A stretch of 62,587 bases of DNA from Pseudomonadota bacterium. GTDB lineage: Bacteria; Desulfobacterota; Binatia; Binatales; Binataceae. Every line of letters starts with the position of its first letter. Position 1 is the stretch's first letter. Positions 1 to 62,587 of the stretch are shown here, one piece after another. The position numbers and the translations under genes were made by a program. The stretch covers positions 1-62,587 of the forward strand of contig JAJPKA010000007.1 of the NCBI GenBank assembly GCA_021323945.1, read 5' to 3'. Below the pieces are notes generated by a model that saw nothing but the letters and a program-made list of their open reading frames with translations, did no database searches and had not been told where the DNA came from.

Positions 1-437
1 ATGTCGGTGGGAATGATCATCACCTGGTCAATCCCCTGTACGTCCATGTCCTGCAGGCGCGGCTTGGGCAGATACGAACCTTTGTGATCGAGATAATCCG
101 CCTGCTCGGCCGTGAGAGCTGTGGAGGGATTGAGATTGCGCACGTTGAGGGCTCGTTGCACGTCGTGTTTGACGCCAGGGCCCGCCAGCGACAGCACATT
201 TACCATGCCCGGGGTACCATGAATCCGCTGCGAGCCGAGGCCTGTTTCAGGATGCCCGTTAACAACGAGCTGTTTGCTTTCCTGATCGAACCACATGCTC
301 GCCTTTAGGGCCTCGAATTCGTCTTTTGTTAGATAATCTTGTGCCCGCTCCCACAACCATGGTGGTTCGGTCACATGTGCATCGCAGTCAAAGGTGGGAA
401 AGGCCTTGGTCATCGGCGGGAATTTTTGGACCGGCAT
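1..437 (-). CDS. Amidohydrolase-2 family protein, N-terminal part (cut by window edge)
   Basis: About 145 residues are visible, from ATG at 437 to the left edge. The reverse-strand upstream sequence has a purine-rich AGGGGGA a few bases before the ATG. The N-terminus reads FDCDAHVTEPPW, which matches the D-x-H-x-x-E-P opening of amidohydrolase-2 (TIM-barrel metal-dependent hydrolase/decarboxylase) proteins. The metal ligands further along are outside the window. A second member of the family lies at 52766-53887 with a similar opening (ADSHIMEPPD). It sits downstream of the LysR gene on the same strand with about 105 bp between them, so co-transcription is possible. The substrate is unknown. 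Confidence 0.75.
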   Translation of the reverse strand, partial: MPVQKFPPMTKAFPTFDCDAHVTEPPWLWERAQDYLTKDEFEALKASMWFDQESKQLVVNGHPETGLGSQRIHGTPGMVNVLSLAGPGVKHDVQRALNVRNLNPSTALTAEQADYLDHKGSYLPKPRLQDMDVQGIDQVMIIPTD

Positions 438-542
438 GATGTCCCCCTAAATCACAGTGATCGTAGTTGGAAGAGGCTGCATCGGCGGCGACCCTACGAA
501 TTGGTCAACCGAACGAATCATATTGCCCATGGCAGCCCGAGC

Positions 543-1583
543 TCAATGGCTCTGAGCAGCCTTTTCGATCTTCTCCGTCTTCTCCGTGCGTTCGACGCGT
601 TCGCTGCGCCCTGGGCTGTCCATGCGATCAGCGCGCATAGCTCGAACATTTTCCTGCGCAGCTCGCCCGTCTGAAGTGGCCCCTTGGTGACCGGGAATTG
701 GGAGCTTGCTGGTGGTCAGGACTTCGATGAATTTCCTAACAGCCGGCGACAACTCACGCCCGCGCTTATAAATGATTGCAAGCGGACGGGTAAACGGACC
801 CTCATTAAATTCCAACATCTTCAGCGAGCCGCGGGAGGTTTCCAGTTCCACGGTGGAACGCGGAACCATCGCAATGCCCTGACCGATCTCGACGGCACGT
901 TTGATGGTCTCGATATTATCAAACTCCATCGTGTAACGGGGCTTGACCCCGTACTCCCGCAGGATGCGGTCCGAGGCTTTGCGGGTTGCGATATCGCGCT
1001 CGTAGCCGACGAACCGTTGACCGGCGAGTTCGGCGACGCTGACCGTATCGCGGTTCGCCAAGGGATCTTCGGGTGGAACGACCAGAACCAATTCGTCGTG
1101 ACGGAAGGCGATGGTCACAATTTGACTACGTTTGGCCGGGTACGCTACCACGCCTAAGTCGATTTTGCCCTCCAGCAGATCTTCGTAGATCCTATTCGAA
1201 CGAAGATATTCCAGATGCACATTGACTTGCGGATAGGCCCGCAGAAACTCGCTGAGATAGGGTGGCAATTCGTGCAGGCCGACGCTATAGACAGTGCCGA
1301 CCCGAATGGAGCCGGCAATTACCGAGCCGATCTCGCGCAGTTTGTTTTCGAGTTCAACAAATCGGCGCACGATCTCCTTGCTGGAATTATAAAGAATCTG
1401 ACCGGCCGCAGTCGGCTTTACGCCGGCGCGCGCTCTTTCCAGCAGACGACATTCATATTTGTCTTCAAGGCTCCGCACTTGCTGGCTGACGGCGGATTGC
1501 GTCACGAAATTTTGCGAAGCGGCATAAGAAACGCTGCCGCTCTCGATAATGTCGCAGAAGACCTTTAGCGTTTCGATGTGCAT
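543..1583 (-). CDS. LysR-type transcriptional regulator
   Basis: 346 residues from the ATG at 1583. A TTG 16 codons upstream is open but less likely, because MHIETLKVF is the normal LysR start. The N-terminal winged helix-turn-helix (about residues 1-60, with SAASQ-type and TQSAVSQQVRSLE segments) is followed by a periplasmic-binding-like effector domain (about 90-300). The protein is longer than the usual 300 residues because of a charged tail built on a 9-bp tandem DNA repeat at 561-605. It is divergent from the acyl-CoA dehydrogenase gene at 1760, the classic arrangement for a LysR protein controlling its neighbour. That target is inferred. The effector is unknown. Confidence 0.92.
   Translation of the reverse strand: MHIETLKVFCDIIESGSVSYAASQNFVTQSAVSQQVRSLEDKYECRLLERARAGVKPTAAGQILYNSSKEIVRRFVELENKLREIGSVIAGSIRVGTVYSVGLHELPPYLSEFLRAYPQVNVHLEYLRSNRIYEDLLEGKIDLGVVAYPAKRSQIVTIAFRHDELVLVVPPEDPLANRDTVSVAELAGQRFVGYERDIATRKASDRILREYGVKPRYTMEFDNIETIKRAVEIGQGIAMVPRSTVELETSRGSLKMLEFNEGPFTRPLAIIYKRGRELSPAVRKFIEVLTTSKLPIPGHQGATSDGRAAQENVRAMRADRMDSPGRSERVERTEKTEKIEKAAQSH
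561..605 (-). repeat. 9-bp tandem repeat inside the LysR 3' end
   Basis: Five consecutive 9-bp units. On the coding strand they read AGCGAACGC, GTCGAACGC, ACGGAGAAG, ACGGAGAAG, ATCGAAAAG. They encode an x-Glu-Arg/Lys triplet five times near the C-terminus. Two units are identical and the others differ at a few positions, which fits recent slippage followed by drift. Confidence 0.8.
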
Positions 1584-1759
1584 AATACTTTGTTCTGATA
1601 TAAGCGTATTTGATACAAACAAATGACGCAACGGGCGGTTCGCGGCCCCAGTAAGTGAATGCGATGCGCTAGGTAGTACGCCTCAGCCGAAGTGCCGTGA
1701 ATCTCTTAGCGGAATCTGGTTCTTAAGCTTATAGACGTTTAATCTGTCCAAGGATCTAT
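1584..1759. promoter_or_regulatory. Divergent intergenic control region, LysR / glutaryl-CoA dehydrogenase-like
   Basis: A 176-bp gap between two divergent genes, AT-richer than the flanks. It carries several T-N11-A type sequences around 1598-1625 (for example TGATATAAGCGTATTTGATA), the loose consensus of LysR binding sites. I cannot single out a certain operator or promoter. The regulatory role is inferred from the gene arrangement. Confidence 0.45.
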
Positions 1760-2929
1760 ATGACGGATTTTATTCGTGACCTCGATTTCTACCAGCTCGA
1801 TGACTGGCTCAGTTCCGAAGAAAAAATGACGCGTGATGCGGTCCGGCGTTTTGTTCAGCGCGAGGCGCTGCCCTCCATCGAACGCCACTTCGCCAACGAG
1901 ACCTTTCCGCTTGAGCTCGTTCCCGAGATGGCGCGGCTCGGAATTTTTGGCGCCAACCTCAAGGGCTACGGCTGCGCCGGCATGAACAACATCGCCTATG
2001 GCTTGATCATGCAGGAATTGGAAGCCTGCGATTCGGGTTTGCGTTCGTTCGCCTCGGTGCAGAGTGCGCTCGCGATGTACGCAATCTATTCATCTGGAAC
2101 GGAAGAGCAAAAAAAGCGCTATTTGCCCGAAATGGCGAAAGGCAAACTGTTGGGCTGTTTCGGCCTGACTGAACCTGATCACGGCTCCGATCCAGGGGGT
2201 ATGGAGACGCGAGCCCGAAAAGACGGCTCTCATTGGGTTCTGAATGGAACCAAACGCTGGATCACAAATGGCTCGATCGCCGATCTGGCTATCGTGTGGG
2301 CAAGGGTCGACGAAGGCATCACCGGCTTTATAGTCGAAAAAGGTACTCCGGGTTTCTCAGCCGCTGACATCCATGGGAAGTTTTCGATGCGCGCGTCGAT
2401 CACCTCCGAATTGGTTTTGGACGAGGTGCGGCTCGGCGAAAGCCATCACTTGGCTAACGCGCGCGGCCTCCGTGCGCCACTCTCATGTCTGACTCAGGCA
2501 CGATATGGGATCGCCTGGGGAGCTGTCGGTGCAGCCCGAACCTGTTTCCAATGCGCACTCGAATATGCCAAATCCCGCAAACAGTTTTCGCGCCGGCTAG
2601 CCGGTTACCAGCTTGTTCAGCGAAAACTGGTCGACATGCTGACGGAGATCACGAAGGCACAGCTCATCTGTTTCCGGCTCGGACAATTGAAGGATGCCGG
2701 CACGATGCGTCCCGAGCAGGTCTCATTGGCCAAGCGAAACAACGTAAATGCAGCGCTCGAAATCGCGCGAATGGCGCGCGACATGCTCGGTGCTAACGGT
2801 ATTGTCAACGAGTATCCGGTAATTCGGCATATGTTGAATCTTGAAACCGTCAACACCTACGAGGGGACCTACGACGTGCAAACGCTTATCCTTGGTCGCG
2901 ATATCACAGGCGAAAGCGCGTTTGACTAG
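1760..2929 (+). CDS. Acyl-CoA dehydrogenase, glutaryl-CoA dehydrogenase type
   Basis: 389 residues, ATG preceded by AAGGA at a 5-base spacing. FAD-dependent acyl-CoA dehydrogenase fold. It has GLTEPDHGSDPGGM and KRWITNGSIADLAIVWA segments (FAD/substrate domain), and a C-terminus with MLGANGIVNEYPV, LNLETVNTYEGTYDV and LILGRDITG. These closely follow glutaryl-CoA dehydrogenases, and E368 in YEGTYD is the expected catalytic base. Glutaryl-CoA dehydrogenase oxidises and decarboxylates glutaryl-CoA to crotonyl-CoA in lysine, tryptophan and aromatic catabolism. Some family members only dehydrogenate, so the exact reaction is not certain. The divergent LysR gene probably regulates it. Confidence 0.85.
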   Translation: MTDFIRDLDFYQLDDWLSSEEKMTRDAVRRFVQREALPSIERHFANETFPLELVPEMARLGIFGANLKGYGCAGMNNIAYGLIMQELEACDSGLRSFASVQSALAMYAIYSSGTEEQKKRYLPEMAKGKLLGCFGLTEPDHGSDPGGMETRARKDGSHWVLNGTKRWITNGSIADLAIVWARVDEGITGFIVEKGTPGFSAADIHGKFSMRASITSELVLDEVRLGESHHLANARGLRAPLSCLTQARYGIAWGAVGAARTCFQCALEYAKSRKQFSRRLAGYQLVQRKLVDMLTEITKAQLICFRLGQLKDAGTMRPEQVSLAKRNNVNAALEIARMARDMLGANGIVNEYPVIRHMLNLETVNTYEGTYDVQTLILGRDITGESAFD

Positions 2930-2942
2930 CCCGCGCGGGAGC

Positions 2943-2967
2943 GGCAAGGCCACCCGTTGCATTTTTT
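2943..2967 (+). terminator. Possible rho-independent terminator after the glutaryl-CoA dehydrogenase-like gene
   Basis: An imperfect stem (GCAAGG against CC-CG-TTGC, with a bulge) is followed directly by ATTTTTT, 14 bp after the stop codon. The U-tract is good but the stem is weak. Confidence 0.4.
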
Positions 2968-3024
2968 CGGATAGAGTTCGAAGTTAGCTTAGTGCGATAA
3001 ACGCTGCTGTGATAGTACAGCCTA

Positions 3025-3043
3025 GCGCCGAACGTTCGGGCGC
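3025..3043. terminator. Hairpin between convergent genes
   Basis: A perfect 12-bp palindrome CCGAACGTTCGG (3028-3039), extended by three pairs across a one-base bulge. It lies just beyond the stop of the reverse-strand hydrolase. There is no T-run on either side, so it may be a processing or rho-type element rather than an intrinsic terminator. Confidence 0.3.
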
Positions 3044-3050
3044 GGCTCTG

Positions 3051-4148
3051 TTATGGCCCTTCCGTAGCCCTCGGCGGCAACGACTCGAACCACGGCATCA
3101 CCAGCCGTTCATTAATTGAATACGTTAAGGCATGACCCCAATCGGGCAATTCCTCATACTTGACGTTGTACCCCAGACGCTTGAGCAGCTCGTTAGTCTG
3201 GCGAGTGAAGGTTACCGGGAAGATAAAATCATGGACCCCATGAACCACGAAGATCGGAAGTTCCCGGCCGATCCTGGCGCGCAACAGCGGGTCGACCATC
3301 GGATGCAATGCGCCAGCGATAGGTGCGATACCGGCAAATAGCTCGTGGTGCTCTATCCCGAGCAGGTAGGTCATGATACCGCCGTCCGAGAGTCCGGTGA
3401 GAAAAAGGCGCGAGCGGTCCACCGAGTACTGAGCGCCAACCTCCTGTAGCATCGTCAGGATGGAACGCGTGTCGACGCTATTCGGCGTCATTGTCCAGGT
3501 TACGTCAAGCGACTTGGGAGAAAGTAGGATGTAGCCTCGAGCTCGCGCCGGACGTAGCCACGTCCAGATATATTCATACCCTTCGCCGTACCCGCCATGC
3601 AGACAGATAATCATCGGCCATCGGTGCTCTGGAACATAGGCTTCGGGAACATACAGGGTGTAATCAGAGCGCTCGTCGTTGCGCTCGTGATGCACGAAGC
3701 CCACCGGCACGTTACCTTTCGATGCCGGCACCGGCGGCTGAGCGCCATCCTCGGCTCTGAAGTAGCGGCTCACTTCCGGCAGATGCTCTTGAAGTTCGTA
3801 AAGCAAGTATAGAGCCCGACAGAGCGAACGGCGGCTATAGAGAAATGAAACGGTCCAGTTAGGTCCTGGCTCCGTCATAAAAAGATTAAATGATCGCTGC
3901 ATCTCACCGGCAGTTTCGACAAGCCGCTGATGAAATTCTTTCAGTTCCTCCGGAGGATCAAGTGAAGCGAATTCGGCGTCGAAGCGCCGAAACAGGTCTC
4001 CCGTACTTTCGAGCAGGTGCGCCTGTGCGGGCCTTACCTCGCGGATGCGTAGATTCTCCTGGATTGATTCCGAGGTCCGCAGGAAATTGAAAAAAGCTGC
4101 GTCGAATGGAGCGAGCTTGGCAGTGTAATCAGTCGTCGACTGTGTCAT
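3051..4148 (-). CDS. Alpha/beta hydrolase (phospholipase/carboxylesterase-like) with helical N-terminal domain
   Basis: 365 residues. The first ~135 are mostly helical and unrecognised. From about 150 on there is an alpha/beta hydrolase domain. It has an oxyanion-type HGGYGEGYE, nucleophile elbow GLSDGG (S254), acid in HGVHDFIFP (D307) and base in DWGHALTY (H339), a complete Ser-Asp-His triad. There is no signal peptide, so it is probably cytoplasmic. The domain resembles feruloyl-esterase/phospholipase-carboxylesterase proteins. It is convergent with the upstream dehydrogenase and has no obvious operon partner. The substrate is unknown. Confidence 0.8.
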   Translation of the reverse strand: MTQSTTDYTAKLAPFDAAFFNFLRTSESIQENLRIREVRPAQAHLLESTGDLFRRFDAEFASLDPPEELKEFHQRLVETAGEMQRSFNLFMTEPGPNWTVSFLYSRRSLCRALYLLYELQEHLPEVSRYFRAEDGAQPPVPASKGNVPVGFVHHERNDERSDYTLYVPEAYVPEHRWPMIICLHGGYGEGYEYIWTWLRPARARGYILLSPKSLDVTWTMTPNSVDTRSILTMLQEVGAQYSVDRSRLFLTGLSDGGIMTYLLGIEHHELFAGIAPIAGALHPMVDPLLRARIGRELPIFVVHGVHDFIFPVTFTRQTNELLKRLGYNVKYEELPDWGHALTYSINERLVMPWFESLPPRATEGP

Positions 4149-4529
4149 CGAAGGGCCTCGCTATGCCAATTGACAATCGGTTGCAGCGGTGTCGCAGCCG
4201 GTAACCGTCGAGCGCTGGTCTGAAATTCCATGAAACGGTGACGGACGATGTCGGCTGTTTTGATCATGGGCTGGGCAAGACTTTATGTTGCTCAGGGTCC
4301 CCCGGCTACTTTGAAAGTTTTCTGCCAACCAACGCGCCCCATCTTGCACACAACTTTGCGCCCGTCGCCCGGAGACTTGCTGATTTGCAAAAGGCTTCAA
4401 CTCACCTGTCAGCTTGTCGCCAGCTCATACATATCTGAAAGCGCGCCTAGATAGCCATACTTTCGTTTCCTCGGCTTGAGAGCCTACGCTAACAAGCATT
4501 TTCGACCCTACTGCCTGAAAGAGACCGTC
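4149..4529. other. Gap with no gene recognised
   Basis: About 380 bp between the hydrolase start and the deacylase remnant. Short frames exist on both strands but none has a plausible start, family resemblance or codon pattern. It presumably holds the hydrolase promoter and the original promoter of the decayed gene. Confidence 0.5.
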
Positions 4530-5345
4530 CTGATTCATGACCTAGTAATTCGCCTGGCGACCATCGTCGATGGCACGACGCGTCGGCGTGTCTTGGCGAG
4601 ATAGCCGTCGAGAGCGACAAAATCGTTAGCGTTGGGGGCGTTGCGGGCGCTGGCCGACGTGAGATCAAGCCGACGGCCTAATAGCAATCCGCGACCATGA
4701 GACTCTCCGAATGGTCACGATGTTCGATACGATCTTCACGCTTAAGGATTCACCTTGGCTATGAACTTTCGGCGGAATCGAGCATACGCTTCCAAGTCCA
4801 TGTACTTGGGATGACTCCTCAGGATTTGGCCTACGACACAATGCCGGAGAATGACGGCCGTAAGGTCTTATACGGACCGCTTGCCCACTCCGGATACAGT
4901 CTTGAGGTCTTTTTCCGAGATGCTGACCAATGAGAACAGCAATTCTGAGTCTGAGTGATGGCCGGGCTCATTGCGGGACCATCTGCGATGCCAGTATGTC
5001 CATCTCCATTCTGTCTCATTGGGTACGTGGCCGCAGCCGCGGCGAGAAGTTGCTGCTCGAGTTGGTGATTAAACGCCAGACGAGTGAGACCGCGCAGATT
5101 TACTGCCTCTGTGACCGCGGATACTGGTGCCGAGAAAAAAGCCGACATCAATCTGATTGAGTTCGAAAATCTCAAAGTTTGTGCACCCGAGACCGTGTAC
5201 GATCTGGCAACGGGACGCCGTTTCGTGCAGTGTGCCGAAGGCTGCAAGTACGCGATTGTTAACGGTGAAGTGGTATTCTGTGACGGCGAGCCGATCGGCG
5301 CAATGCTCGGGAAGAGTTATCCGCGTCGGTCAGCTGGCTTGAAAA
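4530..5345 (+). pseudogene. Decayed N-acyl-D-amino-acid deacylase (D-aminoacylase) remnant
   Basis: Pieces of one amidohydrolase-3/D-aminoacylase protein lie in order but in different frames. Around 4530-4590 is IHDLVIRLATIVDGT (family N-terminus). At 4595-4678 is GEIAVESDKIVSVGGVAG then RREIKPTA and a stop. Around 4719-4760 is MFDTIFTLKDSPW. At 4760-4933 are YELSAESSIRF and LGMTPQDLAYD. At 4930-5120 are LSDGRAHCGTICDAS and then KRQTSETA. At 5120-5340 are KKADINLIEFENLKV, APETVYDLATG and then VVFCDGEPIGAMLGK, near the family C-terminus. At least four frame changes or stops are visible. The ~350 central residues, including most metal ligands, are missing between the N-terminal and C-terminal pieces. 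The presumed start is CTG, perhaps a mutated ATG. Confidence 0.85.
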
Positions 5346-5526
5346 GGACTTGTCAACACTTAACCATTTGGGTCTCCTTCATCGAGCGAGCCTGTTTTTT
5401 CTCCTTGCCCTTCCGCGTTGGCTTGAAAAGGCCACACGCTCGGCCGGCGATCGACGATTTCCACGACGAAGACGGATCGCCAGATCGGCTGCCTTTTGCT
5501 GGAGTGAGCGACTACGACTTGCGAAT

Positions 5527-5540
5527 GGACTATATAGTCC
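5527..5540. promoter_or_regulatory. Perfect 14-bp palindrome upstream of the cupin gene (possible operator)
   Basis: GGACTATATAGTCC is perfectly self-complementary and lies about 70 bp before the cupin start. The position and AT core fit a repressor or activator half-site pair overlapping a promoter. No regulator gene is adjacent. Function is inferred from symmetry and position only. Confidence 0.4.
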
Positions 5541-5609
5541 GCGGGTTTCGCTTTTGTTCGAGAAATGCGAACATCTGTCGGCATTTAGCTCATTGCCAGG
5601 GAGGACCCG

Positions 5610-6119
5610 ATGCCAACGCAAACACGTCGAGTCGTGACCGGCCACGACGCTGAGGGTAAGTCGATGGTGCTCATTGATGGGCCAGCCGCCGCTGGTGGCA
5701 TCTATTGGTCCACCTCCGACTGTCCTGCCGACAACAGTAAATCCGAAGACGCAGCGCAAATGGTCCGTAAACTCGAACCCTCGCTCGGGGGGAGTATTTT
5801 TCGCTATGCAATAATTCCGCCCGAGAATCCGAATATGACCGCCGAGGAGCGGGAAAGAACCACCGCGCAGCTCTTCGCTCAGATGGATGCTACCCACTGT
5901 CGCACTGACACGAGCCGTCATCCGGGAATGCATAAAACGCGCACCATCGATTATGTCGTGGTGCTCTCGGGTGAGGTCACGATGTTGCTTGATAAAGGCC
6001 AAGTTGATCTGAAACCCTTCGATGTAGTGGTACAGCGCGGCACGAGCCACGCATGGGTGAACAAGGGCAAAGAGCCTGTAATCCTCGCGGCGGTCCTGAT
6101 CGATGCCAAGCCAGTTTAG
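5610..6119 (+). CDS. Cupin-domain protein
   Basis: 169 residues, with AGGGAGG ending 5 bases before the ATG. The C-terminal half (about residues 100-165) is a cupin-2 barrel. It has HPGMHKTRTIDYVVVLSGEV as motif 1 (the usual G-x-x-x-H-x-H pattern reduced to H-x4-H with an acidic residue later) and RGTSHAWVNKG as motif 2. The first 95 residues are a distinct N-terminal extension typical of single-domain cupins near catabolic genes. A metal-dependent small-molecule enzyme or sensor is likely, but the substrate is unknown. Stands alone between a pseudogene and a lipoprotein gene. Confidence 0.8.
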   Translation: MPTQTRRVVTGHDAEGKSMVLIDGPAAAGGIYWSTSDCPADNSKSEDAAQMVRKLEPSLGGSIFRYAIIPPENPNMTAEERERTTAQLFAQMDATHCRTDTSRHPGMHKTRTIDYVVVLSGEVTMLLDKGQVDLKPFDVVVQRGTSHAWVNKGKEPVILAAVLIDAKPV

Positions 6120-6482
6120 GTGCCCAGTTTAGCGGTTGCTGAAGCAGCAGGAGGAGCCACGGCCATCGGACAATTCGTTGCCTTGCAACCCATGCCTTCC
6201 AGTGTGGGTACCATTGCCAACGCCCTAGCCAGCTAATTTCATTTGTTGAGAGGCTTGGTCTGATAGATACGGCTCGAGTTAAACAGTCCGTTAATTGGGA
6301 TGCATTCCTCCGCGGTCGGGGACGAAATCGGGCTGACAAGGTCTCAGGGATCCTAAACAATCAACCCTGTGATGAGGCCGGCCGTTTGGGGATGATTGAA
6401 CAAGCACTGCTAAAAACGGGCAGTCTTTCGCGCGAGAGTTAATTGCGGTCAGTAACGTCGCTGAACCGTTCAATAGGTTAAC
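6120..6482. other. Gap with no confident gene
   Basis: 363 bp. It opens with a near-duplicate of the cupin stop region (CCAGTTTAG twice, 12 bp apart) and a GTG-initiated 38-codon alanine-rich frame in phase with the cupin. I do not accept that frame as a gene. The remainder has no recognisable coding content and must hold the promoter of the lipoprotein gene. Confidence 0.4.
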
Positions 6483-7211
6483 ATGAGGAATACGTGTGCT
6501 AGCTTGCCAGCTTTGTTGCTTTGCGTGGGATTTCTAGCAGGATGCGTCTCCACCCAGGTCACCCAGCAAACTGCGATGACCGAACCGAACTTGCCGCGCC
6601 CGAATCAGATTTGGGTGTATGATTTCGTCGCTGCGCCGCGGGACATGCCGACGGACTCTTCGCTTGCAGGACGGTTGGGCGCGCCAAGCACGCCCCTGAC
6701 CGCCGAGGAGATTGAGACCGGCCGCAAATACGGCGGAATGATCGCCGAGCGATTGGTCGCGGATATCCAGAACATGGGAATGCCCGCGACCCTGGCTGGG
6801 CCGGGGTCGGCGCCCCAGGTTGGCGATGCTGTAATCCGCGGCTACATAATATCCACCGAAGGGGGAAACGCGAAAGGTTTCGCCAAACGTTTCGTCATCG
6901 GTTTTGGGGCAGGGGCAACCGAAATGGATACTGTGGTCGAAGGCTTTGCCGTAACGCCGCAGGGGCTGCGAAAGCTGGGTTCGGGTACGCTTACCTCCTC
7001 CGGAAACAGCGCGCCAGGCATGATGCTGCCTGCCGCGGCGGCTATCGCCAGCGGGAGCCCGATTGGCCTCATCGTCGTTGGTGGCGCGAAGATTATAGGT
7101 GCGACTACGGGCAGAAGCACCTTAGAAGGTCGCGCAAACGCGACCGCCGACGAGATCGCAGCCCAACTCAAGATCAGATTCAAAGATCGAGGATGGATTG
7201 CTCAGAGTTAA
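6483..7211 (+). CDS. DUF4410-type lipoprotein
   Basis: 242 residues. A short basic N-terminus, hydrophobic stretch and lipobox LAGC (C21) mark a signal-peptidase II lipoprotein. The mature part begins with IWVYDFVAAPRDMP, followed by a Y/G-rich segment and RLVADIQNMGMPA. It later has a glycine-rich hydrophobic region (about 170-205) before a basic C-terminus. This pattern fits DUF4410 (MlaD/GNA1162-like periplasmic lipoproteins of unknown role). No operon partner is evident. Confidence 0.75.
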   Translation: MRNTCASLPALLLCVGFLAGCVSTQVTQQTAMTEPNLPRPNQIWVYDFVAAPRDMPTDSSLAGRLGAPSTPLTAEEIETGRKYGGMIAERLVADIQNMGMPATLAGPGSAPQVGDAVIRGYIISTEGGNAKGFAKRFVIGFGAGATEMDTVVEGFAVTPQGLRKLGSGTLTSSGNSAPGMMLPAAAAIASGSPIGLIVVGGAKIIGATTGRSTLEGRANATADEIAAQLKIRFKDRGWIAQS

Positions 7212-7304
7212 ATTTTGGACTGTGCTTCCATGACGGTGATAAGGCTGGTGTCCCTCGGCGGACGCTGGCCGGTGTGCACTGCTCGATTTCAAGTGCCCTG
7301 AAGA

Positions 7305-7328
7305 CGGCTGCTTACTGAGCGGCAGCCG
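7305..7328 (+). other. Hairpin just upstream of the MetE-like gene
   Basis: CGGCTGC and GCAGCCG form a perfect 7-bp stem with a 10-nt loop. The stem ends 14 bases before the ATG at 7343, overlapping the place of a ribosome-binding site. It could be a leader hairpin affecting translation or a remnant terminator. There is no U-tract. Confidence 0.35.
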
Positions 7329-7342
7329 AATAACGCGAAACG

Positions 7343-8437
7343 ATGAAAAGCTATCGGGCTGAAGTGGTTGGTTCGCTCTTGCGCCCGGATTACCTGAAAC
7401 GGGCCCGCTTGGATGTGGCCGCCGACCGGATCTCAATCAAACAGTTCAAGAAAATCGAAGATCGCGCCGTCGACGAGGCAATCGCGCTCCAACAGTCCAG
7501 CGGGCTGGATATAGTTACCGATGGCGAAATGCGGCGTTCGGGTTTTGCCGGACCGCTCATCGACTACTTCGAAGGGTTTGAGTCGCTCGGGCTCGAAACG
7601 GTCCGGTGGCATACACGTGGCCGTGAACTTATTCATCTGCCCGTGCCCTTTACCGTCACCGGCAAACTGCATAGGCGCCGTTCGCTGGCGGCCGAGGAAT
7701 TCACCTACGCGCGTGCGCGTGCGCAGCTCCCGCTGAAGGTGACCTTGCCCAGTCCGCTGGTCCTGGGCCTGGCCTGGTCGCCCGTTTTCTCGGTCGAAGC
7801 CTACCCCGACCCGTTCGACTTGTTTACCGACGCAGCCACGATCTTGCGCGATGAGATCGCGGAACTGGCAAGCCTGGGATGTGAGTATATCCAAATTGAC
7901 GCGCCCGAAGTGGCGTGCTTGGTTGATCCAATGACGCGGTGTGAAGTTTACGAGGCCAGGGGAATTTCAAGTGAACGCCTGGTTCGGGAAGGGGTCGACT
8001 TGCTCAATGAGCTGGCTGATGCTCCAGGGGTGACGTTCGCAATTCATCTCTGTCGCGGCAACAATGCGGGTCATTGGATGTCGGAAGGCGGCTACGAAGT
8101 AATCTCAAAACAGGTATTCGGTCGCCTTACCAACTACTCGATCCTGATGCTCGAGTATGATGACGAACGCTCGGGGAGCTTTGCGGCGCTAGCCGACGTT
8201 CCGTCAGACAAAATCGTGGTTTTGGGCTTGATCTCGACCAAAACCGATGAGCTCGAAGCCACTGAAACGCTGACGAGCCGTTTCGAACAAGCCTCTCGTT
8301 ACTTTCCCCGCGAGCAGCTGGCAATCTCCACTCAGTGTGGCTTTGCCTCGGTGGCGGCGGGCAACCCCATCCAACCTGCGACGCAAGCAGCGAAGCTCAG
8401 ATTAGTTGCCGAGCTCGCTGGGCGACTATTCGGCTGA
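7343..8437 (+). CDS. MetE C-terminal-like methyltransferase (cobalamin-independent methionine synthase superfamily)
   Basis: 364 residues, about the size of the catalytic half of MetE, with no N-terminal repeat domain. It starts AEVVGSLLRP, typical of the short methionine-synthase-II-like proteins. Candidate zinc ligands are in place: H235 and C237 in IHLCRGN, E271 in MLEYDD, and C332 in STQCGFAS. This is the His-Cys-Glu-Cys set of MetE. Such stand-alone proteins transfer methyl groups between uncertain donors and thiols. Real homocysteine methylation is not proven. A hairpin at 7305-7328 precedes it. No methionine genes adjoin it. Confidence 0.82.
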   Translation: MKSYRAEVVGSLLRPDYLKRARLDVAADRISIKQFKKIEDRAVDEAIALQQSSGLDIVTDGEMRRSGFAGPLIDYFEGFESLGLETVRWHTRGRELIHLPVPFTVTGKLHRRRSLAAEEFTYARARAQLPLKVTLPSPLVLGLAWSPVFSVEAYPDPFDLFTDAATILRDEIAELASLGCEYIQIDAPEVACLVDPMTRCEVYEARGISSERLVREGVDLLNELADAPGVTFAIHLCRGNNAGHWMSEGGYEVISKQVFGRLTNYSILMLEYDDERSGSFAALADVPSDKIVVLGLISTKTDELEATETLTSRFEQASRYFPREQLAISTQCGFASVAAGNPIQPATQAAKLRLVAELAGRLFG

Positions 8438-8623
8438 GTCAGCAGGGTCCGTGGTTTTTTCCAACAGGCCAGGGTTTCGGGGAAAATTAGCGACCGCTGT
8501 GACGGCTCTCAGAACGCACTGAGCGGCCCCACCGCTCGCATGACCGCAGCGAGTTTTGGCGCCAGCCAGCGGCCGGTGCTGGTGCCGGCGCCGCTTAAGG
8601 GTTTCTCAGCCAGGCGAAAATAT

Positions 8624-8643
8624 GGGCGGTTTCCAAACCGCCC
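8624..8643 (-). terminator. Rho-independent terminator of the crotonase gene
   Basis: GGGCGGTTT and AAACCGCCC form a 9-bp stem around CC, starting 8 bp past the stop codon of the reverse-strand gene. On that strand it is followed by ATATTTTC. The stem is GC-rich at its base and T-rich after it, as expected for an intrinsic terminator. Confidence 0.8.
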
Positions 8644-8651
8644 GCAAAATT

Positions 8652-9458
8652 CTAACGGCCCGTATAGTGAGGCTTGCGCTTTTCGACAAATGCGCGGGCG
8701 GCTTCTTTCTGGTCCTCGGTGCCAAATGTCATCATTTCGTAGGCCAGCGAAGCATCCAGGATCAGATTGGCCTGTTGTTTAAGCCATTTGTTGACAGCCA
8801 GTTTACTCCAGCGGATCGCCCACGTGGGACCGTCGGCGAGTTCCTGCGCAAGCTCGCGTGCCTTAATCATTACCTGTTCGGGCGGCACCGCGTAGTTGAC
8901 CATCCCGATCCTTGCCGCCTCCGCGCCGTTAATGAAGTTACCTCGCATCAGAAATTCTTTCGCGCGATGCGGGCCGACCAGCAGCGGCCAAATCACCGCC
9001 CCACCGTCGCCCGCTACGATGCCGACGCGCACGTGAGTATCGGCCAGGCGGGCTTTTTCAGAAACCACTGTGATGTCGGTCAGCAGCGCTATCGTCGCTC
9101 CCAATCCCACTGCATCCCCGTTGATGGCGCCAATAATTGGCTGCTCGACATCGAGCATATTCTCGACAATGCGGCGTGCTTCAGCGGGTGTCATCAAGGT
9201 GCGCCGGCGGCCTTCCGATGTATCACCTCGACCGGCCATTCCCTTGACATCGCCGCCCGCGCAGAAAGCGCGGCCGGCACCGGTGAGAATAATGGCGTTG
9301 ACCCCGTCGTCGACCACCAAGTCGAGCCAGATCGTGCACAGCTCGCGATGCATTACCGGGTTAACCGCATTTAGTGAATCGGGTCGGTTGAGCGTAACCG
9401 TCGCCACCCGATCGGCCTTTTCAATCTTGAGAGTCTCATATTTGCCGTAGTCGACCAT
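8652..9458 (-). CDS. Enoyl-CoA hydratase/isomerase (crotonase) family protein
   Basis: 268 residues from the ATG at 9458, preceded by AAAGGAGGA. Longer starts upstream lack support. Crotonase fold: NRPDSLNAVN, oxyanion segments FCAGGDVKG (66-73) and GDAVGLG (114-120). At the two positions where enoyl-CoA hydratase carries catalytic glutamates it has T122 (GLGATIAL) and H142 (DTHVRVG). A conserved Asp (D151, AGDGG) is the most likely catalytic acid. It is therefore probably not a classical hydratase. It lies about 100 bp downstream of the MFS gene on the same strand and ends in a clear terminator. Confidence 0.85.
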   Translation of the reverse strand: MVDYGKYETLKIEKADRVATVTLNRPDSLNAVNPVMHRELCTIWLDLVVDDGVNAIILTGAGRAFCAGGDVKGMAGRGDTSEGRRRTLMTPAEARRIVENMLDVEQPIIGAINGDAVGLGATIALLTDITVVSEKARLADTHVRVGIVAGDGGAVIWPLLVGPHRAKEFLMRGNFINGAEAARIGMVNYAVPPEQVMIKARELAQELADGPTWAIRWSKLAVNKWLKQQANLILDASLAYEMMTFGTEDQKEAARAFVEKRKPHYTGR

Positions 9459-9562
9459 GGCATCCTCCTTTTCGTGCTTCACGTTCTCAGAGGGAAGACG
9501 GTTGTCTGAACTTACTCTCCCTGTCGGGCTTTGTGAGTTTTTGAGGCCAACGTTCTGAGCGT

Positions 9563-10855
9563 TCAAATACGCTGCTCGCCGCTCCCCATCACCAGATAGC
9601 AGACCATTCCGCACGCATAGATGATGGCGATCAGGTAAAACGCCGCGGCGAACGAATGCGTCAGATTGACGATGAATCCGGTGAGCGCGACGCCGATAAT
9701 ACCCGGTAGTTGAGCAAACGTATTGCTGAGACCCATGAGCACGCCGGCGTAGCGCGGTGCGATATCCAAATGATTGGCGGCGAAGCCGGCGACCCCGAAT
9801 GATGCCCCGCCGGTGGCAAGTGTAACCAGCATCGTGGCTACCAGAGGAGAGCCGGCCAATGGCAGCAGCAACATTGGCAACGCACCCAGGGAAAACGCCA
9901 CCGCCTGCATTAGCTTGCGAACCGTCGTCAGGCTCATGCCCCGATTACGGAGATCATCGGCGACCCATCCGCTGAGATTGCCGACGCAGAAAGCGGCCAG
10001 CCAGGGGACTACCGAGTAGCTCCCCAACCGTTGCATCGGAAGGTCGAAGCTCTTATGCAGATAGGTAGGTAGCCACAACAGGATGATATATAGGCCAAAA
10101 TTGTTACAAACGTGCGCAATTACGATGGCCCAGACGCTTTGTTCCCGCATGATTGCGGCCCAAGGTATCGAGTCCGCCAGCGGGGCTGCAGAGCGATCGG
10201 CCTCAATCATCGCCAGTTCATGAGTAGTCATTCCCGCGCATTTCTCAGGCACATCCGCGGCCTTGAGAAACCAGATCGCGAGCCACAGCAGGCCGAGCAC
10301 CCCTGAAATGTAGAAAACTGACGGCCATCCCAGCGTCAAAACAATGAGAGGACTTGCCAGAAGGGCTACCGCAGTGCCGAAGGATACGCTGCTCACGTAT
10401 AGCGAGATCGCCCGCGAGCGCTCCGCCGCAATTGTCCAGCGCGCGGCCAGGCTGTGAACGGTCGGAAAATGAACCGATTCACCCAGCCCCAACACCGCGC
10501 GAGTCAGCAACAATGCGCTGAAGGAAATTTCCGAGGCGGCCGGGGTTAACAACGTGCCCATAGACCACAGCAGCACGCCCGCCGCCAATACCCGCTTGCC
10601 CCCAAACCGATCGGCCAGCCATCCCCCCAGCATCTGCGGTCCGATATAGCCCCAGAAGAACGAGGAAAGCACCAAACCGGTTGCCGCCGCATCATAGCCA
10701 CGATCCCGCGCCAGAGGGATGATGGCGATCGAGATGTTGACGCGGTCGACGTAACAGATCGCGGTAGCACAGGCCAGCAAGGCGACCACGGTGTAGCGAC
10801 GAGGCCAGCCAGTCTGGGCGATTGTAGCTTGTAGTTCAGTTGCCGAGTTTTCCAT
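9563..10855 (-). CDS. MFS transporter, anion:cation symporter (ACS) type
   Basis: 430 residues from the ATG at 10855. An ATG six codons upstream is equally open and neither has a strong Shine-Dalgarno. About 12 hydrophobic segments. The N-terminal half has AICYVDRVNISIAI and GGWLADRFGGKRVL (the MFS signature G-x-L-A-D-R-F-G-G-K). Resemblance is to the sialin/hexuronate/phthalate-type ACS family of the inner membrane, which imports organic anions with protons. It precedes the crotonase gene on the same strand, suggesting uptake plus degradation of a carboxylic acid. The substrate is inferred only as an organic acid. Confidence 0.85.
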   Translation of the reverse strand: MENSATELQATIAQTGWPRRYTVVALLACATAICYVDRVNISIAIIPLARDRGYDAAATGLVLSSFFWGYIGPQMLGGWLADRFGGKRVLAAGVLLWSMGTLLTPAASEISFSALLLTRAVLGLGESVHFPTVHSLAARWTIAAERSRAISLYVSSVSFGTAVALLASPLIVLTLGWPSVFYISGVLGLLWLAIWFLKAADVPEKCAGMTTHELAMIEADRSAAPLADSIPWAAIMREQSVWAIVIAHVCNNFGLYIILLWLPTYLHKSFDLPMQRLGSYSVVPWLAAFCVGNLSGWVADDLRNRGMSLTTVRKLMQAVAFSLGALPMLLLPLAGSPLVATMLVTLATGGASFGVAGFAANHLDIAPRYAGVLMGLSNTFAQLPGIIGVALTGFIVNLTHSFAAAFYLIAIIYACGMVCYLVMGSGEQRI

Positions 10856-11028
10856 ATGAGTGCCGGCTAGCATTGCCGCGGGTTACCATATCATTAAGCG
10901 GCGCGAGCCGATAAAGACGGACCCATAGCCAACACCCGCTCAGGCCCGATGGGCTGCTGGCAGCACAGGTTTGGAAAGATCACGCAGTCTATGTCGCGGT
11001 GCCCGGCTTGTATAAAATTCCGGTGAGA

Positions 11029-11727
11029 ATGGGCTACATTCCCGTGTTTCTAGACGTTAGTGGCCAGAAGTGCATCGTCATCGGCAGAGGTCACGCTGTC
11101 GAAGAAAAAATTCGCGCCTTGCTCGATGCTGGCGCAATCGTCACGGTCGTTAGCCCGGACGCCAAATCCATACTCGAGTCAATAGACGGTGAAGGAGTAC
11201 TGAAGTACGTTACGCGAGATTATCAAGACGGCGATCTGCGAGGCAACTTGGTAGCTTACATCGCGAATGCAAGCCATGAGGTTGCGCAGCGAGCCGTAGC
11301 AGAGGCGCGGCAACTCGGGATCCTGGTGAACGTTGCGGACAACCCTGAAGCTTCCAGCTTCATCTCGCCCGCGATCGTGCGTCGCGGAGATCTGCAGATT
11401 GCTATTTCGACCGGCGGTTCGAGCCCTTCTGTCGCCGCAATGATGCGTCAGCGATTGGAACGCCAGCTCGGTTCGCAATATTCTGTGATTTTGCAAGTCA
11501 TGCGCCGCGCCCGCGAATTCCTCCGCCAACACCAGCCAGAGAGCAAAGAGCGAAGGAGCACTTTGAGATCATTGGCAGCGGCACTCCTCGACTCGGTCGA
11601 GACCCTTGATCTGCCGACAATCGATAGGTTGCTCAGAGTACACCTGAACGTGGGGATGGCAGAGCTTGGGCTCGAGCTTCAAGTCAGTCTCCCAGCGAAG
11701 CGCGGCCCGCTGCCTAACGACATCTGA
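11029..11727 (+). CDS. Precorrin-2 dehydrogenase/sirohydrochlorin ferrochelatase-like (Met8/CysG N-terminal) protein
   Basis: 232 residues from the ATG at 11029. In-frame GTG codons at 10999 and 11023 are alternatives and none has a good ribosome site. It has the NAD-binding Rossmann start MGYIPVFLDVSGQKCIVIGRG, AVEEKIRALLDAGA, and later NVADNPEASSFISPAIVRRGDLQIAISTGGSSP, diagnostic of the Met8p/CysG-B domain. It converts precorrin-2 toward sirohaem. The C-terminal ~80 residues are poorly conserved and there is no methyltransferase domain. It is followed by ccsA-like and hemA genes, an order common in deltaproteobacteria, linking sirohaem/haem supply and cytochrome assembly. Confidence 0.88.
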   Translation: MGYIPVFLDVSGQKCIVIGRGHAVEEKIRALLDAGAIVTVVSPDAKSILESIDGEGVLKYVTRDYQDGDLRGNLVAYIANASHEVAQRAVAEARQLGILVNVADNPEASSFISPAIVRRGDLQIAISTGGSSPSVAAMMRQRLERQLGSQYSVILQVMRRAREFLRQHQPESKERRSTLRSLAAALLDSVETLDLPTIDRLLRVHLNVGMAELGLELQVSLPAKRGPLPNDI

Positions 11728-11735
11728 GACTCGAT

Positions 11736-12563
11736 ATGGATCTGGCTTGGGCGTCATTGGCACTAATCTGCTACTTCCTTTCGTCCGCAGGCTTTGCCGC
11801 TGAGCGTGCGGGGCTGTGGCGACGCTGGAAAACCGTAGCGCAGCTGCTGTTGGCTGCCGGCGCACTGTTGCAGGTAATCGAATTCGCGAAAGGTGCCCTT
11901 CAAACTGGCAATTTGCCCGTCACCAATTTCCCGCAGTCGCTGTCATTTTTGGCCTGCCTGACGGCCTTGGCTGGCTTACTCGTAATCACGCGTCTGCGAA
12001 TGACCGTGGTCGGAACCGTGGTATCGCCGATTGTCTTTGTTGTGCTGGGCATTGCCCTCCTGATGATGGGACCGCGACGGCTCACTCTGCCGGCGACCCT
12101 GCGCAGTGCATGGTTACCGGTGCATGTAACTCTCGCGTTTCTCGGTTATGCCTTGTTTGTGCTGGCGGCCGGAGTAAGTCTTGTGTACTTGACTTACGAA
12201 CGGCGGCTGAAGGCCAAAACATTGTCGCTTGAGGATGGAGGACCCGCCCCGAGTCTGGAGAAACTCGACCGGGTTAATTACCACCTGCTGGGCTGGGGTT
12301 TCCTGATGCTGACCCTGGCGATTGCAACCGGGGCGATCTGGGCGGATGCGACTTGGGGCCACTTCTGGTCCTGGGAGCCACAGGAGTCATGGTCGCTGTT
12401 GATTTGGCTCCTGTATGCTGCGCTTTTGGAGTCGCGACTAACCATCGGATGGCGGGGCAGACGGGCCGCGGCGCTGACCATAATTCTATTTTCGGTGCTG
12501 GTTGGCTCATTCGTCGGGGTTAGTCTGGTGACACCCGGCAAACACGGTGGCAACTTCGGTTAA
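11736..12563 (+). CDS. CcsA/HemX-like cytochrome c assembly membrane protein
   Basis: 275 residues with about eight hydrophobic segments. The C-terminal part has the tryptophan-rich haem-handling motif region WGHFWSWEPQESWSL and a nearby VTPGKHGGNFG. Histidines in hydrophobic contexts (such as VHVTLAFLGYALF) fit haem ligands. It lies 8 bp after the met8-like gene and before hemA. HemX proteins in this position affect GluTR abundance in other bacteria, whereas CcsA exports haem for cytochrome c maturation. The sequence alone does not decide between them. Confidence 0.85.
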   Translation: MDLAWASLALICYFLSSAGFAAERAGLWRRWKTVAQLLLAAGALLQVIEFAKGALQTGNLPVTNFPQSLSFLACLTALAGLLVITRLRMTVVGTVVSPIVFVVLGIALLMMGPRRLTLPATLRSAWLPVHVTLAFLGYALFVLAAGVSLVYLTYERRLKAKTLSLEDGGPAPSLEKLDRVNYHLLGWGFLMLTLAIATGAIWADATWGHFWSWEPQESWSLLIWLLYAALLESRLTIGWRGRRAAALTIILFSVLVGSFVGVSLVTPGKHGGNFG

Positions 12564-12659
12564 TGTAAGGTTGGATCAGGAAGACTGGATGCTTTGACTA
12601 CGCTGAGCTCGAACGCTCCTTGGCGTCACGCTTCGAGCAGGCGAGCGGCCGATTACCGA

Positions 12660-14048
12660 ATGAAGCGGCAGAAGCTCCTCATTTTCGGACTTAATCATCA
12701 GACTGCCCCAGTCGCGGTGCGGGAACGCCTCGCCTACGCGGAAAACGAAATCGTACCAGCACTGATCAGGCTAAAGCAGCAGGCCCGATCGCTGACGGAG
12801 GTTGCTCTGCTGTCAACCTGCAACCGCGTGGAGATAATCGGAGTCGGCACGGATAGCCGCCGGGCTGCTGAAGAGAGCGCGGCCTTTCTCGCCACGGACC
12901 GCGGAGTCCAGGCTGCGGCCTTTAAAACAGCGCTCTACCATCTGGAGGAGCGGGCCGCTGCCAGCCATCTTTTTCGAGTCAGTGCCAGCCTCGATTCGAT
13001 GGTGGTCGGCGAGGCGCAGATTCTAGGACAGGTCAAGGCGGCCTATGCGTATGCTGCCGAGGCCGGCACCGCCGGTTTAGTGCTCCATCGCGCCTTTCAC
13101 AAGGCCTTCTCGGTAGCCAAGCAGGTCCGCAGAGCAACCCTGATAGGACACGGAGCAGTCTCGCTCAGTTCGACGGCTGTCAGCCTGGCCGGCAAGATCT
13201 TTGACTCGCTTGCCGATAAAACAGTCTTGCTGTTGGGCGCCGGCAGGATGGCGGAACTAACAGCGCGAGCCCTGAAGCGAATCGGAATTGAAGCGCTGTT
13301 GATTAGCAGCCGGACCTTTGACCATGCTGTGGCCTTGGCCCGTGAACTCGGGGGCACTGCCGTGCCCTATGATAATTTCAGGCCCCATCTGCGGATGGCC
13401 GACATAATCATCGGGTCGATGGCGGTCAGCCAACCCGTGTTCGGCCCGGCAGAGTTCGAGGTGGTGATCAAGGAACGCCGCTATCGGCCCGTCTTTTTGA
13501 TTGATCTTGGGGTTCCCAGAAACTTCGACGAGCGCCTTAACTCGCTCGAAAATGTGTACCTTTACGACGTCGACGATCTCGGCAGGATGGCGCTTGAGTC
13601 ACGTGATGAGCGCGAGCGTGAAGCGCGGCGGGCCGAGCCGCTGATTGAGCTTGAAGTCGACTCGTTTATGCGATGGCTGGAAGAGTTGGAATTGGTGCCG
13701 GCAATAAAGGATATCCGCTCCAGCATCGAGGAACTGCGAACTGGCGAACTTCAACGCCATCGCGCATGGCTGGCAAGCCTCGCTCCGGAAGAACGGGCTC
13801 GGATCGAGCTGATCACGCGAAGCCTTGTGAACAAGCTGCTGCACCGGGTGCTATCGGGGCTACGAGAGAGCCACGATGCGGGCGCCGAAGGGCCCTATGC
13901 TGCAGCCATTGCCCGCCGTTTGCTCTGTAGCGATTTCGCGCTTGAGAAGGAAAATGCTCGCGAGATCCTCGAGGCGGGAGATCCCGAGCCGCCGGCAGCG
14001 CCGCATGATGAGCGGTTTGAGTCGAGCGCGACACGCGAGCGAAAATGA
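12660..14048 (+). CDS. hemA: Glutamyl-tRNA reductase
   Basis: 462 residues from the ATG at 12660. An in-frame TTG at 12594 adds 22 unconserved residues. First step of C5 tetrapyrrole synthesis: Glu-tRNA(Glu) plus NADPH to glutamate-1-semialdehyde. N-terminal catalytic domain with FGLNHQTAPVAVRERLA and STCNRVE (catalytic Cys), then VVGEAQILGQVKAAY. NADPH domain with LLLGAGRMAELTARAL. C-terminal dimerisation helices (about 330-440). The C-terminal tail after ILEAGDPEPPA is an extra ~20 charged residues. It closes a met8-ccsA-hemA block of tight spacing. Confidence 0.96.
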   Translation: MKRQKLLIFGLNHQTAPVAVRERLAYAENEIVPALIRLKQQARSLTEVALLSTCNRVEIIGVGTDSRRAAEESAAFLATDRGVQAAAFKTALYHLEERAAASHLFRVSASLDSMVVGEAQILGQVKAAYAYAAEAGTAGLVLHRAFHKAFSVAKQVRRATLIGHGAVSLSSTAVSLAGKIFDSLADKTVLLLGAGRMAELTARALKRIGIEALLISSRTFDHAVALARELGGTAVPYDNFRPHLRMADIIIGSMAVSQPVFGPAEFEVVIKERRYRPVFLIDLGVPRNFDERLNSLENVYLYDVDDLGRMALESRDEREREARRAEPLIELEVDSFMRWLEELELVPAIKDIRSSIEELRTGELQRHRAWLASLAPEERARIELITRSLVNKLLHRVLSGLRESHDAGAEGPYAAAIARRLLCSDFALEKENAREILEAGDPEPPAAPHDERFESSATRERK

Positions 14049-14124
14049 CCTGCCCTTGCTGCTATCCAACCTTTTGAACCCCTTTGGCCTTTCAGCCGCG
14101 GCGGGTTGGAATTGAATTTGGCGG

Positions 14125-15018
14125 ATGGATTCAGTGACGCAATTCCTGGTAGGCACCGCGTCCTGGACCGATCCGACGCTGGTGAAATCGGACCTTTTCT
14201 ACCCGCCGGAGGCCACTACTGCTGAGGCGCGGCTGGCCTTCTATGCCAGCCGCTTTCCGACGGTCGAAGTGGATTCTAGCTATTACGCGATCCTGTCGGA
14301 GGAGGTGACCAGATTGTGGGTCGAACGTACACCGCCGGGCTTCATCTTTAATGTCAAGGCCTTTGCCTGGCTTACGCAGCATGCAGCCGAGACCAGGCGT
14401 CTGCCCGCGGCAATAAAAAACGCGTTGCCGGCCGCGCTGAGGTCAGCGGCTCGAATCAGGAATCCGCCGGAGGAAGCACTGAATTTAGCTTTTGAGATGT
14501 TCTGGAGCTCACTGAGGCCGTTGCGCGCGGCGGGCAAATTAGGCCAAGTGCTATTTCAATTACCTCCGTACGTGACCTGGCGGAAGTCGAATTTCGACTA
14601 TCTGGCTGGGTTGGCTGAACGCTTGCCCGGTGCAGCGATCGCAATCGAATTTCGGCATCGGAGCTGGATGGATGATTCGCATCGGGCGCAGACGCTGGAA
14701 TTTCTGCGCGCGAGTAATTTCACGTACGTTTCAATCGACACGCCAGTAGAATCGGGTCTTGCGCCGATATTGGTCGCTACCACGCCGGATGTCTACGTCC
14801 GCTTTCACGGCCGCAACAGCCGAGCCTGGTTCGGGCGAAATCTGACCCCGGCCGAACGCTTCAAGTACTTGTACGCAGAGCGAGAACTGGCCGAATGGGC
14901 CGCGCGCCTCAAGCAACTTTCGGGAGTGCGCCGCGCCTTCGCCATATTCAATAATTGCTACAGCAATTTCGGTATTATGAATGCCACAACCATGAAAGAG
15001 ATGCTGTCACGACCGTGA
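14125..15018 (+). CDS. DUF72 (YecE-family) protein
   Basis: 297 residues. TIM-barrel DUF72 features: VGTASWTDPTLV near the start, FYPPEATTAEARLAFYASRFPTVEVDS split across 30-55, FNVKAFAWLT, GQVLFQLPP, IEFRHRSWM, and a late VRFHGRN followed by FAIFNNCYSNFGI. The family is widespread and has no settled biochemical role. The gene's 3' end overlaps the next start by four bases (GTGA), so the two are probably translationally coupled. Confidence 0.9.
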   Translation: MDSVTQFLVGTASWTDPTLVKSDLFYPPEATTAEARLAFYASRFPTVEVDSSYYAILSEEVTRLWVERTPPGFIFNVKAFAWLTQHAAETRRLPAAIKNALPAALRSAARIRNPPEEALNLAFEMFWSSLRPLRAAGKLGQVLFQLPPYVTWRKSNFDYLAGLAERLPGAAIAIEFRHRSWMDDSHRAQTLEFLRASNFTYVSIDTPVESGLAPILVATTPDVYVRFHGRNSRAWFGRNLTPAERFKYLYAERELAEWAARLKQLSGVRRAFAIFNNCYSNFGIMNATTMKEMLSRP

Positions 15019-15674
15019 TTCGCCTCTACCAATTCCGGATCAGCCCCTTCTGCGCAAAAATCCGCAAGATTCTCGAGTTCAAAGGGCTCGAGTACGAAGC
15101 GATCGAAGTCGATTACGTCGAGCGCAAGGAACTGGCAATTGTCTCCGGCCAGATCACAGTACCTGTTCTGACCTTCGACGATGGCCGAGCGCTGGTTGAT
15201 TCCGAGCGGATCGCGCTCGCACTGGAAGAGGCTTATCCCGAGCCAACCCTGTTTCCTCCAACCTGGCGTGGCCTGCACCTGGCGCTGGCCCGATACTTTG
15301 ATACAGAGCTGGGGGAGGTGCTCTTCAGGGCCGCAGTGCCAGAGATACTCGCTTATTATCGACGTCGCGGTCCCGATCAGGTGGCATTTTGGCGCTTGAT
15401 TCGAGAGCGCAAATACGGCACCGGTTTTATCGAGCAGATGATCCGGGAGCATTCCGCAAACTGTTCACGGGCCCGTGAACTGCTGGCCCCGTTGGACGAG
15501 TCGCTCGGCCATCGACCATTCCTGCTCGGCCGCATCGGTTATGCAGATTTTGCCTTATACGGTCAACTGAGCTACTTGGCGCTGGGTTCACACTTGGCGA
15601 TCGCGACCGATCTGCCAAACATCCGCGCATTTTTCGAGCGGGTGGACAGGATGTCTTCGGCTTTGGAAACTTGA
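15015..15674 (+). CDS. Glutathione S-transferase family protein
   Basis: 219 residues from a GTG that overlaps the previous stop (GTGA). The N-terminal thioredoxin-like domain reads IRLYQFRISPFCAKIRKILE, with the S-P-F-C active-site region of GSTs. Then VPVLTFDDGRALVDSERIA, the cis-Pro and gamma-glutamyl binding segment, and a helical C-terminal domain from about 90 with HRPFLLGRIGYADFAL, the family's conserved Asp box. It likely conjugates or reduces electrophiles with glutathione. A glutathione-synthesis gene lies at 56.8 kb in the same window. Confidence 0.87.
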   Translation: MIRLYQFRISPFCAKIRKILEFKGLEYEAIEVDYVERKELAIVSGQITVPVLTFDDGRALVDSERIALALEEAYPEPTLFPPTWRGLHLALARYFDTELGEVLFRAAVPEILAYYRRRGPDQVAFWRLIRERKYGTGFIEQMIREHSANCSRARELLAPLDESLGHRPFLLGRIGYADFALYGQLSYLALGSHLAIATDLPNIRAFFERVDRMSSALET

Positions 15675-15745
15675 TCTGTATGGCGTGGCGAATGGTCCAT
15701 AGGCTTCGCCAACAGCAGCCTCATCGAGCTCGACTCGCCCGGTAG

Positions 15746-15779
15746 TTGACAGATACCAAATCTATTTAGTAATAATTAT
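15746..15779 (+). promoter_or_regulatory. Candidate promoter/PerR-type operator before the Fur-family gene
   Basis: TTGACA (15746-15751) is followed by an AT-rich stretch with TAGTAATAATTATC, including the 8-bp palindrome ATAATTAT at 15772-15779. This gives a -35-like hexamer and several weak -10 options 15-18 bases away. PerR and Fur boxes are AT-rich palindromes, and autoregulation is usual for the family. The match to a defined Per box is only partial. Confidence 0.4.
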
Positions 15780-15866
15780 CAGGCGGTGCTCGTTATCGGC
15801 TGAGCGTTAATGCCATCTGCCGGCACGAGTCGCCGCTCAAGCGGCCTGTTTTCCAGAAAAGGAGTG

Positions 15867-16451
15867 ATGCGAGGACTGCGCTTACTGGATCCTCAGTGGC
15901 GGGCCAATTATTCGGCACAGCGGTTGAAGGAGTTCGTTCAGCGCTGCCGCGAGCGGCACCTATCAGTTACTCCTCAGCGGCTGGCCATCATCCGCGCTTT
16001 GGTGACCGCCGAAGATCATCCCAGCGCCGAGGAAATCTGCGCGGTGGTGCGGCGAACCCATCCACACGTGTCGCTGGCCACAGTGCACCGTATCCTCGAA
16101 CAATTTTGCCAGGTTGGGGAGGCGCGCAAAGTCACCGCGCTCCATGGCAGTGCTCGGTACGACGGACATGTTGAACCGCATCATCACGTATTTTGCGTGC
16201 GGTGCCGGCGGGTGCGGGACGTCGAGATGCCCGAGTTGAATGGGCTGATCAAAGACAAGGAGCATCTGGGCGAGTTCGAGCTGCTGGCCTGCTCGCTTGA
16301 GATCGAGGGTATCTGCCGGCGGTGCCGAGCGATGGAGCAGGGACTTGTCCCAGCTTCGTCGCGGTCAACACGAGCGCCGGTGGCGCGCAGACGACCGCGT
16401 CGCGCGAGTGCCCAAAAGCTCGGCGTTGCGCATCGTGGCGCCGAACAGTAG
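15867..16451 (+). CDS. Fur-family regulator, PerR-like
   Basis: 194 residues from the ATG at 15867, preceded by AAAAGGAG only two bases away. An ATG at 15810 would add 19 residues without a ribosome site. Winged-helix domain (about 15-85) with VTPQRLAIIRAL and HPSAEEI, and the ATVHRILEQF recognition region. Metal domain with RYDGHVEPHHHVFCVRCR: two CxxC pairs (C110/C113, C150/C153) for structural zinc, plus the His/Asp sensing site. The C-terminal 35 residues (Arg/Ala-rich) are an extension. The next gene is rubrerythrin, the classic PerR target, so I infer peroxide sensing. Confidence 0.9.
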   Translation: MRGLRLLDPQWRANYSAQRLKEFVQRCRERHLSVTPQRLAIIRALVTAEDHPSAEEICAVVRRTHPHVSLATVHRILEQFCQVGEARKVTALHGSARYDGHVEPHHHVFCVRCRRVRDVEMPELNGLIKDKEHLGEFELLACSLEIEGICRRCRAMEQGLVPASSRSTRAPVARRRPRRASAQKLGVAHRGAEQ

Positions 16452-16525
16452 GAGACAGACGCAACCAGCGGGACCCGGCTGGTTTGCTTGGCAGACTATA
16501 AAAATCGAAAGAAAGGATGAGGAAG

Positions 16526-16942
16526 ATGAAGGACTTAAAAGGCACCAAGACGCATCAAAATCTCAAGGACGCATTCGCCGGAGAGAGCCAGGCGAATCGC
16601 CGTTATCTCTATTTCGCCAAAATGGCGGATGTCGAAGGCTATCCGGAGGTTGCGGGCCTGTTTCGGGATACTGCCGAGGGTGAAACCGGCCATGCGCATG
16701 GTCACCTCGATTATCTCAAGTCGGTCGGCGATCCAGTGACCGATCAGCCGATTGGTGAGACCTTGCTCAATCTGAAGTCCGCCGTCCATGGCGAGACCTA
16801 CGAGTACACTGACATGTATCCCGGCATGGCCAAAACCGCGCGCGAGGAGGGTTTTCCCGAAATCGCGGATTGGTTCGAGACCTTAGCCAAAGCGGAAAAA
16901 TCCCACGCAGGAAAGTTCGCAAAAGCGGCTGAGACGATCTAA
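16526..16942 (+). CDS. Rubrerythrin without rubredoxin domain
   Basis: 138 residues from the ATG at 16526, with AAAGGA eight bases before it. An ATG at 16517 overlaps that site and is less likely. A ferritin-like di-iron four-helix protein: [41 protein letters not shown] and [12 protein letters not shown] supply the Glu/His ligands. The usual C-terminal rubredoxin domain is absent, so electrons must come from a separate donor. That donor is perhaps the Fe-S protein encoded next. It likely reduces hydrogen peroxide in the cytoplasm. A strong hairpin separates it from the next gene. Confidence 0.93.
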
Positions 16943-16961
16943 CTGGCTCGTTCGGCCAATG

Positions 16962-16983
16962 GCGCGGCGGTCAACCGCCGCGC
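16962..16983 (+). terminator. Strong intercistronic hairpin after rubrerythrin
   Basis: GCGCGGCGG and CCGCCGCGC form a perfect 9-bp stem around the tetraloop TCAA, 20 bp after the rubrerythrin stop. There is no U-tract. It could act as a 3'-end stabiliser or partial terminator and so raise rubrerythrin over the downstream genes. Confidence 0.55.
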
Positions 16984-17026
16984 GGCCGCAATGACCTTCC
17001 TCTGAGCTCCCATCGCCGGGCTCGTT

Positions 17027-18382
17027 ATGGCGCGTATCGAATCCAAGCCCACTGACGCATTATCCTACAACCCGAATGAGCCGCGGTATTGGGACCGCGC
17101 CAAGCTCAATGTTGAATTGAATCGGGTCTTCGACATCTGTCACGGATGTCGTCTGTGCTTCAATCTGTGTCCCTCGTTTCCCGCACTGTTCGAGGCGATC
17201 GACCACCTGGGCACCGAAGACGTGCGCGACCTCAGCGACGAGCAGAAGCAGCGCGTCATTGACTTGTGCTACGAGTGTAAGTTGTGTGAAGTGCGCTGCC
17301 CTTACACGCCGCGCGATGGCCACGAGTTTCAGTTGGATTTCCCGCGCCTGATTATGCGCGCCCGGGCGGTGAATGGACGCGAGCGGGGTATTCCGCTGCG
17401 TGACCGAATTTTGGGTGACCCTGATCGCGTTGGCAAATTGGGAACTGCGATCCCGCGACTGGCCAATTTGGCTTGCCGCGGTAGTTTGCAGCGCCTAATC
17501 ATGGAGAAGTTGCTGGGGATCCATCGGCGCAAGATTATGCCCGATTTTACCCGCGAACGGTTCACTAGCTGGATCGAGCGGAATGGGCTGCCGCCAGCAC
17601 CCGCAGAGCCGGCGATGAAAGTCGCAATCTTTCACACCTGCTTCGTCAATTATTACAACCCCGCTCCGGGCATAGCGTTGGTTAGGGTGCTGCACAAGAA
17701 CGGGTGTCAAATCGCCAGCCCCCCGCAAAATTGTTGCGGAATGCCAGCTATCGATGCCGGCGACATAGCCTTCGCTCAGCAGGAAGCGCGCCAGAATATT
17801 GCGAGTTTGCTACCCGTGGTGCGCAGCGGTTACCGAATAGCGGCAATTAACCCAACCTGCTCGATGACCCTGCGGCGTGAATATCCAAATCTGGTCGGAA
17901 CTCCTGAAGCTCAGGAGATTGCCAATGCGGCCGCGGATCCGCACGAACTGCTCGATGAGCTGCGGCGCAAAGGCAAATTCAATCGGGCCTTTCGCTCCAG
18001 TCCGGGTAAAATCGCCTATCATGTCCCGTGCCATCTCAAGGCCCAGAATATCGGGCTGCGGTCGCGCCAGCTGTTGCGCCAGATACCGGGTACCGAAGTG
18101 ATCACTGTCGACGCGTGTACCGCACATGACGGCACTTGGGCAATGAAGAGAGAGAACTTTGAGCTGTCAATGAAGTATGGCGAGCGGGCGTTCGTGCCTA
18201 TGCGGGAAGCCCATGCGGCAGTAATGGCCACCGACTGTCCGCTGGCCGCTATCCAGATCGAGCAGGGGACGGGGGTGCGGCCCCTCAATCCGGTGGAGAT
18301 TCTCGCTCAGGCCTACGAACCTGACGGTTTTGCGAACCCGGTGGATTCGGCACCCGCAGCCCAAATATCAGACAAGAGCTGA
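17027..18382 (+). CDS. Fe-S oxidoreductase (GlpC/HdrD-like) of the rubrerythrin-DUF3501 cassette
   Basis: 451 residues. Two ferredoxin-type [4Fe-4S] motifs occur near the N-terminus (CHGCRLCFNLCP and CYECKLCEVRCP). Two cysteine-rich CCG-type domains follow: the first has FHTCFVNYYN and QNCCGMPA. The second has HVPCHLKAQ and then DACTAHDGTWAM instead of the canonical C-C-G-M-A-G, so its second motif is altered. Related to subunit C of anaerobic glycerol-3-phosphate dehydrogenase and heterodisulfide reductase. Its place between rubrerythrin and DUF3501 suggests electron transfer to rubrerythrin rather than glycerol metabolism. That is inference from context. Confidence 0.88.
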   Translation: MARIESKPTDALSYNPNEPRYWDRAKLNVELNRVFDICHGCRLCFNLCPSFPALFEAIDHLGTEDVRDLSDEQKQRVIDLCYECKLCEVRCPYTPRDGHEFQLDFPRLIMRARAVNGRERGIPLRDRILGDPDRVGKLGTAIPRLANLACRGSLQRLIMEKLLGIHRRKIMPDFTRERFTSWIERNGLPPAPAEPAMKVAIFHTCFVNYYNPAPGIALVRVLHKNGCQIASPPQNCCGMPAIDAGDIAFAQQEARQNIASLLPVVRSGYRIAAINPTCSMTLRREYPNLVGTPEAQEIANAAADPHELLDELRRKGKFNRAFRSSPGKIAYHVPCHLKAQNIGLRSRQLLRQIPGTEVITVDACTAHDGTWAMKRENFELSMKYGERAFVPMREAHAAVMATDCPLAAIQIEQGTGVRPLNPVEILAQAYEPDGFANPVDSAPAAQISDKS

Positions 18383-18385
18383 ACC

Positions 18386-18973
18386 GTGATACAGCCGGTT
18401 ACCTTGAAGGAAATCCTTCCTTTCGAGCAATACGAGATTCTCCGACCCCGGCTCCGCCCACTGTTCATCGCAGAGAAGGACCGAAGGCGCCTGCATGTGG
18501 GCGAGCATCTCACTTTTTTATTCGAGAACGGCCAAACCGTGTGGTACCAGATCGAGGAGATGTTGCGAGCAGAGCGAATCAGCGACGAGGCTGCTGTTCG
18601 CCATGAGATAGACACTTACAACGAGCTGCTGCCGAACCCCGGTGAATTGGCGGCCACCTTGCTGATCGAATTTGCTGACGTCCAGCAACGCGATGTGGCC
18701 CTGCGTGAACTGCTCGGTCTCGAGTCCCATGTGTGGATAAGACTGGGAGATTGGCGGGAGCAAGGTCGGTTCGATTTGCGTCAAATGACCACCGACCGGA
18801 TTAGTTCCGTCCAATTCGTGCGCTTTCGCCTCGGGGGAATCGACGCCGCACAGTTCATCAAGCTCGCCGATGAACACAAAGTGCAGATCGAGGCTGATCA
18901 TCCTAAGCTGCAGGCTTCGGCATATATCGAGCCATCCTTGGCACGTGTGCTTGCGGAGGATCTGGCACCATGA
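18386..18973 (+). CDS. DUF3501 family protein
   Basis: 195 residues from a GTG three bases after the preceding stop. Matches DUF3501 in size and in features such as the opening (V/M)IQPVTLKEILPFEQYE, RLHVGEHLTFLFEN, VWYQIEEMLRAERI, NELLPNPGELAATLLIE, and VQFVRFRL near the end. DUF3501 genes are repeatedly found beside rubrerythrin and this type of Fe-S oxidoreductase, but no biochemical role is established. No cysteine motif or membrane segment is seen. Probably a partner or regulator of the redox pair. Confidence 0.85.
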   Translation: MIQPVTLKEILPFEQYEILRPRLRPLFIAEKDRRRLHVGEHLTFLFENGQTVWYQIEEMLRAERISDEAAVRHEIDTYNELLPNPGELAATLLIEFADVQQRDVALRELLGLESHVWIRLGDWREQGRFDLRQMTTDRISSVQFVRFRLGGIDAAQFIKLADEHKVQIEADHPKLQASAYIEPSLARVLAEDLAP

Positions 18974-19198
18974 TCAGCGGGTCGCTCGTAATTGGCTATG
19001 CGTTGTTGACCTCAGGTTAAAGGTGATGAGGCGTCACGGTCTTACCTGGTTGGAGGTCGCCTCACAGTTGGCGATAAAGGTGTGCTCAGCGCACGGCGCG
19101 CGCGGTTCCGTTTGCCTCTGGCAGCTGTAGTTGCTATCAAGCCGTGCAAGGCGCTGACTGTTGCGCCACGGTTTTATGCTGGTTGGTGAGGTGGCTAA

Positions 19199-20521
19199 AT
19201 GCCGGCCCGTCGGTTCACTGTTTTGATTGCCACTGCCGCGATCTTCCTGCTAACCGTGAGTGATGTTGCGTGGGCGACTATGCCGCCGCCCAAGCCCGGA
19301 CCGTTGGCAGAACCGCAGACGACACATCAGGTTGGTTTTCCCGACAGGCTTTATAAATTCGTGATACCGCCCGACAATCCGGAATCGCCGGCCAAGGTGG
19401 CCTTGGGTAAGGCCCTCTTTTTCGATCCGCGTCTGTCAGTGGACAACACGGTGGCCTGCGCCAATTGCCACGATCCCGACAAAGGCTTCACTGACCAGCT
19501 GCGTACAGCCATGGGCGTGCATGCCCAGTTCGGCCAGCGTAACGCGCCGACCGTCCTCAACGCCATGTTCAACATCGAACAGTTTTGGGATGGTCGCAGA
19601 GCCACGCTGGAAGATCAGGCTCGGGACCCCATTCTGAATCCAATCGAAATGGGTATGCCCGACCAGCAAACCGTGGTTAAGAAACTGAATTCGATCCCCG
19701 AATATCAGCGCGAATTTAACGCCGTTTTCGGCCAGGCGCCCAATTACGACAACCTGGTCAAGGCGATTGCCGCTTACGAGCGCACCCAGATTGCTTTTGA
19801 TTCACCATTCGATCGGTTCATGGCCGGAGACGACCAGGCGCTGACGGCACAGCAAAAGCGCGGATGGGCACTGTTTAACGGACAGGGACGCTGTATGTCA
19901 TGCCACGGATGGAATCCTACGCGTCCGCTCTTCACTGATGATCGTTTTCACAACATTGGAGTCTCGGCGCATAACGCCAAGTTCGTGCCGCACGCGCGCC
20001 AGGCGTTGGCGCTCCTGAGCCAGGCTGGAGGGCCGCAAGAGATCGACCGCCTGGCAATTGCCACCGACATGAGTGAAGTCGGGCGCTTCCTGGTAACGAA
20101 ACAGCCCCACGACATCGGTGCCTTCCGCACGATGGGTCTCCGCAACCTTTATGTCACCGAGCCTTATTTTCACGACGGCTCCCAGGCAACCATTTGGGAC
20201 ACGCTGGACCATTACAACAAAGGCGGGGTCCAAAATCCGTTCCTCGATGGGGGGATCGTGCCGTTGGGCCTAAGTAGTCAGCAGGAAGATGATCTGGCAG
20301 CCTTCCTTTTATCTCTTACGAGTCAGCGCTACATGACCCAGGCGAAGCAGGAATATGCGCGTCAATTCAGGATCTCTCGGACCACGCGTCCGCAACGCGA
20401 TACCGCTGCAGCAATGGGTCTGAAAGGACGCGAAGGCCCGGGCTTCGAGGGCCCTTTCGGTGATATTGGTCCGAGCCAGCAGGAGATGGCGCTCAACCCC
20501 GCGCTGCTCGGCGGTTATTAG
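19199..20521 (+). CDS. Di-haem cytochrome c peroxidase (BCCP/MauG family)
   Basis: 440 residues. A Sec signal peptide ends near DVAWA (about residue 26). Two haem c sites: CANCH (C87-C90-H91) and CMSCH (C232-C235-H236). The conserved NAMFNIEQFWDGR and NPIEMG segments of bacterial di-haem peroxidases lie between them. A C-terminal extension of ~50 residues follows SLTSQRYM. It reduces periplasmic H2O2 using electrons from a small cytochrome. The monohaem cytochrome encoded two genes downstream is a natural donor candidate. MauG-like protein oxidation is a less likely alternative. Confidence 0.92.
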   Translation: MPARRFTVLIATAAIFLLTVSDVAWATMPPPKPGPLAEPQTTHQVGFPDRLYKFVIPPDNPESPAKVALGKALFFDPRLSVDNTVACANCHDPDKGFTDQLRTAMGVHAQFGQRNAPTVLNAMFNIEQFWDGRRATLEDQARDPILNPIEMGMPDQQTVVKKLNSIPEYQREFNAVFGQAPNYDNLVKAIAAYERTQIAFDSPFDRFMAGDDQALTAQQKRGWALFNGQGRCMSCHGWNPTRPLFTDDRFHNIGVSAHNAKFVPHARQALALLSQAGGPQEIDRLAIATDMSEVGRFLVTKQPHDIGAFRTMGLRNLYVTEPYFHDGSQATIWDTLDHYNKGGVQNPFLDGGIVPLGLSSQQEDDLAAFLLSLTSQRYMTQAKQEYARQFRISRTTRPQRDTAAAMGLKGREGPGFEGPFGDIGPSQQEMALNPALLGGY

Positions 20522-20546
20522 TGATTATTGTGAGGAAAGGACCCAC

Positions 20547-21695
20547 ATGGCAGCGCGCCACAAGAGCATCGAAACCAAGTACTACGAAGAACGTGACAAG
20601 GTGCTGAAAGCCTTGCGCAATTGTGACCGGCGCACCTTTCTTCGGCTTTCAGCAGCGGCGGCCGGAGCGGTACTAGCCAAAGGCCTGACGCCTCCGCATT
20701 CCTTTCAACTGGTCGAGGTCGTGCAAGCTGCAGTGGAAAAAGGAGGGAGCGAAACCGGGGCCGGCGGCAACCGGCCATTTCGCTTCGCTTACATTTCAGA
20801 TACGCACCTTTATGAGAGGACCCTGAATCAGCGCTTCGTGCGTGCCATTGTAAAGGCGGTCGACGACGTGAATGCGCTCGACCCGCAGCCCGATTTCGTC
20901 TTGTTCGGCGGTGACCTAGCTCAGCTGGGCGAGCCCAGTCAACTGGAGTTGGGCAAACAAATCCTTAGCGGCCTCAAAGCACCAGTCAAGATGATGGTCG
21001 GCGAGCACGATTGGTTCCTCGACCTGGGCAACAAGTGGCAGGAAATGTTTGGCCCGCCCACCTATTCCTTCGACTGGAAGGGTGTGCACGTCGTGGTCCT
21101 GATGAGCGTCAATGAAAAGGACTTCTGGACTGCGCGAAAGATGTCGGCCGAGGAGCGGATGCAGACGGTCGCAGGCCTCGACAATCCAATCCAGTCGCGT
21201 TTCGAGGTCGGCGAGAGGCAGCGACAATGGCTCAAGGATGATCTGTCGAAGGTTTCGCTCACCACGCCGATTCTAATCTTCTCGCATTCGCCTCTATACA
21301 AGTATTACCGTCCCTGGAACTTTTGGACAGAGGACGCTGATGAGGTTCAAGCAATCCTCAGACCCTACAGCCGAGTCGTCGTGATCCATGGTCATACTCA
21401 CCAGATGCTTTTCAATCAGATCGGCAATATCAGCTTCTATGGCATGCTTTCGACTGCCTGGCCCTGGCCGTATGCCCCCGAGGGACTGCCTGCGTTGACG
21501 GTGCAGATGAACCGTGCCGATCCCTTTGATCAGTTTGACGGATGTGGAGACGGGCAAGCGACCGTTCGTACCGATGGCCTGGTTGATACTATTTACAACC
21601 TTTGGGATCGGAATCCGGTCACTGTCAAAGCCGACTATCTGGTTTCCGGGGGGAAGCGCGACAAGCCGCCGGCCCCGCAGTTCGCGAGTTACTGA
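20547..21695 (+). CDS. Tat-exported metallophosphoesterase
   Basis: 382 residues from the ATG at 20547, with GAAAGGA before it. The start lies 25 bp after the peroxidase stop. A twin-arginine signal (DRRTFLRLSAAAAG, R28/R29) sits unusually deep after ~25 charged residues. Calcineurin-like motifs: ISDTHLYE (D85, H87), GGDLAQLG (D123), VGEHDW (where the usual N of G-N-H-D/E is E153), FSHSPLY, and IHGHTHQ. The fold binds two metals and hydrolyses phosphoesters. Tat export implies cofactor loading before secretion. The phosphoester substrate is unknown. Confidence 0.88.
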   Translation: MAARHKSIETKYYEERDKVLKALRNCDRRTFLRLSAAAAGAVLAKGLTPPHSFQLVEVVQAAVEKGGSETGAGGNRPFRFAYISDTHLYERTLNQRFVRAIVKAVDDVNALDPQPDFVLFGGDLAQLGEPSQLELGKQILSGLKAPVKMMVGEHDWFLDLGNKWQEMFGPPTYSFDWKGVHVVVLMSVNEKDFWTARKMSAEERMQTVAGLDNPIQSRFEVGERQRQWLKDDLSKVSLTTPILIFSHSPLYKYYRPWNFWTEDADEVQAILRPYSRVVVIHGHTHQMLFNQIGNISFYGMLSTAWPWPYAPEGLPALTVQMNRADPFDQFDGCGDGQATVRTDGLVDTIYNLWDRNPVTVKADYLVSGGKRDKPPAPQFASY

Positions 21696-21747
21696 ACGCC
21701 AAGGATGGCGCTTCTGATTAACGGTTCCGGAAAAGGTAGCAGAGCGA

Positions 21748-22533
21748 GTGGAATCGGGAAAGAAAATCATTGCCGCAGCGTTGATTGGGGCAGTCGCCGG
21801 CGCGACGGTAGTTTATTTGAAATTCGCTGGGCAAAGTCCCTTGGCTTACGCCACGCCCTTACTCAAGCATCGGCTGCCGCCCGCCAGGAATGGAGGAACG
21901 GTCATCCAGCTCTGTGATGGCGCAACTTCGACCGAAGTGCGAGGTCTGAAACCCGGTCAGCGGATGAGTCGTGAGCAGGCTCTGGAAGTTTCGCGTGAGC
22001 TGATGGCTCAATGGCAGCGCAAGCATCCCGACCAACACTGGATCATGGCAGATTCAAGGTCGCCTGCCATTGGGACTCAGACGCAGGCCGATAGTGCCGC
22101 CGGTAGCGCTACCCCCAGCAATGCGGTCGACGGCGAACCCACTGCCAGCCCCAGTACAGCTGCTGCGCAAAGTCAGCAGGGCGACACTTACGCTAGTTTT
22201 CACAAACGCGATTTCATGATCTTCCAGGCGGAGACCGAGAATTTTGTCGAACAAGGAAGGCGAATCTTCCATTCCGCCAAGCTCTTGGGCGGCACCATCG
22301 GCGTGAGCTGCGATATGTGTCATCCCGATGCTGCCAACACCCATCCCGAGACCTATCCTAAGTATCAGGAGCAGCTTCAGCGCGTTGCCCTGCTGCGCGA
22401 CATGATTAACTGGTGCATCGAGAACCCAGTAAAAGGAAAGACTCTCGACGCGAATGATCCAAGGCTGCGTGCACTCGAGGCTTATATTCTGGCGCAGCGC
22501 AAGGGTGTACCCCTGGCTTATGGCAAACATTAA
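21748..22533 (+). CDS. Membrane-anchored monohaem cytochrome c
   Basis: 261 residues from a GTG with AAAGG upstream. An N-terminal hydrophobic helix (about 7-23) is probably an uncleaved anchor. It is followed by a globular segment, a Ser/Ala/Pro/Thr-rich linker (about 103-146) and a C-terminal class-I-like haem domain with CDMCH (C188-C191-H192). Methionines that could be the distal ligand occur downstream (DMINWCIENP). The C-terminal LEAYILAQRKGVPL is typical of small cytochromes of this kind. A flexible tether would let it shuttle electrons between the membrane and the cytochrome c peroxidase encoded upstream. Confidence 0.85.
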   Translation: MESGKKIIAAALIGAVAGATVVYLKFAGQSPLAYATPLLKHRLPPARNGGTVIQLCDGATSTEVRGLKPGQRMSREQALEVSRELMAQWQRKHPDQHWIMADSRSPAIGTQTQADSAAGSATPSNAVDGEPTASPSTAAAQSQQGDTYASFHKRDFMIFQAETENFVEQGRRIFHSAKLLGGTIGVSCDMCHPDAANTHPETYPKYQEQLQRVALLRDMINWCIENPVKGKTLDANDPRLRALEAYILAQRKGVPLAYGKH

Positions 22534-22585
22534 AAACCATAGCCTGAAATCTTGAGTTCAGTGTGCAGCCGGAAGGAGCCAAGTC

Positions 22586-24052
22586 ATGCGGGTGGCAGTT
22601 GGCGGTTATTTGGCAGTGGCGAACAGCTTCGCCACGCAGCGCACCGGTCTTCAGCAATTTCAACGCTCAAAGCTTTCGGGTGATGAGCTGCTCGACCGAA
22701 TGGGCCGCGGCGACAGCGCGATCGGCGGATTCCTGCGGGGCGCACAAGAACGAGGATGGGAAGTTGTCCCGCTTCATTACTTCTTTCCAGGGCTGGCTGG
22801 TAAGAATACTGATGAAGGTCATCGATGGGCTAAGGAAACCCTGGTGAACAGCATCCGCCAGGCGTCACCTTTGGACGGTATATTCCTGCAGCTTCATGGG
22901 ACCTCAGCCTCCGATAGCATACCTGACTGTGACGGTGATCTACTCCGAGCAATCCGTCAGGTAATCGGTGAGCGAGTCCCGTTGATTGTGTCTCTAGATG
23001 GACATGCCAACGTCAGCCAGTTGATGGCCCGGCAGGCGACAATGCTGATTGGGGTCAAGACAAACCCCCATTACGATTTCTACCAAGTTGGCTACCAGGC
23101 GGCGCGAGTCATGGGCGGCGTGCTCGAGGGGTCGCTCGAGCTCAAAACAGCCTGGGCCCAGCCCGCGTTAGTTGCGCCTCTCCAAAAACTCTACGTCGCA
23201 CCGGGGTGGCCGATGGACCACCTTATGAGGCTTGCGCGTAATCGAACCGCCGCGAACAGTCGGATAATCGATATTTCGATTCTCGGCGGATTTTTTGTCT
23301 CGGATCGGTTTGAGACCGGACCAAGTGTGGTCGTTACCACCCATAAGGAAGCTAATCTCGCCCGCGAAATCGCTGAGGAACTCAAGCTGGCGTGTTGGGC
23401 ACGGCGACGCGAGTTTTTGACCGACATGGTTTCGGCGGCCGAAGCCGTGCGCGAGGCTATGACGACCGATGAATATCCAGTCATTCTCGGTGACCTGGCC
23501 GATAGTGGTGGTGCCGGTACGCCTGGTGACGGTACCGCAATTCTGGCAGAGCTGCTCAAACAGAACGCGCGTGGTGCGGTCATCGGCAATATCGCTGACC
23601 CGGCAGCGGTGCAAGAGGCGATTGGCGCCGGCATCGGCAAGCAGGTCAATCTTACCGTAGGCGGCAAAGTCGACCGATTTCACGGTGAGCCGGTCGCGAT
23701 CACTGGCCGCGTGCGCACTATCCACGACGGCGTCTACACCGCATCGACTCGGTTTAACTCCGGTACTTACCATCGGGGCCCCACAGTCGTGGTCGATTGC
23801 GGTGGGATTGAGGTCATCTTGACTTCACGCCCCTGCCTGGTCTTTGAGCCCAATCATTTCCGGAGTCTCGGCATAGAACCCTCGGAGCGCCGAATTCTGG
23901 TCTGCAAAGCCGAACTTCAGCACCGCGCCGGGATGGCCAGCGTCGGTCGTACCTTCATTGACGTCGATACTCCGGGGCTGGCAACCCAGGAGCTTTCGCG
24001 TCTGCCGTTTAAAGAAATTCGCCGTCCCGTCTTTCCGCTGGACGATATCTGA
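22586..24052 (+). CDS. M81/MlrC-like (microcystinase C family) protein
   Basis: 488 residues, GGAAGGAG ahead of the ATG. Matches the M81 family layout. An N-terminal DUF1485 domain has VSLDGHANVS (metal Asp and His) and TNPHYDFYQVG (metal Asp). A C-terminal domain has LADSGGAGTPGDGT. The otherwise conserved N-terminal H-E-T-N of the family (around residues 9-13) reads A-V-A-N here, so one catalytic-site Glu is replaced. Family members are zinc peptidases acting on small or modified peptides. It follows the cytochrome gene on the same strand with a 52-bp gap, so co-transcription is possible. Confidence 0.82.
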   Translation: MRVAVGGYLAVANSFATQRTGLQQFQRSKLSGDELLDRMGRGDSAIGGFLRGAQERGWEVVPLHYFFPGLAGKNTDEGHRWAKETLVNSIRQASPLDGIFLQLHGTSASDSIPDCDGDLLRAIRQVIGERVPLIVSLDGHANVSQLMARQATMLIGVKTNPHYDFYQVGYQAARVMGGVLEGSLELKTAWAQPALVAPLQKLYVAPGWPMDHLMRLARNRTAANSRIIDISILGGFFVSDRFETGPSVVVTTHKEANLAREIAEELKLACWARRREFLTDMVSAAEAVREAMTTDEYPVILGDLADSGGAGTPGDGTAILAELLKQNARGAVIGNIADPAAVQEAIGAGIGKQVNLTVGGKVDRFHGEPVAITGRVRTIHDGVYTASTRFNSGTYHRGPTVVVDCGGIEVILTSRPCLVFEPNHFRSLGIEPSERRILVCKAELQHRAGMASVGRTFIDVDTPGLATQELSRLPFKEIRRPVFPLDDI

Positions 24053-24059
24053 TGAGCCA

Positions 24060-24090
24060 GTTGGAACTCAAAATCCAACGAGGAATTCCT
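24060..24090 (+). terminator. Weak hairpin pair after the M81 gene
   Basis: GTTGGA/TCCAAC (24060-24079) forms a 6-bp stem with an 8-nt loop, then the palindrome AGGAATTCCT (24081-24090). T-rich sequence follows only ~15 bases later. Possible end of the upstream transcript before the dcw promoter. Confidence 0.3.
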
Positions 24091-24333
24091 AGCCCGCGGT
24101 TTTCTTTGGTTTTGCGCGACACCCACAGCGAGCCCTCGCCTTCGAATCCCAACTATAGTTCTCCTTTCCGGATTTAAAGATAGCTTTATTTTGCAACGTC
24201 TTGGTCCTCGTAGCGCCGCGTGGCCCACTCGCTGAGTCCTGCGGTGGTTGACCTCAGTAGCCGTCAGGCACTGCGAAACTGCCTGTCCATTTCCGATGTC
24301 GTCCAAAAGCTAAAGAGAACTTGCTTTGTACAC

Positions 24334-24367
24334 TTGACAGTGGTGGGAAAGAGTGGGATGTTGTGGT
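24334..24367 (+). promoter_or_regulatory. mraZ promoter with phased MraZ-box repeats
   Basis: TTGACA at 24334-24339 is a consensus -35. Directly after it come GTGGG (24343-24347), GTGGG (24353-24357) and GTGGT (24363-24367). They start exactly 10 bp apart with 5-bp spacers, as in known MraZ operators. A clear -10 is not visible at 17 bp (GATGTT is the best). The repeats sit between the -35 and the gene, so MraZ could repress its own cluster. Confidence 0.8.
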
Positions 24368-24385
24368 GGATGCGGGAGAGACGCG

Positions 24386-24835
24386 GTGTTCAGCGGTCGG
24401 TTCGACCACGCGATCGACGACAAGGGGCGCGTTAGTATCCCCGCCCGGTTTCGTGAGGTCTTGCAGCGTGAGGGTCATGACCGACTTTATATCACTAATT
24501 TCATCCTGGACCGGGAGCGTTTGCTCGAGCTGTACCCTCCCAACGAATGGGCCAAAGTGGTTGCGAAGTTCAGCGGCAGCCGTGCCACCGACCGCGAGGC
24601 GCAACTCTTCGAGACGTTCTACATCGGCGGCGCGCATGAGGTTCCGGTCGATCGTCAGGGACGTATCCTGGTGCCACCGCGACTTCGCGAATTTGCGCGT
24701 TTGGGGCGCGAGGTTACATTTTCCGCCAAACATAATCGCTTTGAACTATGGGATAAGGAAACACTCGAGCGGGTCTTGAGTATGGCGGAGGAAGGTCTGC
24801 AGAACCCTGAGTTTCTCGCCAAGATCAATATCTGA
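24386..24835 (+). CDS. mraZ: MraZ transcriptional regulator
   Basis: 149 residues from the GTG at 24386, six bases after GGGAGA. This start gives VFSGRFDHAIDDKGRVSIP, the family's exact beginning, whereas upstream ATG/GTG codons overlap the operator. Two SpoVT-AbrB-like halves: residues ~5-55, and ~80-130 with VPVDRQGRILVPPRLREFA. MraZ forms a ring-shaped multimer that binds direct repeats in front of its own operon and represses the dcw cluster in E. coli. First gene of the cluster. Confidence 0.95.
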   Translation: MFSGRFDHAIDDKGRVSIPARFREVLQREGHDRLYITNFILDRERLLELYPPNEWAKVVAKFSGSRATDREAQLFETFYIGGAHEVPVDRQGRILVPPRLREFARLGREVTFSAKHNRFELWDKETLERVLSMAEEGLQNPEFLAKINI

Positions 24836-24840
24836 ACGAT

Positions 24841-25782
24841 ATGTATCAAGCAGTTGAGACCGATTGCGACCCGATACCAGGCTTCAGTGCGACGAGCCGC
24901 AAGCATGTGGCGGTGATGGCTGATGAGGTGGTGCGGCTCGTCGCTCCGTGCCAGCCAAGGCTGATCGTGGACGTGACGGTTGGTACCGGCGAACACGCTG
25001 AAAGGCTATTAACTGCGACAGATGCTCAATTAATCGGCATTGACCGTGATGAGGCGGCATTGGAAGTTGCGGGTCAGCGCCTGGCTCGCTTTGGTTCCCG
25101 CATCAATCTGCACCATGCTGATTTCCGAGACATCGATATCATTCTCGCGCAGCTCGGTATTTGCACCGCGGACGCGATAATCGCTGATCTGGGTTTAAGC
25201 AGTTTCGCGCTTGATGACCCGGAGCGCGGTTTTAGCTTTGCCGCTGATGGCCCGCTTGATATGCGGATGGATCGCCGCCAGAAGCTGCGCGCATACGACA
25301 TTGTCAATGAAGAGTCCGAAGAGGAGCTTGCGCGCATTTTTCGTGACTTTGGCGAAGAGCGTGGGGCGCGCCAGATAGCTCGTGCGATTGTCGGCGCCCG
25401 CCGACATCGTCCGCTCGAAACCACTACGGAGCTGGCCCGCGTCGTCATCGGGGCGTTAGGGGGCCGGCGGGTGGGGGCGATCAATCCGGCCACTCGCGCT
25501 TTCCAGGCGTTGAGGATAGCGGTCAATCGGGAACTCGATAGTCTCAACGTTTTACTCGAGAAGGCGCCCCTGCGTTTGGCTTCAGGCGGAAGGCTTGTGG
25601 TGCTGGCGTATCACTCGCTCGAAGATCGACCGGTCAAGCAGAAATTTCGAGATTTGGCCAAAACGGGAGAGTTTGCGGCCATCACGCGCAAAGCTCTACG
25701 TCCTGCATCCGAAGAAGTCGTGGCCAACAGGCGAGCCCGCAGCGCTCGGCTTAGATGCTTGGAGAGGGTCGGACGAAGCTAA
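24841..25782 (+). CDS. rsmH: 16S rRNA m4C1402 methyltransferase RsmH
   Basis: 313 residues, five bp after mraZ. SAM-dependent N4-methylation of C1402 in 16S rRNA. HVAVMADEVVRLV, motif I VDVTVGTGEHAERLL, then IIADLGLSSFALDDPERGFSF, GPLDMRMD, NPATRAFQALRIAVNREL and VLAYHSLEDRPVKQKF are all family hallmarks. The glycine-rich loop reads V-G-T-G-E-H where most homologues have two glycines before His, a small change next to the SAM site. Standard second gene of the dcw cluster. Confidence 0.95.
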   Translation: MYQAVETDCDPIPGFSATSRKHVAVMADEVVRLVAPCQPRLIVDVTVGTGEHAERLLTATDAQLIGIDRDEAALEVAGQRLARFGSRINLHHADFRDIDIILAQLGICTADAIIADLGLSSFALDDPERGFSFAADGPLDMRMDRRQKLRAYDIVNEESEEELARIFRDFGEERGARQIARAIVGARRHRPLETTTELARVVIGALGGRRVGAINPATRAFQALRIAVNRELDSLNVLLEKAPLRLASGGRLVVLAYHSLEDRPVKQKFRDLAKTGEFAAITRKALRPASEEVVANRRARSARLRCLERVGRS

Positions 25783-25798
25783 AAGCGGGTCATAGCTC

Positions 25799-26113
25799 TT
25801 GGGCGCAACCGGCCGCAATGCCTCTTTGAAGCGACCGGTCAAGGCGAAGACGAAGCGGCTGTGGCCCATACGCGTTGTGCTGGCTGTAGCCGCGGCAGTA
25901 ATGGGATACGCGCTGCTGATGGTGCGTCTGGAAGTAACCCAGGAGGGTTATCGGTTATCAGCTCTCAGGCTCGAAATTGAGCAGCTTAGGAGTGAAAACC
26001 AGAGGTTACGCCTCGAGGCGGCAGAACTAAGCGCGGATCAGAGGCTTCGATTTTTGGCCCCCAAGTACGGTTTGCAGCCGCCGAAGCCAGGACAGGTGGT
26101 GATCATGAAGTAA
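25799..26113 (+). CDS. ftsL: FtsL-like division protein
   Basis: 104 residues. A TTG start at 25799 is the only long option and another TTG lies 9 codons in, so the start is uncertain. A basic N-terminus, one transmembrane segment (about 24-42) and a leucine-zipper-like coiled coil (LRLEIEQLRSENQRLRLEA) give the bitopic FtsL topology. FtsL partners FtsQ and FtsB and activates FtsWI. The call rests on topology plus position between rsmH and ftsI, since the sequence of the family is poorly conserved. Confidence 0.85.
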   Translation: MGATGRNASLKRPVKAKTKRLWPIRVVLAVAAAVMGYALLMVRLEVTQEGYRLSALRLEIEQLRSENQRLRLEAAELSADQRLRFLAPKYGLQPPKPGQVVIMK

Positions 26114-26159
26114 TTGGAACAGGGTTCGGGCTGTTCCTAGAAACTGGTAGTGAGTTCCA

Positions 26160-28358
26160 GTGGATCAGGATCTCAAACAGCGTCGCGTTCGGATCAGAGT
26201 CCTGAGCGTGGTACTCGCTGCCTCGTTTGCATTTGCGGCAGTACGGCTCGCCGTTATCGTATTGTTCGATGGCCCACGCCTGGTTTGGCTGGGGCTTCAC
26301 GAACACAACGCTGAGATGACGCTGGCCGCGGTGCGCGGGCCGATCGTGGACCGCAATGGCAAACCGCTGGCTCTGTCGGCCGAGACCCAATCGATTTATG
26401 CGCAGCCACGCTCGCTGTTAGCTGCCACTTCGACCGTTGAGCGGGCGCGGTTAGCGAGACTGTTGGGATGGCCGGCCGAGCAACTGGAAGAGCGACTGCG
26501 CAACCGCGCCGGTTTCGTCTGGCTTGTGCGCCACCTGCCCCCGGGGAGAGCTCGCATGATCGAGCAACTGGGGTTGAGAGGCATTGGTGCGATCAGTGAA
26601 TACAAACGATTCTACCCGGAGAGCAACCTGGCCGGGGCGGTGGTCGGGGTGGCCGGAATGGATGGCCAGGGGCTCTCCGGCGTCGAACTGCAGTATGACA
26701 AACTGATCCGCGGCGAACCAGTGGCGCTGCATTTCTACCAGGATGCCCTCGGACGCCCGATCTTTGACTCTCCTTTGCAGTTAAAAGGCCCTCGGATGGG
26801 TGCTCGCCTCGAATTGACCATCGATTCGTCAATTCAGGCTGCAGCGGAGAGTTACCTCGTTCGCCAGGTTGCAGAGAGCGGAGCCAGCCACGGCACCGCG
26901 GTTATCATCGACCCTTTCACCGGTGAGCTGCTTGCCTTGGCCGAAGCAAACGCCCGGGGTCCCAGGATCGCAGAGCGGTTGCATAACGGTGCCATTCAGG
27001 ATTCTTTCGAGCCCGGCTCTACGATCAAGGGCTTGCTCGCTGCCATTGCGCTCAGCGACCACGTGATTGATGAATCCAGCCAGATTTATTGTGAGCAGGG
27101 TGAGTGGCACCTCGCCGGGATTACAATTCACGATGACGGCCGTTACGGCTGGCTTACGTTAAGCGGGATAATCGAGGTTTCGTCTAATATCGGCGCCGCC
27201 AAGTTAGCGCTGGCGCTGGGACGAAAGAGGTTTTACAAAGGGATCACGAGCTTTGGTCTCGGGCGGAAGACCGGAATCGACTTGCCGGGCGAGGCCAGTG
27301 GCAAGCTGCGACCAGTCACCAACTGGCGCAAAGTCGAGCTTGCAAACAACGGCTTCGGCCAGGGTTTAGCCGTAACGCCAATTCAACTCGCCGTCGCCTA
27401 TGCTGCTATCGCGAATGGTGGCTTGTTGATGCGACCGTATGTCGTAAAGGCAGCCTACGATGCGGATGGCCATCAACTGTTCGCCCGCCGTCCCGAGGTA
27501 ATACGACGCGTCATCAGCCCAGCCATTGCCCACACTGTAAATCAGATGTTGCAGGGTGTTGTAACCGGCGCCAGGGGAACTGCGCATCTGGCGCGAGTGG
27601 AGGATTTTACCGTCGCTGGCAAGACCGGGACGGCACAAGTCGTCGATCCCGCAACCGGTACTTACTACCACGATCGCCTCGTTGCATCATTCGTCGGATT
27701 CGTGCCGGCGGAGGATCCGAGGCTGGTCATCCTAGTGGTTCTACACGATGTACCACGGGGCCATTTTGGCGGTTTGGTGGCTGCTCCGGTGTTTAGTGCC
27801 ATAGCATCCGATGCACTTGAACGTATGGCCGTGACGCCACGCTCTCCGATCGAAAGTGCTGGTTTGTTGCCTATAAGGTCGGCTCTCGACTTTTTCTCAC
27901 CTGTAGATCGCGACCAGAGCGCTCGGCAGTTGACTGTAAGTGATCCTACGGCAGCGACCGAAAATCTGTGGACGCGTGAGAGTGAAGGCGGGTCGATGAT
28001 TCCAGATTTTCGCGGTCTGAGCTTGCGAGAGGCGCTAGCGCTTGCTCGCAGCCACGGACTCGCCCTCAAGACCAAAGGCAGCGGCTATGTGGTGAGCCAA
28101 CAGCCTCCAGCCGGATCGCTCCCCGCGGAGGATAGATCTTCCGGCCGACAGACCGAAGTGGTCGATGTGGTGCTCGAATCCCCCGAACAGCTGCTGGATC
28201 GAAAGATCATCGCGTTAGGACGTCGTGACCCTGATTCCGTTTCGGCAAAGAGAGAATCGGCTGCACAGAGGCTCATTAACACTAAAGCGACTTTGGCGAT
28301 TACGACGAGAAACTTGAACCTTTATTGCGAGCGGTGCGCGCCCGCGGCTTACCCATGA
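26160..28358 (+). CDS. ftsI: Penicillin-binding protein FtsI (PBP3-type transpeptidase) with PASTA domain
   Basis: 732 residues from a GTG at 26160. An N-terminal membrane anchor (about 12-36) is followed by the PBP dimerisation domain (RGPIVDRNGKPLA) and the transpeptidase domain. The three motifs are complete: S287-T-I-K290, S341-S-N343 and K488-T-G490. One PASTA domain (about 615-665, PDFRGLSLREALALA) follows. A ~50-residue tail with no recognised fold then runs to the end, where the stop overlaps the murE start (ATGA). Septal peptidoglycan cross-linking. Confidence 0.95.
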   Translation: MDQDLKQRRVRIRVLSVVLAASFAFAAVRLAVIVLFDGPRLVWLGLHEHNAEMTLAAVRGPIVDRNGKPLALSAETQSIYAQPRSLLAATSTVERARLARLLGWPAEQLEERLRNRAGFVWLVRHLPPGRARMIEQLGLRGIGAISEYKRFYPESNLAGAVVGVAGMDGQGLSGVELQYDKLIRGEPVALHFYQDALGRPIFDSPLQLKGPRMGARLELTIDSSIQAAAESYLVRQVAESGASHGTAVIIDPFTGELLALAEANARGPRIAERLHNGAIQDSFEPGSTIKGLLAAIALSDHVIDESSQIYCEQGEWHLAGITIHDDGRYGWLTLSGIIEVSSNIGAAKLALALGRKRFYKGITSFGLGRKTGIDLPGEASGKLRPVTNWRKVELANNGFGQGLAVTPIQLAVAYAAIANGGLLMRPYVVKAAYDADGHQLFARRPEVIRRVISPAIAHTVNQMLQGVVTGARGTAHLARVEDFTVAGKTGTAQVVDPATGTYYHDRLVASFVGFVPAEDPRLVILVVLHDVPRGHFGGLVAAPVFSAIASDALERMAVTPRSPIESAGLLPIRSALDFFSPVDRDQSARQLTVSDPTAATENLWTRESEGGSMIPDFRGLSLREALALARSHGLALKTKGSGYVVSQQPPAGSLPAEDRSSGRQTEVVDVVLESPEQLLDRKIIALGRRDPDSVSAKRESAAQRLINTKATLAITTRNLNLYCERCAPAAYP

Positions 28359-29881
28359 AGCTTGAAGATCTGCTAGCCGGGGCCGAAGTGCGCCGGGTGT
28401 TGGGCGATCGAGCGATTCCTATCAGCGGCCTTGCCTATGATTCGCGTCAAATTAAGCCTGGCGACCTGTTCTTTTCGATCGCACGTGATCAGGCTCAGGC
28501 GCGTCTCAACGAGCACGACGCCCTTCGACGCGGAGCCCATGCCCTTGTAGTGCGCCAATGGACCGACGAGGAGCCCCCTGCTGCAACTTTGATTGAATCG
28601 CCCAAACCACGAGATTTGATGGGGCTTGCAGCGTCGCGCTTTTACAATATGCCAAGCCGACGGCTTGACCTGATTGGGATCACAGGTACGAGTGGCAAGA
28701 CCACCACCACCTATCTGGTGCGCTCGATTTTCGAGGCAGCAGGTTTCTCCTGCGGGATCATCGGCACGATCGGCAGCTTTCTTGGCAATCATCGGCTGTA
28801 TAGCGGACTCACCACCCCGGAATCGCTGGACTTCGAGCGCACTTTGGCAGCGATGGAGCAGGCGGGGGCTCGGGTGGCTGCCGCCGAAATTTCTTCTATT
28901 GGGCTCGAAGAGGGGCGGGTTGACCAGCTTAGTTTCCGAGCGGCTGTCTTTACGAATCTGGGGCGGGACCATCTCGATTACCATCTAACCCTGGAAAGAT
29001 ACTTTGCTGCCAAGCTCAAACTCTTTACCCAGCTGCTGCCGCGCAGCGCCTCCGCCGAGAAAGTAGCCGTTGTTCGTGGTGACGATCCGTACGGCGCCCG
29101 TGTACTCGAAGCGGTTGAGGGACACAAGCTCAGTTTCGGGATGGCTTCGACATTGGACGTTCATCCAGCCAGTTTTGAAATCGGAATGAATGGAATATCC
29201 GCTACGATCGTCGCCCCTGGGAGGCGGTTCGAGATCGAGTCACCTCTGCTCGGCGAGATCAACCTGCTTAACATTTTGGGGGCCTCCGCCGTGTCGGTGG
29301 CCCTGGGCATCGAATCGGACGCGGTGGTGGAGGGTGTGAGGCGATGCTCAGGGGCCCCCGGCAGGCTGGAGGCGGTGGCCGCCCCACCAGGGGTGCGCGT
29401 ACTCGTCGATTATGCTCACAAGCCCGACGCTTTGAGTGCGGTGCTAGCCGCGTTACGTGAACTGAGGCCTCGCCGGCTCATTTGCGTCTTTGGATGCGGT
29501 GGCGATCGGGACCGCGGCAAGCGCCCAATAATGGGAAAAATCGCTGGCGACCTGGCGGATGTCGCGGTTTTAACCTCGGACAATCCGCGCAGCGAACCAC
29601 CATTGGGGATAATCGCCGAGGTCGAGGTCGGCTTGGAAGCAACTGCGCAAAAGAAGATCGACGAAGCTCGCGCACGTTCCGCCCGCGGCTATCTGGTCGA
29701 ACCAGATCGTCGTGCCGCGATCGGGCTCGCACTACGCATCGCCGGGCCCGGCGATATCGTTGTGATTGCGGGCAAGGGACATGAGGATTACCAACTGATT
29801 GGCTCGCAACGGTTGCCTTTCGACGATCGCGTTGTTGTCGCTGAGCTTGTGGGCGCGATGAAAGAAAGCGCGCGAATTTGA
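28355..29881 (+). CDS. murE: UDP-MurNAc-tripeptide synthetase MurE (meso-DAP type)
   Basis: 508 residues from the ATG overlapping the ftsI stop. Mur ligase domains: an N-terminal UDP-MurNAc domain, an ATPase P-loop GITGTSGKTTTT (residues ~108-119), TNLGRDHLDYH, and a C-terminal domain with YAHKPDAL, FGCGGDRDRGKRP and TSDNPRSEPP. The DNPR motif is the meso-diaminopimelate specificity signature. In the E-(I/V)-S-S-H-(A/G)-L motif the His is Ile (I182, ATT at 28898-28900), an unusual change next to the nucleotide/substrate site. murF is not found after it. Confidence 0.95.
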   Translation: MKLEDLLAGAEVRRVLGDRAIPISGLAYDSRQIKPGDLFFSIARDQAQARLNEHDALRRGAHALVVRQWTDEEPPAATLIESPKPRDLMGLAASRFYNMPSRRLDLIGITGTSGKTTTTYLVRSIFEAAGFSCGIIGTIGSFLGNHRLYSGLTTPESLDFERTLAAMEQAGARVAAAEISSIGLEEGRVDQLSFRAAVFTNLGRDHLDYHLTLERYFAAKLKLFTQLLPRSASAEKVAVVRGDDPYGARVLEAVEGHKLSFGMASTLDVHPASFEIGMNGISATIVAPGRRFEIESPLLGEINLLNILGASAVSVALGIESDAVVEGVRRCSGAPGRLEAVAAPPGVRVLVDYAHKPDALSAVLAALRELRPRRLICVFGCGGDRDRGKRPIMGKIAGDLADVAVLTSDNPRSEPPLGIIAEVEVGLEATAQKKIDEARARSARGYLVEPDRRAAIGLALRIAGPGDIVVIAGKGHEDYQLIGSQRLPFDDRVVVAELVGAMKESARI

Positions 29882-30081
29882 CCTTTGCAGTCTGTCACGA
29901 TTTCGGGTGGGGCACGCTTTTGTCTTGGCTTCTGCCTGGGACGGCGGACGCTTGCTCGCGCCAAGTCAAACCCTGGGGCATGCCGCTGGGATGCGGGAGA
30001 ACGCCACCACCAGGGCGGTTGCAAGTTGCCGACAGGATGTGATCTTGCATCACTCTGACCGGGCGGCGAACCTACCGGTAA
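29882..30081 (+). other. Gap where murF would normally be
   Basis: 200 bp between murE and mraY. I looked for MurF pieces (P-loop G-T-x-G-K-T, N-terminal or C-terminal signatures) in all frames and saw none. It may carry an internal promoter for mraY onward. No terminator is seen. Confidence 0.6.
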
Positions 30082-31161
30082 ATGCTCTACCTGTGGCTAT
30101 TTTCGATGCACGGGCGTTACCCCGCCCTCAACGTGTTACGCTACGAGACTTTTCGGTCGGTCCTCGCCGCGCTGGCGGCATTGGTTATCTCTCTTGGCCT
30201 TGGCCCTCTGTTGATTCAACGACTGCGAGCGGCACGGATTGGGCAGACGATTCGCGAGGAAGTACCACAAACCCATCTTAAGAAGGCCGGCACCCCGACC
30301 ATGGGCGGGCTGCTGATCGTCTCCTCCTGCGTGTTGGTAACTATCCTGCTCGGAGACATCGCCGATCACTATCTGTGGATTGCCTTGTTTGTCTCCTTGA
30401 GCTTTGGGGCGATCGGTCTCAGCGATGACTATCTGAAACTAAAGCGCGGCAAGGGCAAGGGCTTAACCGAGACCCAGAAACTGGTCTGGCAATTTGGCTG
30501 CGCCCTAGTGGCGACAGTCTGGCTATTTGGGTTCGAGGGATTTTCCACTAACCTGACGGTGCCGTTTCTAAAGCGGGTCCATCCCGATTTGCACTGGTGG
30601 GGTTACATTCCTTTCGCGATGATCGTGATTGTTTTTTCGTCGAACGCGGTGAATTTGACCGACGGTCTCGATGGACTCGCAATCGGGCCGGTCATGACCG
30701 TGGGTTTCTGTTACTGGATCTTCACATACGTGGCCGGCAACTTGAAATTTGCGCACTATCTAGAGGTGCCGCATGTCGACGGTGTAGGCGAGATCGCGAT
30801 CTTCTGCGCCGCCCTGATCGCTTCTTCAATGGGCTTTTTGTGGTTCAACGCCTACCCGGCTTCGATGATGATGGGTGATGTAGGAGCGTTGGCTTTGGGG
30901 GGCGCTTTAGGTACCGTAGCGGTTCTCGCGAAACAGGAATTGGTCTTGCCGTTGGCAGGCGGCGTATTTGTTCTTGAGGCACTTTCAGTCATCCTGCAGC
31001 GCTACTACTACAAAATGACGCATCGTCGCATTTTTCGCATGGCCCCAATCCACCATCATTTTGAACTGGCTGGATGGCCGGAAACGGTGGTAGTGACGCG
31101 ATTTTGGATAATCTCCATCGTCTGCGCTTTGCTGGCGCTGAGTACTCTCAAGTTGCGCTAA
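30082..31161 (+). CDS. mraY: Phospho-MurNAc-pentapeptide transferase MraY
   Basis: 359 residues, about ten transmembrane helices. Motifs: GTPTMGGLL, GLSDDYLKLKRGKGKGL (Mg/UDP site), NAVNLTDGLDGLAIGP, MMMGDVGALALGG and MAPIHHHFELAGW with RFWIIS. It transfers phospho-MurNAc-pentapeptide to undecaprenyl phosphate at the inner membrane to make lipid I. Here D-V-G-A replaces the more common D-V-G-S. Its substrate requires MurF activity, which must come from elsewhere in the genome. Confidence 0.97.
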   Translation: MLYLWLFSMHGRYPALNVLRYETFRSVLAALAALVISLGLGPLLIQRLRAARIGQTIREEVPQTHLKKAGTPTMGGLLIVSSCVLVTILLGDIADHYLWIALFVSLSFGAIGLSDDYLKLKRGKGKGLTETQKLVWQFGCALVATVWLFGFEGFSTNLTVPFLKRVHPDLHWWGYIPFAMIVIVFSSNAVNLTDGLDGLAIGPVMTVGFCYWIFTYVAGNLKFAHYLEVPHVDGVGEIAIFCAALIASSMGFLWFNAYPASMMMGDVGALALGGALGTVAVLAKQELVLPLAGGVFVLEALSVILQRYYYKMTHRRIFRMAPIHHHFELAGWPETVVVTRFWIISIVCALLALSTLKLR

Positions 31162-31171
31162 GTGATCGCTG

Positions 31172-32494
31172 ATGGAGCTGCGCAACCGCCGCGTTGTAGT
31201 TGTGGGACTGGGCGTCAGCGGTAGAGCCGCTGCGCGCTTTCTAGCCTCGCGGGGCGCCTCGCTCATTTTGACCGATATCCGCACCGAGATCAGCACAAAT
31301 GATTTGCCCGAAGCCGAGCTGCATCTCGGTTGCGAGGACCCTGCGTGGTTGAAAGATGTCGAGTTGATGGTGGTTAGTCCGGGGGTACCGCCCTCCTCGA
31401 AACTACTGCAGCATGCCCGAGCTGTCGGGATACCGGTCGCGGGCGAATTGGAACTCGCCAGCAGATTCATTGAATGCCCCGTAGTGGCAGTGACTGGAAC
31501 CAACGGTAAGAGCACAGTCACCTCGTTGATTGGCGCTATGGGCAGGTGCGCGGGTCTCAAGACCTTCGTCGGCGGCAATCTCGGTCTCCCGCTGACGGAG
31601 GCAATCGACCGTGATTTTGAACTCGCGGTCGTCGAGGTGTCGAGCTACCAGCTAGAGACCGTGCAGCGTTTCAAACCGCGCATCGCGCTCCATCTGAATT
31701 TGACCGCGGATCATCTCGATCGCTATCGAGACCTGGAGGAATACGGACGCGCTAAGGCGCGAATCTTCGAAAATCAGGACGCCGCTGACTGGGCGATTTT
31801 GAATCGGGACGACCCCTTGGTTTGGCGCCTGCATGGTCAGGTGCGATCGCGAGTCGTAAGTTTCGGAATAACGAAGCCGCCAGGTGGCACCGATGCGATA
31901 TGGCATGACAACGGTCTGCGATTCGCTGTCAATGGAGTCGAAGGCATGATCCCCCTCGATGGATTTCGCCTGCCGGGTCGGTTCAATCGCGCCAATGCTA
32001 TGGCCGCGGCTGGGGCAGCTCTCATATTGAACATAACGCCTGATGTGATTGAGCGTACGCTGGCCGAATTTGGGGGCTTGCCGCACAGACTTCAATTCGT
32101 TCGGGAAAAAAACGGTGTGGTGTTCCTCGATGACTCGAAAGCGACCAACGTCGGTGCCGTTGTCGAAGCCCTGCTGGCGGTGGGGCCATCGGTTATCTTA
32201 ATCGCGGGTGGGGTCGACAAGGGCGGTTCATATGCCCCACTGCGCGAGCCACTGCGGCAAAAGGTCAGACTGGCTCTGCTCTATGGCGCCGCACGGCAAG
32301 TGATGCAAGCACAGTTGGCCGGCGCGGCCCCGATTGAGTGTGTCGAAACCCTGACGGAAGCGGTTGCCAAAGCTGCAGCCGTGGCACAGCCTGGCGATAC
32401 GGTTCTACTTTCCCCGGCATGTGCGAGCTTTGATCAGTTCAGCAGTTATGCGCAACGCGGACAGGTCTTCCAGGAGATAGTGCGGGGGCTCTGA
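31172..32494 (+). CDS. murD: UDP-MurNAc-L-Ala-D-Glu ligase MurD
   Basis: 440 residues, 10 bp after mraY. An N-terminal Rossmann start VVVVGLGVSGRAAARFL, ATPase VTGTNGKSTVTSLIG, VEVSSYQLETV, NLTADHLDRY, and C-terminal FLDDSKATNVGAVVEAL and LIAGGVDKG with LSPACASFDQF. All Mur ligase landmarks are present. Adds D-Glu to UDP-MurNAc-L-Ala. Length is normal. Confidence 0.97.
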   Translation: MELRNRRVVVVGLGVSGRAAARFLASRGASLILTDIRTEISTNDLPEAELHLGCEDPAWLKDVELMVVSPGVPPSSKLLQHARAVGIPVAGELELASRFIECPVVAVTGTNGKSTVTSLIGAMGRCAGLKTFVGGNLGLPLTEAIDRDFELAVVEVSSYQLETVQRFKPRIALHLNLTADHLDRYRDLEEYGRAKARIFENQDAADWAILNRDDPLVWRLHGQVRSRVVSFGITKPPGGTDAIWHDNGLRFAVNGVEGMIPLDGFRLPGRFNRANAMAAAGAALILNITPDVIERTLAEFGGLPHRLQFVREKNGVVFLDDSKATNVGAVVEALLAVGPSVILIAGGVDKGGSYAPLREPLRQKVRLALLYGAARQVMQAQLAGAAPIECVETLTEAVAKAAAVAQPGDTVLLSPACASFDQFSSYAQRGQVFQEIVRGL

Positions 32495-32560
32495 AGGTTC
32501 AAATCCTTAGGGGGCGATGCTTCCAACTTGAGCGCAAGTCACAGCAACAAAGCTGGCCCA

Positions 32561-33808
32561 ATGAATCTTGAGCGGTCGCGTTCAATATTCAATGGGATAC
32601 CTCGTCTCGATCCGTTGTTATACCTGCCGGCTGCCATTCTGTTATTGGTTGGCACACTGATGGTGCTGGACACCACCTATTTTCTTGCCCGCACCAAACT
32701 TGGTGATCCGTTTTACTTCTTTAAAGCGCAGCTCCTGCACATTGGCCTGGGGGTGTTGGTAAGCGCGCTGTTATCGCAGTTTTCCAGGTCCGGACTGAGG
32801 CGATTAGCGGGGCCGCTGACCGTTATGGCGGTCGCTATGATGGTCGCAGTTTGGATTCCAGGTTTGGGGATCGTTCGCGGTGGTGCTCGGCGATGGGTGC
32901 GATTGGGACCCTTGTTGGCTGAGCCGGCGGAATTGCTCAAATTCGCGATGGTGTTTTCCCTGGCCGATTATTTGGCCCGTCGCGGGGTGCAAATTTACCG
33001 CGTTCAAGCTGGTTTGCTTCCGATTGCAGTTGCTCTGCTTCCGATCGTAGCGCTGCTGTTGAAGGAGCCCGACTTCGGTTCTGCGGTGAGCGTGGCAATC
33101 CTTGCGTTTGTCATGTTGCTAGCAGCTGGGGCCCGCCTCAAACACTTGGCTACAGGCGGTGCGATAGTGCTGGCCGCGTTGGGCCTGCAGATAATCGCCC
33201 AACCCTACCGCATTAGGCGCCTGGCCGCCTTTATTGACCCATGGCGCACTGCTCGCGGCGCCGGCTTCCAGCTGATCCAATCCTTCATTGCATTGGGAGA
33301 AGGGGGAAAATGGGGGCAGGGCCTCGGCGCCGGCAGACAGAAGATGTTCTACCTGCCACAGGCCCATACGGATTTCGTGTTTGCGGTGCTAATCGAGGAT
33401 TTCGGTCTGGTTGGGGGCTTGGTCGTCCTCGCCCTGTTCTCTGTACTGGTGTTTCGTGGAATGTGGATCGCACAGGCTGAGCCGGACGCTTTCGCGAGCT
33501 TGCTTGGCTTTGGCATGAGCTCACTACTTGCTTTACAGGTTCTGATTAATATTTCAGTCGTGATTGGACTGATTCCAACCAAGGGGCTGCCGCTGCCGTT
33601 CCTGAGCTACGGTGGGAGTTCTCTTGTGATGGCTTTGGCAGAATTGGGAGTTTTGCTGGCGCTCTCCAAGGATCGCGCAAGAAACTGGTTACCATCAAGG
33701 CAATACTCAGTGGGGCAACCCCCGGGCGGCTTGGTGAGCGCGCCATTACCGGGGAGCCCCGCTGATGCTCGTGTTTCTCGAGGCGAGTCCGCCGCCAAGC
33801 GGGCCTGA
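32561..33808 (+). CDS. ftsW: Lipid II polymerase FtsW
   Basis: 415 residues from the ATG at 32561. A TTG at 32528, downstream of AGGGGGCG, is an alternative that adds 11 residues. SEDS-family glycosyltransferase with about ten membrane helices. Landmarks: GGARRWVRLGPLLAEPAELLKFA (split here as GGARRWVRLG and EPAELLKFA), KEPDFGSAV, and near the end PTKGLPLPFLSYGGSSL. The first helix has LMVLDTTYF where many FtsW have V-Y-S-A-S. A Pro/Gly-rich cytoplasmic tail follows. Works with FtsI at the septum. Confidence 0.95.
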   Translation: MNLERSRSIFNGIPRLDPLLYLPAAILLLVGTLMVLDTTYFLARTKLGDPFYFFKAQLLHIGLGVLVSALLSQFSRSGLRRLAGPLTVMAVAMMVAVWIPGLGIVRGGARRWVRLGPLLAEPAELLKFAMVFSLADYLARRGVQIYRVQAGLLPIAVALLPIVALLLKEPDFGSAVSVAILAFVMLLAAGARLKHLATGGAIVLAALGLQIIAQPYRIRRLAAFIDPWRTARGAGFQLIQSFIALGEGGKWGQGLGAGRQKMFYLPQAHTDFVFAVLIEDFGLVGGLVVLALFSVLVFRGMWIAQAEPDAFASLLGFGMSSLLALQVLINISVVIGLIPTKGLPLPFLSYGGSSLVMALAELGVLLALSKDRARNWLPSRQYSVGQPPGGLVSAPLPGSPADARVSRGESAAKRA

Positions 33809-33809
33809 C

Positions 33810-34931
33810 ATGCTTTTCAAGGTAATCATTGCTGGAGGTGGGACGGGCGGACATTTGTTTCCGGCAGTCGCACTGGGAGAAGAGATCCGGCGCCGTTGGC
33901 CGGGCAGCCGGGTCTTATTCGTCGGTACCACTAACGGTATTGAAGCCCGCTGGTTGCCGCGCAAGGGACTTGAGTACGAATTATTCGAGGTAAGAGGATT
34001 CACCGGCAAATCGGTAATTACGCGGTTTCGCGCTCTAGCGGATTTTCTACGAGCCCTGCGGCGTGCACGACGCTTGCTGCGCACGTTCTGTCCTGCCATC
34101 GTGATTAGCGCCGGCGGTTACGCGTCAGCACCGCTGGCAGCGGCAGCCATCATCAACCGAACTCCTCTCGTTCTGATGGAGCAAAACACACGACCAGGAT
34201 TGGTGACTCGGATGCTGTGGCGTTTCGCGGCCAGAGTTTGTCTTGGCTTCGCGGATGCGGCGCCGGAATTTGGTGGGTCCGAGAAGGTTGCGGTCACCGG
34301 CAATCCCGTTCGACTATCAAAAATGCCGCTACCAGCCCGGCAGCACTGCGGACCGCTTCGGGTTTTGGTGCTCGGCGGCTCGAGCGGCGCTCACCGGCTC
34401 AACTTGGGTGTGTTGGAAGCGGTCAGGGTTCTATCTGAGCAAGGCATTCGGTTAGCGATAACTCATCAAACCGGCGAATCTGACCTGGTCATGGTGCAGC
34501 GCGCCTATGGCTCGCTGAGCTGCCAGGCCAGCGCAGTTTCCTTCATCGAAGATATGGCGACCGCACTGGAGGCTGCAGACTTAGTAATCGCTCGGGCAGG
34601 AGCGATGACGGTGTCCGAGATCGCTTTAGCTGGACGAGCGGCCATTTTGGTTCCTTATCCCTTCCATCGCGATAGACAGCAGGAGCACAATGCGCGTGTG
34701 CTTGTTCGTACCGGCGGCGCTCTGTTAGTGAGCGACGACTCTAAACTTGGTGTAAATCTGGCCTCGGCGGTCAGACGGTTGAACGAAGACCGCGAAACTC
34801 TAGTTGCGATGGGGCACCGGGCGCGTCAGGTGGCGATTCCGGACGCGGCACAACGAATTGCTAACTTGTGTTTCGAGCTGGTCGCCAAGCAACCCGGAGT
34901 CCGTCAGCCCCAGGCGGCCTCTACCGTATGA
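33810..34931 (+). CDS. murG: UDP-GlcNAc:lipid I GlcNAc transferase MurG
   Basis: 373 residues from an ATG one base after the ftsW stop. GT-B fold with IIAGGGTGGHLFPAVAL (loop 1), ISAGGYASAP, LMEQNTRPGLVTR, VTGNPVR, LVLGGSSGAHRLN, VSFIEDMATALEAADLVIARAGAMTVSEI and the UDP-site PYPFHRDRQQEHNA. Makes lipid II at the inner leaflet. Canonical is P-x-P-x-A-x-x-x-x-Q-x-x-N; here the A position is His (F-H-R-D). The stop overlaps murC (ATGA). Confidence 0.96.
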   Translation: MLFKVIIAGGGTGGHLFPAVALGEEIRRRWPGSRVLFVGTTNGIEARWLPRKGLEYELFEVRGFTGKSVITRFRALADFLRALRRARRLLRTFCPAIVISAGGYASAPLAAAAIINRTPLVLMEQNTRPGLVTRMLWRFAARVCLGFADAAPEFGGSEKVAVTGNPVRLSKMPLPARQHCGPLRVLVLGGSSGAHRLNLGVLEAVRVLSEQGIRLAITHQTGESDLVMVQRAYGSLSCQASAVSFIEDMATALEAADLVIARAGAMTVSEIALAGRAAILVPYPFHRDRQQEHNARVLVRTGGALLVSDDSKLGVNLASAVRRLNEDRETLVAMGHRARQVAIPDAAQRIANLCFELVAKQPGVRQPQAASTV

Positions 34932-36337
34932 ACGGTTCGGCGCCGCTCGGAATTTTCAACCGACGGCGGCGGCTGCATTTTATTGGTGTTGGCGGCTCCG
35001 GGATGAGCGGAATCGCGGAACTCTGCGCCAGACTGGGGCTTGAGGTCAGCGGCTGTGACCTGCAACGGAGCTCTACAACGGCCCGTCTGCAAGCGCTTGG
35101 GCTTCCGGTTGCGTATGGTCACGATCCAGCGCACCTCGACAGTGCGCTGGACGCGGTTATCATGTCGTCAGCGGTCAAATTGTCAAACCCTGAAGTGCTC
35201 GCCGCCCGGGACATGAAAATCCCGGTGATTTCACGCGCCGAAATGCTCGGCGAGTTGTTGCGACTGGCCCGAGTCGGGATTGCCGTGGCCGGCACGCATG
35301 GCAAGACCACGACAACTTCATTGGTGGGTCTCATAATGGAGGAGGCGGGCTTCGATCCAACCGTTGCGATCGGTGGCAATTTGCGTGCGCGGGGCAGCAA
35401 TGTACGACTGGGTCGCGGCGACTTTATGGTAGCCGAAGCAGATGAAAGCGACGCTTCATTCCTGCTGTTGCTTCCCACGATCGCTGTCGTCACCAATATC
35501 GACCCTGAGCACCTCGACCACTATGGCACGATGGAGCGGGTACGCGAGGCTTATCTCAACTTCATCAATCGAGTGCCCTTTTATGGAGTTGCAATTCTGG
35601 GGACCGACAGCGCTAACGTGCGGAGTCTTTTGCCTGCGGTGCGCAAACCCACCCTAACCTACGGCCTTGTACAGGAAGCGGACCTCCGGGCAGACGACAT
35701 AACAATTGATGGCCTTTCGACCAATTTTGAGGTCACTCACCGCCAGCGGCGCCTTGGACGTGTTACCCTCCCACTGCCGGGCGTTCATCTGGCCCTCAAC
35801 GCCCTCGCGGCCATCGCCGTGGCGATGGAACTCGGCATCGACTTTGAGGTTATGACGCGCGCTCTGGCCGCATTCTCTGGCATTTCGCGACGCTTCGAAA
35901 TCAAAGGTGAGGCGGCGGGTCGAGTTGTGCTCGACGACTACGCGCATCACCCAGAGGAAGTGCGAGCCACGCTCAGGGCGGCACGCGCAGCCTTCGCCCG
36001 CCGGATCGTGACGGTCTTCCAACCCCATCGGTTTACGCGGCTGCGAGACCTGTTCAACGATTTCATCTCGGCGTTTGACGATACCGATGTGCTTTATCTC
36101 CTGGAAGTGTATCCTGCGGGCGAAGAGGTGATCGATGGGGTAAGCGGCCGCCGACTCTACGATGCTCTGCGAGCGCGGGGTCACTTGAATGTTCATTATC
36201 TGAATAATGACGAGGAGCCGGCGTTGAGATTGATGCGCGAAACAAAACACGGCGATCTGGTGATCACCTTGGGAGCGGGCGATGTTTACAGGATTGGCGA
36301 AAATCTACTCGCCGGACTGAGCAGAGCTGATGGGTGA
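34928..36337 (+). CDS. murC: UDP-MurNAc-L-alanine ligase MurC
   Basis: 469 residues from the ATG overlapping the murG stop. An N-terminal Rossmann segment LHFIGVGGSGMSGIAELC is followed by ATPase VAGTHGKTTTTSLVG, EADESDASFL, TNIDPEHLDHYG, and C-terminal DDYAHHPEEVRATL with FQPHRFTRL. It attaches the first amino acid (L-Ala) to UDP-MurNAc. Length and motifs are complete. Its last eight bases overlap murB. Confidence 0.97.
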   Translation: MNGSAPLGIFNRRRRLHFIGVGGSGMSGIAELCARLGLEVSGCDLQRSSTTARLQALGLPVAYGHDPAHLDSALDAVIMSSAVKLSNPEVLAARDMKIPVISRAEMLGELLRLARVGIAVAGTHGKTTTTSLVGLIMEEAGFDPTVAIGGNLRARGSNVRLGRGDFMVAEADESDASFLLLLPTIAVVTNIDPEHLDHYGTMERVREAYLNFINRVPFYGVAILGTDSANVRSLLPAVRKPTLTYGLVQEADLRADDITIDGLSTNFEVTHRQRRLGRVTLPLPGVHLALNALAAIAVAMELGIDFEVMTRALAAFSGISRRFEIKGEAAGRVVLDDYAHHPEEVRATLRAARAAFARRIVTVFQPHRFTRLRDLFNDFISAFDDTDVLYLLEVYPAGEEVIDGVSGRRLYDALRARGHLNVHYLNNDEEPALRLMRETKHGDLVITLGAGDVYRIGENLLAGLSRADG

Positions 36338-37232
36338 GCTTGAAGCCCAATTGGTCGCCAGCTTCGGCCCCGCCTTCGAGCGCAATCGTCCACTAGCGAC
36401 TCTGACGTCATTTCGCATTGGCGGGCCGGCAGACCTCTTTGTGATTGCAAATACCGAGCAGCAGTTGTCCGCGGCGTTGGCCGCAGCTGATCAGCACGAC
36501 GTCCCGGTCTTTTGTCTGGGCGCCGGGACCAATCTGCTCGTGAGCGACCGCGGCATTCGGGGCCTGGTAATCACATTGGGCCCGGGGTTTGCCTATAGCA
36601 ACATTGAGGGCAATCGCGTCGTTGCGGGTGCGGCTTTGCAGTTCCGCACGCTGGTCGAGCGCGTAGTTGATAAAGGTCTCGCCGGTCTGGAGTTCGCCGA
36701 AGGCATCCCCGGAACGGTTGGCGGCGGTTTGGTGATGAATGCTGGCGCATTTGGCGGGGAGATCGCACGCGTGGTTTCGGCGGTACACGGCATAACCGCA
36801 GCCGGAGAGCAGCGGCGGCTGTCCAGCGATGAAATCGGCTTCTCGTATCGCCGCACGGTACTGCCCCGGGGTTTCGTGATTACTCGGGTCGAGTTCACGT
36901 TAGAACCTGGTGATCGGCATGCGTTGTGGACGCGAATCCAGACCATCCGCGCACAGCGTGCGGCGCGCCAACCGGGTGATTACCCGAATGCCGGCTCGGT
37001 GTTCAAAAACCCTCCCGGAGATTTTGCAGCGCGCTTGCTGGAAAAGTCGGGAGTCAAGGGGATGCGAATCGGTGCTGCAGCATTTTCGTGCCGTCATGCT
37101 AATTTTATTATCAATCTCGGTGGTGCTCGCGCCGAGGACGTGCGGCGCCTGATGGATTTGGCTCGGGACAAAGTCCGACTGGCTACTGGCATCTTGCTCG
37201 AGCCGGAGGTTAAGCTGGTCGGTGAATGGTGA
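36330..37232 (+). CDS. murB: UDP-N-acetylenolpyruvoylglucosamine reductase MurB
   Basis: 300 residues, start inside the murC end. FAD/NADPH enzyme: LTSFRIGGPADLF, GAGTNLLVSDRGIRGLVI, EGIPGTVGGGLVMNAGA, YRRTVLP (active-site Arg), NAGSVFKNPPGDFA (catalytic Ser, type II spacing) and LEPEVKLVG (catalytic Glu). Near the end RHANFIIN is preceded by F-S-C where many MurB have V-S-E-K. The short, type II architecture is common outside enterobacteria. ddl, which often follows, is absent. Confidence 0.96.
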   Translation: MGELEAQLVASFGPAFERNRPLATLTSFRIGGPADLFVIANTEQQLSAALAAADQHDVPVFCLGAGTNLLVSDRGIRGLVITLGPGFAYSNIEGNRVVAGAALQFRTLVERVVDKGLAGLEFAEGIPGTVGGGLVMNAGAFGGEIARVVSAVHGITAAGEQRRLSSDEIGFSYRRTVLPRGFVITRVEFTLEPGDRHALWTRIQTIRAQRAARQPGDYPNAGSVFKNPPGDFAARLLEKSGVKGMRIGAAAFSCRHANFIINLGGARAEDVRRLMDLARDKVRLATGILLEPEVKLVGEW

Positions 37233-37357
37233 ATTCGGGCGTGCCGCTTTTGGTGGCGGCGTCGGGACTGGGTGCGCCAGATTTGTTGGGACTCGTGAGC
37301 CGGACTTCAAGAGTGGTTGGACGGAACTGAGGTGGTGGCGGGCGTCGAGCCTGCGGG

Positions 37358-38155
37358 ATGCGGCCGGTGGCGGTGGGGACGAAAAGAAAGAGACCTAAAT
37401 CCGGCAGTGGCTGGAACTGGCGTCTAGTCGGGATTGCGCTCTGCGCGTTCTTCGCCTTGGGAGTCATAACCGGCCTTAGTCAGCCAGGTCGCTCCCTGGC
37501 GCGCCGGATCGAGGCCTTACTCGATCGCTTGCCTCATATCAGCGGTTCAGAGCTGATTCCCACAGCTTATCGGGTATTCTTCACCAGAGAACCAACTGGT
37601 CGGAATGCGGGAACCTCTTCAGCCGCCTCTCTGAACGAGACGATCGCGCTCGCGCGACATCCCGACGGTTTCTATCAGATTGACGGTCAAGGGAACTTGG
37701 TAGGTCCGGTGGTGCCGGCCGCGACATCGGATCTTCCCGTACTGACCGGAAGCCAGGTCGAGCATGCATCCTCTCGTCAACTGCTGGAATTTACTGAAGA
37801 ACTGATTCGCGGCGAAGCTACCCTCGATACGAGTATCTCGGAAATGCGAGTAAGTGCGGACGACCGCGTTCGCTTCTATTTGGACCGGCCGCGCTTTGTG
37901 GTGATCCTTGACCGCAAAGCCTTGGCTCTCCAGCTGTCTCGCGCAGCGGAGGTGCTCTCCCTTTGGCGGCATTATCAGTTTCTAGGAATAATGGATATGA
38001 CCGTCCCGGATGAAGCGATCGTACGCGTTCGAACTCAAACGCCGACAGTACAGGATAAGGCCAATTTTATCCGTGGCGTCAGCGCGAAGGCGCTGAATTT
38101 TGACCGACAACGAGCGGCGGTGGTTGCGACACCGCAGGTAGTTACTGGGCAATGA
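37358..38155 (+). CDS. ftsQ: Divergent FtsQ-like division protein
   Basis: 265 residues. A basic cytoplasmic N-terminus, one membrane helix (about 22-43), then a periplasmic part whose beta domain includes DGFYQIDGQGNLVGP, SDLPVLTG and late segments resembling FtsQ. The stretch where the POTRA domain should lie (about 45-105) shows none of the family's conserved pattern and looks partly disordered (Ser/Ala/Thr). The call depends on position (murB-ftsQ-ftsA-ftsZ), topology and the L-P-V-L-x-G motif. The start codon is not supported by a clear ribosome site. Confidence 0.78.
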   Translation: MRPVAVGTKRKRPKSGSGWNWRLVGIALCAFFALGVITGLSQPGRSLARRIEALLDRLPHISGSELIPTAYRVFFTREPTGRNAGTSSAASLNETIALARHPDGFYQIDGQGNLVGPVVPAATSDLPVLTGSQVEHASSRQLLEFTEELIRGEATLDTSISEMRVSADDRVRFYLDRPRFVVILDRKALALQLSRAAEVLSLWRHYQFLGIMDMTVPDEAIVRVRTQTPTVQDKANFIRGVSAKALNFDRQRAAVVATPQVVTGQ

Positions 38156-38250
38156 AATGCCAGGCTCACACCCGCGGTGGCTTCGCTTTTGCGGTTAGAA
38201 CAATCAAGTGATCTGGTGGCAATTGATTAGTAAAGTTGCGCTTTTTGCCA

Positions 38251-39468
38251 ATGAGAAGCGTGTTGGCCGGCGTTGATGTCGGCACGAGCAAAGTCTGCAC
38301 CTTGATTGGTGAGACCGGACCTGATGGTGCGGTGGCTGTCCTCGGGTACGGCGTCGTGCCCTGCACAGGTCTGCGCCGCGGGGTCGTGGTCAATATAGAG
38401 GCGACCGTCGAAGCGCTGCGCGCGGCCACGACTGAGGCGGAAAAAGCTGCAGGTATGAGGATCAGCAACGCCGTTGTCGGCGTCGCGGGCGCTCATATTA
38501 GAGGATTGAATAGCCACGGGATTGTGGCTGTACGCGGCGGCGAAGTCGGTCCTCGCGACGTGGAACGGGTGATAGAAGCGGCCCGGGCGGTCGCGATCCC
38601 CTTGGATCGCCAAGTGCTGCACATTCTACCCCAACAGTTCGCGGTCGATGATCAGGACGGCGTCCGGGATCCTATCGGGATGGCAGGGGTGCGCTTGGAG
38701 GCCCGAATTCACATTGTCACTGCCGCGCAGACTTACGGTCAAAACCTTTACAAATGTTGCGAGCGCGCCGGCATCAGTGCCAGTGAGTTCGTTTTTGAAC
38801 CCCTCGCTTCCGCCGATGCGGCTATCTTCCCCGAAGAGCGCGAATTGGGAGTGGCGCTGATCGATATAGGCGGCGGCACTACGGATATCATTGTCTTCTA
38901 CAATGGTGCGGTGATGCACACGGCGGTGCTACCCGTGGGTGGCAATCATCTGACAAGCGATGTCGCCGCCGGATTGCGTACCCCGCTGACCGAGGCCGAG
39001 CGGCTTAAAATCAATTACGGCGTGGCGACCAACCAGGTAGTCGGCCACGACGAAACTGTGCGCGTACCTGGCGTTGGGGGCCGCGAGCCGCGTGAGATCC
39101 AACGCCGACTACTCGGGGAGATAATAGAGCCTCGGATGGAGGAGATCTTCGCCATGGCGCAGCGTGAACTGCTGCGCTCGGGCGTGGCCGACTGTCTCAG
39201 TTCAGGAATCGTCCTGGCTGGCGGTACCTCCCTCCTGGAGGGTACCCAGGAACTGGCCGAGCGCATTTTCGGGATGCCAGTGCGCCGCGGACTGCCAGTC
39301 AACCTCAAGGGCATGCCGGAAGAGCTAATGAAGCCTATGTATACGACGGCGGCCGGTCTGTTGCTGCACGCGGGGCATGGCCGGTCTCATGCTAACGGGC
39401 TTGGACGATTCGGCAGGTGGGGACGCCTGCGCATGCGCGTCAGCGATTGGGTCAGAGATTTCTTTTGA
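38251..39468 (+). CDS. ftsA: Division actin FtsA
   Basis: 405 residues from the ATG at 38251 (a TTG five codons upstream is possible). Actin-fold ATPase: [34 protein letters not shown] (1C domain region), [29 protein letters not shown] and [12 protein letters not shown]. The C-terminal [14 protein letters not shown] is an amphipathic membrane-targeting helix. It tethers FtsZ to the membrane. Its stop shares a base with an in-frame upstream ATG of ftsZ (TGATG). Confidence 0.96.
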
Positions 39469-39503
39469 TGGACAAGTTGGGTGAGAGTGGTGGAGGTGAA
39501 GTC

Positions 39504-40787
39504 ATGATCGAATTGATCGAAAACGCAGATCCGGGAGCTCGGATCAAGGTCATTGGTGCAGGCGGCTGCGGCGGCAATGCCGTGAACCACATGATTATGT
39601 CAGGCCTGCAGAATGTGGATTTTATTGCGGTCAATACCGACTCGCAGGCCTTGCAGAACAATCATGCTCCCCTCCGGTTGCAGATTGGACAGATGCTCAC
39701 GCGCGGGCGTGGCACTGGCGGCAACCCCGAAATCGGACGCAAGGCCGCACTTGAAGATGAGGATCGGCTGCGAGAAGCATTAAGTGATGCGGAAATGGTG
39801 TTTGTCACTGCCGGGATGGGCGGTGGCACCGGCACGGGTTCGGCACCGGTAATTGCCCGAATTGCGCGTGAGAGTGGTGCGCTCACCGTAGGTGTAGTCA
39901 CCAAGCCTTTCCAGTTCGAGGGTCGCAAAAGAATGGGTCAAGCCGAGGAGGGGGTGCGCGAACTCAAAAGCGCTGTCGATACGTTAATTACCATTCCGAA
40001 CCAGCGGTTATTGTCTATTGCAAGTCGCACCACCTCGCTCAGAGAAGCCTTCCAGCGCGCCGATGATGTCCTGCTCCAGGCCGTACGGGGAATTTCGGAG
40101 CTGGTCACTGTTCACGGCCTGATCAACCTGGATTTCGCCGATGTCCGTTCAATCATGGCTGAGATGGGTATGGCGATGATGGGCGCAGCGCGGGCCTCTG
40201 GTGAGAACCGAGCCGTTGAAGCCGCGCAGCGCGCGATTTCGAGCCCCCTGCTCGAGGATGTTTCGATCAAAGGAGCGCGGGGACTGCTGATCAACGTTAC
40301 GGGCGGTCCCGATATGTCGCTCTACGAAGTGAACGAGGCGGCGAGCCTGATTCAGGAAGAGGCACACGAGGACGCCAATATCATCTTCGGGGCCGTGATC
40401 GATGAAAGGATCGCGGACGAGATACACGTGACAGTCATCGCCACCGGTTTTGGGGAGCGCGAACACGAGTGGCATGGACCACGCTATTCGCCTTCGGGCA
40501 CACCGCTAACGTCGCCCGTACAGGCGTCGCCGACGCGACCGATCGAGCTTCAATCGCAGTTGGCGGCGATGCCCTCGCAATTTCCACCACCGCCGCCACC
40601 GCCGAGCCAGAGTGCGCACGGCAAGCCTGTGAGACGATTAGGGATGATCGTCGATGAGAACAGCCTGGATATTCCCACTTTCAAACGGCGCAACGAGCAC
40701 GCCGGACCAACTCGCTTTGGCCAGGACGGCTTGGAGAATGATGACAAACTCGATATTCCAGCGTTCCTGCGCAAACAACCCGATTGA
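39504..40787 (+). CDS. ftsZ: Tubulin-like division GTPase FtsZ
   Basis: 427 residues from the ATG at 39504, preceded by GGAGGTGA at 5 bases. An ATG at 39468 overlaps ftsA but lacks a site. GTP-binding domain [18 protein letters not shown], signature [16 protein letters not shown]7 loop region with [12 protein letters not shown] Pro-rich linker is followed by two C-terminal-peptide-like motifs, LDIPTFKRR (from residue 388) and LDIPAFLRK (from residue 416). One copy is usual. Either could bind FtsA or ZipA-like partners. Confidence 0.97.
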
Positions 40788-40881
40788 GGCGTCAAAAGCG
40801 TGACTTAAGATCTCTCGCGGAACTTATGGCGATTGCTGAGTGGTCGTGGCGTGCAACGCCTCGGGCGTGCAGCCATTCGTA

Positions 40882-42450
40882 CTAGTGCCCTGCCACCGGT
40901 GTGCGAGCAGGTTTAGCCATCAACAGCGCAACCGGAGTCAGAATAAAAAAGATGTAGGCAATGATGCGGAAATCGTCGATGAACGCCAACACGGTCGCTT
41001 GTCGCTGCAGTTCCATGTAGACCATTCCGAGCATCGGAGCACTACCGTGGCGAGTTAAATCTCCGCCTACAGTGGAGAGCGCCGGCAAGGAGCGCATCAG
41101 CGTGCTGAACTGAAATGGATCGACGTGACCTGCCAGATAGCTCTGATGGACCTGAGCACCGCTGCTGAGCATGGCCACCAAGATGGCGATGCCTACACTC
41201 CCACCGATAGTGCGAACCATGTTGAAGAGACCGGATGCTGTGCCCATGTCCTCCATGCTGACCGCGCCGAGACTCAACGTCGTTAGCGGAATAAAGATGA
41301 AGCCGGAGCCGATGCCGCGGAGGATCCCAGGGGCTGCGATGTTCCAAAAGTCAATCTGAGCGTAAAAATTCGCCATATACCAGCTGCCAATGCCGGCTAC
41401 CAGGCAACCGAGCGTAACCATCAGGCGCGGATCCATCTTGTTGAAGAGCCGCCCTGCGAACATGATTGAAATGAGCGTGCCGAAACTCTGAATCGAGAGC
41501 ACCAGTCCCGCCAGCATCGGCGTATAGCCGGAGATTTGCTGGCAGAAAAGCGGAATGAGAATATAAGTGCCGTACATTCCGAACATCACAATGGTCGTAA
41601 AAATGGTGCCGAGGGCGAAAGTTCGATTGTAAAGCACCCGCAGATTGACGATCGGCTCTGCCGTGAGCAGCTCCCGAATTACGAAAGCGACCAACCCGCA
41701 AGAGCCGATCACTGTCAGCATCAGGATAAGACGGGAATCAAACCATCCCAACCGTTCGCCCTTGTCGAGCATCACTTGAATACACCCGACGCCGATGGCT
41801 AAGAGCCACAGGCCCCACCAATCGATCTTTTTGATGCCACGGCGGATATACGAAGGGTCATGCACGAAAACCGCGACCATCGAGGCGGCGGTGATGCCGA
41901 TCGGTACATTGATGTAGAAAATCCAGCGCCAGCTATAATTATCGGTTATCCAGCCTCCGAGGATCGGGCCGCCGACCGGTCCGATCATCATTCCCATTCC
42001 CCACACCGACATCGCTACGGCCTGTTGGTCAGGCGGAAAGGTCTCCATCAGAATCGCCTGAGACATGGGCATCATAGCCCCACCACCAAGGCCCTGCAGC
42101 ACGCGACAGAACACGAGGATTTGCAAGTTCGGTGAGGCACCCGCCATCAGAGAGCCGAACACGAACAACAGAATTGAGAAGATAAAAAAGCGCTTGCGGC
42201 CAAAATACGCACCACACCATCCAGTGAGCGGAATGATGATGGCGTTGGCGACAATATAGGAAGTCAGCACCCAGGCGGCTTCGTCGACTCCGGCTGATAA
42301 GCTCCCCCTAATGTGAAGCAGGGCAACATTGGCGATGGTGGTGTCGACGACCTCCATGATGGTGGCCAGCATCACCGCAAAAGCGATCAGCCACTGGTTA
42401 GCTGACGGGCGGTGCTGCGCTGCCTGAGTCTGAGTCGGTGCGGCGGCCAT
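40882..42450 (-). CDS. DHA2-family (EmrB/QacA-type) MFS efflux transporter
   Basis: 522 residues with about 14 hydrophobic segments. N-terminal LATIMEVVDTTIANVAL is the DHA2 signature, with GGGAMMPMSQAILMETFPP, GPILGGWITDNYSWRWIFYI (motif C region) and FGMYGTYILIPLF later. It exports drugs or organic compounds with protons. It starts six bp downstream of the PrpD-family gene on the same strand, so the two probably form an operon. No EmrA-like adaptor is nearby. Confidence 0.92.
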   Translation of the reverse strand: MAAAPTQTQAAQHRPSANQWLIAFAVMLATIMEVVDTTIANVALLHIRGSLSAGVDEAAWVLTSYIVANAIIIPLTGWCGAYFGRKRFFIFSILLFVFGSLMAGASPNLQILVFCRVLQGLGGGAMMPMSQAILMETFPPDQQAVAMSVWGMGMMIGPVGGPILGGWITDNYSWRWIFYINVPIGITAASMVAVFVHDPSYIRRGIKKIDWWGLWLLAIGVGCIQVMLDKGERLGWFDSRLILMLTVIGSCGLVAFVIRELLTAEPIVNLRVLYNRTFALGTIFTTIVMFGMYGTYILIPLFCQQISGYTPMLAGLVLSIQSFGTLISIMFAGRLFNKMDPRLMVTLGCLVAGIGSWYMANFYAQIDFWNIAAPGILRGIGSGFIFIPLTTLSLGAVSMEDMGTASGLFNMVRTIGGSVGIAILVAMLSSGAQVHQSYLAGHVDPFQFSTLMRSLPALSTVGGDLTRHGSAPMLGMVYMELQRQATVLAFIDDFRIIAYIFFILTPVALLMAKPARTPVAGH

Positions 42451-42456
42451 CTGGTC

Positions 42457-43824
42457 TTAGGCAGATCCAGCCAGAGTTTGCATCAAGGCCCGCATCTCGC
42501 TGGCATCGAGCTGTTCAAATCTTTGCAGCTCACCGATAACGCGCTCGGTTTCGAGGCTGCTGAGGGCGCGGTTCATGCAATCGCGGACCTTCAATAAATG
42601 TTCATTCTCCGAAATAGGGGTTCCCCACGCGGCTCGCGGACGAACACATTTGCCTGAGACGGTCCTGCCGTCGGCTTCTGTGACTTTTACTTCCACCCAC
42701 ATCCTATCGAGGCTGGCGGGGATCGCGCAGGATTGTATCAATCTCGTCTTGCGCAGCACTGCCTGGATATCCGGCTCCTGTAGACGCTCATCGGTGAAAG
42801 TGTCAATTCCGACCCGGCCGTCGATAAGCGCGGACGCCGCAGCATACTGGAAGCTGAACTTGGCGTCGAGACCGCTCGAAGGTTGGGGGCGGTCAACGTA
42901 AGGCATCTCGGGTCCGACAATCTCAACGGCAGCGATCGTGTGATTCGGCGGAAGATCCTTGCGCGCCTCGAGTGCTGCAGTAATTACGAAATGGGTGGCG
43001 TATTGACTCGGAAACAGCTTGATAGCGTAACCCGGATCGAGAATTTGCCACGATGCCTTGTCGGTGACGAGCGGTGTCGGATCCCAATCCTCGCGGAACA
43101 GCGCCGCAGCGAGTCCATTCGGCGCTTCGATAATATCCGGATTGGCTTCCAGGCCACCGGCCGCCAGCAGCGCCGCCTCGAGGCCGTCGCTTGCTGCTTT
43201 GCCACAATGGGTGCATTTGGTCATGGTACCAATGTTGGCGAGCAGTCCCCCTGTCCGAGATGCAGCAATCCCTATTGCATTGCGCAACTGCTCAGCGTTT
43301 AGCTCCAACAGGTGTCCGGCAGCGACCGCACTACCGATGGGTCCCGCAACTCCAGGGGGATGAAATACCAGTCCACGCGGCTCATAGTGCCGCGATGCTA
43401 GCCGCAATCTGCAGTGAGCTTCGATTCCCTTGATGAGCGCGACCATTAACTCTTTGCCGGCCATGCCGAGGGCCTCGCCGAGCGCGAGAACTGTCGGCAA
43501 CGTCGTCGAAAGCGCATGAGTCGGCGGATTCCACATCGGCTCGTAATCGAGCACGTGCATCGAGGCGCCGTTTACGAATGCGGCTCCGACCGTGCTGCTT
43601 TTGAATCCGAAGTTCAAGACTGTCGATTGTCCGAGGCAGCCGAAAGCCTGAAGCTGCTGTGCAAGAATTGTGGGAGCGCGCTCTCGGCTGCCGGCCATTG
43701 CTACTGCGATGCCATCGAGGATCAGGGGCCGCACCGCAGCGAATAATTCAGCCGACAGGTGTTCGGCGGTAATATCGGCAAATCTTTGGCAAAATTGTGC
43801 GGTAACTTTCACCGGGCCGAACAA
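42457..43824 (-). CDS. MmgE/PrpD family protein
   Basis: 455 residues. The family's features are seen: an N-terminal helical domain with FVNGASMHVLDYEPM, HPPGVAGPIGSAVAAGHLL, TKCTHCGKAASDGLEAALLA and FREDWDPTPLV, then FPSQYATHFVITAALEAR. It belongs to the superfamily of 2-methylcitrate dehydratase, cis-aconitate decarboxylase and relatives, which add or remove water or CO2 on small polycarboxylates. No methylcitrate-cycle genes are near, so the reaction is not settled. Upstream is an AT-rich divergent region shared with a CoA transferase. Confidence 0.88.
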   Translation of the reverse strand: MFGPVKVTAQFCQRFADITAEHLSAELFAAVRPLILDGIAVAMAGSRERAPTILAQQLQAFGCLGQSTVLNFGFKSSTVGAAFVNGASMHVLDYEPMWNPPTHALSTTLPTVLALGEALGMAGKELMVALIKGIEAHCRLRLASRHYEPRGLVFHPPGVAGPIGSAVAAGHLLELNAEQLRNAIGIAASRTGGLLANIGTMTKCTHCGKAASDGLEAALLAAGGLEANPDIIEAPNGLAAALFREDWDPTPLVTDKASWQILDPGYAIKLFPSQYATHFVITAALEARKDLPPNHTIAAVEIVGPEMPYVDRPQPSSGLDAKFSFQYAAASALIDGRVGIDTFTDERLQEPDIQAVLRKTRLIQSCAIPASLDRMWVEVKVTEADGRTVSGKCVRPRAAWGTPISENEHLLKVRDCMNRALSSLETERVIGELQRFEQLDASEMRALMQTLAGSA

Positions 43825-43863
43825 CTGGTCGCCAGGATTCTTGCTTCCAGCGGTAAATTATTA

Positions 43864-43880
43864 GGAAAGTTAACATTTCC
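43864..43880. promoter_or_regulatory. Inverted repeat in the PrpD / CoA-transferase divergent region
   Basis: GGAAA-N7-TTTCC with a central GTTAAC, inside a markedly AT-rich part of the 274-bp divergent gap. Candidate operator for one or both genes. No regulator gene is adjacent. Confidence 0.35.
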
Positions 43881-44098
43881 CAAAGTGAAATGCATCTTTT
43901 CGCAGGGGAAAATAGATTGAGATTTCGGCCTGTTCTCAGTTGAAAGCCTGCCACCTGCAACCCGCGGAGCTCTGCAAGACGGCTCGGTTGCGAAGCCCTG
44001 AAATCTGATCTAAGCGAGGAAGATTGCGGTGCGGCGGTTTTCAGCTCAAAACCATGGGGGTCGCTGTTCAGCTCGCCGTTAAGGATTGAGGTTTACCA

Positions 44099-45271
44099 AT
44101 GAGCAAAGATGGCAATCTCGCCGGGTTGCGCGTCGTCGATCTGACCCAGGGAATCACTGGCCCATTCGCCTCAATGCAGTTGGCGGATGCGGGCGCCGAG
44201 GTCATTAAGGTTGAACTTCCCAATGGCGACTACGCGCGCCAGGTTGGACCTCCTTTTTTAAACGGAGAGAGCGCAGTCTTCCTCAGCGTTAATCGCAGCA
44301 AAAAAAGCGTGGTGCTCGATTACCGCCTCGGCGACCAGCGCCCCGTGCTACACAAACTGGCGCAGACCGCTGATGTTTTTCTCGAAGACCTCGGCCCCGG
44401 CAAAGCAGAGCAACTCGGCTTCGGCTACGAACAATTGAGCCTGCGCAACCCGGGCCTGGTCTATTGCGCGATCACTCCTTTTGGTGAAAATGGCCCTCTA
44501 AGAGACTTGCCGGGTTGTGAACTGGTTCTTCAGGCCATGGCGGAATACACAGCCTCATTAGGGCGGATTGGTGATCCACCAGTTCGACTCGGAGCTGACG
44601 TTGCCTGCATAAATACCGGGATCTTCGCCGCACAGGCCATTCTTGCCGCGCTTTTTTTTCGTGAGCGTACCGGTCAAGGTCAGCGCGTGGCTGTTAGCCA
44701 GTTTGGTTCACTGCTGCATATGCGCGGCATCATGTGGCATTCGATGACCAACCCGGATGACTGGTATGGTTTCCATTTGGACCATTATACGAACCCCCCA
44801 GACTATGGTTATGAAGCTCAGGACGGCGCACTTTACTTCATTTTGCGCCGTGGCAGTAGCGAGGACTGGGATCGGCTGGTTTTGGAACTCGGCATGGAGC
44901 AAGTGCTTACCGATCCACGATTTGATGATTATGGACGACAGGCGACCAGTATCGGACGCTACGCGCCAGAGGTAAAAGAGCTCTGGGAACAGGCCTTTAA
45001 GCAGCGCCCGCGCGACGAGCTAATCAAGCTAATCAAAAGTGTCGGTGGGGACGCAGTGCCAGTCATGGATTATCGGTCGCTGATTAGTCACCCCCAGGTG
45101 GAGGCTATCGGCGCTATCATCGAGGTGCCTCACCCGAACGGAGGCGTATTTAAGGCGATTCGTCCGGTTGCCCGCTTCACTGGCGCGCCGCAGCCCCGGA
45201 TAAGCGCTCCGCCGAGATTGGGGGAGCATACCGAGCAGATTCTGAGCGCACTCGACGCTGTAAAGGCATGA
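44099..45271 (+). CDS. Class III (CaiB/BaiF) acyl-CoA transferase
   Basis: 390 residues. Conserved start LAGLRVVDLTQGITGPFASMQL, GAEVIKVELPNGDYAR, VNRSKKSVVLD, and the catalytic Asp in VRLGADVACINTGIFAAQAI, then FRERTGQGQRVAVSQFG. It moves CoA between carboxylic acids, usually activating a growth substrate using succinyl- or acetyl-CoA. It is monocistronic as far as I can see, divergent from the PrpD-MFS pair and convergent with the DUF1614 gene. The substrate is unknown. Confidence 0.92.
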   Translation: MSKDGNLAGLRVVDLTQGITGPFASMQLADAGAEVIKVELPNGDYARQVGPPFLNGESAVFLSVNRSKKSVVLDYRLGDQRPVLHKLAQTADVFLEDLGPGKAEQLGFGYEQLSLRNPGLVYCAITPFGENGPLRDLPGCELVLQAMAEYTASLGRIGDPPVRLGADVACINTGIFAAQAILAALFFRERTGQGQRVAVSQFGSLLHMRGIMWHSMTNPDDWYGFHLDHYTNPPDYGYEAQDGALYFILRRGSSEDWDRLVLELGMEQVLTDPRFDDYGRQATSIGRYAPEVKELWEQAFKQRPRDELIKLIKSVGGDAVPVMDYRSLISHPQVEAIGAIIEVPHPNGGVFKAIRPVARFTGAPQPRISAPPRLGEHTEQILSALDAVKA

Positions 45272-45286
45272 GTCCCGTTCGTGCAG

Positions 45287-45940
45287 TCAGGCCAGCAGAA
45301 CTGCAATAATTCCTGAAACAAACACACCATCAAAGGTGCCGGCACCACCGATCGACGCGATCGGCGCGTTGAGATGAGCGACCAGACCAAGGTTTAGCAC
45401 GTCGGCTCCGATCAGACACCCCATCGTGCCCGCGACGTAAGCCACGACGGGTCGGCGCTCCCGTGCCAGCACGATTGCAAGAATAGCAGCAGCGAACCCC
45501 GGGACGAAGGTCGGCACCGAAATGCCCGCACCGGGAACCACTCGCGCAAAGTGATGGACCAGCAATGCGACTGCCGCCGTGGCGACGAGAGCGGGAGCGA
45601 CTCCGCCCACTCGCAGGAGCAAGTACATCGAAAGCAAAATCGGGATCACTGCTCCTCCCAGGTTGATGGCGATTATTGTGTCGCCAGTGTCGGCTGTCAG
45701 CCCCGGGGCATAACTTAGATTGTAAACATGAGAATGGTAGTGATACGGGACCGGCACCGACGAAATTCGAGCGATTGGAATATTGATGTAGCTTCCAAAG
45801 ACACTGAGTAAGAGCAACGATGTGATGGCGCGGTGCGACATTCCCAGTTTCTGGTAGGCCGACTCGATTATCCCAACCTCGAGCATGGCGATTAGAAACA
45901 GCAGCACAAGGCCGAGCAAACCTAGGTGGAGCGGTGTCAT
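45287..45940 (-). CDS. DUF1614 membrane protein
   Basis: 217 residues, mostly hydrophobic, about six to seven membrane segments. NIPIARISSVPVPY, GDTIIAINLGGAVIPILLS, GAGISVPTFVPG, GADVLNLGLV and SIGGAGTFDGVFVSGIIAVLLA match DUF1614, a family of integral membrane proteins of unknown function. The conserved Asp and Asn in membrane context hint at a transport or enzyme role. It is 41 bp downstream of the MlaC-like gene on the same strand. Confidence 0.85.
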   Translation of the reverse strand: MTPLHLGLLGLVLLFLIAMLEVGIIESAYQKLGMSHRAITSLLLLSVFGSYINIPIARISSVPVPYHYHSHVYNLSYAPGLTADTGDTIIAINLGGAVIPILLSMYLLLRVGGVAPALVATAAVALLVHHFARVVPGAGISVPTFVPGFAAAILAIVLARERRPVVAYVAGTMGCLIGADVLNLGLVAHLNAPIASIGGAGTFDGVFVSGIIAVLLA

Positions 45941-45981
45941 CGGTGTCGATTCCAGCGTTGGGGCCCAAACCAGCGGGCGAG

Positions 45982-46662
45982 TTAATGTGAGCCTGAAGTG
46001 CTAGCTTCCTGGTTCATGTATCGTCGCAATTGTTCTCGCTTTGCTTTCAGGTCCTCGATCAGCTTCGGATAGCCCTGGCTGTTGATTATTCGGTTGAACT
46101 GATTACGGTAGTTGGCGATCAAACTGATTGACTCAATGGTGACGTCATAAACTCGCCACTGACCAGCGTCCTTGTGCATCAGATAGTCAACTTCGAGCGG
46201 GTCTCTGTGGTCTTGCCACGCCACGGTGGTGAATACTTTGGCATATTCCGGAGCCAAATAGGTTTGCTTGAGGAAGCGAACGTCGGCAGTCTTTGCCGCT
46301 TCGCGAATCTTTTCGACCGTGCCCTCTTCCAGCTTACTTAAGTACGCGTCCTGAATGAATTCAGTGAACAGGGGAACGAATTCGCTGCGTTGGGTTGCGC
46401 TTAACTCGCGCCAATGGTATCCGAGCACCGATTTCGCCATGCTGTCAAAATCGAAATACTGCAGTGACATTGAACGAAGCCTTTCGCGCCGTTGAGCCAG
46501 CGGCAGCTTCTGGTTGTTAAACAACGCGATCACCTCATCAAGCCCGGTTTTGATCACGGTCATCGGATCCGGTGCGCGTGTGGCTGTGCTCACTGCGGTG
46601 CTGGGAACTGCACTGCAAAGAGCCAGAATACTCGCCAGGGCGGCTGCATATTTTTGAATCAT
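45982..46662 (-). CDS. MlaC/Ttg2D-family periplasmic phospholipid-binding protein
   Basis: 226 residues from the ATG at 46662 (an in-frame start seven codons up is weaker). A signal peptide (about 1-25) is followed by the MlaC domain: FDFDSMAKSVLGYHWRELS, FVPLFTEFIQDAYLSKL, VDYLMHKDAGQWRVYDVTIESISLIANYRNQF. MlaC ferries phospholipids between MlaA at the outer membrane and the MlaFEDB transporter. None of those partners is in the window, so here it is an isolated copy beside DUF1614. The C-terminus has a short charged tail. Confidence 0.9.
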   Translation of the reverse strand: MIQKYAAALASILALCSAVPSTAVSTATRAPDPMTVIKTGLDEVIALFNNQKLPLAQRRERLRSMSLQYFDFDSMAKSVLGYHWRELSATQRSEFVPLFTEFIQDAYLSKLEEGTVEKIREAAKTADVRFLKQTYLAPEYAKVFTTVAWQDHRDPLEVDYLMHKDAGQWRVYDVTIESISLIANYRNQFNRIINSQGYPKLIEDLKAKREQLRRYMNQEASTSGSH

Positions 46663-46777
46663 CTGACCCCTTGGTCTGCTCATAATTCCCTGTGCCCAAA
46701 CGATGACCCATTTAGTCGGCGTTGCGGCAAGATATCTGAAATTAAACCTTGTTTTCTCTGCTACCGTTGGTCGCTTG

Positions 46778-48796
46778 TTATGCGCGAGGGATCTGGGCTA
46801 GCGCCGAGGGATTCTCCAAGGCCGACAGATCGCCTGGCTGCTGTCCCAGGTGAGCGGCGCGCAAGACTCGCCGCATGATTTTTGCGTTACGGGTGCGAGG
46901 CAAGTCGGCCACGAAATATACCTTTTGCGGTCGCATCGGTTTACCCAGAATTTCACTTACTTTATCAGCGATCTCCTCGCCACGCTCCGCAGTAGGTTCA
47001 TAACCGGGTAGCGGCACCACGAACACCACTGGTACCTCCCCTTTGGTCGGATGGGGAACGCCGATTGCAGCGGCTTCCCTGACGCCTGCGCATTGACCGG
47101 CGGCTGCTTCGATTTCGGCTGGCCCGAGACGCTTGCCAGCGATCTTGAGCGTATCGTCTGAGCGTCCGAGCAGGTACCATTGGCCGCGGCTATCACGTAT
47201 TGCCCAATCACCGTGGACCCACACGTTTTTAAAGCGGCTCCAATAGGTCTCGAGATACCGTTCTCGGTCCTGCCAGAATCCGTTTGTCATTCCTGGCCAG
47301 GCATTAAGGGCCGCCAGCTCCCCGACGGTGTCAACTACCGGATGGCCATTCTCGCTCAGAACGACGGTTTCGATCCCCGGCGCGGCCGTGTTGAAACCGC
47401 ACGCCGTAATAGGACGGAATGCAGTGCAGCCGAGCAGTCCACCGGCCACCTCAGTCCCTCCTGAGTAGTTGATTATCGGTAGACGGCCTCGCCCAACTTG
47501 CTCGAACAGCCACATGTAGGATTCGGGATTCCAGACCTCGCCGGTAGAGCCGAGGACGCGCAGCGAGGACAAGTTGTGACGATGAACTGGCTCGACTCCC
47601 GAGGGGATGAGCGCCCGAACCAGCGTCGGTGAAATACCCAAATGGGTAACCTGATGGCGCTCAACCATTTTCCAGATCCGGTCCGGCGCGGGGTAGTCCG
47701 GGGCTCCTTCATACAGGAAGGCAGTGGCACCGAGCGTAAGGCTACCAATTATCAACCATGGTCCCATCATCCAGCCCATGTCGGTGAACCAGAACATCAC
47801 CTCATCAGACCGAAGGTCGAACAGATGCGCCATATCCTGCGCCGCCTTGAGCGGGAAACCCGCGTGATAATGAACGGTGCCCTTGGGTTTGCCGGTCGTA
47901 CCCGATGTATAGATGAGCATGAACGGGTCCATACTCTCCATTGGCTCGCTTCCCATATAATGGTCAAAGCCCCGCTGAATCGCTTCGTCCCAAGCTACAA
48001 CCCCACTTTCGCGGAAGTTCGGATCCATCCGCCGGACAACCACGATAGTTTCGACACAGCCCGCCGCCATGACCGCGTGACGCGCGGCTTCTATGAGCTG
48101 AATCTTCTGTCCACGGCGGTAAAAAGCATCAGCGGTGATCAGGATTTTTGCTCCAGAATCCTTTAGCCGGACCGCCGCTGCTTCGGCACCGTAACCGGAA
48201 AAGATGGGTATAAAAATCGCTCCCACATCAGCGATGGCGAGGGCTGCGATCGCGGTTTCCGCAAGCATTGGGAGAAAGATTCCAACCCGATCACCCTTGC
48301 GGACGCCGAGTGTCCGCAACATTTGAGCCGCTTGCCGAACACGTTGCGCCAATTCGCCATAGCTGAGGCGAACGACGGTGCCATCCTCGCCTTCCCAGAT
48401 GATCGCAGTCCGATTGGCGCGGCCGCCGTTCAGATGACGAAAGACGGCATTGTGGACGAGATTGAGTCTGCCTCCGGGAAACCATCGGGGCCATTGAATT
48501 CCGTCCGAGAAGTCCGCGATAAAGGCGAACGGCTCGAACCATTCAATTCCAATCTCTTCAAGTGTGGCGCGCCAAAAGGAGTCAGGCTCCGCGATGCTGC
48601 GCTCGTAGAATTCAGTGTAGGCAACTTCCGAGCTGGCCACGTTGAGGTTGACTCCCATGGCTCGCATGACCCGTTCGACGTGACTGCCGCGAATGTACTC
48701 GGGTCTGGGATACCATAGGGGTTCCGGATGCCCGATTCTTAGGTCTGTATCCATATATTCTTGGCCCTTGTTCAATCTCCAAGGAGCAATTCCCAT
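46778..48796 (-). CDS. AMP-forming acyl-CoA synthetase (acetyl/acetoacetyl-CoA synthetase-like)
   Basis: 672 residues from the ATG at 48796, with GAAAGG eight bases before it. An ATG at 48754 is an alternative. N-terminal ACAS domain with EPDSFWRATLEEIGIEW and WFPGGRLNLVHNAV. AMP-binding core with YTSGTTGKPKG, FTDMGWMMGP, INYSGGTEVAGG, VHGDWAIRD and GRSDDTLKIAGKRLGP. The catalytic Lys lies in RTRNAKIMRR near the end. It activates a small carboxylic acid with ATP and CoA. The tryptophan-rich pocket is not clear enough to name the acid. Confidence 0.92.
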   Translation of the reverse strand: MGIAPWRLNKGQEYMDTDLRIGHPEPLWYPRPEYIRGSHVERVMRAMGVNLNVASSEVAYTEFYERSIAEPDSFWRATLEEIGIEWFEPFAFIADFSDGIQWPRWFPGGRLNLVHNAVFRHLNGGRANRTAIIWEGEDGTVVRLSYGELAQRVRQAAQMLRTLGVRKGDRVGIFLPMLAETAIAALAIADVGAIFIPIFSGYGAEAAAVRLKDSGAKILITADAFYRRGQKIQLIEAARHAVMAAGCVETIVVVRRMDPNFRESGVVAWDEAIQRGFDHYMGSEPMESMDPFMLIYTSGTTGKPKGTVHYHAGFPLKAAQDMAHLFDLRSDEVMFWFTDMGWMMGPWLIIGSLTLGATAFLYEGAPDYPAPDRIWKMVERHQVTHLGISPTLVRALIPSGVEPVHRHNLSSLRVLGSTGEVWNPESYMWLFEQVGRGRLPIINYSGGTEVAGGLLGCTAFRPITACGFNTAAPGIETVVLSENGHPVVDTVGELAALNAWPGMTNGFWQDRERYLETYWSRFKNVWVHGDWAIRDSRGQWYLLGRSDDTLKIAGKRLGPAEIEAAAGQCAGVREAAAIGVPHPTKGEVPVVFVVPLPGYEPTAERGEEIADKVSEILGKPMRPQKVYFVADLPRTRNAKIMRRVLRAAHLGQQPGDLSALENPSALAQIPRA

Positions 48797-49038
48797 ACTA
48801 ACCGCCTTTCCATCGACGTCGTAGAACAATCCGCGAGCAATAGCATCGCCCCTCGAAGATGGCTCCTTAAGGATCACGGATTCCCGCTTGAAGCGCCACC
48901 CGGTATAAGGAGCTGTTCACGTTGCCGAGCGATTCGACGCGCGCTATAGCATTCACATCAGGCTCCACGCCTGCTGGTCAAAAAGGAAGCAAGCTCGCGC
49001 GATAGAGTATCGGCAGGGGAGCCCGTTCGGAGGTCATT

Positions 49039-50094
49039 ATGAGAGCCGCAGTAATGGAAGCTGTGCGTAAGCCGCTGGTCGTTAAAGAAGTGCCTGATCC
49101 GAAGTGTCCGCCCAACGGCGTAATTCTCCAGGCCGAAGCCGAGGGTATCTGCCGATCCGACTGGCACGCCTGGTCCGGAGACTGGGCTTGGATCGGACTG
49201 GTACCGCCGATGCCGTTGGTGATGGGTCATGAATTCTGCGGCGTCATCCAGGAAGTCGGCAAAGAAGTGCGCAACTTTAAAAAGGGCGACCGCGTGCTGG
49301 TACCTTTTAGCCAGGGCGATGGCATTTGCGAGTACTGCCGCAGCGGCCAGTCGCATGTGTGTGCCAATCCGAGCATCCCAGGCTTCTCGTACTGGGGTGG
49401 TTACGGGCGTTATGTCGCGATCCCGAATGCAGACGTTAACCTGGTGCCGATGCCTGATGAGGTCGGCTTTCTCGAAGGCGCTGCGATGGGTTGCCGGTTC
49501 ATGACCTCCTACCACGGGATCGTGGATCGAGCGCAAGTGCGACCGGGCGAATGGGTGGCGGTACACGGATGCGGCGGGATCGGCCTGTCAGCGATTCATA
49601 TTGCAGCTGCAATTGGGGCGAATGTCGTCGCCGTCGATCTCGATGACCGCAAGTTGGAACTTGCCAAGAAAGTTGGTGCTCAATACACGATAAATGCCAA
49701 GCGCAGCGAGGACGTGCCAATGTCTGTCTTTGATATCACCAAAGGTGGCGCTCACGTGAGTGTCGATGCGCTGGGCATCGCGACCACCTGTCGCAACTCG
49801 ATCTTATCGCTGCGCAAACAAGGCCGCTCACTTCAAATCGGGCTCACCACCCAGGCTGAACAAGGCGAGGTGCCGCTACCAATCGATCGGATGGTTACCA
49901 TGGAGCTGCAGCTGATCGCTTCGCTCGGAATGCCTGCAGCGCGCTATCCATCAATGCTGCAAATGGTGCAGTCCGGAAAGCTCAACCCGAAAGCCATGAT
50001 CACCGAAACGGTGGGGCTTGAGGGTGCCTCCCGGGTACTGGAGGAAATGACCAACTTTCAGAACGTCGGGGTCTCGGTAATTGACAAGTACTGA
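49039..50094 (+). CDS. Zinc-dependent alcohol dehydrogenase (MDR family)
   Basis: 351 residues. Catalytic zinc site: C38 in GICRSDWHAW, H64/E65 in MGHEFCG, and C152 in MGCRFMTSY. Structural zinc lobe D94-C97-C100-C108, with Asp where most relatives have the first Cys. NAD-binding GCGGIGLSAIHIAAAIGANVVAVD. It oxidises an alcohol to an aldehyde or ketone, or the reverse. Divergent from the acyl-CoA synthetase, with which it could process an alcohol via aldehyde and acid to an acyl-CoA (inferred). The stop is followed by a hairpin at 50148. Confidence 0.93.
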   Translation: MRAAVMEAVRKPLVVKEVPDPKCPPNGVILQAEAEGICRSDWHAWSGDWAWIGLVPPMPLVMGHEFCGVIQEVGKEVRNFKKGDRVLVPFSQGDGICEYCRSGQSHVCANPSIPGFSYWGGYGRYVAIPNADVNLVPMPDEVGFLEGAAMGCRFMTSYHGIVDRAQVRPGEWVAVHGCGGIGLSAIHIAAAIGANVVAVDLDDRKLELAKKVGAQYTINAKRSEDVPMSVFDITKGGAHVSVDALGIATTCRNSILSLRKQGRSLQIGLTTQAEQGEVPLPIDRMVTMELQLIASLGMPAARYPSMLQMVQSGKLNPKAMITETVGLEGASRVLEEMTNFQNVGVSVIDKY

Positions 50095-50147
50095 GCTGAC
50101 CCTTGAGGTTTCGAACCTGCTCTCGCCCGGCGAAGGATTGTTCCTTG

Positions 50148-50178
50148 CTCCTCCCCCGCAGGATAAACGGGGGAGGAG
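50148..50178 (+). terminator. GC-rich hairpin between the alcohol dehydrogenase and quinone oxidoreductase genes
   Basis: CTCCTCCCCCG and CGGGGGAGGAG form a perfect 11-bp stem with a 9-nt loop, about 55 bp after the dehydrogenase stop. No T-run follows, so rho-dependent or attenuating action is more likely than intrinsic termination. Confidence 0.5.
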
Positions 50179-50227
50179 ACACAGCTTCGCTTAAGCCAGA
50201 GCCGTCTTGCATGGGAGGTAGACCGCT

Positions 50228-51208
50228 ATGAAAGCGGTTCTCTTCGATCAGCCCGGCCCCGCTGACGTGCTGAGGCTCGGTGATTTCGCCGACCCTGTAC
50301 CGGGTCCCGCCGACCTGCTCATCAGCGTCAAGTTCGCCGGGGTGAACCGTGCGGATCTCATGCAGCGGCAGGGCTTTTATCCACCACCACCCGGCGCGTC
50401 ACCGATTCTCGGCCTGGAATGCGCTGGCGTCGTCGTGGAAGTCGGCGGCGAAGTGCGGGGATGGCGAGAGGGGGACCGCGTGATGGCCCTGTTACCGGGT
50501 GGTGGCTATGCGCAGAAAGCAGTGGTTGATTACCGTTCGGCCATGCCCGTTCCGTCAACGCTGAGCGATCATGAAGCGGCCGCAATTCCAGAAGTTTATC
50601 TGACCGCGTTTCTGAATCTTTTTCTGCTGGCCGGGGTGAAGCCCGGCGAGACGGTCCTCGTTCATGGTGGCGGGAGCGGGGTTGGTACAGCTTCGATTCA
50701 ATTGCTCAATTTCATTGGTGCTCGAACGATTGTGACTGCGGGGTCGGATGCCAAATGTGAGCAATGCCTCAAATTTGGCGCAACCGTGGCGATTAACTAC
50801 AACGCTGGACCGTTCGCACCACGGGTGCGAGCAGCGACGAATGATCGCGGGGTGGATGTAATCCTTGACAGCATTGGGGCTGCCTATCTGATGCCGAATA
50901 TCGAGGCGCTCGCGCACGGTGGTCGACTGCTGATTATAGGACTGATGAAGGGTGCGAAGGCGGAGATTGACCTGAGCCAGGTGCTCCGGCGCCATATCAA
51001 GATTTTTGGCTCGACCCTGAGGAGCCGGTCCAGCGCCGAGAAAGGAGAGATCATATCCGCTTTTCTGGAGCAATTCGGCCAGAAGCTCCACGCAGGTGAG
51101 ATTCGACCACCCATCTACAAGGTAGTGCCGATGACTGAAGCTGCCTCAGCCCATCGTATGATGCAGGCCAGTGAACATTTTGGCAAGATTGTCTTGGCCA
51201 TTAGCTAG
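50228..51208 (+). CDS. NAD(P)H:quinone oxidoreductase (PIG3/TP53I3-like MDR)
   Basis: 326 residues, GGGAGGT ahead of the ATG. Non-zinc MDR: FAGVNRADLMQRQGFYPPPPG is the PIG3-type substrate-site motif, with GLECAGVVVEVG, ETVLVHGGGSGVGTASIQL (NADPH loop) and HIKIFGSTLRSRS near the end. It reduces quinones or enones by one or two electrons. Convergent with the AmpG-like gene, with the two coding sequences overlapping by eight bases at their 3' ends. Confidence 0.92.
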   Translation: MKAVLFDQPGPADVLRLGDFADPVPGPADLLISVKFAGVNRADLMQRQGFYPPPPGASPILGLECAGVVVEVGGEVRGWREGDRVMALLPGGGYAQKAVVDYRSAMPVPSTLSDHEAAAIPEVYLTAFLNLFLLAGVKPGETVLVHGGGSGVGTASIQLLNFIGARTIVTAGSDAKCEQCLKFGATVAINYNAGPFAPRVRAATNDRGVDVILDSIGAAYLMPNIEALAHGGRLLIIGLMKGAKAEIDLSQVLRRHIKIFGSTLRSRSSAEKGEIISAFLEQFGQKLHAGEIRPPIYKVVPMTEAASAHRMMQASEHFGKIVLAIS

Positions 51209-52661
51209 ACTGATGGTCTCGATCGCGAGATTCGGAAACCGCAAGCCGGCTTCGACGAGTCATCCAAACGAGCAACAATAGCGCTGGTACTGTCAGTAGC
51301 GTGGTCGAAGCAAAGAATAAGCTCCATCCGACTTTCTCGGCCAGCAACCCTGCAAACGAGGCGATAAGTGTGCGGCCCACTGCGGTGAGTGAAGACAACA
51401 ACGCATATTGGGTTGCCGTGAACGCGGGCGAACAGAGAGTGGACAGATAGGCAACCAATGCCGCCCCAGCCATCCCGCTGGTAATGTTCTCGGCTGCGAC
51501 GCAAAGCCCAAGATAGTCCAGGCGATGGCCGCCAACCGCCTGAAGCACGTAAAAGAGATTGCCGGCGGATTGTAACAGCCCGCAAATGATCAGTGCCCGT
51601 ATCACGCCGAATCGCGAGGTGACGACGCCGCCTGCCAGCGCGCCGCAGATGGTGGCGGCGAAGCCAACAAGCTTCGAGATTAGGGCAATCTCATTCAACG
51701 AGAAGCCTAGGGCTATGTAAAGCGGCATCGCCATCACACCCGCCATTGCTTCGCCGAGTTTATAGCCGAAGACGAACAACAGGATGGCAGGCCAATAAGG
51801 GCGACGCATGAAATCTTTGAACGGGCCAAGCACGGCAGTTGCTAGCCAATGCTGCTGCGCCATTGGACCGCCTTGCACCTTGATCGGAGCCTGGCCATCC
51901 ACTCGCGGTGCCTCGGGCGACGTCGCCACTTGTTGTGAGGAGCGAATCCGGTCTCGCGCTCCGTTGAGAGGTCGCTCCTGGATGGCGCCATTGCCCTCCG
52001 GGCCGAGCAGAAACGCCAATATGCCGATCACCAGCAGTCCAGCCATCACCGCATAGGAGAAGAACCAGCCACGACGCGCAGCCAGCATCAAGGCGCCGGC
52101 TCCGGCCACTAGCATGCCAATTCGATACCCGACTTGGATCATGCCAGCTCCCGGGCCTTGTTGCTCCTCGCTAAGGATCTCGACGCGCCATGCATCGATG
52201 ACGATGTCCTGACTAGCGGACAGGAAGGCGACCAGCAGCGCCAATACGCCCATCGCCGAGAGGTGGCTTTTAGGATCGCAACGCCCAAGGGCGAGCAACG
52301 CACCTATCAACAGAAACTGAATGGTCACCCCCCAACCACGGCGACGCCCGAGCGCGATTGGCGGGGCTAGTCTATCGAGAAGCGGGGACCATACGAATTT
52401 CAGTGCGTAAGGTGTCCCGACCAGCGCGAAAGCACCGATTGCAGCGCGGCTCACTCCGGCGGCCGCGAGCCGCGCTGACAGGGTTGAAAAGGTTAGGAGT
52501 AGGGGTAAGCCGCTGGCAAACCCCAGGGGGAGGGTTAGCAGAACTCGTGAGTCAAGGTACGCGCCAATTGCGCACCGCCATCCCCGCTGGGCGCCGCCCA
52601 GCACTGGTGCACCGGCGAGAACGCTGACACCACTCGTGTCTTCTGCCGTTAAGCCCGCCAT
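51201..52661 (-). CDS. AmpG-like MFS permease
   Basis: 486 residues with about 12-14 membrane helices. N-terminal LTLPLGFASGLPLLLTFSTL and PYALKFVWSPLLDRLAPP, then FLSASQDIVIDAWRVEILSEEQQ and GYRIGMLVAGAGAL, closely follow AmpG muropeptide permeases. AmpG imports anhydro-muropeptides for peptidoglycan recycling. A central ~40-residue hydrophilic loop (about 235-275) is longer than in E. coli. No amidase or anhydro-sugar kinase adjoins it, so the substrate is inferred from family only. Confidence 0.86.
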   Translation of the reverse strand: MAGLTAEDTSGVSVLAGAPVLGGAQRGWRCAIGAYLDSRVLLTLPLGFASGLPLLLTFSTLSARLAAAGVSRAAIGAFALVGTPYALKFVWSPLLDRLAPPIALGRRRGWGVTIQFLLIGALLALGRCDPKSHLSAMGVLALLVAFLSASQDIVIDAWRVEILSEEQQGPGAGMIQVGYRIGMLVAGAGALMLAARRGWFFSYAVMAGLLVIGILAFLLGPEGNGAIQERPLNGARDRIRSSQQVATSPEAPRVDGQAPIKVQGGPMAQQHWLATAVLGPFKDFMRRPYWPAILLFVFGYKLGEAMAGVMAMPLYIALGFSLNEIALISKLVGFAATICGALAGGVVTSRFGVIRALIICGLLQSAGNLFYVLQAVGGHRLDYLGLCVAAENITSGMAGAALVAYLSTLCSPAFTATQYALLSSLTAVGRTLIASFAGLLAEKVGWSLFFASTTLLTVPALLLLVWMTRRSRLAVSESRDRDHQSS

Positions 52662-52713
52662 TAAGGCTCACGCAGGAACTGACGCGGTGTCAGCGCCTAG
52701 GCAGCGCAAAACC

Positions 52714-52746
52714 GGGCGGTCCTTCAGGCGCTGAGCGGGACCGCCC
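52714..52746 (-). terminator. Terminator after the amidohydrolase gene
   Basis: A 9-bp stem (GGGCGGTCC/GGACCGCCC) with a 15-nt loop, 20 bp past the reverse-strand stop at 52766. It is followed on that strand by GGTTTTGC. The short T-run is two bases off the stem, so it is a moderate intrinsic terminator. Confidence 0.6.
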
Positions 52747-52765
52747 TGGTCTGTTTACCGCGGCT

Positions 52766-53887
52766 TCACAAGGCAATCTGGTATAGCTCGGCAACGTTGT
52801 CGTGGAGGATGGCCTCTTTCTCTTCCTGAGTCAGGCCGTCGGTATGCTTCCTGAGTAGCTCCTGTGACCACGGCCAGGTCGAGTCGCTATGTGGGAAGTC
52901 GTTGGCCCACATCAACCTTCGTGGGTTGCATTGATCGGTCATCTTGAACGCAACCCAGTCATCCTGAAATGTCATGTAAACGTTTTCACGAAAATACTCA
53001 CTGGGCCGCTTCGACAGCTTCGCGCCGGTCATCCAGTAGCGGTGACGGTCGTAAGCGTGGTCCATCCGGTACATAAAATGCGGTGCCCAGCCGGCATCTG
53101 CCTCAACACACACGATCTTTAGCTTCGGATGGCGTTCGAAGACTCCGCCAAAGATGAACGTTCCGATAATGTCCTGGTTGCCACGGATGATCGACATGAA
53201 GGAATTTATCTTCGGGCCTCTTGGAGGCTTCGCCACTCCTTCGCGCGAAGTCAGGATATGAAAACTTAGGGGCATCTGGAGCTCGATCGCGGCTTCCCAG
53301 AACTCATCGTAAATCGGGCTGTCATAGTCTTCCATGACTGGAAAACCGGACATCATGACGCCACGCAAACCTAAGGCCTTAATGCGCTCGAGATCCTTTA
53401 TCCCTTCATCCGGGGAGCGCATTGCGGTTTGTCCTAAACCCACCAGGCGCGTCGGATTGAGACTGCAATACTCAGCGATCCAGAGATTGTACGCATCGAA
53501 GCAGGCTTTCTTGTAATCGGGATCAGGATGGTTGCACAGAATCATGCCGACGCTCGGATAAATGACTTCTGCAGCAACCCCGTCACGATCCTGATCGTCG
53601 ATGCGCGCTACCGGATCCCATGAACCGCGTTGAAGTTCGTCGAATTTTGCGTGGGATGCCGCCTTGGCCAGCTCTTCGGCGCTCTTGCCCGCCGCCGCGA
53701 TCAGCCCGATCGGCAGCGTTTCCTTCATCCCCTCGACAACAAAAGTGTCACCCCGCTTCTCGTCCCAGACGACGCGCGGGGCGGTTTCCTTGTATTTGCG
53801 GTCGATGCGCGCTGAGTAGGTATCAGGCGGCTCCATGATGTGAGAGTCAGCTGAAATGATCGGTTTGGAAATAACGCGTTCTGTCAT
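52766..53887 (-). CDS. Amidohydrolase-2 family protein
   Basis: 373 residues from the ATG at 53887. The frame stays open upstream but without family similarity. TIM-barrel metal hydrolase: ADSHIMEPPDTYSARID near the N-terminus (D14, H16), YPSVGMILCNHPDPDY, GVMMSGFPVMEDYDSP, PLSFHILTSR, VCVEADAGWAPHFMYRMDHAY, and WANDFPHSDSTWPWS with the catalytic Asp. Family enzymes hydrolyse or decarboxylate ring compounds, and the substrate is unknown. It has a paralogue at the left window edge. It is divergent from an acyl-CoA dehydrogenase gene. Confidence 0.9.
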   Translation of the reverse strand: MTERVISKPIISADSHIMEPPDTYSARIDRKYKETAPRVVWDEKRGDTFVVEGMKETLPIGLIAAAGKSAEELAKAASHAKFDELQRGSWDPVARIDDQDRDGVAAEVIYPSVGMILCNHPDPDYKKACFDAYNLWIAEYCSLNPTRLVGLGQTAMRSPDEGIKDLERIKALGLRGVMMSGFPVMEDYDSPIYDEFWEAAIELQMPLSFHILTSREGVAKPPRGPKINSFMSIIRGNQDIIGTFIFGGVFERHPKLKIVCVEADAGWAPHFMYRMDHAYDRHRYWMTGAKLSKRPSEYFRENVYMTFQDDWVAFKMTDQCNPRRLMWANDFPHSDSTWPWSQELLRKHTDGLTQEEKEAILHDNVAELYQIAL

Positions 53888-54370
53888 TGCCACTAAAGAA
53901 CCTCCGCAGACTGGTTGGCTTGCTTCCGACCCCACAGCTTTCTCCGTATTAGGTTCAGATGGGCAACAGTTGGCCTTTTTCGTCGGAGCACCATTGGGCC
54001 GAAATCTACCTGCGTTCACAGACAACTATGACAATCCGATACAGGCATAGCTAATATGCGATCTGTACGTCGTGGTAAAGAAGGCGCTCCGCGCCACCTA
54101 CGCCGGCTGCTAATTGGATTCGGGATAAATCAGCTAAAATAGCAACGACGCCGAACGACAATCGCCTGGCGGCGCCAGTCAGCTCGGAATGGCAACCCTG
54201 TCTTAGCCGGCAGGTTCATCTGGCCGTTTCCGACCTCGTCATCTTCAGCCGCTTGCAGTGTTCTAACTCATGATGATAGCTGGAAATTACCGTATAGCGC
54301 TGGTACCGGGCCAAACGCAGTCGAGCCAGGCCAACCAGCCTGTCAGGTGCGGCATAGGAGGCGACGCAAG
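53888..54370. promoter_or_regulatory. Divergent region between amidohydrolase and acyl-CoA dehydrogenase
   Basis: About 480 bp without a gene. A weak sigma-70-like pair TTGGAT (54114-54119) and TAAAAT (54135-54140) with 15-bp spacing faces the dehydrogenase. No clear palindromic operator is visible. The short frames do not look coding. Confidence 0.35.
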
Positions 54371-55498
54371 TTGGATTTCGGGTTTTCAGAAGAACAAGAA
54401 ATGTTGCGCGACGCGGCCAAGCGGTTCCTGGCCGACCATTGTTCCACCAAATTCGTCCGCCAGATGATGGCGCACGAGACTGCTCACGATCATGAGTTTT
54501 GGCAAAAATTAGTGAGCCAAGGATGGCCAGGACTGCTAATTCCCGAACAATATGGCGGTGCCAATGGCAGTTTTCTTGACATGACCGTGATTGTCGAGGA
54601 AATGGGCAAGGCGCTGATCCCCGGCCCATTTTTCGCCGCTGCTCTGATGGGCGCGCCTGCTTTTATCGAGGGCGGCTCTGAAGAGCTGAAAAAGGAATTC
54701 CTGCCCAAAATGGCCCAGGGAAAGTTCATTGCCACACTGGCCTTAGCTGAGGCGTCGGGACGTTTCGATGCGGGCGGGATCGAGCTCAGAGCAACCAAAA
54801 AGGGTGCGGGCTATACCTTAAGCGGCGAAAAATTTTTTGTGCCCGATGCCCACGTCGCTGACGCAATAATCGTCGCGACCCGTACCAACGGCGCGGGCGA
54901 AAACGGGATCACTTTGCTCTGCGTTCCAGCCAGAGAAAAGGGGGTCACCGTAACTCAGCTCAAAACGGTCGATATGACCCGCCGGATGTGCCATGTCAAA
55001 TTCGACAATGTCCAAACTGATACCGTCTTGGGCACTCCTGACGACGGATGGAAAGTGCTGCGCAGAGTACTCGACATAGCCACTGCGGGGCTCTCCACAG
55101 AGATGGTCGGGACGGCGCAGAAGGCGCTGGATATTTCGGTTGAATACGCCAAAACCCGCGTACAGTTCGGTAAACCAATTGGCTCCTTCCAGGCAGTCAA
55201 GCACAAATGTGTCGATATGATGGTGGCGGTTGAGAACGCCCGTTCGTTGACCTATTACGCCTGTTGGACTGTTGACGAACGTGTCCCGGGGGCGGCAACC
55301 GCCGTGCCGATGGCGAAAGCATACGCGTCGGATATGGCGAAAAACGTTACGTCAGAAGCTATCCAAGTCCACGGCGGCATTGGCTTTACCTGGGAGCACG
55401 ATATGCATCTCTATCATCGGCGCGCGTTGGCGGGCGAGGCTAATCTGGGCAATGCGCCGGTGCATCGTGAGACCGTCGCTAAGTCACTCCTTGCCTGA
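54371..55498 (+). CDS. Acyl-CoA dehydrogenase family protein
   Basis: 375 residues from a TTG at 54371, nine bases after AGGAGG. A GTG at 54347 lies before that site. The N-terminus DFGFSEEQEMLRDAAKRFLAD is the usual family start. Then GWPGLLIPEQYGGANGS, TLALAEASGRFDAGGIEL, LDIATAGLSTEMVGTAQKALDISVEYAKTR (split at STEMVG) and GKPIGSFQAVKHK, and C-terminal VHGGIGFTWEHDMHLYHRR. FAD-dependent alpha,beta-dehydrogenation. It resembles FadE-type subunits that often act as heteromers, but no partner dehydrogenase adjoins. Confidence 0.9.
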   Translation: MDFGFSEEQEMLRDAAKRFLADHCSTKFVRQMMAHETAHDHEFWQKLVSQGWPGLLIPEQYGGANGSFLDMTVIVEEMGKALIPGPFFAAALMGAPAFIEGGSEELKKEFLPKMAQGKFIATLALAEASGRFDAGGIELRATKKGAGYTLSGEKFFVPDAHVADAIIVATRTNGAGENGITLLCVPAREKGVTVTQLKTVDMTRRMCHVKFDNVQTDTVLGTPDDGWKVLRRVLDIATAGLSTEMVGTAQKALDISVEYAKTRVQFGKPIGSFQAVKHKCVDMMVAVENARSLTYYACWTVDERVPGAATAVPMAKAYASDMAKNVTSEAIQVHGGIGFTWEHDMHLYHRRALAGEANLGNAPVHRETVAKSLLA

Positions 55499-55854
55499 AC
55501 AGGAAATCTGATCTGGAAGAGAAGCCAGCTTGGTGCGAACTGGAACGAGAGCGTGCTGAACGTTTCCCGCCCACCAAGCGAAGCCGTGCAGCTCTTTAAC
55601 GGCGCGGGCAACGAATTGATTGAGTTACCTGGGAAGGCTTCGTCCCTGATTCCTAACGAGCAAAACGCATAGTTGGAAGCATCAGTCAAAAATTAGTTCC
55701 GGGAGTGGGCCGGCCTTCCCCAAACAAATTTGTGAGTCGAGTTCTCGGTGGGTGACCTCGCCTCATACCGCACCTTTCGTGACCGCCCGATGAGACGCCC
55801 ATCTCCGTTAGTCTCGTCGAAAGCGTTGAATTATGCACAGAAAGACAAAGGATA
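55499..55854. other. Gap between convergent genes
   Basis: 356 bp between the 3' ends of the dehydrogenase and the GspC-like gene. An in-phase open stretch of ~57 codons follows the dehydrogenase stop but has no start and no recognisable homology. No good terminator is visible. Confidence 0.4.
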
Positions 55855-56781
55855 TTAGCGAATGGTGTAATCGATTTTTAGGGGAGTGCCGTTGCGAATG
55901 ATATTGAGGGAGATTGAAGGACTGTTGCGCAGCGCACTGACCAGCGCCATCGCGCCGATCGCGTCTCGCACCTCTCTATCCTGCGCGCCGGTTATGATGT
56001 CGCCGTTCTCGAGCCCGATTTGCTCGAACACCGAGCCGGGCTGGATTTGCGACAATCGAAAACCTCTTGTTGAGCCGTTCTCCAGGTTAGGTTCGGCGCG
56101 GATCTGGGTGATCAGGGACCCGAGATTGTTCAGGTCGTAGTTCAGCTTCGCACGACTTACCATGTAACGGTTCTGACCTAACTGCTGAATGCCCGAGTCC
56201 GGGCTCTCAGTCTGAGAAAACTCACGACGTCCGGGAAATCGTGGGGGACGCTTGAACCGGTGGCGTTCCCTGGGAAAAGGTGGCGACCGCCATGTCCCGT
56301 TTTCGCCTGCATTCGGGATCCTGAGCGCAACTGGGTGGCCATTATGGAGCACGACAGCCAGGTCCCGGCCAATGGAGAGCACGCGACCGACATGCGGAAT
56401 GTTGTCACCCTGCCTGTAGAGCGATTGCTGGCCGTCCGGCGACTCCACGATAATGAAAGGTTTCCCATTGCTGCGCTGCGAGGTGCCTACGAGGGTTACT
56501 TCGAGTGGCTCCTCTCGTATCGTGACGGGAGTTGATGCAGCGGGCGTAAGACTGAAGATATCGCGTCGGACAATCAGATCGTAATAGGCGCGCGGACGTG
56601 GACCGACTTCGGACGTCGGCGCAGACTTTCGTACGGTCGAGCTTGGAAGCGATGAGAGCTCGACGGCGGCCAAATGCAGCCTGATAACGTTACGTATCGC
56701 TAAAGCGAGGAAATAAACGGTTAAACTGATCAGTAAGCCGTTCAGTACAAGCACGTACTGTTGAGGTAACCGCGAATACAC
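55855..56781 (-). CDS. GspC-like type II secretion protein with PDZ domain
   Basis: 308 residues. One N-terminal membrane helix (about 10-31), then a homology region with RRDIFSLTP and VTLVGTSQRSNGKPFIIVES (the HR domain that meets the secretin), a Pro/Arg-rich linker (about 165-190), and a C-terminal PDZ domain with GFRLSQIQPGSVFEQIGLENGDIITG. This is the GspC layout. No other type II secretion gene is in the window, so it is either an isolated part of a dispersed system or a repurposed inner-membrane clamp. It follows the glutamate-cysteine ligase by 22 bp. Confidence 0.87.
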   Translation of the reverse strand: MYSRLPQQYVLVLNGLLISLTVYFLALAIRNVIRLHLAAVELSSLPSSTVRKSAPTSEVGPRPRAYYDLIVRRDIFSLTPAASTPVTIREEPLEVTLVGTSQRSNGKPFIIVESPDGQQSLYRQGDNIPHVGRVLSIGRDLAVVLHNGHPVALRIPNAGENGTWRSPPFPRERHRFKRPPRFPGRREFSQTESPDSGIQQLGQNRYMVSRAKLNYDLNNLGSLITQIRAEPNLENGSTRGFRLSQIQPGSVFEQIGLENGDIITGAQDREVRDAIGAMALVSALRNSPSISLNIIRNGTPLKIDYTIR

Positions 56782-56803
56782 TCAAACTCCCTTCGGCTTA
56801 AAC

Positions 56804-58177
56804 TCAGAATGGCGCTTCCGCCTCGTACGAGCAAGCTTCCACTAGCCTTTGCACATCGTAATTCCAGCGCCCCTTCCAGCGGTCGATAGTCAAACTCGCC
56901 TGATTCACCCCCATACGGACTTGGTCAAGGATCCGCAACAGGTAGATGCTCTCGTCATTTCCGCTTTCGTCAAGGGCATGCTGCCGAGCCAAACCGATCA
57001 TCGCAATATTCAGCAATTCGAGGGCGAGCTCTTGCAATTTGATGCGGCCGGCGCGCGCCTCCAACCCTATCTTTTGCGCGGCGTCGGCCAGCGCGAGCCG
57101 TTGGCCGAAGCTCCAATGTTTAACGAGGTCCCATACGGCCGTCAGGCAGTCAGCGTCGTAGAGAATCCCCTTACACAAGGCCGGCAATGCAAGCATCAAG
57201 GCCGGAGGTTGGCTGTCTGCGCTACGAATTTCTATATATTTCTTGAGCCTGACTTCGGTAAAGATCGTGGTCAAATGATTGGCCCAGTCATTGAGCGTGG
57301 CTCGCTCTTTGCCATAACCCTGCCGCATGTACTGCCGGAAAGTCAGCCCTGGTGGCGCGGTGAGATTGATATATTGGTGGTCGCGCTCAATGAAATACAT
57401 CGGGACGTCAAGCGCATATTCGACGTAGTCCTCGAAACCGGCGTCATCGCGGAACAGGAACTCCGGCACACCGCAGCGATCAGGGTCAGTGTCGCTCCAA
57501 ATATGACCTCGAAAACTTTGGTAACCATTGAGGCCCCCATCAGAGAGCGGCGAATTGGCGAAAATCGCATAAAGTAGCGGTACGATCCCATTGGCGACGC
57601 GTAGTTTGCGCATTGCATCGGCTTCGCCATCATAATCCAGGTTCGCCTGCACGCCGGCAGTCTGCTTCATCATTCGCTGTCCAAGTCGCCCCCGCCGCGC
57701 CATGTAGGGGTACATGATTTGGTAGCGTTGCTTGGGCAGCAGCTCGATCTCGTTGATTGAACTGACCGGCTGCATTCCCAGCCCAAGGATCACCGCGCCA
57801 ACCTCATGCCCCACCGCGAGTAACTGCTCGATGTGGCGGGTAAACTCGCGGTGTGCACAATGAATTGTTTCGCATTGTTCGCCGGAAAGCTCGATTTGAG
57901 CGCCTGGTTCGATTGTAATCGGCGCGCGCGGATGTTTGAGCGCGACGATACGGCCGTGTTCTTCATCCGGCTCAAAATCGTAGCGTTCGGCCAGCCGCCT
58001 TAAAATCTGCTCGACCCCGTTGGGTCCCGAAAATGGCAATGCGCGACCGTCATGAGCCGAGACGGCGATTTTTTCGTACTCGGTGCCGACCCGCCATTTC
58101 TCGCGCGGCTTGGCGCCCGATTCAAAGTACTGAACGAGAGCAGCTTTGTCTTCGACCGGTTCGTCCATGGCCTTCAC
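56804..58177 (-). CDS. gshA: Glutamate-cysteine ligase, plant/proteobacterial type II
   Basis: 457 residues. GCS2/plant-type landmarks: WRVGTEYEKIAV (Glu ligands), IEPGAQIELSGEQCETIH, GLGMQPVSSINEIELLPKQRYQIMYPYM (split), LGQRMMKQTAGVQANLDY, IWSDTDPDRCG and LRFIEIRSADSQPP-like LKKYIEIRSADSQPP. ATP-dependent gamma-glutamylcysteine formation, the first glutathione step. gshB is not in the window. Glutathione is presumably used by the GST at 15.0 kb. It is likely co-transcribed with the GspC-like gene. Confidence 0.92.
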   Translation of the reverse strand: MKAMDEPVEDKAALVQYFESGAKPREKWRVGTEYEKIAVSAHDGRALPFSGPNGVEQILRRLAERYDFEPDEEHGRIVALKHPRAPITIEPGAQIELSGEQCETIHCAHREFTRHIEQLLAVGHEVGAVILGLGMQPVSSINEIELLPKQRYQIMYPYMARRGRLGQRMMKQTAGVQANLDYDGEADAMRKLRVANGIVPLLYAIFANSPLSDGGLNGYQSFRGHIWSDTDPDRCGVPEFLFRDDAGFEDYVEYALDVPMYFIERDHQYINLTAPPGLTFRQYMRQGYGKERATLNDWANHLTTIFTEVRLKKYIEIRSADSQPPALMLALPALCKGILYDADCLTAVWDLVKHWSFGQRLALADAAQKIGLEARAGRIKLQELALELLNIAMIGLARQHALDESGNDESIYLLRILDQVRMGVNQASLTIDRWKGRWNYDVQRLVEACSYEAEAPF

Positions 58178-58415
58178 GCGCGTCCGTCAGGTTGCTTCAA
58201 CGCCCTGATGAATAGAGGGCCCTCATCATGACTTTGCTGCTGCGGTGGTGCAAGGTGGCATTTTTGTTTGCGCGTCTGAGTATCGGTTTGCACTCGCTTC
58301 AAGCCGCGCCGCTCGACGCCAGAGGAAAACGCCAGGATTCCAGGCACTGGCCAGAGGAAGCGACGCCCTACGTGTTGACCTGGTGCCGCAGCACTTGATG
58401 CCTTCGGTTTGATCT

Positions 58416-58808
58416 TTAACGGCCGAACGCAGCGGTAATCAGTTCAGTATCGCAGTACTCCGTAATTTCTTTGATTTTGCCGTCGGCCAGCTTGTAAACA
58501 ATGCAATACGTATTGTTGTAATCCTTGCCGGTTTTGGTCCTGCGACCGGTCCCGTGCTGCTGCACCACGACATAGTCACCTTCGGCAATAATGTTATCGA
58601 TGACATTGCTGCCCGGACTTTCGAGTTGGGCAAAGATCGGTTTGAAGAGCTTTTCGACAATTTCCTGCTTGCCGTTCAACGTGCCGGAAAACCTGGTATT
58701 TCCGATAAGGGTCCAGCGGACATCATCGCTCATCGTCGCCAGAATCTCATCAAGACCCTTAGCTTCGCGCATCCTGCGAATGACTTCTTTGTTCTCGGCG
58801 ATTCCCAT
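58416..58808 (-). CDS. SnoaL/NTF2-like small protein
   Basis: 130 residues with a strong GGAGGTGA ribosome site. It starts MGIAENKEVIRRMREAKG and contains MSDDVRWTLIGNTRFSGT, VEKLFKPIFAQL, AEGDYVVVQQHGTGRRTKTG and KITEYCDTELI-type KEITEYCDTELI, the cone-shaped NTF2-like fold used by ketosteroid isomerases, limonene-epoxide hydrolases and SnoaL cyclases. The Trp and Asp near the start and Tyr/His in the middle could line a pocket. Function cannot be assigned. Monocistronic. Confidence 0.85.
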   Translation of the reverse strand: MGIAENKEVIRRMREAKGLDEILATMSDDVRWTLIGNTRFSGTLNGKQEIVEKLFKPIFAQLESPGSNVIDNIIAEGDYVVVQQHGTGRRTKTGKDYNNTYCIVYKLADGKIKEITEYCDTELITAAFGR

Positions 58809-59443
58809 CGTTCACCTCCGGAGAAAATCGTCCTTTCGGGGGCGCTTGTACGTCATGAATGGCTATCCGTCAAGCGCTATATCGTCGTCGGCAACGTTCG
58901 GCCCCAGCGAGGACCTCGCCGCCCGGGCCCGCGCCTGCGGTCCTGTTGCGGTCTGGAGAGGGATCGCCCAGACCGGCCTGGTCTCTGTCCGCGAAGGTTG
59001 GTAAGCGGACTTCTTCAGAGGGGTGCAATTCTATCACTGCCGTTGCTCTGGGCTCGCTGCGGGCGTGACAGTTATATTGACAATGCCTGATCTTTTCTCT
59101 TGCGGAGGGTTGCTTATAAAGCGGCGAGCGGTCGGCTGCCTTCATCTGGGCCACCCGAGCGTGAGCGGCGACTATAGTCCTGAAAAGTATTTGTCCTCTC
59201 CAGCATCGGAGGTGGACACAGGACTCGCCGGACCAGACACGCCGGTTCCACCAGCGGATGAGCCGAAGACAATCATCGCATCGCAGGCCTTTAAAATGGC
59301 GTGCAGTAATCTGCGAGAGGAGGCTCGAGACGCTCGGCTTTCCGCGCTCCGATAGTACTCGCACATTGCTTGAGGCCACGGTCCGGCCCATCGATGGATC
59401 GCGTCTTAGTAGATTCGCGCAGCGGCCGCAAATAGTTTAAATT
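58809..59443. other. Gap with no recognised gene
   Basis: Long non-coding-looking stretch. A reverse frame at 58870-59391 and forward frames exist but have atypical composition and no family resemblance. TTGACA at 59077-59082 lacks a -10 at normal distance. TATAAA occurs at 59115-59120. Confidence 0.45.
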
Positions 59444-59665
59444 TCAGAAGCGTCGAGTTTCGGGCTGCTCATCGGGACCAATCGGCGCATAAATCCAACT
59501 CTCGACCAGCCGCTCTTCAAGTGGACCCTTTCGCAAGACTCCGCTTATCAACTCTTGGCCTACAATATCGTCGCGCAATAGTCCACTACCCGAAGCAACG
59601 AAGTGGGGATCTGGACACTCAGGGGTTTCAGCAGACAGTCGTTGCTGACAACGACGGGCTCGAGT
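59444..59665 (-). other. Unassigned reverse-strand open frame without a normal start
   Basis: About 73 sense codons are open between stops. The C-terminal part looks protein-like (DPHFVASGSGLLRDD, LEERLVESWIYAPIGPDEQ), but the only in-frame start is a TTG in its middle. It could be the end of a decayed gene whose 5' part was lost next to the glgA start, or chance. I recognise no family. Confidence 0.25.
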
Positions 59666-59695
59666 TCAGTATTCAGGTCGTAGGACGTACCATCA

Positions 59696-61156
59696 ATGAA
59701 AATCGCAATCGTAGCCGCTGAGGTCGGACCAGAGGCGAAAGTCGGTGGGCTGGCGGACGTGATCCGCGCCCTGCCCCAGGCGTTCAAGCAGGCCGGCACT
59801 CTGCCGTCTGTCATCTTACCGGCCTATCGGGCTTTGCTTCAAAGGCGGAACATCGAGCAATTTGCCGACAATCTAGCGGTCGAGCTGGGTGCCAGCCGTG
59901 AAAGGTTCCGCGTGTTGCGAAGCGAAGGTGTCGGTGGCGTTCCCCTATTTTTGATAGATCATCCGGGTTTCTTCGATCGAGAAGGGATCTATGGCGACAG
60001 GCATGGCGACTATCCGGACAACTTTCAGCGTTTTGTTTTCTTTGGTCGGGCTGCTGCGATGGTCGCTGCGATGCTCGAGCCGGATATTGTGCACGCTCAC
60101 GACTGGCACGCTGCAGCGACGCTGATAGTGCTTCGAGCGGATCCGGCACTGCGAGCAAGATTTGAGGCGACCTCTCTTATCTTTACCATCCACAATCTTG
60201 CCTTCCAGGGCATTGCCAGTCCGGATCTTTTTCCGCTTTTGGGCATCGATCCATCCTGGTTTTCGACCGCGTTTTTGGAGTTTTATGGCAGGCTGAACCT
60301 GATGAAAGGCGCTGTGGTGTTGAGCGATGCCGTCAATACGGTCAGTCCGAGCTATGCCTTCGAGATCGTTCATGATCCCGCACTGGGCTTCGGCCTTGAG
60401 GGGGTCCTGCGTCAGAAGGGCGACCGCTTCATTGGGATTCTTAACGGCGCCGATTACGATGAGTGGAACCCTGCCAGTGATGAGCTAATCGCCGTTCGCT
60501 ATTCTCCCTCCCGCCCCACCGGCAAGAAGGCTTGCCTCTATGATCTTCGTGAAGAACTCGGATTACCCCACCGGCGCACGACACCGGTGATTGCCATGAT
60601 CACGCGCATGACGCCTCAAAAGGGTGTCGACCTGGTTGGTGCCGGCCTGGACCGTCTGGTTGCCCTCGATGTCCAGATTGTGATGCTGGCCAATGGTGAC
60701 CCGCAGCTTGAAGCGTTCTTCAAATCTGCGGAGGCACGATATCCCGACCATCTTCGGGTCAATTTGAAATTCGACAACGCCTTGGCTCACCGCATCCAGG
60801 CGGGCAGTGATATGTTCATGATGCCTTCCCGTTTCGAGCCATGCGGCTTAACTCAAATGTACGCGTTGAAATATGGTAACCCGCCCATCGCGCGGGCCAC
60901 GGGCGGCCTGCGGGATACGGTCTCGGAATTCGATCCCACAACTGGTAGGGGTAACGGATTTCTCTTCGAGCGGTCGGAACCGGAGGCGCTGCTTGAAGCG
61001 ACAGCGCGAGCGGTTCACACGTTTCGCAATCCCTCATTATGGAGGCGACTGATGGACAACTGTTTCCAGGCGAACTTTTCCTGGTCCACTACCGCCGAAA
61101 AGTATCTGAGCTGGTTCAAACAGATCCACAGCCAGCGCCATCCCGTCCAAGCGTGA
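59696..61156 (+). CDS. glgA: Glycogen (starch) synthase
   Basis: 486 residues. GT5 glycosyltransferase: MKIAIVAAEVGPEAKVGGLADV with the K-x-G-G-L ADP-glucose motif (K15-V-G-G-L), HAHDWHAAATL, FTIHNLAFQG, NTVSPSYAFEI, GILNGADYDEWNP and the C-terminal MPSRFEPCGLTQMYALKYGNPPIARATGGLRDTV region (given here in parts: SRFEPCGLTQ, ATGGLRDTV). It makes alpha-1,4-glucan from ADP-glucose. No glgB, glgC or glgP is near. It is likely alone in its transcript. Confidence 0.95.
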   Translation: MKIAIVAAEVGPEAKVGGLADVIRALPQAFKQAGTLPSVILPAYRALLQRRNIEQFADNLAVELGASRERFRVLRSEGVGGVPLFLIDHPGFFDREGIYGDRHGDYPDNFQRFVFFGRAAAMVAAMLEPDIVHAHDWHAAATLIVLRADPALRARFEATSLIFTIHNLAFQGIASPDLFPLLGIDPSWFSTAFLEFYGRLNLMKGAVVLSDAVNTVSPSYAFEIVHDPALGFGLEGVLRQKGDRFIGILNGADYDEWNPASDELIAVRYSPSRPTGKKACLYDLREELGLPHRRTTPVIAMITRMTPQKGVDLVGAGLDRLVALDVQIVMLANGDPQLEAFFKSAEARYPDHLRVNLKFDNALAHRIQAGSDMFMMPSRFEPCGLTQMYALKYGNPPIARATGGLRDTVSEFDPTTGRGNGFLFERSEPEALLEATARAVHTFRNPSLWRRLMDNCFQANFSWSTTAEKYLSWFKQIHSQRHPVQA

Positions 61157-61252
61157 AAGTAGCTGAACCATCTTTTGACTGACACGACCCGAACAGCCGA
61201 TGTAACCGAAAAATTTCCCAAATGTCGATTCAAGCTTTGGCAGGTGTCAGTA

Positions 61253-61966
61253 ATGTCTAAGCAGCCTCATTTAATCGCTTACGCCGACGGGTCGTGCCTT
61301 GGTAATCCTGGACCAGGGGGATGGGGCGTTGTGCTGGTCGATGTTGATGGAAGCCGACGCGAGTTCTCTGGTGGCGCAGCCGCCACGACTAACAACCGCA
61401 TGGAGATCACCGCTGCGATTGAAGCGCTGCGGCGATCACCGACAGGGGCCGAAATAACCATCAGGACCGACAGCTTATATCTCGTTAAAACCATGACCGC
61501 GGGTTGGAAGCGCCGGGAAAACCTCGATCTTTGGAAAATCCTTGACGCCGAGATTGCGCGGCGCAAAGTGCGTTGGGAGTGGGTGCGCGGTCATGCCGGT
61601 GATGAGCTCAATGAACTGGCCGACGAATTGGCGCGAACTGCAGCATTGCAACAAAAGCCGATTCACGGCCCAACTAACCTTAGAAACGCGCCGATTGCTC
61701 ACTCCGCTTCGGGTCAAAACTCCGACCAGCTCGCTTCGTCCAAACTGCAGACACCAGCGCTTGAACTGTCGACCCCGGCGAAATCTGAGACAGTACAGAG
61801 TGAGGCGGAAATCGTGGAGCTCCTGCGGCCTCTGCTCAAAGCAGGGGAGACGCTACTTCGATGTGCAGCTTGCAATAGACTATTCGTTGCGATGGCCGAC
61901 GCTCCCAATACGCAGGCTTATTGCTCACAGGCGGTTTGCCAACTGAAACGACGTACGGTGCCTTGA
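61253..61966 (+). CDS. rnhA: Ribonuclease HI with cysteine-containing C-terminal extension
   Basis: 237 residues from the ATG at 61253, with CAGGTG six bases upstream. The first ~135 residues are a standard RNase HI: D12 in YADGSCLGNPGPGGWG, E51 in NNRMEITAAIEAL, D73 in IRTDSLYLVKT, H114 in RGHAGDELNELAD and the fourth acidic D124. It removes RNA from RNA-DNA hybrids. A Ser/Ala/Thr-rich linker (about 135-185) joins a C-terminal segment with four Cys in a C-x2-C-x16-C-x4-C pattern (C204, C207, C224, C229). This could be a small zinc site not found in E. coli RNase HI. Confidence 0.92.
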   Translation: MSKQPHLIAYADGSCLGNPGPGGWGVVLVDVDGSRREFSGGAAATTNNRMEITAAIEALRRSPTGAEITIRTDSLYLVKTMTAGWKRRENLDLWKILDAEIARRKVRWEWVRGHAGDELNELADELARTAALQQKPIHGPTNLRNAPIAHSASGQNSDQLASSKLQTPALELSTPAKSETVQSEAEIVELLRPLLKAGETLLRCAACNRLFVAMADAPNTQAYCSQAVCQLKRRTVP

Positions 61967-61975
61967 AAAGGAGTT

Positions 61976-62005
61976 ATGCCGACGGAGATCGAGATCGCTT
62001 CCTAA
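61976..62005 (+). other. Nine-codon frame with ribosome site after rnhA
   Basis: AAAAGGAG (61966-61973) then ATG two bases later, giving MPTEIEIAS and a stop. It could be a leader peptide or the truncated start of a lost gene. The spacing is short. Nothing else follows it up to the lipoprotein gene. Confidence 0.2.
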
Positions 62006-62215
62006 ATCGTTTTCAAGTCAGTTACGATCTGATTTGACATGACGTTTTCTGCTTGTGCATGCTGTAACTATCAGTGAATGAAATAATATCAAACGCTATC
62101 TCGCCTTCTACTTGATTTCCGTGTACATGCCTTTAGTATCTTTGCAGGTTTAGTGGTGCCCAAATCTGGCAACGGGCTACGCGTGGGATCCCTGCAAAGC
62201 CGAAAGGGAGAAGTT

Positions 62216-62587
62216 GTGGGAAAGAAACTTGCTCAAAGTCTGATGTGGGTGGGTGTGCTGTCATTCGTTACCGGCTGCGCATCTATGACCGAAAGGGAAA
62301 AATGTATTGCCCTCTACGCAACCGGTGGAGGAATCGGAGCAGGTGGTATTGGGACTGGCGTCGCGCTATCGAAGCATAATCAACATGCTTACCTTGCTTG
62401 GGTCGTTCCCACTGCAGTAGCTGGCGGAGCCCTACTGGGAGGAATAGCCGGATACTTCCTGTGTGCCGAGGCGGCACCGCCGCCACCGCCGCCACCGCCG
62501 CCGCCACCACCACCGCCGCCACCGCCACCACCACCGCCGCCGCCACAGAAGATCATTTTGCGCGGGGTGCATTTTGATTTTGACAAG
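62216..62587 (+). CDS. OmpA-type lipoprotein with polyproline tract, 5' part (cut by window end)
   Basis: Starts at a GTG five bases after AAAGGGAG; 124 codons are visible. A signal with lipobox FVTGC (C21) is followed by a glycine-rich segment resembling a membrane-inserting G-x-x-x-G region (GGGIGAGGIGTGVAL, then AVAGGALLGGIAGYFL). Then come 23 consecutive prolines (62477-62545), and the beginning of an OmpA-like peptidoglycan-binding domain (ILRGVHFDFDK). Expected to sit in the outer membrane and span to peptidoglycan, the rigid proline rod acting as spacer. Confidence 0.85.
   Translation, partial: MGKKLAQSLMWVGVLSFVTGCASMTEREKCIALYATGGGIGAGGIGTGVALSKHNQHAYLAWVVPTAVAGGALLGGIAGYFLCAEAAPPPPPPPPPPPPPPPPPPPPPPPQKIILRGVHFDFDK
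62477..62545 (+). repeat. Polyproline-coding CCG/CCA microsatellite
   Basis: 23 CCN proline codons, only CCG and CCA, inside the lipoprotein gene. The tract is prone to slippage in 3-bp steps, so the length could vary between strains without frameshift. Confidence 0.9.

Follow-up and report, generated by a model that had tools for sequence, protein, structure and literature searches.

Within the window, a 62,587-nucleotide stretch of DNA, we describe three adjacent genes as a conserved and probably horizontally transferred operon. We propose, tentatively, that it encodes an exported redox module arranged round a metallophosphoesterase (MPE) with an unusual GEHD motif, and that this MPE acts as a redox-coupled metalloenzyme rather than as a plain phosphatase. 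Its companions are a di-haem CCP_MauG-family protein (CCP) and a monohaem SoxA/TsdA-type cytochrome (CYT); coordinates are collected in Table 1.

Table 1. Features of the trio and of the genes upstream of it (positions in the window)
Feature	Position	Strand	Details
Fur/PerR-family regulator, possible regulator of the region	15810..16451	+	Pfam FUR 8.5e-24
Rubrerythrin	16517-16942	+	
GlpC-like Fe-S protein	17027-18382	+	
DUF3501	18386-18973	+	
CCP gene, di-haem CCP_MauG-family	19199..20521	+	440 aa; ORF + Pfam
CCP haem motif CANCH	19457-19471	+	
CCP haem motif CMSCH	19892-19906	+	
CCP Tyr339 codon	20213-20215	+	
MPE gene, Tat-exported calcineurin-like metallophosphoesterase	20547..21695	+	382 aa; ORF + Pfam
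MPE RR codons	20628-20633	+	
MPE GEHD	21000-21011	+	
MPE GHTH	21390-21401	+	
CYT gene, monohaem SoxA/TsdA-type cytochrome	21748..22533	+	261 aa, GTG start; ORF + Pfam
CYT Cys56 codon	21913-21915	+	
CYT CDMCH	22309-22323	+	
CYT Cys223 codon	22414-22416	+	

The trio is conserved as a unit

The ORF coordinates confirm what the first-pass annotation of this DNA had stated, that the three genes lie on one strand, separated by 25 and 52 bp (the MPE length is counted from its own ATG; the mechanical ORF opens upstream, at 20460). Pfam assigns the products to CCP_MauG (E = 9.3e-61), Metallophos (1.1e-15) and SoxA-TsdA_cyt-c (1.9e-11), with two CxxCH motifs in CCP and one in CYT. The same annotation had all three proteins exported. 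For MPE this is borne out by a twin-arginine motif, DRRTFLR, of which R28 is invariant in 35 aligned rows; for CCP and CYT, hydrophobic N-termini suggest both export and membrane tethering, and the structure model of CYT has a helix at residues 3-27. By eye, some CYT relatives look lipoprotein-like.

The annotation had also proposed that the trio forms one exported module, a claim to be abandoned were the genes not conserved together elsewhere. They are kept as a unit: in the best 80 of 137 confirmed loci, all found through MPE, the CCP gene precedes MPE wherever there is room (79/79; 77 by script, plus L076 and L088, in which CCP is overlapped by a back-extended MPE frame) and the CYT gene follows it in 76/76. 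A further set of loci (L003-L031) has the same gene order, and overlaps in origin with the 80, so it was kept out of the counts. According to submitters' labels the trio occurs in Binatota, Myxococcota, Acidobacteriota, Planctomycetota, Kryptoniota and proteobacteria, and its bearers include the cultured genera Corallococcus, Myxococcus and Methylocapsa. The flanks are not shared: the most frequent outside gene cluster is found in 8 of 71 loci, a count that leaves out 13 closely related myxobacterial loci (including L053, titled Comamonas). The grouping of the three genes is far beyond chance. Pairwise distances within the CCP, MPE and CYT families correlate at 0.89-0.91 (71 rows, after six with fragmentary or over-long frames were dropped), values that shared descent inflates and that none of 2000 permutations reached.

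Within the class of the source organism, MPE is present in 40 of 148 genomes. CYT accompanies it in 39, the remaining one stopping at a contig edge, and CCP in 35; the five without CCP comprise one contig edge and four loci of a cupredoxin type. A close CCP homologue without MPE was found in two genomes, L137 and L138, the first with just 1.9 kb of downstream sequence, containing a run of N. In the MPE tree (12 related rows dropped) phyla are intermixed, with Methylocapsa rows among Myxococcota, which is no proof of transfer; one copy of the trio sits on a Methylocystis plasmid amid Tn3 and IS genes. The operon has probably been transferred horizontally.

A metal site with Glu in place of Asn

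The structure model of MPE, which is of moderate confidence (mean pLDDT 68), has the fold of GpdQ (Z = 20.5), Rv0805 (Z = 18) and the purple acid phosphatases (Z of about 15-17); in the structure alignments identity is 19-21% to GpdQ and Rv0805, and lower to most purple acid phosphatases. The D-x-H, GD, H and GHxH motifs of GpdQ-like/class III phosphodiesterases are all present. The Asn metal ligand of that class (GNHD/E) is not: MPE carries GEHD where its relatives carry GNHD, and the Glu is found in 85/85 rows, as is each of the other candidate ligands (D85, H87, D123, H247, H283 and H285). Glu153 aligns with the Asn of the GpdQ GNHD motif, which we take to bind metal. The predicted metal site of MPE departs from those of its phosphoesterase relatives at this one ligand position. 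Hydrolysis by MPE is still conceivable, because all the other ligand positions match those of working phosphoesterases. The earlier view that a phosphoesterase has no evident place in the pathway overlooks this GEHD site. SoxB is absent from the listed structure matches of MPE, which proves nothing. Cys333 (in FDGCGDG) was considered as a SoxY-like carrier and rejected, being Cys in just 59/85 rows.

GEHD relatives keep redox-type neighbours

A further observation concerns GEHD proteins outside the trio, of which 18 loci were read; these include close kin, such as L035 and L149, both from S. meliloti. On the plasmid side, 18 of 107 matching records were opened for their neighbours (many of the others are from Pseudosulfitobacter, 45, or Sinorhizobium, 35). 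A cupredoxin-type gene adjoins the GEHD gene in 16 of the 18 GEHD loci, and 8 of the 16 also contain the SoxA-type cytochrome; at L034 and L126 no redox neighbour was found. Rhodanese and Cytochrom_C_asm genes lie close by in L126, and the cupredoxin frame of L035 is shortened. Three more distant plasmid relatives that carry GNHD have no redox-type neighbour.

As a control we read 30 of 52 Metallophos matches from six genomes, namely those given as loci. Five of the 30 are GEHD; all five belong to trios, are flanked left and right by CxxCH genes, and come from genomes picked for holding the trio; a CxxCH frame lies within about 1.5 kb of one of the other 25. The loci read did not include the GEHD gene of G132; L183 has no recognisable motif, L178 has GDHD, and a second GEHD string in L180, in an overlapping frame on the other strand, was taken as spurious. 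On these counts, MPE looks to be the core of the system and its redox partner exchangeable, the exchange being read from gene adjacency only. The description of MPE as 'redox-linked' in the first-pass annotation is supported by these loci, in which a redox-type neighbour persists even where the di-haem gene is missing.

These same loci bear on plain periplasmic peroxide defence, in which the cytochrome would feed the peroxidase and MPE would be an ordinary co-regulated phosphodiesterase. We consider that reading distinctly improbable: neither the constant gene order nor an Asn-to-Glu change in 85/85 rows is expected of a passenger, and the GEHD relatives retain redox-type neighbours in loci that lack a di-haem gene. 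On the other hand, the distal pocket residues of CCP for H2O2 are conserved, a rubrerythrin gene lies nearby here, and a Fur/PerR-family gene stands directly upstream of the trio in 7/79 loci (best 80 of 137).

Regulators and flanking genes give the peroxide link of the trio limited support. The Fur/PerR-family gene in the window is about 2.7 kb upstream, with rubrerythrin, GlpC-like and DUF3501 genes in between, and the best NCBIfam model for its product is a PerR, below cut-off. Neither of the regulator types sought was seen in 54/79 trio loci (best 80 of 137). Anti-sigma factors with a haem motif, which adjoin the operon in 14 loci, count in favour of the redox-module reading. The intervening run of three genes was rejected as part of the system: none has a homologue at E <= 1e-5 in 84 loci (with flanks reaching 8 kb at most and in some cases far less), and DUF3501 was found in one of six genomes or records tested. 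A search for PerR boxes gave one weak match upstream of perR (15767-15781, three mismatches, 0.44 expected by chance) and none ahead of the trio; a promoter scan returned one site against 2.2 expected, nothing useful.

The di-haem protein looks MauG-like

CCP has the two c-haem motifs and the CCP_MauG domain of a bacterial cytochrome c peroxidase (bCCP), and to that extent 'di-haem peroxidase', as it was first called, stands. The name fails at the haem ligand: Tyr339, present in 81/81 CCP rows, aligns with a Met of bCCP 2c1u, presumably the haem ligand in that enzyme, and with a Tyr of 6e1c, which we take to be MbnH. We reject a canonical bCCP on this Tyr, which stands in place of a Met (or His) as sixth ligand of the electron-transfer haem. 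Y339, Q140, P144 and E150 are invariant in 24 rows, and together supply, by alignment, the axial Tyr and distal Gln, Pro and Glu of the MauG/MbnH/BthA group; the spacing of the distal three is that of BthA Q267/P271/E277, as numbered in PMC6405878. CCP scores 236.8 bits against TIGR04039 (MbnH; cut-off 362.85) and 209.5 bits against TIGR03791 (MauG; cut-off 443.85). It looks MauG/MbnH/BthA-like rather than like a canonical peroxidase.

A partner of this type brings in maturation, whereby the MauG-type enzyme would use H2O2 to oxidise side chains or metals of MPE and so activate it, with the cytochrome supplying or removing electrons. MbnH modifies a partner protein, and MPE has many conserved Trp residues. 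MauG, too, modifies a partner, and BthA is reported always to lie near phosA, a putative purple acid phosphatase gene whose product is suggested as an oxidation target (PMC6405878); in Flavobacterium, phoX and a MauG-like gene belong to one operon (PMC8812569). Modification of MPE Trp by the di-haem partner is weakened because the MPEs of L033 and L035 keep the same Trp residues with a cupredoxin-like gene beside them and no di-haem gene. In L125, which has a BthA relative (29% identical to CCP over the aligned part), the adjoining phosphatase gene belongs to PF04185 and not to PF00149, whereas a purple acid phosphatase, as the BthA paper calls PhosA, would share the MPE superfamily; the L125 gene may thus not be phosA. 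We judge maturation rather unlikely.

The cytochrome is of the SoxA/TsdA type

All six PDB sequences that match CYT at E <= 0.1 are SoxA or TsdA, which also lead its fold matches, weak as these are (E from 0.025 upwards); against the SoxA model CYT scores 42.5 bits (cut-off 110). CYT has the CxxCH and ligand Cys of the family, with Cys223 (78/80 rows, two gaps) at the SoxA/TsdA ligand position, and is probably His/Cys-ligated and of low potential. It had been cast as a natural electron donor: an exported monohaem protein is indeed what its N-terminus and haem motif suggest, but the SoxA/TsdA type is not that of an ordinary donor. Cys56 (76/80 rows) lies in an N-terminal stretch of the trio cytochromes; the cytochromes in L116, L118 and L033 are short and lack this stretch. 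TsdA has an invariant substrate-binding Arg, Arg119, four residues ahead of the Cys (PMC4423706). By alignment with the Arg described there, the thiosulfate-binding position of TsdA/SoxA is occupied in CYT by Met219 (77/80 rows; one Ala, two gaps), so that the Arg is lacking.

Such a cytochrome raises the possibility of a Sox-like series: MPE would hydrolyse a bound sulfur or phosphorus intermediate, the SoxA-type cytochrome would oxidise it, and the di-haem protein or cupredoxin would accept the electrons. SoxB acts as a hydrolase in the Sox pathway. A SoxYZ-like fusion follows MPE and cytochrome in L116-L119 (Pfam SoxY 1.1e-17 and SoxZ 9.3e-15 in L116, similar in L118; L117 and the partial L119 assigned by homology), soxYZ adjoin MPE and cytochrome on the opposite strand in two Sinorhizobium meliloti records, Cys223 is correctly placed, and Cys56 could be a built-in thiol. 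Against this, SoxY was detected in 1/19 trio genomes tested and not in the source genome, SoxB exceeded its cut-off in 0/21 genomes (weaker matches in 5, and likewise in 10/14 control genomes), Met219 replaces the substrate-binding Arg, and the L116 SoxYZ-like protein is nearest to a quinoprotein-dehydrogenase-associated type, below cut-off. On the SoxY (1/19) and SoxB (0/21) counts and Met219 we reject membership of the trio in Sox itself; a Sox-like series remains, in our estimate, a somewhat unlikely account.

A proposed redox-coupled metalloenzyme

Our best reading is that MPE is a redox-coupled dinuclear metal enzyme, here drawing on H2O2 via its MauG-type partner. Oxidative signals would switch the operon on where a Fur/PerR gene or an ECF sigma/anti-sigma pair adjoins it, to judge from the neighbours. 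MPE would take up its metals and fold in the cytoplasm before leaving by the Tat route, its putative dinuclear site formed by D85, H87, D123, Glu153 for the usual Asn, H247, H283 and H285. Electrons would move between this site, or its released product, and the dedicated SoxA-type cytochrome. The first gene would provide the exchangeable far end of the chain: here a MauG-type di-haem enzyme using H2O2, at other loci a cupredoxin, sometimes with a cbb3-type oxidase close by.

A broader hypothesis, which we advance as a doubtful one, is that GEHD proteins of the MPE fold are widespread redox enzymes: the Asn-to-Glu change would have made a hydrolase site redox-active, exchanging electrons with an exported partner (MauG-type di-haem protein, cupredoxin or His/Cys cytochrome) under the control of PerR or of a c-haem/Rieske anti-sigma factor. 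Calcineurin-like phosphoesterases are usually annotated as phosphatases. A one-residue signature that across several phyla tracks an exported electron-transfer neighbour makes for a simple test of redox function on this fold, and offers a way to reannotate 'metallophosphoesterase' genes. The trio may also bear on published, unexplained cases in which a MauG-type enzyme is paired with a phosphatase, as in BthA-PhosA and with PhoX in Flavobacterium.

Comparison with known systems

GpdQ, Rv0805 and the purple acid phosphatases share with MPE the fold and six of seven ligand positions; MPE differs in Glu153 and in its Tat export. MbnH and MauG resemble CCP in the two CxxCH motifs, the conserved distal Gln/Pro/Glu and the Tyr at the axial position, whereas CCP falls below both curated cut-offs and no mau gene is present among the nine neighbours of the trio that were scanned. 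CYT has the haem motif and ligand cysteine position of SoxA/TsdA, and differs in its single haem domain, in a Met where the catalytic Arg would stand and in an extra N-terminal Cys-Asp stretch. The Sox system of thiosulfate oxidation likewise combines a SoxA-type cytochrome with a protein of the metallophosphoesterase superfamily, to which we take SoxB to belong, and one branch of the MPE loci has a SoxYZ-like carrier; the finding of SoxY in 1/19 trio genomes tested, and of SoxB over cut-off in 0/21 genomes, sets the two apart. BthA-PhosA of Burkholderia offers a published parallel: as in the trio, an exported Tyr/His-type di-haem CCP_MauG protein, the Tyr-ligated BthA, is encoded near an exported putative phosphatase, PhosA, which is called a purple acid phosphatase. 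A SoxA-type cytochrome is not mentioned with the pair in the accessible part of that paper (PMC6405878).

A conserved three-gene unit of patchy distribution

When we re-read the open reading frames of the window, the genes for a CCP_MauG protein (CCP), a metallophosphoesterase (MPE) and a monohaem cytochrome (CYT) lay on one strand, 25 and 52 bp apart, at the coordinates of the first-pass annotation. That annotation had proposed that the trio is one periplasmic module, and co-occurrence of the three families as neighbours does extend across genomes: in the best 80 of 137 loci from a scan with MPE, CCP is 5′ of MPE in 79 of the 79 loci with room and CYT is 3′ in 76 of 76 (L076 and L088 were inspected by hand; the set includes fragmentary genes at contig edges, e.g., CCP of L059 and CYT of L071). 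The flanks differ between loci, the most frequent flanking cluster occurring in just 8 of 71. Pairwise distances of the three proteins are correlated (0.906, 0.893 and 0.897; 71 rows of aligned homologues), as shared descent alone would also cause. Phyla are intermixed in the MPE tree, to the extent that submitters' taxon labels permit this reading: the copies from Methylocapsa and from a Methylocystis plasmid group with Myxococcota (11 rows; support 99/95), the branch of the five Methylocapsa/Methylocystis rows themselves being weaker (97/74), and the window's MPE sits in an 18-row clade that includes Candidatus Binataceae bins, which points to Binatota as its probable source. One trio is carried by a plasmid of Methylocystis sp. 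MJC1 among Tn3 and IS transposase genes; its cytochrome is annotated as 'hypothetical protein'.

Throughout the class Binatia (thresholds: MPE 1e-20, CYT 1e-10, CCP 1e-60), MPE was found in 40 of 148 genomes, accompanied by CYT in 39 and by CCP in 35. The distribution is uneven, with MPE present in 21 of the 41 genomes from the window's family and, at 1e-20, absent from a genus mate of the window's genome (G051). Counting against a strict unit are CCP matches without MPE in 20 genomes, mostly distant; the close ones number four, two of which stop at contig edges (G025, G123), and in the other two (G142, G014) there is no MPE next to CCP. Broken CYT pieces remain in G046 (L140) and G024 (L141) with neither CCP nor MPE, as if these genomes have lost the unit; the latter piece adjoins a PerR-like gene.

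Coordinates of features in the window and in loci (L) of other genomes or plasmids
Feature	Location	Strand	Description
CCP	window 19199-20521	+	CCP_MauG protein
MPE	window 20547-21695	+	Metallophos protein, twin-arginine signal
CYT	window 21748-22533	+	SoxA/TsdA-type monohaem cytochrome
Gene run 5′ of trio	window 15810-18973		PerR-family gene, rubrerythrin, GlpC-like Fe-S protein, DUF3501
PerR-box-like site	window 15767-15781		weak
Plasmid trio	L032:6685-9888		Methylocystis sp. MJC1
SoxYZ-like fusion	L116:9320-10225		twin-arginine-like start
Sigma/Rieske genes	L146:2074-3320		overlapping
Anti-sigma	L060:1503-2354		zf-HC2-type, CxxCH near C-terminus, beside ECF sigma gene
Anti-sigma	L069:5041-5895		as L060
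Anti-sigma	L074:5209-6135		as L060
Anti-sigma	L085:5076-5975		as L060
Anti-sigma	L105:5225-6106		as L060
Anti-sigma	L107:5224-6015		as L060
Anti-sigma	L112:4608-5516		as L060
Anti-sigma	L061, L075, L116-L118, L123, L124		as L060

Predicted properties of the three proteins

Tyr339 of CCP occurs in all 81 rows; in the alignment it pairs with a Tyr of 6e1c (MbnH) and with the Met of the bCCP 2c1u. Furthermore, CCP residues Q140, P144, E150 and W130 (of 81 rows, 67 have W and 11 have L at this last position) are spaced as Q267, P271, E277 and S257 of BthA. From this tyrosine and this spacing we predict a MauG/MbnH/BthA-type enzyme, although CCP scores below the cut-offs of the curated MbnH and MauG models. 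BthA Q267, P271 and S257 have been equated with MauG Gln103, Pro107 and Trp93 (PMC6405878).

A structure search with a model of MPE (mean pLDDT 68) returned the fold of GpdQ, Rv0805 and purple acid phosphatases (GpdQ: Z 20.5, 3.2 Å, 237 residues). The seven positions predicted to ligate metal do not vary across 85 rows, and in every row Glu (Glu153) replaces the Asn of the GNHD motif, giving GEHD. The PDB sequences matched by CYT are SoxA, most strongly over its first haem domain, and TsdA; both also top a fold search, weakly (E 0.025 upwards). CYT keeps their ligand Cys, presumably for haem ligation (78 of 80 rows), whereas four residues ahead of it, where TsdA and SoxA have an invariant Arg (PMC4423706), Met stands in 77 of 80.

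Partner exchange around the metallophosphoesterase

More distant MPE relatives were taken from plasmids (18 of 107 matching records) and four genomes of the class. Those with GEHD outside the trio (~29-51% identity over the matched part) have a cupredoxin-type neighbour at 16 of 18 loci (exceptions: L034, L126). At eight of these (L116-L119, L033, L035, L149, L157), MPE and CYT are kept and CCP's place is taken by a cupredoxin-like protein that also has a domain of the carboxypeptidase-regulatory type (its frame is shortened at L035); cbb3-type oxidase genes occur at L116 and L033. On the actinobacterial plasmids of L146, L147 and L151, the start of MPE is overlapped or directly adjoined by a plastocyanin-like gene; at L150, L152, L153 and L158 such a gene lies 3′ of MPE, and at L148 a COX2-like cupredoxin is 3′. 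GNHD relatives (L154, L155, L156) neighbour ABC transport, phosphate uptake and efflux genes. Among 30 control Metallophos loci from six genomes (five already known to hold the trio; the sixth's GEHD gene is outside the 30), five are GEHD, and each of these belongs to a trio and is flanked on either side by a CxxCH gene; a CxxCH frame lies within about 1.5 kb of 1 of the other 25, and cupredoxin seeds matched none of the 30. By adjacency, then, the partner is exchanged, and the core of the system looks like MPE, not the peroxidase.

We tentatively favor MPE as a redox-coupled dinuclear metal enzyme, from which electrons would pass through CYT to a MauG-type enzyme using H2O2 or, in other lineages, to a cupredoxin in its place. 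Maturation of MPE by the MauG-type enzyme, after the proposal made for BthA-PhosA, is rather improbable, with an exchangeable partner arguing against it. At L116-L119 a SoxYZ-like fusion follows MPE and CYT, and for this branch a Sox-like series (hydrolysis, then oxidation) is attractive; it is nevertheless unlikely, given that CYT is without the catalytic Arg and that SoxY occurs in 1 of 19 trio genomes tested. The L116 fusion also matches a desulfoferrodoxin domain above the Pfam cut-off (48.3 vs 22.2 bits).

Regulators beside the operon

Domain and profile searches place a Fur/PerR-family regulator, rubrerythrin, a GlpC-like Fe-S protein and DUF3501 5′ of the window's trio, and an MlrC-family gene 3′. 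The upstream genes form a single run that looks like a cytoplasmic peroxide-reduction operon; for the trio itself, plain peroxide defence is more improbable than any reading discussed so far. The gene directly 5′ of the trio belongs to the Fur/PerR family at 7 of the 79 loci, and nine loci have an ECF sigma gene and a zf-HC2 anti-sigma homologue in this position; neither is there at 54 loci with room, and nine loci are without room.

The anti-sigma homologues carry CxxCH near the C-terminus at 14 of 14 loci with c-cytochromes in the operon (11 trio, three cupredoxin-MPE-CYT) and at 0 of 3 cupredoxin-only loci. This association is a lead, because the search started from a protein that already had the haem motif and kinship is ignored in the counts. 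We regard these proteins as candidate c-haem-bearing anti-sigma factors, of which there was none, by title or abstract opening, among the open-licence papers listed. At L146 there is an overlap between a sigma factor gene and the gene of a Rieske-domain protein, which has a cytoplasmic-looking N-terminal part and a hydrophobic stretch and may be an Fe-S anti-sigma of that sigma factor. Redox-cofactor anti-sigma factors beside the GEHD family would fit induction by a redox signal.

Comparison with known systems

Among the papers listed from the open-licence literature, with subscription journals mostly outside its scope, none presented the trio in title or abstract opening, and the one paper containing both 'metallophosphoesterase' and 'cupredoxin' concerns plant GPI proteins. 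The closest published idea is the BthA-PhosA pair. At L125, a BthA relative, whose best PDB match is 6nx0 (BthA), adjoins a phosphoesterase gene. That gene belongs to PF04185, whereas phosA, the partner of BthA, is termed a purple acid phosphatase in PMC6405878.
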